41,376 nt of DNA from an uncultured Granulosicoccaceae bacterium. GTDB taxonomy: Bacteria; Pseudomonadota; Gammaproteobacteria; Granulosicoccales; Granulosicoccaceae. The DNA is taken from positions 1 to 41,376 of the forward strand of contig CALIMV010000061.1 in the NCBI GenBank assembly GCA_938045275.1. The letters are read 5' to 3'. A model generated the notes under the pieces. That model was not told the origin of the DNA, made no database searches, and worked only from the letters and a program-made list of their open reading frames with translations. Both the position numbers and the translations under genes were made by a program. Below, piece by piece: positions 1 through 41,376 of this stretch (position 1 is its first letter; each line of letters opens with the position of its first letter).

Positions 1-1475
1 CGCCCAAGCCGCCTGGTCCAGTAACCGACACGCGGCATGTTTTTAGTCATCTGAGTGCCAATAAAGATAAAACAGTAAAGCTCATCGTCATCTGCCATAC
101 GCGCAACTGATGTACCTGCCGATCTTGGTATGTTTTCCTCCGGGAGTTGTAATATTCGAGATAGGTTTGCGCGGTGTTCAGCGTTATCAGGGTCAAGGTT
201 GAACAACAGCTTTCGTGAGTTAAACCCCATCATCAGTTCGCTGGTTGCATTCGATTGACCCGCAACACGCAACGACCCAGCACCACTGCGTCCCACATTC
301 CCTGTGAGTAGCAGAAGATTAAGGTTGGTTGAAAAACCGTAGCTGCCTGTCGATTGATTAATTCCCATGCTCGATATGATTGCAATCTTTGGGCGATAAT
401 CTTTTCGGGGTTTGGCTATCAGTTCTGCATAGGTGCGGATTGTATCTGCAAGGTCTGCTGGGTTTTGATCAGGCAAAGCAATAATGCTTGCGGCTACGTC
501 CGTTTTACACCGATCTTCTTCACACAGGCGCCGAAACTCTTTGTAGCTGTCTGGGTCTACTCTGGCAAGACTGTCCGGATCCTCCCAGCCCTGCTCCAGA
601 ATGATGCGCGCTACAGCCAGATTAAACAGCACATCCCCACCCTGACGAAATTGAATGTGCAGCGTTTTGGCATCGGCAGCCTCCAGGTCACTAACAGTAT
701 CGCTGCGAATCGGGTCGATAACGACTTTCGTTGCAGTGCCATTTTTTTTCAGTTTCTCGTAGGCTTGCGGGAAGGTCACAAATGGGTTTGTGCCGTGTAA
801 AACAGCAACGTCGCAACTATCGAGCTCATCAAATTGGCTGGACGTAAAACTGGCTTCATTACCAAAATTTAGAACATGAGCTGCACCGGCACTGGTCAGG
901 CAATGTTCAGAATTCGCCCCCATGGTTGGTAAATTAAAAACCAATTTGTACAAACTTGCCATCCAAATGGCTTCCATGGTTTTCTGGCCGTTGCCATACA
1001 CTGCAACGGCTTCGGGACCGACCCACTCTCGCGCATGCAAAAATAACCAGGCTGCACGGTCCAGTGCCTCATCCCAACTCACTTCATGCATTTTCCCGTC
1101 GTGACCCCGAATCATGGGCGCGCGAATTCTGTCGTCTGCAATACCGCGTTTGCTAAGCCGTTCTGAACGTTCTTTGTCACCGCCTGTTATCAACGAGGTT
1201 TTACCCTTTACACACAATCCTAAAGAAGACAGTGGATAAACCTTTTGATTTCCACGATTGTTTTTTTCAACCGTGTATGGACAGCCGACACCGCAAAAAC
1301 TGCATACGCTGGAATTAGCCAGCAAAGCGTCATACCGATGACGAATGTGAGGATCTTCAAGTAGGGAACTATCTGCTGAAACAGATGCGATTAATTGTTC
1401 AGGAGTTTGCTTGCGAATTGACTGGTGGTTAAGCTCGCCCTCACCCACTATGCTGCTTGTTTGAGGATATTCCAT
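1..1475 (-). CDS. Molybdopterin (bis-MGD) oxidoreductase, nitrate reductase/formate dehydrogenase-like, partial (runs off left edge)
   Basis: Reverse-strand translation from ATG at 1475 (MEYPQTSSIVGEGELNHQ...) stays open to base 1. It has the N-terminal Fe-S motif SSVCSFCGVGCPYTVE...LGLCVKG and a SEHCLTSAG segment at the usual Mo-ligand Cys position. Absent from the ORF track because it is truncated. Confidence 0.88.
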   Translation of the reverse strand, partial: MEYPQTSSIVGEGELNHQSIRKQTPEQLIASVSADSSLLEDPHIRHRYDALLANSSVCSFCGVGCPYTVEKNNRGNQKVYPLSSLGLCVKGKTSLITGGDKERSERLSKRGIADDRIRAPMIRGHDGKMHEVSWDEALDRAAWLFLHAREWVGPEAVAVYGNGQKTMEAIWMASLYKLVFNLPTMGANSEHCLTSAGAAHVLNFGNEASFTSSQFDELDSCDVAVLHGTNPFVTFPQAYEKLKKNGTATKVVIDPIRSDTVSDLEAADAKTLHIQFRQGGDVLFNLAVARIILEQGWEDPDSLARVDPDSYKEFRRLCEEDRCKTDVAASIIALPDQNPADLADTIRTYAELIAKPRKDYRPKIAIISSMGINQSTGSYGFSTNLNLLLLTGNVGRSGAGSLRVAGQSNATSELMMGFNSRKLLFNLDPDNAEHRANLSRILQLPEENIPRSAGTSVARMADDDELYCFIFIGTQMTKNMPRVGYWTRRLG

Positions 1476-1898
1476 AACAAACTCCCAAATACTGCGTGGA
1501 TTCTGTAGAACTATATCATCGATGCTAACGCCACCAACCTTGTAAAAATTACAGTCGAAAAATCAATCAGAGTAAAGTTTCTAACGAAATATAATTGACT
1601 GTGTAAACTGCAATCCAGACTGCCAACTCAGTCAACGTGGTAAAGACCTGTAAACCATTAAACGGATTCGAACTATCATTTTCCGTGTTTCCAAAGTTTT
1701 CCAGATATCCATAGATGAACGTACGGCAAGTATTTCAGACTAAATAATATTTTGAGAGCGAATAAATAAACAGTCATTGAAAAACACTCCTGACATAGGG
1801 CTGTCAGCTCTGTGCATTAACTTACCAATCGAGGGTTAGCTATCTGGCTGCCTAAAACTCAATGCTTCCCCAAGTGAAGATAAATCAGGAGCTGTAAA

Positions 1899-2294
1899 AT
1901 GAAAAGAACATCCGTAAACCCATGGTCTTGGTCGCAACAATTTGGTTATAACCAAGCCGAAATAATCGAAGACACATCTCGACAACTCATCTGTTCAGGG
2001 CAAACAGCCGTTGACGCCAATGGTGCTCCTCAGCATCCAGACGACATGCGAAGCCAAATGACGTTGGCACTGAACAACCTGGAGGCTGTTCTAAACGAAG
2101 CTGACATGGGGTTTGCCAATATCACCCGTCTGAACATCTACACCACCGATGTGGATCAAGCTATAAATTGCTTCGACGCGTTGGGTGCAAAACTAAGCCC
2201 TGCTGGCGTAACACCGCCGATGAGTCTACTCGGTGTAACCCGACTCGCCATTCCTGGTTTGATGATCGAAATTGAGGCTACGGCAAACGATTGA
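1899..2294 (+). CDS. RidA/YjgF/YER057c/UK114 family protein
   Basis: 131 aa; LICSGQTAVDANG...QMTLALNNLEAVLNEADMGFANITRLNIYTTDVD...GLMIEIEA is typical of the RidA fold. Confidence 0.9.
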   Translation: MKRTSVNPWSWSQQFGYNQAEIIEDTSRQLICSGQTAVDANGAPQHPDDMRSQMTLALNNLEAVLNEADMGFANITRLNIYTTDVDQAINCFDALGAKLSPAGVTPPMSLLGVTRLAIPGLMIEIEATAND

Positions 2295-2679
2295 TTAAGT
2301 AATGATTACACCAGGAAACATTTATTGGTTGACTAACGGTTCGATGAGTTTTATTAGATTGGACTAAATATACTCATCACTATTGTCAGGTTCATTTGAT
2401 AGCAATTCAAAATCAACTATGCTACCAGACAATCCGTTTGCATCATTGGGGCCCCACAGAATCACATGCGCATTTGAGCTTGATACGCGATTGGTGACTA
2501 TGTGGGGCCATATCTTAAATTGTATGTGCATAGTCATTTTTATCACACTTATCCACTTTGCACACATTGTCTTTACGATTAAAGTCCAACCTTCTAACGA
2601 ATAGCCAGTGAAGCTGGAATGCAATGTCGATTTAACAAACCTTTGGTTCGTTCTGTTTGTCTATCGCTGATATGCAGCG

Positions 2680-4533
2680 CTATTGGTCCTCTATTCCAAT
2701 AAAACCACCAGATTGCCTATTCCAAAAATCTGCGTACAAACCATTGGCTGCCAATAGCTGAGTGTGTGTGCCCTCTTCTACAATTTTCCCTTCATTGAGT
2801 ACGATGACTCGGTCCATTTTGGCAATCGTTGATAATCTGTGCGCTATTGCAATAACGGTTTTGTCTTGCATAATACTACTCAACGATTGTTGTATTTCCG
2901 CTTCTACTTCACTGTCGAGTGCGCTGGTGGCTTCGTCAAGAATTAAAATAGGAGCGCTTTTCAAGATAACGCGAGCAAGTGCAATGCGTTGACGTTGTCC
3001 GCCGGAGAGTTTGATACCACGCTCACCAACATGCGCATCATAACCTGTGTTACCTTTTGCATCAGTGAGTTGCATGATGAACTCATGCGCACGAGCTTTA
3101 CGCGCAGCCGTCTGTATTTGATGTTCTGTAATATTTGTGCGACCTAGAGCGATGTTGTCTCGAATTGATCGATTTAATAATGCAGCCTGCTGACTTACCA
3201 TACCAATGCAAGAACGAAGGCTATCTTGTTCAACTTCAGTTATATTTTGCCCGTCAATGTGGATGCTGCCACGCTCAGCATCATGAAACCGCAATATTAG
3301 GTTAACCAACGTGGACTTACCTGCACCCGATCGCCCAACCACTCCGATCTTTTCACCCGATTTTATTTTCAAGGAAATAGTATCGAGCCCGCCCTGCTTC
3401 AAACCATAGTGATGCTGCACTTTATCAATAGTAATTTCTCCACCCCTGACTTGTAGTTTTGGAGCGTCATTTGTTATTGGAATGGCTAGTGGTTGGGCAA
3501 TTGTCTTAAGCGCTTCCCGCAAACTACCGACGCGTAAAAATATCCACCGTACAGATTCAAATACCCACTCAGCCATGGTGGTGATACGCAAACTCAATGC
3601 TATGGCAGAACCAATAAGACCTATGGTGGCAGCCTCTTGCGACCACAGCCATAGACCATAACCAACAAAACCGACCATCATCACGCCCTCAAGCATCGTT
3701 AGTATTGTGCGCAACGATACGCCTATTTGACGTGTAACAAATAATGCCTGACGGGTGTTCTCCAGGCTCACTTTATGATCGTTAATCATAAGTTCGCGAT
3801 CAGAAAATAGTTTTAAGGTATCAATATTGGAAAAACCATCGACAACAACGCCAGTTAGCGCAGACTTTGCACTTTGAAACGTCTGTTGTGCCGTTACCAT
3901 CCTTGGAATAAAAAGCAACAGCATTGCAATATACAACAACAGCCACAAGAACAGTGGTAGTGCAAGCCTCGGATCGGTGTCTGACATCAGAATAACAATG
4001 CCTATCATATAAACGAATCCGAATGCCATAGCGTTAAGACATTGATACAAAATATCCGCTACATGATTGCCAATATCAACCAATCGAATAGCGGTACGAC
4101 CAGTAAGGTCTTCTTGAAACCACCCCACAGATTGATTGGCCAAATGATTGTGTGCGCGCCACCGCACCAGAGTTGCTGTATTACAGTTAAGCCCGATATC
4201 GTTAGTTGCCTGCCGAAGCATTTGAGAAAGTGGCCTGAACAACAAAAGCATCAATGCAGCTACTGCCAGTTCGAAACCGTGCACTTGCAGAATGTTTTCT
4301 TTCTCGGTGAGTGCCAACGTATCAATGAGCTTTCCGGCGTAACTGATAAGCCAGACTTCAACGCTTGCCGCCAGTACGGTTACGCATAAACTGATGAGTA
4401 ATATGTTTCTAAGCGGTTGTAAATGAGATTTTAGATACGACCAAACGGTACCAGCAGGTGGTTTATCTGACGATGAGTAGGGTTGCACCAGGTGTAAAAC
4501 AGCGGTTGTAAACCGCAAGTAAGTTTGAATCAT
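2680..4533 (-). CDS. ABC transporter, fused permease/ATP-binding protein (MsbA/multidrug exporter type)
   Basis: 617 aa; N-terminal TM helices, Walker A GRSGAGKST, signature [13 protein letters not shown], Walker B ILILDEATSALD. Confidence 0.93.
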   Translation of the reverse strand: MIQTYLRFTTAVLHLVQPYSSSDKPPAGTVWSYLKSHLQPLRNILLISLCVTVLAASVEVWLISYAGKLIDTLALTEKENILQVHGFELAVAALMLLLFRPLSQMLRQATNDIGLNCNTATLVRWRAHNHLANQSVGWFQEDLTGRTAIRLVDIGNHVADILYQCLNAMAFGFVYMIGIVILMSDTDPRLALPLFLWLLLYIAMLLLFIPRMVTAQQTFQSAKSALTGVVVDGFSNIDTLKLFSDRELMINDHKVSLENTRQALFVTRQIGVSLRTILTMLEGVMMVGFVGYGLWLWSQEAATIGLIGSAIALSLRITTMAEWVFESVRWIFLRVGSLREALKTIAQPLAIPITNDAPKLQVRGGEITIDKVQHHYGLKQGGLDTISLKIKSGEKIGVVGRSGAGKSTLVNLILRFHDAERGSIHIDGQNITEVEQDSLRSCIGMVSQQAALLNRSIRDNIALGRTNITEHQIQTAARKARAHEFIMQLTDAKGNTGYDAHVGERGIKLSGGQRQRIALARVILKSAPILILDEATSALDSEVEAEIQQSLSSIMQDKTVIAIAHRLSTIAKMDRVIVLNEGKIVEEGTHTQLLAANGLYADFWNRQSGGFIGIEDQ

Positions 4534-4668
4534 CTAATGTTGATTTCCAAAACCTGTTTGCAGAGCTAAATACAACGTATAACTGACTATTACTACTTAC
4601 ATTTTTGCTTGAGTTACAGTTTGGTGCACCTGTCAAGATAGATTTGCAATCGGAATTATTTAGTTCGA

Positions 4669-5355
4669 TCAATCATCGAAATAGTCAGCATTTTCATCAC
4701 GTATAGTGTTGATTGTTGTATCCAGACGGGACAGATGCAGCATACCAATGTTCACAGCACCCTCCTCGTCATTCTCAGAAACGAATTGTGCGATTTGTTT
4801 ATGATCTTCAAATAATTCGTCGAGCTGATCATCGCGAGCCATGCCTAATACACAGAGCCGATCAACCTTGGCTTTATTCGCAGCAATAACATCAATAGCG
4901 AATTCCGTTTCAGCTACGGTGCACAATGCTGCGTGAAACGCATAGTCCAGTGAGCGAAACCGATCATAGTTATTCTCTTCGACGGCCAGTTGTTGATCTG
5001 TGATGCGCGCCTGTAACAAGTCTGAACCATCCTGCCCACAGATACGCGAAGCGCGGCGCAACACTTCAGTTTCAACAGCTGCGCGTACAAATCTTGCTGT
5101 TGTTATCGCGAGCGAAGAAAATCGTTTCACTTCGGTGGCTTTTTGAGGCCTTATCATTAGCAAGTCTAGATTTTCCAGCCGACTAAACGCATCGCGTACA
5201 GGCTGGCGGGAAATACCAAACATTTTTGCGATTTCTGCTTCCGAGATTTTTGTTCCAGGAAGCAGGCGCATAGATACTATTTCATCGTACAGATATTCGA
5301 AAACTGCATCCACACCGGTACGACGCTCAGTGGGTTTCAGGTGTTGCTGCACCAT
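4669..5355 (-). CDS. GntR family transcriptional regulator, FCD (FadR-like) C-terminal domain
   Basis: N-terminal wHTH LPGTKISEAEIAKMFGISRQPVRDAFSRLENLDLL. ORF track start at 5370 is TTG; ATG at 5355 preceded by GGAGA is more likely. Divergent from the ABC importer. Confidence 0.9.
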   Translation of the reverse strand: MVQQHLKPTERRTGVDAVFEYLYDEIVSMRLLPGTKISEAEIAKMFGISRQPVRDAFSRLENLDLLMIRPQKATEVKRFSSLAITTARFVRAAVETEVLRRASRICGQDGSDLLQARITDQQLAVEENNYDRFRSLDYAFHAALCTVAETEFAIDVIAANKAKVDRLCVLGMARDDQLDELFEDHKQIAQFVSENDEEGAVNIGMLHLSRLDTTINTIRDENADYFDD

Positions 5356-5595
5356 GATTCTGTTCTCCAATGCTCACCAGTGTGTTACTACCAACTCGCT
5401 TTGCTTGTCCAGGTATATAAAGTTCTTTGTCCGCTATATTTTTAAATCGATTTATTTAAATTCAATCATGTAGCAACGCGATCATTCCACTACCTGTTCT
5501 TTAACTACCCCCTACACACTGACTGATTAGTCTTGCTTTAATGGAGTCACCACGTGTAACCACAGCGGAGGATAAATTCGTTTGCAACATGAGAA

Positions 5596-5605
5596 ATACT
5601 AGTAT
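5596..5605. promoter_or_regulatory. Candidate GntR operator: palindrome ATACTAGTAT within TGGTATACTAGTATTT (minus-strand reading)
   Basis: Perfect 10-bp palindrome in the intergenic region between the divergent GntR gene and the importer operon. Confidence 0.45.
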
Positions 5606-5752
5606 ACCATCGTCGCGTCAATAACCAAAACTGGTGTCCCTATGACGCCCGGTCAAGGGTGAAATCGGGCAATTTCCTCATGCGCGATCATCAAATCTGA
5701 GCGGCGTTGGGGTATTTCAAATTCAGCTACTTATTGGATTTTTGGAGAGAAC

Positions 5753-6859
5753 GTGTCTGGCGTCAAGCTCGAAAAAATCGTGAAAGCTTATGGCCGATTA
5801 GAGGTCGTCCACGGCATTGATCTTGAGGTCAAGGAAAAAGAATTCGTCGTACTTGTAGGTCCGTCCGGATGCGGCAAATCCACCACCTTGCGAATGATTG
5901 CCGGCTTGGAGGAAATTAGCGCGGGCGATATCAGTATCGATGGACGCGTTGTTAATCGCGTAGCGCCTAAAGACCGGGATGTCGCAATGGTTTTTCAAAA
6001 CTATGCGCTCTACCCGCATTTAAGTGTTTTTGAAAATATCGCCTTTGGTTTGCGCATTCGCAAAGAGTCCAAGGGTCATATCGAAAAAACCGTCAAAGAG
6101 GCCAGCGATATTCTTGGCTTGACCCCTTACCTTGATCGTAAACCAGCTGAATTGTCTGGTGGCCAGCGGCAACGCGTCGCAATGGGCCGCGCCATTGTTC
6201 GGCGACCAAAAGTATTTCTATTTGACGAGCCGCTGTCGAATCTGGATGCAAAACTTCGAACCCAAATGAGAGCGGAAATCAAACAGCTTCACAGGCGCCT
6301 GGGAGCTACGTCAGTTTACGTGACACACGATCAAGTAGAAGCAATGACATTGGCTGATCGAATTGTGGTTATGAACGACGGGAACATAGAACAAATCGGC
6401 TCACCCATGGAATTGTTCATGAATCCTGCCAATACTTTTGTTGCGGGGTTTATTGGCTCACCCCCAATGAACCAACTGCAAGGGAATATAGAAAAAGTCT
6501 CTTCTGGTTTGCAAGTAAGGATAAACGACACTGTTATTGACTTACCCAACAACACTAACGTTGAAGACGGTCAGTCAGTAGTACTGGGAATACGTCCGGA
6601 GCACATTTCACTTAGCAACAATGAAGGCACTTCCGCCATGTCGATCTCTCTGAACCTGGTTGAAACGCTAGGCTCTGAAGCACTATTGCATGCCAAATTC
6701 GGTGAGCAAGATATGATTGTCAAAGCTGAAACCAATGGACAAATTGATCATCTATCGGAAATCTCAACCGTTTACGCTCCTACTGACCTTGTAAAAGTAT
6801 TCGATGCGAAATCCGGGCTTGTGTTGTCAGAACCCTTTTCGCAAGGTAGCAATACGTGA
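5753..6859 (+). CDS. algS: ABC transporter ATP-binding protein, MalK/UgpC type (AlgS-like)
   Basis: 368 aa, GTG start with GGAGAG upstream; [47 protein letters not shown]-terminal TOBE-like region. Confidence 0.85.
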
Positions 6860-7836
6860 GTTCGGGCCAGGATGAAAAACCTGAGTCTGGCGTAACTGAA
6901 TATGACTCAAAAAAATCATTCAAAGATAAACTGATTTGGTTAGGCGATCACTTTAGAAATGAATGGCAGCTCTACGTTATGCTGGCACCAACCATCATCT
7001 GGTTTTTGGTGTTCCTTTACAAACCTATGTACGGGCTACAGATTGCTTTTAAGGACTATTCAATATTTCGTGGCGTTGCAGCTAGCCCATGGGTTGGGTG
7101 GGAGCATTTTCATACGCTGTTTTCTAACGATCAGTTTATCCGGGCTTTTTGGAATACGATAAAAATCAGTGCACTCAATTTATTGTTTGGATTCCCAGCG
7201 CCGATTCTGCTTGCTTTGATGTTCAATGAAATTCTTCATGTAACGTATAAGCGTGTAGCCCAAACCATTGTGTATCTGCCACACTTTATTTCAACGGTCA
7301 TTATCGCCGGGATCGTCACTACCGCGTTTTCGCCTACTGCGGGAGTCGTCAATACCATCATGGGTTGGTTTGGCCTGGATTCAATTTACTTTTTAACCCG
7401 TCCTGAATGGTTTCGCCCGATATTTGTAGGTACAGGAATTTGGCAGGAAGCCGGGTTCGGCTCGATTGTTTTTCTAGCAGCCATAGCTGGCGTTAACCCA
7501 TCCCTTTATGAAAGCGCTGTGGTCGATGGCGCTAGCCGTTGGCAAATGATGTGGAAAATAACACTGCCTTGTATTCTACCCACCATCATTATCATGTTGA
7601 TCATTCGCATTGGCAATATCATGGAGGTGTCATTCGAAATGATAATTCTGCTCTACCAGCCGGCCACCTATATAACTGCTGATGTCGTTAACACGTGGGT
7701 GTACAGACAAGGCTTGGAAAGCGGACAGTACGATATTGCGGCGGCAGCCGGATTGTTCAATGCTGTTGTGGCATTTGTACTTGTTATGGTTGCCAATACA
7801 TTGTCACGGCGCTACGTGCGCACTTCACTATGGTAG
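6856..7836 (+). CDS. algM1: Sugar ABC transporter permease, LplB/AlgM1-like
   Basis: 326 aa; [22 protein letters not shown]-like loop [25 protein letters not shown]; overlaps the algS-like stop by 4 bp. Confidence 0.82.
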
Positions 7837-7844
7837 ATGTGTAA

Positions 7845-8729
7845 ATGGCAGTGGGCATGAATTTATACTCTCGCGGTGACAAGCTTTTTGCACTGGCCAC
7901 ATCAGTGCTTATTGGGCTATTCACGGTTGCAACGTTCTACCCTTTCATATACATTGCAGCCGTTTCGTTTAGTGGCGGCTTTGCCGCCGCCGCCGGAAAA
8001 GTGGTGCTCACTCCTGTTGATTCCACTTTAGCGGCATACAAATACATCCTGACACAACCGAAATTCTGGATTTCGTACGGCAACACGTTTATTTACACTA
8101 TCGGCGGCACAATAATGAGTTTGCTGATCATTATTCCTGGCGCCTATGCCTTGTCCAGACCACAACTTATGGGTCGCCGGTTTTGGAATTTGTTTGTCGC
8201 GTTTACTCTGTGGTTCAACGCAGGACTTATTCCGTTTTTCCTGAACATGCGAGATCTTAACTTGCTCGACAGCTACTTTGGCATCATTATCGGTTTTGCT
8301 GTTAATGCATTTAATTTAATACTACTAAGAAATTTTTTCGAATCTTTGCCACAGAGTTTTCAGGAAGCAGCGCGCATGGACGGCGCAAATGACTTTCAGA
8401 TTCTATGGAAAGTATATATTCCACTATCCAAACCGGCCATTGCAACCATCACGCTGTTTTGCATTGTTTCGCGCTGGAATGGTTTTTTTTGGGCGATGGT
8501 ACTTTTGCAAAGTGAAGAAAAGATTCCATTGCAGGTGTTTTTGCGCCACACCATCGCATTTTTATCAGATGATCACGAGTTCACAGCGACTTTATCTTCT
8601 CAGCCTTACAGTGCTGAATCTGTGACGGCCGCAATTATCGTGTGTTCGATCATTCCGGTTTTAATCGTCTATCCATTTATCCAGAAATATTTTGAGAAAG
8701 GGATACTGCTTGGAGGTGTCAAGGAGTAG
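7845..8729 (+). CDS. algM2: Carbohydrate ABC transporter permease, YtcP/LplC/AlgM2-like
   Basis: 294 aa; multiple TM segments and EAARMDGANDFQILWKVYIPLSKPAIATI loop. Confidence 0.82.
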   Translation: MAVGMNLYSRGDKLFALATSVLIGLFTVATFYPFIYIAAVSFSGGFAAAAGKVVLTPVDSTLAAYKYILTQPKFWISYGNTFIYTIGGTIMSLLIIIPGAYALSRPQLMGRRFWNLFVAFTLWFNAGLIPFFLNMRDLNLLDSYFGIIIGFAVNAFNLILLRNFFESLPQSFQEAARMDGANDFQILWKVYIPLSKPAIATITLFCIVSRWNGFFWAMVLLQSEEKIPLQVFLRHTIAFLSDDHEFTATLSSQPYSAESVTAAIIVCSIIPVLIVYPFIQKYFEKGILLGGVKE

Positions 8730-8774
8730 CCAGTTGTACGGAAGTAAAAACACCAACCACCTAGGAGAGTAGAT

Positions 8775-10340
8775 ATGAAAATGCGTTATTTAGTAACGGC
8801 AATGCTCGCAACTAGCGCCCTATCTGCAGGGGCGTTAGCGGAAGAGGATTACAAAATTGTCGATGAGCCTCTGGAACTGAGTATCCAGATGAACCATAAA
8901 CGTTATCCTGTGTACAAGGAAGACTGGCCAGTTGAAATAGAAGCAAGAAAGCTCACCAATATCCATCTTAAAGATGTGACTGTCGGTGCTAACTTGCGTA
9001 CTGACAGTGAAAATACCGGTAAAACAGAAGCCCTGAACCTGATGCTTGCATCTGGCAAAATACCCGATATTGTCGGCTCCAGTCGCATCAAAGATTTTGT
9101 TAACCAATTTGGCCCGGAAGGTGCGTTTCTGCCATTGAACGACCTCATTGACGAGCATGCGCCTAACCTGAAAAAATTCTTTGAAGAAAAGCCGGAGGTA
9201 GCATCAGCGCTCAAAGCTGCCGATGGCAACATGTATTACATACCTTATCTTCCCGACGGGAAATACGGCCGCGCATACTGGATTCGCACTGACTGGTTAG
9301 AAAAGTTAGAGCTTGATATGCCTGAAACGGTGGATGAGTATGAAGCCGTGTTACGGGCATTCAAAACGCAAGATCCAAACGGCAACGGCGAAGCCGATGA
9401 AGTACCTTTTTTCGCTCGTCAATGGCCGGAAATGCTACGACTTGTCACTTTGTGGGACGGTCGTTCGTCAGGCTCAGACACTTATCATGATTTCTATGTT
9501 GATAACGGTGAGATCCAACACCCCTACGCTGGCGAAGGCTACCGCGAAGGTATCAAAAATATAGCTCGCTGGTATGCGGATGGCCTAATCGATGCAGAAA
9601 TATTCACACGTGGTAGTTCATCAAGAGAATTTCTGTTATCCGAAAACCTTGGCGGTTCAACCCACGACTGGTTCGCATCCACCTCTGGTTACAATCGATT
9701 ATCAGAAGACATCGATGGGTTTGAGTTCAAGGCATTCGCACCGCCTGCATCTATTTCAGGTAAACGAATTGAAGAACACCGACGAATTCCAATCAAGCCA
9801 GATGGTTGGGCAATTGGCGGCACAAACAAGCACCCAGTTGAAACAATCAAATACTTCGACTTCTGGTTTACCGAAAAAGGTCGACGTATGGCCAACTTCG
9901 GCGCCGAAGGTGTGCAATACGATATGGTTGATGGCAAAGCCATCTTCAAAGACTCCGTACTCAACAGTGACGAGCCAGTGAATAACCAGCTTTATCAGGT
10001 AGGCGCTCAGCTTCAAGGACGTGGTTACTTCCAGGACTATAACTACGAAATCCAATGGTCAAACGAGTTTGCGTTGGAAGGTATAGCACTGTATGACGAA
10101 GGCGATTACCTGATTGATCAATTTCTGGGTGTGGCATTTACCGCAGACGAGCAAAAAGTCTACGATAAATATTGGGGGTCTATTCGTGACTACATGCTCG
10201 AACGTCAACAGACTTGGATATTGGGTACAGGCGATGTCGAAGCAGAATGGGACGACTACCTGGCTCAGTTAGACCAGAAAGGTCTGAGCGAAGTACTTGA
10301 AGTAATGAACTCAGCCTATAAGCGCCAATACGGCGGATAA
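8775..10340 (+). CDS. algQ: Extracellular solute-binding protein, AlgQ1/AlgQ2-like (alginate oligosaccharide-binding)
   Basis: 521 aa with signal peptide. Segments such as NGNGEADEVPF, RSSGSDTYHDFYVDNG, NLGGSTHDWFAST, PVNNQLYQVGAQ, QDYNYEIQW closely resemble Sphingomonas A1 AlgQ2 as I remember it. Confidence 0.8.
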   Translation: MKMRYLVTAMLATSALSAGALAEEDYKIVDEPLELSIQMNHKRYPVYKEDWPVEIEARKLTNIHLKDVTVGANLRTDSENTGKTEALNLMLASGKIPDIVGSSRIKDFVNQFGPEGAFLPLNDLIDEHAPNLKKFFEEKPEVASALKAADGNMYYIPYLPDGKYGRAYWIRTDWLEKLELDMPETVDEYEAVLRAFKTQDPNGNGEADEVPFFARQWPEMLRLVTLWDGRSSGSDTYHDFYVDNGEIQHPYAGEGYREGIKNIARWYADGLIDAEIFTRGSSSREFLLSENLGGSTHDWFASTSGYNRLSEDIDGFEFKAFAPPASISGKRIEEHRRIPIKPDGWAIGGTNKHPVETIKYFDFWFTEKGRRMANFGAEGVQYDMVDGKAIFKDSVLNSDEPVNNQLYQVGAQLQGRGYFQDYNYEIQWSNEFALEGIALYDEGDYLIDQFLGVAFTADEQKVYDKYWGSIRDYMLERQQTWILGTGDVEAEWDDYLAQLDQKGLSEVLEVMNSAYKRQYGG

Positions 10341-10357
10341 ATCGTTAGACAGTACCA

Positions 10358-10391
10358 TTCATGTGGGTGGCACCTACTGCGCCCACGTGAA
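10358..10391 (+). other. Intercistronic stem-loop downstream of the solute-binding protein gene
   Basis: TTCATGTGGG (10358-10367) pairs with CCCACGTGAA (10382-10391), 10 bp including one G-U; no strong T-run follows. Confidence 0.5.
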
Positions 10392-10500
10392 ATACGAATT
10401 GCGATGAACGTTTGTGACGAGTGCATCAATGTCCCACGTCACCTGTCTGGCTTAATAAAAAGATAGCAATTTATCATCTACTACGGATGCTTTTAAAGTG

Positions 10501-12849
10501 ATGTCCAGTTCTGAATTATCCAATACAAGTCTGCCTTTGCTTGATGAACCCTCACCTGGACGTTTGACCATCCAGTACTCGCCGACTGAACATACTGAGA
10601 TCACAGAAAATCCGCCACGCTTTACATGGTTACCAACGATTGAAGATGGTGCAAACTATGTTGTTCGCATTTCAAACAACACCCAATACAATAAAGCAGA
10701 CACCAAACTGTTTACTGGCATCAAATTAAATTTTTTTACGCCAGATTTCGCGTTCGACGCCGGCGAATATGTCTGGTCATATGCTGTTTGGTCGCCTGAA
10801 GATAAAGCGCGAGTGAGTAGCTGGAGTTCTGATCGCCACTTCACACTTGAACCGGATTTACCGACTACACCATTGCCTAATAGGAACGAGCGGTTTGCGA
10901 ACACAAACAGCACGCACCCACGACTGTGGATGAACAAAGATCAAATTTCATCGTTTAAAGACAATCTAGTTAAAGACCCAACCCATTGCACCTGGGATAA
11001 TTTTTACAGCAAGTCTTCTCTGCCCTGGATGGATAGGGAGATCATGAAGGAGCCTGCCGGTTATCCAGATCACAAACGTGTAGCGTCTGTATGGCGACAA
11101 ACCTATATTGATTGCCAGGAACTAATCTATGCCATACGACACCTGGCTGTAGGTGGAACTATAACCGACGATGCGCAAATGCTGTTACGCGCTAAAGAGT
11201 GGTTGCTCGAGGCCGCATCGTGGAATCCTTCAGGTACGACTTCGCGCGCCTATACCGATGAGTGGGCATTTCGCGTTAATGGTGCGTTGGCATGGGGATA
11301 CGACTGGCTGTACGAAGAATTATCAGTCGATGAACGTGATCGCGTGCGCACAGCGCTACTGATCCGCACACGTGAAACAGCAGACCATATTATCAAGAAC
11401 GCTAATATTCAGCTTTTTCCATTTGATAGTCATGCGGTTAGAGCCGTGTCAGCGGTATTGATTCCAGCAGCCATTGCTCTACTGAACGATGAGGAAGAAG
11501 CTGAGGACTGGTTACACTACGCCATTGAATTTCTGGCTACCGTGTATTCACCTTGGGGCGATGCGCAAGGTGGTTGGGCGGAAGGTCCGCATTACTGGAT
11601 GACAGGCATGGCTTATTTGATTGATGCGCTGAACCTTTTAAAAGGCTTCACAGGTATCGACCTGTATCAAAGGCCCTTTTTTCAACACACCGGAGATTTC
11701 CCGCTCTTTACCAAAGCGCCAGACACTCGACGTGCCACTTTTGGCGACGACAGTACCATGGGTGATTTGCCATCGTTGAAGATTGGATATAACTTACGTC
11801 AGTTTGCTGGTGTTACCGGCAACGGTGCTTATCAGTGGTATTACGATGAAATCAAACGCAATGATTCCGGTACTGAAATGGCGTTTTACAATTACGGTTG
11901 GTGGGACCTTAACTTCGACGAGCTGGCTTACCGGACCGATTTTCCAATTGTTGATGCAAAACCACCGGAACAGCATGACTCAATGCGTTGGTTTAAGGGT
12001 ATCGGTTGGGTCGCTATACAAACGAATATGACAATGCCTGATGAACACATCCAGTTCGTCATGAAATCATCAAGATTCGGGTCGGTCAGTCACAGTCACG
12101 GTGATCAGAATGCATTTTGTCTTGCCGGTTTTGGTGAAGACCTGGCGATTCAGTCAGGGCACTATGTTGCGTTTAACAGCACAATGCATCAGAACTGGCG
12201 ACGCCAGACTCGCTCAAAAAACGCCATACTTATTGATGGCAAAGGTCAGTATGCGGCTAAAGACAAGTCGCTTGCGATGCGTTCATCCGGGCAAATAGTT
12301 ACTGCCGAACAGCGTGAAGATCATATTTATGTGCAAGGTGATGCTACCGCGGCTTATCAATCTCTCACTCCAGAAGTAACCCAGGTGCTTCGCGATGTGT
12401 ATTTCGTGAACAACACCTATTTCGTTATTGTCGATGCGATTGATGCAAAAGAGCCTGTTTCAATTGATTGGCTACTGCACACCAACGAACCGATGACGCT
12501 AGGTGACACTACTTTTCGATACACCGGGCAAAAAGCCGGCTTTTATGGACAAATACTGTGGTCTGAGGCGGGTGCCGCAGAATTGTCTCAATTGACAGAT
12601 TTCCCGGATGTTGACCCGATCGATTATGAAGGCTTGCCGGTCAGCACCTATTTGACTGCGCGTTTTCCAAAAGCAGTACGTCATCGCATTGCAACACTAA
12701 TTGTACCCTATTCGCTTAAAGCACCTCGTAGGATATTCAGCTTTCTCGATGACCAGGGATATGATTGTGATCTTTATTTCTCCGATGCCGATGATCGAAG
12801 TTTCAAAGTAGTAGTGCCAAAAACGTTCGATGTTGGCGCTAGTCTATAA
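10501..12849 (+). CDS. Heparinase II/III-family polysaccharide lyase with N-terminal DUF4962-like region; probable PL15-type exo-oligoalginate lyase
   Basis: ~782 aa; N-terminal Ig-like region (PRFTWLPTIEDGANYVVRIS), alpha-toroid (NGALAWGYDWLYEELSVDERDRVR), C-terminal heparinase II/III region (FGSVSHSHGDQNAFCLAGFGEDLAIQSGHY). Sits directly after the AlgQ-like gene. Confidence 0.82.
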   Translation: MSSSELSNTSLPLLDEPSPGRLTIQYSPTEHTEITENPPRFTWLPTIEDGANYVVRISNNTQYNKADTKLFTGIKLNFFTPDFAFDAGEYVWSYAVWSPEDKARVSSWSSDRHFTLEPDLPTTPLPNRNERFANTNSTHPRLWMNKDQISSFKDNLVKDPTHCTWDNFYSKSSLPWMDREIMKEPAGYPDHKRVASVWRQTYIDCQELIYAIRHLAVGGTITDDAQMLLRAKEWLLEAASWNPSGTTSRAYTDEWAFRVNGALAWGYDWLYEELSVDERDRVRTALLIRTRETADHIIKNANIQLFPFDSHAVRAVSAVLIPAAIALLNDEEEAEDWLHYAIEFLATVYSPWGDAQGGWAEGPHYWMTGMAYLIDALNLLKGFTGIDLYQRPFFQHTGDFPLFTKAPDTRRATFGDDSTMGDLPSLKIGYNLRQFAGVTGNGAYQWYYDEIKRNDSGTEMAFYNYGWWDLNFDELAYRTDFPIVDAKPPEQHDSMRWFKGIGWVAIQTNMTMPDEHIQFVMKSSRFGSVSHSHGDQNAFCLAGFGEDLAIQSGHYVAFNSTMHQNWRRQTRSKNAILIDGKGQYAAKDKSLAMRSSGQIVTAEQREDHIYVQGDATAAYQSLTPEVTQVLRDVYFVNNTYFVIVDAIDAKEPVSIDWLLHTNEPMTLGDTTFRYTGQKAGFYGQILWSEAGAAELSQLTDFPDVDPIDYEGLPVSTYLTARFPKAVRHRIATLIVPYSLKAPRRIFSFLDDQGYDCDLYFSDADDRSFKVVVPKTFDVGASL

Positions 12850-12888
12850 AAATCTTTTTTACTCTTTTTTATACTAAGGAAAAATGTT

Positions 12889-13632
12889 ATGAGTTTGAAT
12901 GGTATGACCGCAATTGTTACGGGTGCAGGTCGAGATATCGGTCGTGCCTGTGCACTACGGCTGGCTGCTGAAGGAGCAAAAGTTGCGCTTAGCTATCACG
13001 CAAGTAGTGATGGTGCAACAAGCGCAGTTAATGAAATCACTAAAAATGGTGGGCATGCAATCGCTGTAAAAGCGGACCTTAACAAACCTGAAGATGTCGA
13101 GTCACTTGTTTCAAAAACGGTTGAAACATTCGGTGGAGTCGACATTCTTGTTAATAATACTGGTGGGTTAATTGCTCGAAAAACCATTTCCGAGATGTCG
13201 TTGGAGCACTGGAATGAGGTTATGTCGTTGAACACAACCAGTACCTTTTTAATGATAAAAGCCTGTTTACCGCATATGAAAAAAGGCTCAATTATTAATT
13301 TGGCCTCGCAAGCTGGTCGCGATGGCGGCGGGCCAGGCTCAGTAGCCTATGCCGCTTCCAAAGGCGCAGTAATGACCATGACACGCGGATTAGCTAAGGA
13401 GCTGGGTCCCGGTATTCGCGTTAATGCTATATGCCCTGGTATGATTGATACAGATTTTCATAATGTATTTACCAAGCCTGAAGTACGAACACATGTGGCA
13501 AACGCATCGCCAATCAAACGGGAAGGCGTGCCCGAAGATATCGCCAATTTGGTCTATTTTCTCGCCAGCGCTCAGTCTGCATTTGTGACCGGTGCAAACT
13601 ATGATATTAATGGCGGAATGGTGTTTAGTTAA
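12889..13632 (+). CDS. SDR family oxidoreductase (possible DEH/uronate reductase)
   Basis: 247 aa; [22 protein letters not shown] active site, C-terminal [11 protein letters not shown]; last gene of the operon. Confidence 0.9.
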
Positions 13633-13646
13633 TTACTCAAATGAAG

Positions 13647-13682
13647 ACAGTCTGGCTTGAATATTTGGCCAGACTGTTTATT
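13647..13682 (+). terminator. Rho-independent-like terminator of the alginate operon
   Basis: ACAGTCTGGC (13647-13656) / GCCAGACTGT (13668-13677), perfect 10-bp stem, followed by TTATTAG, directly after the SDR stop. Confidence 0.75.
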
Positions 13683-13860
13683 AGTACATATCAATATGAA
13701 TGTTAGCCAAGCACACTATTCTAGTGATTTTTATTGAGCCGTACTTTTTGGTATCGCTCTCCATACAAGTAGATATTTGATTTAAGCATGTTGGTGCCGT
13801 TTGCAATATAGATTGAAGAAGTGGTACCGACTCAAATCTATGTTGGCCTTCTGAACGCAT

Positions 13861-14697
13861 TCACTTTAACGACTCTGCACTCACACCGTTTTCCTTGAGA
13901 AGGATACTCACCGCGTCTGCAAAGGCTGGTACCTCCTTGTAAGCACTTGTCCCGGTATCTAACTTCGGCAAACTTATATTTTTACGTTTTGCAGATTCTA
14001 ATTCCGCATCCCAACGACCGTTTTTATCGGTAACTGCAAAAAACCTAAGGCCAGCGGCTTGACCAGCAGCACCGTCTGTGCGCTGATCCCCTACCATTGC
14101 CAAAACTGGAACCTCATGTGCCGCAGCCAATTGTTTGGCAAATAACGGCATACCGCCAGCTGGTTTGCGAGCATCATAACTATCGGGTGCCTTACATTCC
14201 AGACTCTCTGAGAATGGACAAATAAAAATCGCATCTAGATGGCCTCCAGCATTTGATATTTGTTGCGCGACCCTGACATTGGTGGCGATTGTGACGTCGA
14301 ATGTCATCATCCCACTTTGAAAACCGCCCTGATTTGTCGCAATAGCCAAACCTATGCCAGCTTTGTTCAGTTTTTCACATGCATCTAGAGCTGAGGGAAT
14401 CATTACATCAGCTGCGCTTTGTGCATCGGTTTCGTTCAGGAAAGTGGAATTCTTAACCACACCATCGCGATCTGACAATAAAAGTGCGCATCGATTGTCA
14501 AGAAAATCAGTTAGCCTTAAAGCCGTATCAGGAATGAACTGCGCCATCAAAATAGTGAAAACTGGTTTGTGGTTTATGTAACTTACATAAAGTACCATGT
14601 CATCAGATTGACGAAGTTTTTTGATTGTTAGCTGACTATCAAATTCGATTTGCTCCGGAGCTGGGCTCGGAAGCTGACGGGAGTTCAATGGCTTCAT
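13861..14697 (-). CDS. HAD-IIIA family hydrolase (GmhB/HisB-N-like phosphatase) with N-terminal extension
   Basis: 278 aa; LLLSDRDGVV (DxD motif), AIATNQGGFQSGMM, DARKPAGGM, MVGDQRTDGAAGQAAG. Confidence 0.82.
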   Translation of the reverse strand: MKPLNSRQLPSPAPEQIEFDSQLTIKKLRQSDDMVLYVSYINHKPVFTILMAQFIPDTALRLTDFLDNRCALLLSDRDGVVKNSTFLNETDAQSAADVMIPSALDACEKLNKAGIGLAIATNQGGFQSGMMTFDVTIATNVRVAQQISNAGGHLDAIFICPFSESLECKAPDSYDARKPAGGMPLFAKQLAAAHEVPVLAMVGDQRTDGAAGQAAGLRFFAVTDKNGRWDAELESAKRKNISLPKLDTGTSAYKEVPAFADAVSILLKENGVSAESLK

Positions 14698-14896
14698 ACG
14701 ATGACACCCACTTCATTTGCTTAAACTAATAAAATTATGCACTAAGTCAATAAACTCAGGTTGAACTGTATAGATAGCATTTTTTTGACGTTGCTTTTAT
14801 AACTGTAGTGGTAATTGACAGCTTATAAATTAACCTATAAAACAGAGCCTGAAGAATGACTGGACCATAGCTTCTTCATCCAAAACCGGAGGTGTC

Positions 14897-15451
14897 GTGG
14901 TATCCCCTATCATTGGTGGTGACATTTGCAAGCAACGACTTGCGAGCCGACTTATACTCGCCGATCCACGTGAGCTCACTCATGCAGAGATAAAAGGCCT
15001 GTGGCGTATCTTCGTTGCAATAGGGTCTGTCTGGGAAAACGCAACTGATGATTCTGCTGGACTGAAAAGTTCATGGCTTGAGTTCATTAAGGAAAAAACA
15101 ATACGAAGGCCAAGTTTTATAGGCGAATACGTGAACGCACTTGAAGTAGTGGACGAGCTAGAACACATCTACGGCGATGAAGCATTTTCAAAACTATTTC
15201 TAGACAATGGTATTTCGCTTGACAAGTATGGCGCACCGGCTCAGCTCGACACCCGTCTGGCGCATGCAAAATATTTTGTTATTGATGAATTTATTCGAGT
15301 GCAAATTGTCGCGGGCGGGTTTAAGAACTTTATTTCACCAAACCGTCCTGTTATCCAGCCGCAATACGTTGTTAACTATAACGGATTCATAGCCGGGTCT
15401 CGTTATAACCGTATAAAACCGGTTCGTCCGTACAAGGAAACTGATCTGTGA
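14897..15451 (+). CDS. Small protein resembling a GMC dehydrogenase accessory subunit (gluconate 2-dehydrogenase subunit 3-like); weak family call
   Basis: 184 aa; GTG start with SD GGAGG (14888-14892); immediately upstream of and overlapping the GMC oxidoreductase gene. Confidence 0.65.
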   Translation: MVSPIIGGDICKQRLASRLILADPRELTHAEIKGLWRIFVAIGSVWENATDDSAGLKSSWLEFIKEKTIRRPSFIGEYVNALEVVDELEHIYGDEAFSKLFLDNGISLDKYGAPAQLDTRLAHAKYFVIDEFIRVQIVAGGFKNFISPNRPVIQPQYVVNYNGFIAGSRYNRIKPVRPYKETDL

Positions 15452-17052
15452 ATGCGAGCACCAAAGAATACGCCTATATCATTATTGGCTCTGGTGTCGC
15501 CGGTTCGACAGTTGCCAGCAAATTGCTTGAAGCTGATCCACAAACCTCCATTCTGATGCTCGAAGCAGGTCCAAAAGTGGCGATGAAAGATCGACGCTAT
15601 TGGTGGGACTACGTGGTAAACCGAGCCAGCGGTTATAAACCCTATAATCATTGCGAAGATCGTGATGCAGACAACCCATCGGTTGGAAAAACTGACTGGC
15701 ACTCGAACGGTTCGCGCACCATGATGTACGGCGGATCAGCCGTTCACTGGGGTGGTTGGTGCATGCGCTTTAAACCAGAAGACTTTGAGTTAAAACACAA
15801 AACCGGGCGCGGAGGTGACTGGCCATATGGTTATGACACTTTAGAACCCTACTACTGCCGCGCCGACGAATACTTGTCTGTCTGCGGTGATGAGACCGTT
15901 CAGGGTCCGGATGGCCGATGGGCTGATGATCCATGGCGTAGTAAACCCTACCCGCTGCCGCCATACCCATGGACCGAATCCGATGGTGAAATGGTTGAGT
16001 CGTTTAAAAGACTCAGCATAAAACCCGGGCATATGCCGCTTGCACGTTATCGAAAATGCATGGCCACAGGTTCCTGTAAATATTGTCCATTCGGTGCACG
16101 CTTCTCAGGAGCACAAACCCTCGACGATTTGCTTAGCGAGCCAGCTTATATAAACCTGGAATTTATCGGAATGGCAGCAGCTACCCGACTAGTGGCCTTG
16201 TCCAAACGCAGTATCGGGGGGGTTGAATATATCGACCCTGATACCGGATCGCCAGTCGTCGCCATGGGGGATCGTGTCATCGTGTGTAGCGGGGCCTACG
16301 AAGCGCCCAAACTCTTGATGGGTTCAGTTAGCTCTCATTGGAAGCACGGGATTGGTAATGATAATGATCTGGTGGGCCGTTATGCGATATCCCATCCGTT
16401 CCTCTCAGTAACTGGAACAAAAAAAGAGAATAAAGAACGTTGGATTCAGGAATATGACTTTCCAAGTTTGATGTCACGCTCATACGACACCGAAAAGCAA
16501 CAAGCTAATGGAAAAATATTTCTAATGAAATATGCTGGATCACCGAACGTGGACATTGCAGATCAAATGATTCGTGGTAATAGTAGGCAGGCAATCGATA
16601 AGAAAATCAGTGGCTCGCGTACCATTCAACTATCAGCTTTCATGGAAGAAATGGGACAATACGAAAATCGATTCACGATTGGCGAGGGAACAAACCGTTT
16701 CGGTTTGCCCCGTACCCGAATCAACTTTAGTCACCCTGAAGATTTTAATTCCCGTGCAGGAGTTAATCTGGATTTGATGCAAGAAGTTATCAACGATATG
16801 GGATACGATGTCGACCCAATTAAGGGGCGAAAAATTGGAGATCAAGATGGACACCACACATCATCTACATGCCGAATGGGTAAAGACCCAACGGAAGGCG
16901 TGGTAGATGCAGATTTAAAAGTGTTCGGCACAGAAAACCTGTATGTGTGCTCGAACGCCGTGCATCCCACGTGTGCGGCTGTCAATCCAACACTCACACT
17001 GGTGGCCGTTTCGTTGAAATTGACCGATCACCTGCTATCGCAGCAACTGTGA
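15448..17052 (+). CDS. GMC family FAD-dependent oxidoreductase
   Basis: 534 aa; N-terminal IIIGSGVAGSTVASKLLEADPQTSILMLEAGP, GGSAVHWGGW, C-terminal GHHTSSTCRMG...NLYVCSNAVHPTCAAVNPTLT. GTG start overlaps the previous stop (GTGA). Confidence 0.92.
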   Translation: MNASTKEYAYIIIGSGVAGSTVASKLLEADPQTSILMLEAGPKVAMKDRRYWWDYVVNRASGYKPYNHCEDRDADNPSVGKTDWHSNGSRTMMYGGSAVHWGGWCMRFKPEDFELKHKTGRGGDWPYGYDTLEPYYCRADEYLSVCGDETVQGPDGRWADDPWRSKPYPLPPYPWTESDGEMVESFKRLSIKPGHMPLARYRKCMATGSCKYCPFGARFSGAQTLDDLLSEPAYINLEFIGMAAATRLVALSKRSIGGVEYIDPDTGSPVVAMGDRVIVCSGAYEAPKLLMGSVSSHWKHGIGNDNDLVGRYAISHPFLSVTGTKKENKERWIQEYDFPSLMSRSYDTEKQQANGKIFLMKYAGSPNVDIADQMIRGNSRQAIDKKISGSRTIQLSAFMEEMGQYENRFTIGEGTNRFGLPRTRINFSHPEDFNSRAGVNLDLMQEVINDMGYDVDPIKGRKIGDQDGHHTSSTCRMGKDPTEGVVDADLKVFGTENLYVCSNAVHPTCAAVNPTLTLVAVSLKLTDHLLSQQL

Positions 17053-18110
17053 GCGTGAATAAAAAATCACTGTTAGAACTAGTCGCTGGAAAGCATCATA
17101 TTGAGCGTATTGATAGTTTAGTCAGCCAGCCCCAAGAGTATCGCGATATTGAGTGGCTAGAGCTGGCGTTGCAATCCGCAGTATCAGTAGAGTTTTCAAC
17201 CATACCGCCCTATTTATTCGCGCTTTGGTCAATCAAAGACGAAACAGACGAAGTGGCAGAATCCATACGTAATGTTGTCCACGAAGAAATGTTGCATATG
17301 TCGCTTGCCTGTAACATGCTCACGGCCCTGGGTTGCATTCCGCAGATTAGCAACCCCAACATGGTGCCACGCTACCCAGGCCCTATTCCGGGTCATGTTC
17401 ATCCAGAACTAACGGTTGTGCTTTCGGGTTTATCCAACAAAGCCCTTGATCTCTTCATTGCAATTGAGGCCCCTTCAGATGAGGAGCCTGCGCTGTGCTC
17501 AGAATCACAGCGCGGATTTAAAAGTATAGGAGAATTTTACGACGCAATCCTTGACACATTTAAAAAACTCAATCCTAAACTTGCTACAGATAGACAAATC
17601 ACTGGACCACTGGCCTGCATGGTAATGGAAGATCTTAACTCAGTCGAATCTGCAATTAATATTATAAAAGATCAAGGAGAAGGCTCCGAGGTCTCTCCAA
17701 TCGTTGAACACACCCACGAACTTGCACATTACTATCGTTTTCTCGAAGTCCGAAAAGGTAGAAGGTTCAGCGGCGTTGACGAGAATAATCAAGCCATGTT
17801 TGATGGGCCTATATTGGCACGACCAGATTCTTGGCCTGCGGTTGTCGTACCATCAGGGGGATACCAGCAGCAAGATGTTCCAGCCGATGTATGGCAGCTA
17901 ATAAACAGTGCAGACCAGCTATTTACACAAATGCTGGACCGCCTTCAGGTCGTCTGGGAAAACGGTGATCAAGGCGCTCTAGTTCACGCCATAGACACCA
18001 TGTTTGAATTGTCCACTTGTGCACGCTCCTTGATGAGCATGGAGATTATTGGCGAACAAGGTAACTATGGCCCGTGCTTTCGCTACCTAGGGGAATCGCG
18101 AAACTTTTAA
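17049..18110 (+). CDS. Ferritin-like domain protein, VioB/RebD iminophenylpyruvate dimer synthase-like
   Basis: ~353 aa from GTG 17049; QSAVSVEFSTIPPYLFALWSI...VVHEEMLHMSLACNMLTALG...NPNMVPRYPGPIPGHVHPELTV. The start at 16947 in the ORF track overlaps the GMC gene heavily; GTG 17049 gives the same GTGA overlap as the preceding junction. Confidence 0.82.
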   Translation: MSVNKKSLLELVAGKHHIERIDSLVSQPQEYRDIEWLELALQSAVSVEFSTIPPYLFALWSIKDETDEVAESIRNVVHEEMLHMSLACNMLTALGCIPQISNPNMVPRYPGPIPGHVHPELTVVLSGLSNKALDLFIAIEAPSDEEPALCSESQRGFKSIGEFYDAILDTFKKLNPKLATDRQITGPLACMVMEDLNSVESAINIIKDQGEGSEVSPIVEHTHELAHYYRFLEVRKGRRFSGVDENNQAMFDGPILARPDSWPAVVVPSGGYQQQDVPADVWQLINSADQLFTQMLDRLQVVWENGDQGALVHAIDTMFELSTCARSLMSMEIIGEQGNYGPCFRYLGESRNF

Positions 18111-18168
18111 TTCGCTGCTTTGCCAAAGAGTCATTTTTACGAATCGAAAACACAATTGGGAAATTGAT

Positions 18169-18651
18169 ATGACCAAGAAATCCAATTCCGGTGTTTACCA
18201 ACATTGGCATGTTGTACGCTGTGTCGAACTGGGTGCGCCTGCGGCTTCTGTTTGGGATGTCATTGGAGGTTTCTACACCATCCATGAATGGCATCCAGAT
18301 ATTACAAAAACCGAAATCCGGGATAATCAGACACAAACAAATCAACTTCGTAGAGTTCTCACATTTCCAGGCCAACCCACCACTACAGAAGAACTTGTGT
18401 CGCTTGATAACAGTGATTTTCATTATAAATACAAGTGGCATGAAGGTCCGTGGGGCGAGGAGGTGAAAAACTACAAAGCCTCTATTCGATTGCTTTCCGG
18501 GGACTTGGACAAGACTTGTATATTTCAGTGGCAAAGTACGTTCGACTATCCAAGTGATGCCATCAGCGATTTTTACTGGCATGGTTTCGAAGCCTTACAA
18601 AAACGCTTTCCAATCGAAACGATTAGCCGAAGCCATCCAGCGATAAGTTGA
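18169..18651 (+). CDS. SRPBCC (START/Bet v1-like, polyketide cyclase/dehydrase) family protein
   Basis: 160 aa; VVRCVELGAPAASVWDVIGGFYTIHEWHPDITKTEI...; typical N-terminal SRPBCC pattern. Confidence 0.78.
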   Translation: MTKKSNSGVYQHWHVVRCVELGAPAASVWDVIGGFYTIHEWHPDITKTEIRDNQTQTNQLRRVLTFPGQPTTTEELVSLDNSDFHYKYKWHEGPWGEEVKNYKASIRLLSGDLDKTCIFQWQSTFDYPSDAISDFYWHGFEALQKRFPIETISRSHPAIS

Positions 18652-18682
18652 TACGACACTAAATAACTGAGAACCTACAATT

Positions 18683-19111
18683 ATGGGAAGTTTTTACGAA
18701 ATCAATGACACGTTGCTTATAAATGAATCACAGGGATTTCCATCTGATATTCTCAACATCGAATGCCATCAGAAAAACCCGGTTACGCTAAAAGATGTGG
18801 AAGATAAGGTATTCCACTTTAAAGACAAACCTACCGCTAGAGCCTTTCAACTCGACCCTATCAGAGTCTTTTTTTTTGAACGTACAAAAAATGACAAATG
18901 GCTGGCCTGGGGAAAAGTTTTCATACAGTCGCTGACTATCGAGCACAAACCACGCGAAAACTCGCACGGTGAAAGTGCGATATCCTTTATACCCGGCGAC
19001 TGGGTAACATCAGGTACTTATAAAATCGTTGAAATTTATGATCCTGAATATCAAAAAATCTACACTTCACATGAGGCGCCCAAGGCTTGGAACTATTTTG
19101 CGGACAATTAA
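18683..19111 (+). CDS. Conserved-looking hypothetical protein (MGSFYEINDTL...)
   Basis: 142 aa, co-directional, 31 bp after the SRPBCC stop; protein-like composition; family not recognised. Confidence 0.7.
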   Translation: MGSFYEINDTLLINESQGFPSDILNIECHQKNPVTLKDVEDKVFHFKDKPTARAFQLDPIRVFFFERTKNDKWLAWGKVFIQSLTIEHKPRENSHGESAISFIPGDWVTSGTYKIVEIYDPEYQKIYTSHEAPKAWNYFADN

Positions 19112-19189
19112 GTACCTGGTCAATATTCGCAATGCAATTCGAAAGCCTTAACTGTCAGGATCATTATCGATTGTCACTGGATTCAAACC

Positions 19190-19597
19190 ATGATCACGTT
19201 AATTTCAAAATGGAAGCTGCGAAACGGCATGCAACCTCAACTCGCTCAGGCCTTAAATGAAGCCGTAACTAACGTGCTGGCGCAAGAACCCGGCACACTC
19301 GTTTACTCTGTACATCTTAGTGCAACGCCTCCGCAATCAGTTGAACGAAAACAGCCGCATCCACCACCTGCTGAAATTGCTCTCGAACAACAATCTGAAT
19401 TGGTTTTTTTCGAAGTCTATGCAGACGCCGATGCCTTCGCAACACATATCAATGGACCTATTTTCACTAGGTTCCGCGATGAAAACATCCAGTATTTTTA
19501 TGAAAATCCAACCAGACCAGGTAGGCCAAACACCGACACAGTCTTTCTCGACCGTCAGGCTGCTTTTTTTCGCTGTAGTACGCACAAGGGAGATTAA
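19190..19597 (+). CDS. Antibiotic biosynthesis monooxygenase (ABM)/putative quinol monooxygenase
   Basis: 135 aa; ISKWKLRNGMQPQLAQALNEAVTNVLAQEPGTLVYSVHL...ELVFFEVYADADAFATHINGPIFTRF. Confidence 0.82.
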   Translation: MITLISKWKLRNGMQPQLAQALNEAVTNVLAQEPGTLVYSVHLSATPPQSVERKQPHPPPAEIALEQQSELVFFEVYADADAFATHINGPIFTRFRDENIQYFYENPTRPGRPNTDTVFLDRQAAFFRCSTHKGD

Positions 19598-19959
19598 TAG
19601 TTCTCGGCGATGAGCCCTAGACTTTGTCAGGAATTTGTCTGACTTCAAATCCTGGCTAAATAAAATGATTAAGTTGAGAGGTGATAATCAAGACAGTTGT
19701 TCGTTCAAGCCTAATCGTCGTTTCGTAGCGACGGAACATAACATGGAACGTTCAGGAACAAACGCCTCTGTGAGCGTAAATGGAGTAACAAATATGCGTA
19801 TTACCCATTACACCATAAACGGGAGATAGAGTCTGTGATGCTAACGCTATTACAACGCTTAATCATTGAGCTTGGAACCAACTTCACCTTAAAGCTAAGT
19901 CAGACAAGGGATCCAGCGGTTTTTGTCCGTTTACGAGGGGTAAACTCTAGGACACCTTT

Positions 19960-20271
19960 TTAGAGAAAATCGTCGCGACGAGGCGTAAAACTATCAATGA
20001 GCTTGCCTGGCTCAATACAAACACACCCATGAACGGCGTTGGTTGGAATAACGAAACTATCCCCTGGACCAACTTCTCGTTCTTTACCATCAATGGTAAA
20101 TAAAAAACGCCCGGACTCAACGAAAGTTGATTGAATGTGTGGATGATTATGCAGTTTACCGGCCGCACCTTTGTTGGCGAACCTGAATGCAACAACCATA
20201 AGTTCGGGATGATCAGCGAGTACTTGGCGGGTAACACCGGGCTCTGCCTTGATTTCGGGGAAATTTGTCAT
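19960..20271 (-). CDS. Cupin domain protein, KdgF-like
   Basis: 103 aa; LHNHPHIQSTFVESGRFLFTIDGKEREVGPGDSFVIPTNAVHGCVCIEPGKLIDSFTPRRDDF: cupin metal motifs and a KdgF-like C-terminal FTPRRDDF. Confidence 0.83.
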   Translation of the reverse strand: MTNFPEIKAEPGVTRQVLADHPELMVVAFRFANKGAAGKLHNHPHIQSTFVESGRFLFTIDGKEREVGPGDSFVIPTNAVHGCVCIEPGKLIDSFTPRRDDFL

Positions 20272-20293
20272 TTCGATTCACTTGGCTACTGGA

Positions 20294-20309
20294 TGTAGAT
20301 GAGTCTACA
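20294..20309. promoter_or_regulatory. Inverted repeat TGTAGA-TGAG-TCTACA, candidate operator
   Basis: 6-bp perfect arms, 4-nt spacer, in the intergenic region between the divergent cupin and flavin reductase genes. Confidence 0.35.
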
Positions 20310-20431
20310 ATACTAACTCGAATTGTACATCTGAAATCAGATTGATAATGCAGGAGCAACAATAAATTGCGTCACTATTATCGCTCGTTTACTATGTACT
20401 TAACTAAATTACAATACAACTGGCGCTACTA

Positions 20432-21082
20432 ATGCACTACGACCCTCGGTGCGATGAACGACCCGTGCAGTTTGATCCTTTCAAGAGTTGCACGGTCCCG
20501 AGACCAATCGGTTGGCTCTCGACTGTCTCTACAGAAGGTATCGACAACCTGGCACCGTACAGCCAGTGGCAAAATCTAACTTTCGACCCGCCGATGGTTA
20601 TGTTTGCAGCTAACCGTTACCCAGATGGAACACGCAAAGATACCGTTGTAAATGCTGAAAGTACCGGTTGGTTCGTTTGGAATATGGCGACTTGGGAATT
20701 ACGTGAAGCAGTTAATCGGTCGGCACAGGCATTTACATCAGATATCGATGAATTCGTCGAAGCTGGAATCACCAAGGCAGACTGTATTGATGCACCAGGT
20801 AAAAGAGTCGCTGAATCACCGTGTCATTTTGAATGCCGTTACTTATCTACTCAGCATTTGGCAGGAAACAGTCCGGTCGGTGGTGTGGATGTCGTGTTTG
20901 CTGAAGTAGCAAGAATTCATGTTAAAGATAACGTTATCACCAAGGATGGCAAAATAGACATTCCACGCATCAAGCCCATAGCACGCATGGGGTATTACGA
21001 CTACTGTGTGGTCGAAGATGTATTTGAAATGAGAATTCCTGGTGGGGGTGCCGCTGCGGATGGCTTAGAAGGTCGTAAATAA
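20432..21082 (+). CDS. Flavin reductase-like, FMN-binding split barrel protein
   Basis: 216 aa; SCTVPRPIGWLSTVSTEGIDNLAPYSQWQNLTFDPPMVMFAANR...KDTVVNAESTGWFVWNM. Confidence 0.9.
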   Translation: MHYDPRCDERPVQFDPFKSCTVPRPIGWLSTVSTEGIDNLAPYSQWQNLTFDPPMVMFAANRYPDGTRKDTVVNAESTGWFVWNMATWELREAVNRSAQAFTSDIDEFVEAGITKADCIDAPGKRVAESPCHFECRYLSTQHLAGNSPVGGVDVVFAEVARIHVKDNVITKDGKIDIPRIKPIARMGYYDYCVVEDVFEMRIPGGGAAADGLEGRK

Positions 21083-21363
21083 CCAGAAAAATCTCAGTCG
21101 CCTGCAACGTAAAAGCGAACACTAACACCTGGTTGCTGAATCAATCGTTTGATGTTTACAAGGCATGATCACGCCCTGCACTCCTACGAATCCCGTACTA
21201 AAGGTGTTCGAATTATAAAGAGTAATTGCCTCCATTTTCGTCTACAAAAAATCCCCTGCCGTGGATTTCTGGCAAATACGAGAAGAGTACTGGACCAGAT
21301 TGTCCAGGATTAAGTACACTACCCCTTCTTTTATAACAACCACTTATTCGTGGGCCTGTCTTT

Positions 21364-22485
21364 ATGTATATAGAGCCATTTGGTGTCGAACTTTGGATGA
21401 ACGAGTTTGAACTGAAGTGTAAATATAATTTAGCTGAAACTTGTTGTGACAGCATCACTATAGCTGAGTTACTGTCATTGTCAGGTGAGAGCCAAGACGC
21501 TATTAATGATCTGTTGTCATTAAAAATGACCTATGGTGCCATTGAAGGCAGCGATAAATTAAGAAGTGCCATAGCCGCATTATATTCAAACCAGTCGCTG
21601 ACTAATACATTAGTCACTCACGGCACAATAGGCGCCAACTCACTTGTTTATCAATCGATGCTATCTAAAGATGACAAAGTCATATCGATTGTACCGTCAT
21701 ACCAGCAACACTATTCAATACCAGCTAGCCTTGGGTCGCATGTACATATGCTACACCTGACAGCTGAGAATCGTTTTCTTCCGGACTTAGATCAACTCGC
21801 GCAGCTAACCACCCCGGACACCAAACTTATCGCTCTTACCAACCCTAACAATCCAACTGGCAGTTTGATTCAATTGGAAATGCTACAGGAAATAGTGGCT
21901 ATAGCCCGAAAAGCCGATGCATGGATTTTATGTGACGAGGTGTACCGAGGTTTAGATCAAACAGACCCTGGAACAACGGCATCAATCGCTGACCTATACG
22001 AGAAAGGCATTAGCACTGCAGGTCTGTCAAAATCGTTTTCGCTTGCAGGTTTAAGGCTCGGATGGCTAACCGCTCCATTGGAAGTGATAGAGGCAGTAAT
22101 GATACATCGTGACTACAACACGATTTCTGTGGGTATGATAAACGATCATCTCGCAGCAATGGCCCTTGAGAATCGGCACGCCATTCTAATGAGAAACCGT
22201 GAGCTGACTCGTAGAAATCTTACAATATTAAGCGACTGGGTAAACAATGAACCTTTGATCAGCTGGGTAAAACCTCACTCAAGCACAGTAACATTGTTAA
22301 AGTACGATCTGGATTTACCTTCACGGGAATTCTGCGTAAATCTTCTAAAGAAAACGGGTGTCATGCTGACACCCGGGTCAACAATGGAAATGGAGGGTTA
22401 TGTCCGTATTGGATTTGCCAACAGTACAGATACTCTTAAACAAGGGCTACCGCTAATTTCTGATTATCTAAGAACATTAACGTGA
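21364..22485 (+). CDS. PLP-dependent aminotransferase class I/II
   Basis: 373 aa; LTNPNNPTGSL, CDEVYRGL, GLSKSFSLAGLRLGWL (PLP lysine). Confidence 0.92.
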   Translation: MYIEPFGVELWMNEFELKCKYNLAETCCDSITIAELLSLSGESQDAINDLLSLKMTYGAIEGSDKLRSAIAALYSNQSLTNTLVTHGTIGANSLVYQSMLSKDDKVISIVPSYQQHYSIPASLGSHVHMLHLTAENRFLPDLDQLAQLTTPDTKLIALTNPNNPTGSLIQLEMLQEIVAIARKADAWILCDEVYRGLDQTDPGTTASIADLYEKGISTAGLSKSFSLAGLRLGWLTAPLEVIEAVMIHRDYNTISVGMINDHLAAMALENRHAILMRNRELTRRNLTILSDWVNNEPLISWVKPHSSTVTLLKYDLDLPSREFCVNLLKKTGVMLTPGSTMEMEGYVRIGFANSTDTLKQGLPLISDYLRTLT

Positions 22486-22530
22486 CTCATTAATCATAAT
22501 ATTTGAGTATTATCAGTCAACGAAATAATG

Positions 22531-23763
22531 CTACGATTGAGTTGTAACAGCAATAACTTCGATCTCTATTAGCATCTTCTTGTACACCAAATGCGGTACC
22601 GGTATGCCAGAGGTGGCTGGGCCAGGTGCATTAAACGCATCTGACCTTAAGATAAGATTTTTATGAAGCGCATCTGCAGATGCGTTACCTTGATAGAACG
22701 TTGTTACCTTTACAACATCATCCATTGTGGCACCTAAATCAATTAGTATCGTTTTGATATTCGCCAGTGCAATTTTGGTCTGCGCAATTATATTGTCGGG
22801 GTGTAAAACTTCGGCGTTAATATCCAACGCGACCTGCCCACCAAGATGAATAAAGCGACCAAACCGATTGCCGTGTTTGTAAGGCAGTTTCGATGTCCAG
22901 TTCCAATGTCCATCTGGCCAGGAGTAATGAATTTCATTTGCTTTATCCGCTATATCAACACTTAAGCACGCCGCAGTAACGGCAATTTTCGTCATTAATT
23001 CAGCTGTGGCAAAACTGCTTACTGCTATACCGGTTGCTGCAGGACCTGGCTCGGAGAAGTAGGAGGCGCGAATAGCGGCAGGCTCAGTCCAGTTCGATGC
23101 GGTACCGTCGCCCTGATAAAACACATTGATCTTTAAAACGCTGTTTAGTGTGACACCAGCCAACCCTAACGTATGCTCAAGATTACCCATCATGATTCGA
23201 GTTTGTTCGATAAGGTCGCCACCGGCTGGAAGCGTTCCATCTGATTGTATTGCCGACACATCGCCGGTGAATACTAAATCGTTGCAGCGAACAGCATGTG
23301 AAAATTGATCAGGCAATGCTGCCAAAACATCACTGCGAATGAATTGCGGGTTTGTACTTGAACGTAGCATTGGATCTACAGCGATCGCTTCCAGCTCAAT
23401 TCTCATGCCGGGATAACACAACTCTGGCACACAAATAGTTGATACTACCGGCCGTGTATCACCGCTTAATTGCGATGCAATAATATTAAGTATGAGCGTT
23501 TCATCTGAGTGATCGCCAACAAAGTAAATGACCAATTTCACCAAATCATGAAGTGATGCATCCAGATCAATTAGAATTGCATCAACATGCCTCAACACAT
23601 TGTGTGTTTGCTTAACCAGATCGTTGGGATTTACTACCCTACCTTGGCTGTTCAGGTCGGCTTGACCACCGGTAAATATCAAGCCTCCTCGCCGCACTCC
23701 GTGAAAGTGGGACAACTTGATTGGCCAGTGCCAATGATCATCGGGCCAACTGTGTGTTTTCAT
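22531..23763 (-). CDS. Triple RidA-domain fusion protein
   Basis: 410 aa; three consecutive RidA-like units, the first and third each starting with SWPD(D/G)HW(H/N)W..KL..(F/K)HG.R.G..I..GGQ. Confidence 0.88.
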   Translation of the reverse strand: MKTHSWPDDHWHWPIKLSHFHGVRRGGLIFTGGQADLNSQGRVVNPNDLVKQTHNVLRHVDAILIDLDASLHDLVKLVIYFVGDHSDETLILNIIASQLSGDTRPVVSTICVPELCYPGMRIELEAIAVDPMLRSSTNPQFIRSDVLAALPDQFSHAVRCNDLVFTGDVSAIQSDGTLPAGGDLIEQTRIMMGNLEHTLGLAGVTLNSVLKINVFYQGDGTASNWTEPAAIRASYFSEPGPAATGIAVSSFATAELMTKIAVTAACLSVDIADKANEIHYSWPDGHWNWTSKLPYKHGNRFGRFIHLGGQVALDINAEVLHPDNIIAQTKIALANIKTILIDLGATMDDVVKVTTFYQGNASADALHKNLILRSDAFNAPGPATSGIPVPHLVYKKMLIEIEVIAVTTQS

Positions 23764-23792
23764 CTTTTGATACTTGATGAATAAATTTTCGT

Positions 23793-25838
23793 TTACAGGT
23801 CTTTTGCAAGTCGTAATGCATCGTAAATAGCCGCATGTGTGTTTCGTGCACTAACTGCATCGCCTATGCGAAACAACTGAAACTGACCTGCAGGATTACG
23901 AAAACTGACCTGCGTTTCACCGTTGATTAGCGCATTGTGATCAACAGCCCCGCCATTTGAGCTTAGCGGTTTTAATACAAAATAGAGATCGTCAAGCGGC
24001 ATCGTGCCATAGTTCACAACGACCTGATCATACTCAGCTGTGTAAGTATGATCGCTGTAGTCTGTGCCGATGGTTGCCAATAGTTTATTGCCGCTACGCT
24101 CAACACCTAACAGGCGGCGCGTAACTGTAAACGTAACGTCTTTGTCTTGCAGAGAGCGCATGTAGGGTACCAGGTTCATCGCCATTATATCTGGCGCGAA
24201 TACGCGATCAGGTGTCATGATTTCAACTTTTGAACCGGCAGCAGCAGCGATCTCTGCCGCTTGTAGCGCCGGGTGATCACCACTTTCATCATAAATGAGC
24301 AATTCGTCTGCAGGTTTAACATCGCCTGTAATTATGTCCCAGCTGGATTCCACCATCATGGTGTGCTGCCCACTTTCAAACAGTTCCAGATTCGGTAAAC
24401 CTCCCGTAGCAACGATGACCACGTCGGGTGAAAGAGCGATGACATCATCCTTTTCAGCGTAGTGATTGAATTTGAAGGTAACGCCTTTAGCCGTACACTG
24501 TTCCTCACGCCATTCGATAATTGATATCATTTCGCGGCGGCGAGGCGTCATTGAGGTTATTTTTATCTGACCACCAGCCTGAGCTTGTGCTTCGAACACG
24601 GTCACCTGGTGACCTCGTTCCGCACACACCCGAGCAGCTTCAAGACCAGCAGGACCAGCGCCAACAATGACAACATTTCTTTTTGTTCTGGCCAATGGTA
24701 TGTCGTGAGGCATGGTCAGTTCACGTCCAGTTGCAGCATTATGCATGCACAAGGCTTCGCCACCCTGGTATATGCGATCAAGGCAATATGTCGCTCCAAC
24801 GCATGGGCGTATATCATGCTCACGCTTTTGCATGATTTTACGAACAATATGAGGGTCAGCTATGTGAGCTCGAGTCATTCCAACCATATCAAGCAAACCA
24901 TTTTTTATAGCATGACGCGCTGTCGCGACATCTGGAATTTTAGACGCGTGAAAGGTTGGCATGCCAGTGGCTTTTCTAACCTCACCAGCAAAATCCAAAT
25001 GGGGTGCGTTTGCCATGCCTTGTACTGGTATAAGGTCAGTCATCGCAGGGTCTGTGTGAATACGGCCACGTATTACATTCAGAAAGTCCAACTGACCACA
25101 AGCACTTAGTTTTTTTGCAATCTCAATGCCTTCGGCAGCAGTGATTCCGCCTTTTTGCGCTTCGTCTGCAGTAAACCTGAACCCAACAATGAATTCCGGA
25201 CCCACACGCTTGCGAATAGCGTCGAGCACATCCATTGGAAAGCGCATACGGTTTTCCAAAGTATCAGAACCATAGGGCCCAATCAGATCATTGGTGAGCG
25301 GTGACCAGAATTGATCTAACAGATGACCATAAACCTGTAACTCTATTCCATCCATGCCGCCTGCCTGCATACGCTGCGCAGCATCAGCAAAGTCGTTAAT
25401 TATTCGATCAATGTCCCAATCCTCTATTAACTTAGGAAAAGACCTGTGCGCAGGCTCTCGATGTTTGGATGACGAAACAGACGGCAACCATTCACCCTTG
25501 TTCCAGTTCGTTCTACGACCCAAATGAGTCAGTTGAATCATTACTGCGCAACCATGCTCATGACAGCTGTCTGTTAAATCTTGAATCCATGGAACGACAT
25601 CGTCGGAATAAACCAGCACGTTGTTAAACACTGGCGGGCTGTCTTTGGAGACAGCAGCAGAGCCCGCAGTCATTGCCAGTGCCACACCGGCTTTTGCTCT
25701 TTCCTCATGATAGGCGCGGTACCGTTCTTTAGGCATACCCTCCTCTGAATACGCCGGTTCGTGTGAGGTGGTCATGATGCGGTTTTTCAACCTTAGGTGT
25801 TTCAGGTCGTATGGTTGTAATAATGGATCTGTTGACAT
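23793..25838 (-). CDS. NADH:flavin oxidoreductase/2,4-dienoyl-CoA reductase/TMADH-like protein (N-methylproline demethylase-like)
   Basis: 681 aa; OYE barrel (LKNRIMTTSHEPAYSEEGMPKERYRAYHEERAKAGVAL), Fe-S region CVGATYCLDRIYQGGEALCMHN, then NAD(P)/FAD domain VVIVGAGPAGLEAARVCAERGHQVTVFEA. Confidence 0.9.
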   Translation of the reverse strand: MSTDPLLQPYDLKHLRLKNRIMTTSHEPAYSEEGMPKERYRAYHEERAKAGVALAMTAGSAAVSKDSPPVFNNVLVYSDDVVPWIQDLTDSCHEHGCAVMIQLTHLGRRTNWNKGEWLPSVSSSKHREPAHRSFPKLIEDWDIDRIINDFADAAQRMQAGGMDGIELQVYGHLLDQFWSPLTNDLIGPYGSDTLENRMRFPMDVLDAIRKRVGPEFIVGFRFTADEAQKGGITAAEGIEIAKKLSACGQLDFLNVIRGRIHTDPAMTDLIPVQGMANAPHLDFAGEVRKATGMPTFHASKIPDVATARHAIKNGLLDMVGMTRAHIADPHIVRKIMQKREHDIRPCVGATYCLDRIYQGGEALCMHNAATGRELTMPHDIPLARTKRNVVIVGAGPAGLEAARVCAERGHQVTVFEAQAQAGGQIKITSMTPRRREMISIIEWREEQCTAKGVTFKFNHYAEKDDVIALSPDVVIVATGGLPNLELFESGQHTMMVESSWDIITGDVKPADELLIYDESGDHPALQAAEIAAAAGSKVEIMTPDRVFAPDIMAMNLVPYMRSLQDKDVTFTVTRRLLGVERSGNKLLATIGTDYSDHTYTAEYDQVVVNYGTMPLDDLYFVLKPLSSNGGAVDHNALINGETQVSFRNPAGQFQLFRIGDAVSARNTHAAIYDALRLAKDL

Positions 25839-25983
25839 GATTTTGTTCTATTTAATGCGTGGTATGAATTATTCTTTGTGCCCTAATAAGATTTTTATAA
25901 GTCTCGTTAATCGAAACAAATATTTATATTGGCCAAACAAAATTGTAGAGGCTCAATATGTTCGCTTTTGTCTGTAATTTACT

Positions 25984-26358
25984 TCATGCTGTGTCCGATG
26001 GCAGCTTTACCACTGACCAGCAAAAGGATATCCAGCCACATACCAATAACACACCGCCTACTGGTGTGACAATACCGAGCGAGGTTAACCCAGTTAGTGC
26101 CATAATATATAAGCTTCCACTGAATGCAATGACGCCAGCGCAGAATAAACCCGCAGTACGATTTATACCGCTACCAGCGGGCAACAACCCACACGCTATA
26201 ATCGCTATAGCATGAGTACTTTGGTACCTTACACCAGTTTCTATCCAACCCAGCGGCTTTTCACCCAGCACAGATTGTAGCGAATGTGCACCAAATGCAC
26301 CTACGAGCACGGCGACACCAGCAAGAACACCGCCAGAAATCAAAATCCACTTTGTCAT
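25984..26358 (-). CDS. DUF423 family membrane protein
   Basis: 124 aa; GVLAGVAVLVGAFGAHSL...GVRYQSTHAIAI...FSGSLYIMALTG is the DUF423 pattern. Confidence 0.92.
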   Translation of the reverse strand: MTKWILISGGVLAGVAVLVGAFGAHSLQSVLGEKPLGWIETGVRYQSTHAIAIIACGLLPAGSGINRTAGLFCAGVIAFSGSLYIMALTGLTSLGIVTPVGGVLLVCGWISFCWSVVKLPSDTA

Positions 26359-26417
26359 AATTGCGCACTAGTTTTATTACTTGTTGTACTGCTTGCAGAA
26401 CCAGCTTGCTTTTTCTA

Positions 26418-28415
26418 CTACGTTCGAACAGCCGTAGGAATCATAAAAGCAGCGAAGAACGTCACCAGCTCATCAAAATTGTCCAACGGTAGAACATTTG
26501 CAATGTGTTGATCTGGTCTGACTATGACCATACAACCATGAGCAGTATCGACACCACGTAATTCGAAAACGTTGGTACCGGATTTATGATCGATGCAAAA
26601 GCATTTCTCATAGTCATGTAAACTGTATCTCCCTTTAGTGGGAAATAGTAATTTTGGGACTTCAGTAATTTCAATGTCTGTATGTTGAAACACCGCTCTT
26701 ACGTCAATCACACTATCGATATCTTGGTTACCCGGGGTATATTGACGCAATGGTGAGTCATTGGAATTATTTAGTAGTCCACATAATCTCGATACTAGCG
26801 AGCTTTTTTCACTTGGCCGTGAATCCTCTGCAAACAAGAATACACGCCAACGACCATCAGCCTGAACCAGATGCCCTAATTCAACTGGTTTAGCATCACT
26901 TAAACGAATAACAGGTGCTGAATGAAAACGGGTCCCGACTTTGAAGCCTGTGGCCAAATGCTGATACTTATTGTTTGCACAAATGATAGACCGCTTATAT
27001 TGAATCTCAGTGCCAGCTGTATATCTGCCATGTTTAATAAAATACTGTTGAAGTTCCTCAGGCGCAATTGGCGTCTTTTTTGGGGTATTCGTAACTGTTC
27101 GATTTACCGCTTGACCCTTTTGCGCATCTGATTGGCTGGCAGAGCTAACAATCTTCGACCATTGTTGGTCAAACTCAATAAGCTCCTTGGCTACCGCCTG
27201 TCGTTCGCTGGTGTAGGAATGCAAAATATCCTCTGAACATTGACCCATAATGACACTAGCTAATTTCCAACCCAAATTAAAACTGTCCTGCATTGATACG
27301 TTCATGCCTTGCCCTGCTTTTGGGCTGTGTGTATGGCATGCATCTCCAGCAATAAACACACGTGGTGTTTGACAGCCTGAATCTGTTGGCGTCATATTGT
27401 CAAAGCGATCACAAAGACGCTGACCGATTTGGTAAACAGACCACCAGGCAATTTCTTTAATATCCAGGGTAAAAGGTTGAAATATGTTTTGTGCTTTGGC
27501 GATAAGGTCTTCAGAGGTAATATTTTTTGAATTTACGCGCTCGTTAACACCCAGCTCACCAAACTCCACATATAAGCGGAACAAGTATCCACCCTCACGC
27601 GGTATAAGTACGATGGACCCAAAAGTAGATTGAATTAAACACTTGAATCGCACATCAGGAAAATCGGTTACGGCCAGAACATCCATTACGCCCCAGGCTT
27701 GGTTAACTGAATCCCCTGCAAGCTCTAATCCAATCGATTCACGAACTACGCTACGCGCGCCATCACATCCTACGAGGTATCGTGTACGAATCTGTTCTAT
27801 CGATAGTTCTGATTGACTGCTATCATTATCGCCAGCCATAGTTTCAAAGCTAGCTTTAACAGGGTAATCACACACGCTTACTTTGTTTTCAGCGTCAACC
27901 ATTACTGAATTTAATTTTCGTGAATAGTGTGGATTCAACTGTGAAGCCGATGTATGCATGACATTAAGAAAAAAATCATGCACCCTTGCCTGATTCAAAA
28001 TCACGTGAGGAAACTCTGACAATCCGTCTTCGGTATCCTGTACTTTGTCGTGTCTGGCAATGTGATTTTTATTTGCCTTATGCGGCTTCCAAAATGCGGT
28101 CTCATTTACCCAATAAGCCTCTTTCAATACACGATCGACAAATCCGAATGCATTAAACATTTCCATGTTTCTACAAGCGATTCCGTCAGCCTGGCCTAAC
28201 TGAAGCGGCCCTGCCTTCTGATCGACTATACAAACATTAATCGAATCAAATGAACTGAGCTGCGCTGCCAGCGTAAGCCCGGCCGGGCCACAACCAACGA
28301 TAAGCACATCAACCTCTTTTGGTAATGGAACAATTGGTTGACTGGAATCATCGCTCCTGGTTTGCCAATTGGTTGCCGGGTCACCGGGTACGAATCCGTT
28401 GAGATGAAATTGCAT
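26418..28415 (-). CDS. FAD-dependent aromatic hydroxylase, phenol 2-monooxygenase/3-hydroxybenzoate 4-monooxygenase-like
   Basis: 665 aa; VDVLIVGCGPAGLTLAAQLS, LVGCDGARSVVRE, VFIAGDACHTHSPKAGQGMNVSMQDSFNLGWKLA; C-terminal Trx-like region. Confidence 0.92.
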   Translation of the reverse strand: MQFHLNGFVPGDPATNWQTRSDDSSQPIVPLPKEVDVLIVGCGPAGLTLAAQLSSFDSINVCIVDQKAGPLQLGQADGIACRNMEMFNAFGFVDRVLKEAYWVNETAFWKPHKANKNHIARHDKVQDTEDGLSEFPHVILNQARVHDFFLNVMHTSASQLNPHYSRKLNSVMVDAENKVSVCDYPVKASFETMAGDNDSSQSELSIEQIRTRYLVGCDGARSVVRESIGLELAGDSVNQAWGVMDVLAVTDFPDVRFKCLIQSTFGSIVLIPREGGYLFRLYVEFGELGVNERVNSKNITSEDLIAKAQNIFQPFTLDIKEIAWWSVYQIGQRLCDRFDNMTPTDSGCQTPRVFIAGDACHTHSPKAGQGMNVSMQDSFNLGWKLASVIMGQCSEDILHSYTSERQAVAKELIEFDQQWSKIVSSASQSDAQKGQAVNRTVTNTPKKTPIAPEELQQYFIKHGRYTAGTEIQYKRSIICANNKYQHLATGFKVGTRFHSAPVIRLSDAKPVELGHLVQADGRWRVFLFAEDSRPSEKSSLVSRLCGLLNNSNDSPLRQYTPGNQDIDSVIDVRAVFQHTDIEITEVPKLLFPTKGRYSLHDYEKCFCIDHKSGTNVFELRGVDTAHGCMVIVRPDQHIANVLPLDNFDELVTFFAAFMIPTAVRT

Positions 28416-28574
28416 AGCTAAAGTACAGTGAATGTCGAATTATAAAATAATACTACCGTGCTTAGTTTTTGTAGTACATCATCAGCAGGATGAAGCGTTG
28501 CGGTTGCGTTAATGCGAACCCAATGCGCCTTATGAAACACTTGTGTCGTATTCCTCTGGCGACCGAACCCCATT

Positions 28575-29339
28575 TTATTTTGGCGCTAGCCTGACCGCAC
28601 CATCAATGCGAATATTTGTACCATTCAAATATTGATTTTCAACTATTTGCGTAACCAGTAAAGCAAATTCTTCTGGATTACCCAACCTTTGCGGGAACGG
28701 AACCTCAGCAGCAATTTTTTTTGTAACCTCTTCTGGCAAGCCCTCCATCATGGGTGTATTAAATAGACCAGGGGCTATTGCCATGACGCGGATTGCTGAC
28801 TGTGCGAATTCTCGAGCAACGGGTAGTGTCATTGACGCTATAGCGCCTTTAGATGCTGAATAAGCAGACTGACCTATTTGTCCATCCTGCCATGCAACCG
28901 ATGAAGTGTTTATGATTACTCCCCTTTCACCATTATCTAACGGATCTAAAGCCATCATGAGTTTGGCAGCATGACTCATTACATAGTAAGTACCGAGTAG
29001 GTTGACGTTGATTGTTTTCTCAAAAACATCAACCGACAATTTACTCTCTCGACCAACCACGCGCGCCGCCAACCCTATACCGGCGCAGTTGACAACAACC
29101 CGTGGCGCACTGCCAAGCAACTGCTCTGCATTGTTAACGGCGTTATTGACTGCACTTTCATTGGCGACATCTACCTCTATGCATTTACCACCAATAGATT
29201 CAGCCACTGCTTCTGCTCGTTTAACATCAAGATCGAGAACCGCAACTCGAGCCCCCCGGTTTGCCAGCAATCGAGCTGTTGCCTCACCCAGCCCACTGCC
29301 ACCACCTGTAACCAATGCCGTTGTTCCGGAAATATTCAT
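28575..29339 (-). CDS. SDR family oxidoreductase, 3-hydroxyacyl-CoA dehydrogenase type II-like
   Basis: 254 aa; ALVTGGGSGLGEATARLLA, NCAGIG, YSASKGA, C-terminal NQYLNGTNIRIDGAVRLAPK. Confidence 0.9.
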   Translation of the reverse strand: MNISGTTALVTGGGSGLGEATARLLANRGARVAVLDLDVKRAEAVAESIGGKCIEVDVANESAVNNAVNNAEQLLGSAPRVVVNCAGIGLAARVVGRESKLSVDVFEKTINVNLLGTYYVMSHAAKLMMALDPLDNGERGVIINTSSVAWQDGQIGQSAYSASKGAIASMTLPVAREFAQSAIRVMAIAPGLFNTPMMEGLPEEVTKKIAAEVPFPQRLGNPEEFALLVTQIVENQYLNGTNIRIDGAVRLAPK

Positions 29340-29556
29340 GGGCGTTGCCTTTAATAGTTAACTCAATATATCGCCAAGTATAGTCACTATAACGGGCGCT
29401 TGGGCAAAGGCATTTTCCAAAGACTTGATTCAACTCTTTACCAATTCAAATGGGCTGGATTGTTTGTGTACGTCGCTCAACTAATCATATTTTGACTAAA
29501 TCAGCTACAATGCATGGACCAGTTTGATATTCAATGTGCGCATTTAATAAACTTCA

Positions 29557-30606
29557 ATGACAGTTTCAACAGAGTTACCACCAAATACCTACTATATTGA
29601 AGTCTCTGAAGCAGGTTTACCTGAAGTAGACGGACTGTATGTACCTTCAACCGCACCCGCTGCAGAATCTGAATCCGGAACACTTTCTACTGTTGGCTAT
29701 TGGAATAGCAGATTTGCCTGGGACCGGGCTGATGGAAAGAGCGCCAGAAGCCCTGCGCTGTCTTATTCCAACAGTTATAAATCGTGGCGTATCTGCCGCC
29801 TCGATGGACACCTCGCGTACGACAATACTTGCGACGACTTGCTTCCACCTACAACAGCTAATTGGCATGTCTACAAGAAAGGTGTAGCACCTGCCCCAAA
29901 AATTGTGCTCCATCATTTCGACCCTAGAATGCCGTGTCCTCGGCCCAATGTCGTGTTTGTTATTGGCGGCCCTGGAAGTGGAAAGGGAACCATGTGCGAA
30001 CTTGCCGAAGAACAGCTGGGGTGGGCTCATTTGTCAACAGGCGAGCTGCTACGAGCAGAACTCAGTAACAACGGGCCAAAATCTGCAACTATTGAGGAAT
30101 ACATTGCCAAAGGAGAATTGGTTCCAAATGAAATCATGGTGACCTTGCTTAATGACGCTATGGATCGCCACATTAGAAGCACAGGCAATTTAAATTTCTT
30201 ATTAGATGGCTTCCCTCGATCACTGAACAATATGGAAGCCTGGTACGATATTTTTGGTAGGGATTCTGAATTACCGACTATGTTGTACTTTGAGTGCCCC
30301 TATGAAGTTCTCGAAAAACGAATTATAGGCAGAGCTAAATATTCAGGGCGTACTGACGATAATGTTGAAAGTCTAAAACTGCGATTCGATACGTACAAAT
30401 CAGAGACTTTACCTACTGTGGAGTTGTTCAGAAAGAACGATAAATGCATCGAGATTGATTCAAGCCCCGACCGTGAATCAGTCTACGCTGAAGTTGTTGA
30501 ATGTCTGTCTGATTACACCGATAAAAAACGTGTGGACCAGCCACTAACTGACAAATCTAAAATTTTGTTGGGCTTAAAGCCGTATCCCAAATCACCAAAG
30601 ACATAA
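29557..30606 (+). CDS. Eukaryotic-type UMP-CMP/adenylate kinase with unrecognised ~127-aa N-terminal module
   Basis: 349 aa; VVFVIGGPGSGKGTMCELAEEQLGWAHLSTGELLRAEL...FLLDGFPRSLNNMEAW...RAKYSGRTDDN; short LID; N-terminal YYIEVSEAGLPEVDGLYVPS...SWRICRLDGHLAY. Confidence 0.9.
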   Translation: MTVSTELPPNTYYIEVSEAGLPEVDGLYVPSTAPAAESESGTLSTVGYWNSRFAWDRADGKSARSPALSYSNSYKSWRICRLDGHLAYDNTCDDLLPPTTANWHVYKKGVAPAPKIVLHHFDPRMPCPRPNVVFVIGGPGSGKGTMCELAEEQLGWAHLSTGELLRAELSNNGPKSATIEEYIAKGELVPNEIMVTLLNDAMDRHIRSTGNLNFLLDGFPRSLNNMEAWYDIFGRDSELPTMLYFECPYEVLEKRIIGRAKYSGRTDDNVESLKLRFDTYKSETLPTVELFRKNDKCIEIDSSPDRESVYAEVVECLSDYTDKKRVDQPLTDKSKILLGLKPYPKSPKT

Positions 30607-30685
30607 TCGCACTACATTAAAGATTTCAATAGAATCTACTGGTCATACGGAAAAACGAAATAGTGAATGTATTCTGAACATTAGG

Positions 30686-31573
30686 CTAAGCAGTTAATCT
30701 CTGCCAAATCTGATCACACGCGAAACTTCGTTTTTTGCGCGCCACGTAGGCTACGATGTCAATTTCAGCGCGTATTTTGGGCTGTTCAAGCGCAACCAGT
30801 TTATCGCTGTAATCAGAATGCAATAAGCTTGCTGGTATCCATCCCAATCCCATATTACGAGCTGCACAATCGGCGACAAAATGCGCCATTTCAGTTTCTA
30901 CTACCAGATCACCCAATAATTGGGTTCTTGACTGATCCAAAATCTCACTGACAATTTTCGAAAAGTATGCCTTTGACGAATACATCAGCAACGGTATTGA
31001 TTTCAGCGTATCAATCTCTGCATCCCGCTGAATATGAGCGCCATTAGCGGCTATGACAGGTACTAGCTGATCTGTTTCTATTACGTGAGATAAGTAATGG
31101 CGAGTATCGAAATGCCGAGGTAGACGATTGGATTGGTAACATATCAGTACATCCGAATAACCGGCCAGGAACGCGGCGACGACATCTGATAACCCACTGA
31201 TGTGTGTTTCCAGGTTAATGCCTAAATCGTTGCACCAAACGTCCCACCAGTCACCAAGTTGAGCAGCAGCAATCGTTTGCGTTACCGAAAGGCGTATCGT
31301 TGATCTGGATTCACTTTTGAAACCGGTAAGACTCGCACGCGCATCCATTAAGCGTGCTACGGTATCTCGAGCTTCACTTTCAAACCGCTTGCCCTCTGCC
31401 GTTAAATGCGCCGGCACCGTACCGCGTTCAATCAAAGTAACCCCGAGCCAGCTTTCGAGTGCTCGTATGCGCCTGCTAAAGGCTGCCTGAGATATATTGC
31501 GGCGACTTGCTGCCTGTGTGAAATGCCTGGTATCTGCCACAGCAAGGAAATCTTGTAGCCAATTTATATCCAT
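30686..31573 (-). CDS. LysR family transcriptional regulator
   Basis: 295 aa; MDINWLQDFLAVADTRHFTQAASRRNISQAAFSRRIRALESWLGVTLIERG. Confidence 0.95.
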   Translation of the reverse strand: MDINWLQDFLAVADTRHFTQAASRRNISQAAFSRRIRALESWLGVTLIERGTVPAHLTAEGKRFESEARDTVARLMDARASLTGFKSESRSTIRLSVTQTIAAAQLGDWWDVWCNDLGINLETHISGLSDVVAAFLAGYSDVLICYQSNRLPRHFDTRHYLSHVIETDQLVPVIAANGAHIQRDAEIDTLKSIPLLMYSSKAYFSKIVSEILDQSRTQLLGDLVVETEMAHFVADCAARNMGLGWIPASLLHSDYSDKLVALEQPKIRAEIDIVAYVARKKRSFACDQIWQRLTA

Positions 31574-31672
31574 ACGGGTAATCTTACGTGTTGATCATTA
31601 TACGAATAATGCATGACATTACCAAGTTAAACACAAATATCGTGCACAAATTCAAATTATTTAGATAATCTT

Positions 31673-31687
31673 ATGCAATTATTGCAT
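31673..31687. promoter_or_regulatory. Candidate LysR operator ATGCAAT-T-ATTGCAT (T-N11-A)
   Basis: Perfect 15-nt palindrome containing the T-N11-A LTTR motif, in the region between the divergent LysR and TAXI genes. Confidence 0.55.
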
Positions 31688-31858
31688 TGGAATTCAAATC
31701 CAAACAGTTTCATACTGGCTGCACTCTCGATATGTGCATACTCGCCGTACCCAAAACGACGATTAACGGCAGTTATTGCCTGATTTTTAAGCACAGCGAG
31801 ATCACATGCACGGGTGCTTGCGCACCTGTCATTTAGATAACCTAGTTGGAGAAATATT

Positions 31859-32827
31859 TTGAATAAGTTCATGAAGGTATTGGGTCTAGCCACCCTGACC
31901 ACTGTTGCTGCCAGTCCTGTGAGTGCCCAAGATCAGCAGTTCATCTCGATCGGCACTGGTGGTGTTACCGGAGTTTACTACCCTACCGGTGGCGCAATCT
32001 GCCGTTTGGTTAATAAGAATCGTAAAGAACATGGTATTCGTTGCTCAGTTGAATCTACTGGTGGGTCGGTCTACAACATCAACACTGTCAGAGCGGGTGA
32101 ACTAGAATTCGGTGTAGCACAATCCGACTGGCAGTACCACGCATACAACGGCACATCAAAATTTGAAGATCAAGGTAAATTTGAAGACCTTCGAGCAGTA
32201 TTTTCAGTTCATGCAGAGCCATTTACGCTGATTGCTCGTGCAGATTCTGGTGTAGACGGCTTTGAGTCGCTGAAAGGCAAAAAAGTCAATGTTGGAAACC
32301 CGGGTTCAGGTCAACGCGCCACTATGGAAGTTGTGATGGATGGCTTTGGCATGACAATGGACGATTTTGCAGTAGCGGCTGAACTAAAAGGCTCAGAAAT
32401 GGCACAAGCGGTTTGTGACGGCAAAATTGATGCAATGATCTATGTAGTCGGTCACCCCGCCGCCGCCGTTAAAGAAGCAGCCACAACTTGTGATGTTCAG
32501 TTGGTTTCGGTAGCTGGTGAGCCAATCGACAAGCTTATCGCTGATAACTCTTACTATCGAGTAGCCACCGTTCCAGGCGGTACTTACAAAGGCACTGACG
32601 ACGATGTAACTACTTTTGGTGTAGGCGCAACTTTTGTCTCTTCTGCCGAAGTTTCAGAAGAAGCTGTTTACACAGTTGTAAAAGCTGTGTTTGATAACTT
32701 CGATGATTTTAAGAAGCTTCACCCTGCTTTCGCCAACTTGAAAGAAGAGGAAATGATAGCTGATGGTCTGTCTGCTCCATTGCACGACGGCGCTGTAAAA
32801 TACTACAAAGAACGAGGTTGGATGTAA
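31859..32827 (+). CDS. TAXI family TRAP transporter solute-binding subunit
   Basis: 322 aa, TTG start with GGAGA upstream; signal peptide; FISIGTGGVTGVYYPTGGAICRLVNK...RCSVESTGGSVYNINTVRAGELEFGVAQSD. Confidence 0.93.
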   Translation: MNKFMKVLGLATLTTVAASPVSAQDQQFISIGTGGVTGVYYPTGGAICRLVNKNRKEHGIRCSVESTGGSVYNINTVRAGELEFGVAQSDWQYHAYNGTSKFEDQGKFEDLRAVFSVHAEPFTLIARADSGVDGFESLKGKKVNVGNPGSGQRATMEVVMDGFGMTMDDFAVAAELKGSEMAQAVCDGKIDAMIYVVGHPAAAVKEAATTCDVQLVSVAGEPIDKLIADNSYYRVATVPGGTYKGTDDDVTTFGVGATFVSSAEVSEEAVYTVVKAVFDNFDDFKKLHPAFANLKEEEMIADGLSAPLHDGAVKYYKERGWM

Positions 32828-32829
32828 TT

Positions 32830-32872
32830 AGGCGTTAACGCCTGAGGCGGTCGCGTCATAAGACGTGACCGC
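32830..32872 (+). other. Two tandem stem-loops in the TAXI SBP-permease intercistronic region
   Basis: AGGCGTTAACGCCT (32830-32843), then GCGGTCGCGTC-ATAA-GACGTGACCGC (32847-32872) with one G-U; no following poly-T. Confidence 0.6.
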
Positions 32873-32978
32873 TGTTCATCTCAGCAAAAATAACACTGCA
32901 ATTGGTTGTGCCCTTCTTTTTAGTTCAAGCTTTAATGCCACATACCAATCGTCAATAATAAAATTTTGAGAATTGGTT

Positions 32979-35615
32979 ATGAGCACAACTGATCCAAACC
33001 CTTCAAGTAATAACTCACCTTCATCTGCAGCAGATGACATGGTTGCGCAGATCGAAACTGGTGGTCGAGATGCCCATGGATTTGCAGGCAAACTAATACT
33101 GGTTGTGGCATTTCTGTGGGCCGTTTTCCAACTGTATATTGCCTCCTCGATTCCGTATTTCTTGACAGAAAAACTCGGTTTTAATGTTGTATTCAACAAT
33201 CAGGCTGCCAGGCAAATACATCTCGGCTTTGCCTTGTTTCTGGCGATGCTGGCCTTCCCGCTTTTCAAATCGTCAGCCAAAGACCGTGTGCCAGTTTATG
33301 ACTGGATTTTGGCTATCGTGGCCACAAGTTGCTGTTTGTATTTACTCGTGTTTAAGGTTGAAATAGCTGGTCGCGCAGGATTACCAACCACAGCCGATCT
33401 CGTCATATCAATTACCGGTATGTTGTGTCTTGCCATAGCTGTCTATCGATCTTTGGGTCTGCCACTGATGCTGGTAGCGAGTGTATTTGTGTTCTACGTG
33501 TTCGCTGGTCATTTTTCGTGGATGCCTGATGCAATACAATGGAAAGGTGCATCAGTAAACAAAGCAATGTGGCATTTCTGGATGCAAACCGAAGGTGTGT
33601 TCGGTGTTGCACTCGGTGTTGCGGCATCGATGATTTTTCTGTTTGTTCTTTTTGGCTCGTTACTCGAAAAAGCCGGTGCTGGCGGGTATTTTATTAAGTT
33701 GGCATTTGCTCTGCTTGGGCATTTTCGCGGTGGGCCAGCCAAAGCCGCGGTGGTAGCGTCGGCGTTGTCCGGACTCTACTCCGGTTCATCGATAGCAAAC
33801 GTGGTAACAACCGGAACTTTTACAATACCACTAATGAAACGCACCGGTTTTTCACCAGAAAAATCTGGTGCTGTTGAAGTTGCCTCTTCTACCAATGGTC
33901 AATTAACGCCACCTGTAATGGGTGCGGCAGCGTTTCTTATTTCAGAATTTACCGGCGTGTCTTACCCTGAGTTGGTCAAACACGCCTTTTTACCTGCGGT
34001 TATCTCCTATATCGCACTGGTTTATATCGTTCATCTCGAGGCGCTAAAACTGAACTTGCAAGGCATGACAAAGCCATCAGCGGTGGGAACACTCGCACAG
34101 CGACTCTCGGGTGTATTGTTCGGCTTTCTGGCCATGCTTGTATTGGCGGGTATTGTTTATTTCGGACTCGGCTGGATCAAGACGGCTTTTCCTGGCATGG
34201 GCTTTTGGACTGCTGTAGGTTTGTTTCTGGTTGCGTATTTGTTTCTTTTGTTTCTTGCATCCAAACGTCCTGATCTGGCTGTGGATGACCCTAATGCCCC
34301 GATGACTGAATTGCCACGTGCAGGTGACGTTGCTATCACGGGTTATCACTACGTTCTGCCGATCATTATATTAATTTGGTGCATTCTGATTGAACGCTTG
34401 TCCCCGACGCTCTCTGCGTATTGGGCCACTGTTGCAATGATATTCGTCGTGCTGACGCAAAAGCCATTGAAAGCAATATTTCGTGGGCAAGGCTCATTGG
34501 GACAAGCGTTTACTTCCGGTGTTCGTGATTTTGTTGATGGCATGATTGCTGGGTCTCGCAATATGATTGGTATTGGCGTGGCCACTGGTGCTGCGGGTGT
34601 TATCGTTGGTACGGTATCACTGACTGGTGCCCACCAGGTGGTTGGTGAGTTTGTGGAATTTCTCTCAGGTGGTCATTTGTTACCAATGTTGTTATTGGTT
34701 GCCGTCATGAGCCTGATTCTTGGCATGGGGCTTCCAACAACGGCCAACTATATTGTTGTGTCGTCGTTAATGGCTCCGGTAATTGTTTCTGTTGGTGCTC
34801 AATCGGGTTTGGTTGTTCCGCTAGTCGCTGTTCATCTGTTCGTGTTCTATTTCGGAATTCTCGCTGACGATACACCACCGGTGGGTTTGGCAGCGTTTGC
34901 AGCTGCTGCCATATCCGGCGGTGATCCGATTAAAACTGGTGTTCAAGGCTTTACATACGACATTAGAACAGCGCTGTTACCATTTCTATTTATATTCAAT
35001 ACTGAATTATTGCTTATTGATGTGGGGCTCTTCAAAGCAGTCTTCATATTCCTGGTATCGGTTGTCGCCATGATGTTGTTCGCGGCAGCAACTCAAGGAT
35101 ATTTTTTAGCCCGCAGCCGATGGTATGAAACTCTGGCCTTGGTGCTAATTTCACTAACTCTGTTCAGACCCGGTTTCTGGCTGGATAAAGTCCAGGACCC
35201 ATACGAAAATATAGCCGGCACTGAAGCCGCTACTGTTGTTGGTGAAATGCCCGCGGGGAGTCATTTAAGGATGGTTATTAGCGGTCCTGATTTTGACGAT
35301 GCAGATAAAACACTGCAACGCACGGTGCTGGTACCGATCGGCGACGAAGCCGATGGAGCACAGCGACTGGATGCTGCCGGGTTAATGGTATCGAATATTG
35401 ATGATAAAGCCGTATTAGAAGAGCCAATGGCTGGAACACAGTTCTTTTCAGAATTATCAGACTACGACTTCTACGGTGATGAACCCGTCGAAATTGCCCA
35501 TGTTCAAAAAGAGGCGAAACGCTGGTTTAAGGAAGTATTTTATATCCCTGCATTACTGTTATTAGGACTGGTTATTCTGCTGCAACGACGACGGCAAACT
35601 GTTCCGGCATTTTAA
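32979..35615 (+). CDS. TRAP transporter fused permease (4TM/12TM) with DUF3394-like C-terminal extension
   Basis: ~878 aa; many TM helices, GGPAKAAVVASALSGLYSGSSIANVVTTGTFTIPLMKR, GLPTTANYIVVSSLMAPV; soluble C-terminal segment before a final TM. Confidence 0.92.
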   Translation: MSTTDPNPSSNNSPSSAADDMVAQIETGGRDAHGFAGKLILVVAFLWAVFQLYIASSIPYFLTEKLGFNVVFNNQAARQIHLGFALFLAMLAFPLFKSSAKDRVPVYDWILAIVATSCCLYLLVFKVEIAGRAGLPTTADLVISITGMLCLAIAVYRSLGLPLMLVASVFVFYVFAGHFSWMPDAIQWKGASVNKAMWHFWMQTEGVFGVALGVAASMIFLFVLFGSLLEKAGAGGYFIKLAFALLGHFRGGPAKAAVVASALSGLYSGSSIANVVTTGTFTIPLMKRTGFSPEKSGAVEVASSTNGQLTPPVMGAAAFLISEFTGVSYPELVKHAFLPAVISYIALVYIVHLEALKLNLQGMTKPSAVGTLAQRLSGVLFGFLAMLVLAGIVYFGLGWIKTAFPGMGFWTAVGLFLVAYLFLLFLASKRPDLAVDDPNAPMTELPRAGDVAITGYHYVLPIIILIWCILIERLSPTLSAYWATVAMIFVVLTQKPLKAIFRGQGSLGQAFTSGVRDFVDGMIAGSRNMIGIGVATGAAGVIVGTVSLTGAHQVVGEFVEFLSGGHLLPMLLLVAVMSLILGMGLPTTANYIVVSSLMAPVIVSVGAQSGLVVPLVAVHLFVFYFGILADDTPPVGLAAFAAAAISGGDPIKTGVQGFTYDIRTALLPFLFIFNTELLLIDVGLFKAVFIFLVSVVAMMLFAAATQGYFLARSRWYETLALVLISLTLFRPGFWLDKVQDPYENIAGTEAATVVGEMPAGSHLRMVISGPDFDDADKTLQRTVLVPIGDEADGAQRLDAAGLMVSNIDDKAVLEEPMAGTQFFSELSDYDFYGDEPVEIAHVQKEAKRWFKEVFYIPALLLLGLVILLQRRRQTVPAF

Positions 35616-35632
35616 CAACCGTAGGCCCATCC

Positions 35633-35664
35633 AAAGTGAGAGTTACGTCGGTAGCTCTCACTTT
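35633..35664 (+). terminator. Terminator-like hairpin after TRAP permease
   Basis: AAAGTGAGAGTTAC-GTCG-GTAGCTCTCACTTT, 14-bp stem with one G-U, 17 nt after the stop codon. Confidence 0.6.
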
Positions 35665-35824
35665 ACAAGCAACAGTTACAACAAATTGAATAAATAGTAG
35701 CGCGTTCCATCAGCCAGTTTTTATAGCCCTGCAAACCGAATACAAAAACCAACATTTTTCACTGACATGATCGGGATAAATCGAAACTTCATGCTCGCAT
35801 CTGTCAAGGCAAAAAAATAGAGAC

Positions 35825-36196
35825 ATGTCTGTTTTAAACACACCAATTTCTTTTATAGCAACTGCAAAAGCGGTGGAGTCACGACATTTTTATGAGGCTG
35901 TATTGAACCTCAAGTGCATTTCAGAGGACGCGTTTGCTCTGGTTTTTGATCTTGGACATACTACGCTTCGTATTCAAAAAGTAGAGACAGTCGCTGAAGT
36001 AAACTATACGGTGCTTGGTTGGGAAGTGAGCGATATCCGAAAATCTATAGAATCACTATCCGATAACGGTGTCAGATTTGAGAAGTTTTCACAGTTGCAA
36101 CAAGATGACCTGGGTGTGTGGCATTCGCCAAGCGGAGCATTAGTAGCGTGGTTTAAAGACCCAGATGGAAACTCATTGTCATTGACTGAACTGTGA
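35825..36196 (+). CDS. VOC (glyoxalase/bleomycin resistance-like) family protein
   Basis: 123 aa; SRHFYEAVLNLKCISEDAFALVFDLGHTTLRIQ...VWHSPSGALVAWFKDPDGNSLSL. Confidence 0.92.
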   Translation: MSVLNTPISFIATAKAVESRHFYEAVLNLKCISEDAFALVFDLGHTTLRIQKVETVAEVNYTVLGWEVSDIRKSIESLSDNGVRFEKFSQLQQDDLGVWHSPSGALVAWFKDPDGNSLSLTEL

Positions 36197-36275
36197 GTTG
36201 CTCACAAATTACCTGGTAACGAATTGGGTACCACAAAGATTAAAACAAAACACATATAAATTAGGCATGGCGCCG

Positions 36276-36551
36276 TTAGCCCACGATGTCAGCATCAAAA
36301 GCTTGTGGTTCGATTTCGTGTTCAAATTCTGGACACGCTGGAAGTGTGTACATTATGTTCATGGTTTTTTTATGCGTACTGCGAAATTGCTTCGCATACG
36401 CGTGAGCCGCGTCCACACATTCGGATTTTACTGAATATTGATATTGACTCGGTTCGTACTCTACCCAATTTGAAAACCCACACCGATCTATATTAGTACC
36501 ATCACAGATAATATACGCTTGTATCATAAAGGCTGCCAGATAATAAGTCAC
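36276..36551 (-). CDS. Small hypothetical Cys-containing protein (~91 aa)
   Basis: GTG start at 36551 preceded by AGGAGG with 6-nt spacing; four cysteines (IICDG, DRCGF, SECVD, LPACPE). The listed TTG start at 36569 lies upstream of this SD. Confidence 0.55.
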   Translation of the reverse strand: MTYYLAAFMIQAYIICDGTNIDRCGFSNWVEYEPSQYQYSVKSECVDAAHAYAKQFRSTHKKTMNIMYTLPACPEFEHEIEPQAFDADIVG

Positions 36552-37101
36552 AACATCCCTCCTTTCCAATAGCTACTGGGCAATTATTTTTAAGCATCAA
36601 CAAGAACGACGTGTGTGTCATGCTCTCTAAGTAAAACCAGGAAAGTATTTTTATGGCTATCTTAGACATAACCGTTACAACTCCTGGCGGCGTAGTGCAT
36701 TTGTATTGATCTATGGTGCAACAAACACTATTTAGGTTATGTGTTGCTGCATCAAAATTCGTACCAATACAACCGTATTGTGGTATCTGTAACTTTGAGT
36801 GGCTCAGGAAATTACAGCCGCAATGCCGTTATTAGGGAAATTGAAATTTAAAATGAAGTTACTGATTGAAGTACAACGTTAGAAAGGCAAATACGGATGC
36901 GTACGAAATCGATCGCTTCTTTGAACCAGGATTAATATAATTCAGAAGAGTTACAACTAACTGGAGTATGTTTAGGGAATGAGCTAGCAGACTGGATATT
37001 GCTGGAGATTAGTTTGCTACTAGGAACGAAATTCTTTACGGCTTTTTGAGGTGGCTAAAACAAACCCGTCGCAATATATCACTGCAACGGGCCGTAAATA
37101 A

Positions 37102-37130
37102 GTTTGCAGCTCTGGTATCGAGCTGCAAAC
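37102..37130 (-). terminator. katG terminator-like hairpin
   Basis: GTTTGCAGCTC-TGGTATC-GAGCTGCAAAC, perfect 11-bp stem, 10 nt downstream of the katG stop on the minus strand; followed by TTATTTACGG. Confidence 0.65.
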
Positions 37131-37140
37131 GCACTTTTAA

Positions 37141-39327
<2,187 letters not shown>

Positions 39328-39389
39328 TTAAATAGAACTTTTAGTTTTGTGTGTAATTGAGTACTAAGTTAAAGCAATAAAAAGAGAGA

Positions 39390-39812
39390 TTAAGTGCGAC
39401 AGTCAGGGCAAATGCCCCAATACACCACTTCTGCCTCATCGATCGCGTACCCGTGATTATCATCAGCAATCAAACACGGTGCCTCACCTACAGCGCAATC
39501 GATATCAACTACCGCATTGCAATTTCGGCAAATCAAATGATGGTGATTATCGACTCGATGCTCGTACAGTGCTGCCGATCCGGCAGGTTGAATGCGTCTG
39601 ATCAATCCGTGATCAGACATGGCATTCAGTGCGTCATAAACAGCCTGGCGCGAGATAGTGCCAATTTCCGACTCCACTGTGCTAATGATTTCATCCGCCA
39701 TTATGTGCGGACAGGCCTTCACAGCACGATAGACCGCCAAACGCTGTGCTGTAACCTGCAACCCAGCCTGTTTTAGCGTTGCACGGAAGTCAGAATCGAT
39801 GTGTTTAGACAT
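39390..39812 (-). CDS. Fur family transcriptional regulator (PerR/FurA-like)
   Basis: 140 aa; [51 protein letters not shown]...[16 protein letters not shown]; located upstream of katG. Confidence 0.93.
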
Positions 39813-39832
39813 AAGCAGCGAGGATAATGGAT

Positions 39833-39870
39833 ATTCTGGACTGAGTCAATAATCATGTTTATTCCAGAAT
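39833..39870. promoter_or_regulatory. Candidate Fur-family operator: ATTCTGGA ... TCCAGAAT inverted repeat
   Basis: 8-bp perfect arms (39833-39840, 39863-39870) with 22-nt AT-rich spacer, 20 bp upstream of the fur-like start codon. Confidence 0.5.
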
Positions 39871-40107
39871 GGTATTTTTTCAGGATATTTAAGAATGCGG
39901 TGGCTGATTAGAGTCGGTGTGAGTAAATCCAGCTCAATTACACAATGCTCACTCAACGTTCACTTATTTAGTTCCGGCTAAGTCAGGATGAGTGGCTTCT
40001 GGTATTTCCAATTTGGATAAGCACAAGCGTGTATGTGTTATCCACAAACAGTACCTTCGGCCGCCTACTAACCGCTACGCGTTTATAAGCCTAAAGCTGT
40101 TAAATCT

Positions 40108-40602
40108 TTATAGGATAAATTGCTTGGCGATACGGTCCACTGGTGTACCATCCATTAATGGAACACCTGTTTGAATGTCATAGTCATTGAAGCCCATCTT
40201 TGCATAGTAAGCCAACCCAGAATGATTATCGGCTCTGATACTTGCATTAATGTGTGTGAAGTCCCCACCTTTTAAATGCCGGATTGTGGCATTAAACAGC
40301 GTCGTACCCACTCCTCTGACTTTTTGGTGTGGGCGTGCAAAGGTTGCTATATCTACCCAGCCCACCGGTAGATCGGATCTGATAGACAACGCCTGGAAGC
40401 CAAGAATTGAATCATTATTATTATGCGCAACAATACAACAAATGCAATTATCCCCGGTTAAAAAATATTCGAAAAAACGTAATTCGTCAAACTCTATTTC
40501 GTAAGCCGTTGTACCACCAATAACAATAATGTCATTCAGCAATGTACACATCGAAGCGGCGTCTTGTTTAGTAGCATAACGAGTATTTATTTGATGATTC
40601 AT
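40108..40602 (-). CDS. GNAT family N-acetyltransferase
   Basis: ~164 aa from internal ATG (MNHQINTRYATKQDAASMCTLLNDII); PHQKVRGVGTTLFNATIRHL acetyl-CoA motif; NHSGLAYYAKMGF. Confidence 0.88.
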   Translation of the reverse strand: MNHQINTRYATKQDAASMCTLLNDIIVIGGTTAYEIEFDELRFFEYFLTGDNCICCIVAHNNNDSILGFQALSIRSDLPVGWVDIATFARPHQKVRGVGTTLFNATIRHLKGGDFTHINASIRADNHSGLAYYAKMGFNDYDIQTGVPLMDGTPVDRIAKQFIL

Positions 40603-40755
40603 CAATTGAACTTGGGAATTAATACACGTGTGCGCTGGCGTTGATGCTTGCATTATACTCAGGAGAGTAACAATCAGCAATTTACAGGGTAAATGTAAAC
40701 TCGCGTTGTTTTAAATTGCTTAATTTGAAGGAAGAGCACTCAGTAAAATAGGCCA

Positions 40756-41376
40756 ATGACTAATACTTCTCCCAGTAACGCTGATCTTGAACGAAATTTG
40801 AGGCTCTATCCCTGGTATCAGGCATGTGCTGGATTCATGCCTTGGCTACCAATATTTTTCCTGTATTTTTTTCAGATTGTCAGCTTGGCTAGTGCTTTGC
40901 AGCTGAGTGCTGTCTACTATTTTTCTGTTTTTCTACTCGAAGTTCCTTCAGGTTATTTCTCAGATCGCTTCGGCCGTCGCTTAATACTGATGCTATCGGC
41001 AAGCTTTGCGCTTCTTGCTTATTTAATCTTTATACTAAGCGACAGTTTTATTGGTTTGGCCATAGGGCAATTTGTACTTGCCGCAAAATTCTCGTTAAAA
41101 TCCGGGAGTGATAATTCACTACTATTCGATACACTACAGGCCTTAAACAAGACTTCTGAATACGCGGAAAGAGAAGCAAATGCAAATCGATACAGCATGC
41201 TGGCATTTGCAGTTGCTGCGTTACTGGGTGGGCTTACAGGAACAGTTAACTTAACTATTCCATATTATTTGTCAGCATTGGGTGCATTTGCAACCCTGAT
41301 TATTTGCTTTAAATTCTCTGAACCTGCAGCAAATGAATCGGCACAACCTTTTCTGCGCCAGCTTGTTACTTGCATT
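40756..41376 (+). CDS. MFS transporter, partial (runs off right edge)
   Basis: MTNTSPSNADLERNLRLYPWYQACAGFMPWLPIFFLYFFQIV...EVPSGYFSDRFGRRLILML is open to the window end; absent from the ORF track because it is truncated. Confidence 0.85.
   Translation, partial: MTNTSPSNADLERNLRLYPWYQACAGFMPWLPIFFLYFFQIVSLASALQLSAVYYFSVFLLEVPSGYFSDRFGRRLILMLSASFALLAYLIFILSDSFIGLAIGQFVLAAKFSLKSGSDNSLLFDTLQALNKTSEYAEREANANRYSMLAFAVAALLGGLTGTVNLTIPYYLSALGAFATLIICFKFSEPAANESAQPFLRQLVTCI

Follow-up and report, generated by a model that had tools for sequence, protein, structure and literature searches.

A sugar-dehydrogenase-type GMC flavoenzyme is encoded with a stand-alone ferritin-like protein in a Granulosicoccaceae bacterium and in other bacteria

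FAD-dependent dehydrogenase complexes include a small 'hitchhiker' subunit; those that oxidise glucose or fructose pass electrons from their Fe-S cluster on to a multihaem cytochrome c in the membrane. Many proteins with the ferritin fold handle iron or peroxide, and the oxygenases among them as a rule draw on NAD(P)H reductases. VioB, a protein of the PF12902 family, acts on a reactive compound that a flavin oxidase produces. The locus described here combines components of these systems: a flavoenzyme resembling sugar dehydrogenases, whose normal electron acceptor is a cytochrome, is encoded with a ferritin-like protein.

The window (the whole stretch of DNA analysed, 41,376 nucleotides from an uncultured Granulosicoccaceae bacterium) contained six ORFs at 14897-19597, all on the + strand, as originally predicted:

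g1, 14897..15451, + strand, 184 aa, putative small partner of the GMC flavoenzyme, without export signal
g2, 15448..17052, + strand, GMC flavoenzyme resembling the catalytic subunit of FAD-dependent glucose and fructose dehydrogenases
g3, 17049..18110, + strand, stand-alone ferritin-like protein (PF12902), 353 aa
g4, 18169..18651, + strand, SRPBCC-fold protein, local cargo outside the conserved unit
g5, 18683..19111, + strand, orphan protein, 142 aa
g6, 19190..19597, + strand, ABM-domain protein, local cargo outside the conserved unit

The first three genes overlapped by 4 nt each (g1/g2 and g2/g3), while gaps of 58, 31 and 78 nt separated g3-g4, g4-g5 and g5-g6, respectively. The overlaps favour co-translation for g1-g2-g3 only. 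Neither terminator-like nor promoter-like sites in the region exceeded shuffled expectation, so a single transcript spanning g1-g6 is plausible. No ORF of PKS or NRPS size was listed in the window, in keeping with the original prediction.

The GMC identity of g2 was borne out by Pfam (GMC_oxred_C, 1.3e-19; GMC_oxred_N, 2e-8), and its best PDB matches, both over the full length, were the FAD-dependent glucose dehydrogenase (FAD-GDH) alpha subunit (6a2u, 2.6e-45) and the fructose dehydrogenase large subunit (7w2j, 3.3e-35). Residues H100, C204/C210/C213, H470 and N513 were invariant across 8 relatives of the same GMC clade (type A). Judged by residues alone, g2 has the FAD-linking His and the catalytic His/Asn of FAD-dependent dehydrogenases, which align with those of the glucose and fructose enzymes. 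H100, C204, C210 and C213 aligned with H105, C212, C218 and C222 of the alpha subunit in the Burkholderia cepacia gamma-alpha-beta complex, where the three cysteines are 3Fe-4S ligands and the density of His105 is continuous to FAD (PMC6719666). The three cysteines are aligned and invariant, but their C-x5-C-x2-C spacing in g2 falls one residue short of that in enzymes with a proven 3Fe-4S cluster. By these comparisons, g2 is akin to the catalytic subunit of FAD glucose/fructose dehydrogenases rather than to VioA/RebO-type oxidases. The enzyme had been assigned an oxidase-like (VioA) position, which it need not occupy given this type, the Fe-S site that it appears to have and its partner.

As in the glucose and fructose dehydrogenases, a gene for a small protein lies immediately upstream of the GMC gene. 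However, g1 showed no match in Pfam, NCBIfam or PDB, lacked a Tat signal and had no detectable homology to the gamma subunit; the FAD-GDH gamma chain in PDB was found by neither the g1 profile nor a profile of the small proteins of a second GMC clade (type B), and no homology was detected between g1 and the latter. In seven other loci, a g1-like gene (52-25% identity) immediately preceded a type-A GMC gene. Twin-arginine-like N-termini were present in two ferritin-less relatives (L025, L030) and absent from six ferritin-linked small proteins, and the correlation covers these type-A loci; all ferritin-linked small subunits were without export signals. A further difference from the described complexes is that the trio lacks a cytochrome c gene and has a ferritin-like gene instead, and no CxxCH ORF that could encode a multihaem beta subunit was found within the window, though one may lie at a distant locus. 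The missing cytochrome gene is not diagnostic, since the two ferritin-less relatives also lacked an adjacent one.

g3 matched PF12902 (4.1e-54), confirming its ferritin-like identity. Its top solved structure by sequence was PDB 3hl1, a Caulobacter ferritin-like protein; this distant relative aligned over residues 41-178 (E 6.6e-11), a stretch that spans the first candidate metal ligands. The six candidate dimetal ligands (E48, E80, H83, E140, E211, H227) are intact in g3 and did not vary across diverse members in sets of 11 and 13. From alignments of three sequences, AlphaFold modelled g3 and g1 at pLDDT 39 and 44, too poor for use.

The assignment of g3 to the VioB/RebD type was not upheld. 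The bisindole enzymes VioB, RebD and StaD, iminophenylpyruvate dimer synthases, share the PF12902 domain with g3, but they are of about 1000 aa with a big N-terminal part, whereas the 353-aa g3 stands alone, with no 650-aa N-terminal part fused or adjacent and the GMC enzyme as its upstream neighbour. The VioB model TIGR04492 (1003 positions) gave no match to g3 at E<=10, while split VioB-like proteins (L010, L011, L051) matched it weakly. In a tree that left out VioB itself, a clade joining g3 with split VioB-like proteins was rejected (AU p 2e-56), and g3 fell in a separate PF12902 clade. A 'vioN' profile was dropped as a classifier; it mixed BNR-fused and split VioB-like N-termini. PF12902 genes also occur at fungal lodA/lodB loci, where an oxidase and its partner flavoprotein are likewise encoded beside PF12902, but the partner there is a quinoprotein oxidase and not a GMC enzyme (PMC4417212).

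Only g1-g2-g3 formed a conserved unit. The order of the trio was kept in two Acidobacteriota MAGs (L002/L003), at about 50% identity, as well as on plasmids of Rhizobium and Methylorubrum (L012/L013) and in one more proteobacterial genome (L024), with the genes overlapping or almost touching. None of the other trio loci found carried g4-g6. The proposal of a single conserved six-gene operon is therefore not upheld, and the six-gene pathway fails on the co-occurrence criterion that had been set for it. What this marine bacterium shares with the other genomes is a three-gene unit, best explained as horizontally spread. At the rhizobial loci, the trio was accompanied by IolE, TIM-barrel and ThDP enzymes, and L012 encoded a CxxCH protein upstream of it.

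The pairing of GMC and PF12902 genes extended beyond the trio. In a 399-genome Pseudomonadota sample, a GMC gene immediately adjoined PF12902 in 5 of the 16 other PF12902-bearing genomes (chance probability 2e-9 to 3e-6). The type-B GMC clade (rhizobia, Ruegeria) was likewise paired with PF12902, and small proteins were encoded there too, one of them scoring above the PF12318 FAD-SLDH cut-off. This recurrence in unrelated bacteria supports the functional linkage of the GMC and ferritin-like proteins that had been proposed. Type-A GMCs formed one group (support 89/87), but their ferritin-like partners came from two separate PF12902 clades: a single clade was rejected for the partners of type A (AU p 6.6e-54) as well as for all GMC-linked ferritins (p 2.4e-6). 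The pairing therefore arose or re-formed more than once. No description of it was found among open papers, and, as originally predicted, no characterised pathway came to light in that literature.

Gene order, conserved residues, recurrent pairing and the two ferritin partner lineages point, tentatively and at somewhat below even likelihood, to a cytosolic FAD dehydrogenase for which a dimetal ferritin-like protein, replacing cytochrome c, is the electron acceptor or the next enzyme. g2 with its FAD would oxidise an alcohol or sugar hydroxyl through the H470/N513 pair, and g1 may serve as its folding or assembly partner, placed like the small 'hitchhiker' subunit but without the export signal. 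Electrons would pass from FAD to a putative Fe-S cluster at C204/C210/C213, and the dimetal g3, most likely in the place of the cytochrome, would combine O2 with these electrons or with the product of the oxidation. That product is probably processed further by g4-g6, as additions particular to this locus. A bolder form, in which the GMC flavo-iron-sulfur dehydrogenase sends the electrons of its own alcohol or sugar substrate directly to a ferritin-fold dimetal oxygenase, as a cytosolic, NAD(P)H-independent O2 activation assembled more than once in evolution, is possible but less likely than not.

Neither gene adjacency nor co-evolution can tell direct electron transfer apart from reactions in sequence. 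It is possible, at about a third of the likelihood overall, that g2 yields an aldehyde, ketone or lactone and that g3, as a dimetal oxygenase or coupling enzyme in its own right, acts on this product with its own reductant, receiving no electrons directly from g2. VioB acts on a flavin oxidase product in this manner, GMC and ferritin genes recur with differing small proteins, and the company of the rhizobial trio resembles a metabolic sequence; such a division of labour leaves unexplained, however, the retention of the Fe-S-like Cys triad in type-A and type-B GMCs alike and the constant ferritin-like fold of the partner. A protective pairing, in which g2 makes H2O2 as an oxidase and g3 clears peroxide or iron like ferritin-like peroxidases, would suit the common role of the fold and the intact candidate ligands, but it is improbable: the top matches of g2 are dehydrogenases, PF12902 proteins far exceed classical ferritins in length, and VioB, the member that libraries name as characterised, is a biosynthetic enzyme. 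Slightly more doubtful still is a VioB/RebD-type pathway of all six genes that would make a secondary metabolite by oxidation, coupling and cyclisation; co-directional genes and the tailoring-type SRPBCC and ABM domains speak for it, while g4-g6 do not travel with the trio, g3 falls outside the VioB-like clade and the operon has no substrate-supplying gene.

If the dehydrogenase-ferritin reading is true, oxidation of one substrate would be coupled to O2 chemistry on another, and the unit would offer a first way into the PF12902 family, whose members mostly lack an assigned function. Type-A and type-B loci open direct testing in cultivable hosts (Methylorubrum, Rhizobium, Sinorhizobium).

Among the downstream genes, g5 matched nothing in Pfam, NCBIfam or PDB, nor among plasmids and 378 other Pseudomonadota genomes; its resemblance to the gene that follows the trio in L002/L003 (a DUF952 fusion) was at or near chance (shuffle z 0.2 to 2.6). 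g6 matched ABM (3.3e-10) and nothing among plasmids or PDB, and g4 matched Polyketide_cyc2 (SRPBCC, 2e-15) and the PDB entries 2le1 and 3cnw (XoxI). Against viral contigs, the GMC alignment found no relative, and the ferritin alignment found four distant viral loci and nothing more.

The six co-directional genes originally predicted at 14897-19597 (g1 to g6) were borne out, with 4-nt overlaps at g1/g2 and g2/g3. Pfam confirmed the domain identities of g2 (GMC), g3 (PF12902 ferritin-like), g4 (SRPBCC) and g6 (ABM); g1 and g5 matched no family in Pfam or the other family searches. Tblastn and profile searches recovered homologues of g1, g2 and g3, arranged in that order, in two Acidobacteriota loci (L002 and L003; 52/55/48% identity), on plasmids of Rhizobium johnstonii (L012) and Methylorubrum extorquens (L013), and in genome G422 (L024). 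No counterpart of g4, g5 or g6 turned up at these loci. The proposal of one conserved six-gene operon did not survive this neighbourhood comparison; judged by gene order, the conserved unit is the g1-g2-g3 trio. Counting the query's own genome each time, g1 was rare (1/369 genomes of the class, 3/399 of Pseudomonadota, 2/297 of the Acidobacteriota phylum set).

The window is one contig of a 499-contig, 5.75-Mb draft genome. No g3 homologue was found in the 26 other genomes of the genus searched, and the rest of the family yielded a single weak relative (E 1.6e-4). The aminotransferase flanking the operon had a 76%-identical orthologue in a congener (G032), there adjoining the adenylate kinase gene, and the 19 kb covered there contained no counterpart of the six-gene segment. 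Together, these point to a contig that fits the genus and an operon in variable DNA. Other genes of the window were:

1899-2294, single-domain RidA
22531-23763, minus strand, 410-aa chain in which three RidA-like (L-PSP) stretches are fused
23793-29339, minus strand, Old-yellow-enzyme-type reductase, phenol-hydroxylase-type FAD enzyme and SDR
29557-30606, plus strand, adenylate kinase (PF00406) extended by about 130 aa at the N-terminus

The adenylate kinase extension had no family match, and the gene with its extension was kept in G032 (about 71% DNA identity). The 23793-29339 genes, which may form a set for degrading aromatics or enones, were missing from the interval between the matching flanks of G032.

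Among solved structures g2 was closest to the FAD glucose dehydrogenase and fructose dehydrogenase catalytic subunits, aligning with them end to end. By position in our alignment, using glucose oxidase numbering, H470 and N513 correspond to the GMC catalytic pair. H100 occupies the position of His105 in the B. cepacia glucose dehydrogenase, whose density runs continuously to FAD, and C204/C210/C213 those of the 3Fe-4S ligands Cys212/218/222 (PMC6719666). The spacing is, however, one residue shorter (C-x5-C-x2-C versus C-x5-C-x3-C), as in 8/8 GMC proteins of the g2 clade (type A), including the CMTTGTCKYC stretch of L025.

A g1-type gene directly preceded the type-A GMC gene in 8/8 loci. The g1 protein itself takes the place of the B. 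cepacia gamma subunit, a small Tat hitchhiker required for making the catalytic subunit (PMC6719666), but without a signal; homology between the two was looked for and not detected. As twin-arginine-like N-termini occurred in the g1 relatives of two loci without a ferritin gene (L025, L030), the ferritin-linked version probably remains in the cytosol.

Candidate dimetal ligands were present in g3: E48, E80, H83, E140, E211 and H227 were invariant among diverse PF12902 members and fit a ferritin-type site, with predicted metal binding. The likeness to VioB/RebD was not sustained, the VioB model giving no match to g3. In a 34-sequence PF12902 tree built without VioB itself, g3 and its Acidobacteriota homologues grouped with Streptomyces stand-alone, cyanobacterial and BNR-fused members (99/97), and VioB-like split proteins stood apart. 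A constrained tree uniting them with the g3 group was rejected.

PF12902 occurred in 17 genomes of an even 399-genome Pseudomonadota sample, and besides the window a GMC gene lay directly beside it in G422, G448, G649, G531 and G757. The chance of at least 5/16 adjacencies was 2e-9 to 3e-6, assuming that a genome of 4000 genes has 7 to 30 GMC genes, and uncorrected for kinship among the five. A second GMC clade (type B; spacing C-x5-C-x3-C) accompanied a ferritin-like gene and a different small protein on Rhizobium, Sinorhizobium and Ruegeria plasmids; one such small protein (L052) exceeded the PF12318 FAD-SLDH cut-off. Type-A GMCs formed a single group (89/87), and their ferritin partners split over two clades, a single clade being rejected. 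The pairing thus arose, or swapped partner, on more than one occasion, and this speaks for a functional coupling. In each of L050, L052 and L066, two tandem type-B GMC paralogues, possibly a heterodimer, shared one ferritin-like gene.

In canonical complexes a multihaem cytochrome c takes up the electrons that leave FAD by way of the 3Fe-4S cluster (PMC6719666). No CxxCH ORF was found within the 41-kb window, where the predicted dimetal-type g3 is encoded in translational overlap with g2; ferritin-less relatives likewise lacked an adjacent cytochrome gene, so such an absence does not set the ferritin-linked loci apart. We tentatively favour a g3 that would take electrons from g2 or act as its O2-using partner. 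Consecutive reactions, g2 then g3, are only slightly less likely, and peroxide protection by g3 is improbable. Least probable is a six-gene bisindole-like pathway; of the six genes only the trio recurred. Sugar-type genes beside type B (GH15, IolE, TIM barrel, ThDP) and, upstream in the window, heparinase/SDR genes and ABC-transporter-like ORFs (so classed from sequence alone) are a hint of carbohydrate chemistry but no proof of it.

Features at other loci were:

L061:2620-12470, L063:2492-12350 and L015:3481-13643, conserved rhizobial set of GH15, GMC, ferritin-like, small protein, IolE, TIM barrel, MBL hydrolase and ThDP enzyme
L012:5650-6963, CLSCH haem-motif protein, its N-terminus signal-like, weakly matching cytochrome P460
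L006:5255-7984 and L008:5216-7963 (rhizobial plasmids), fusion of about 910 aa with YCF48/BNR repeats, FlgD-like Ig domain and PF12902

An AHL synthase gene adjoined the set in L061 and L063, and the CLSCH protein lay directly upstream of the R. johnstonii trio. Next to the fusion lay genes for a radical SAM protein and a flavin monooxygenase/halogenase-like protein. Distant PF12902-like proteins were also encoded by IMG/VR viral contigs (L067-L070).
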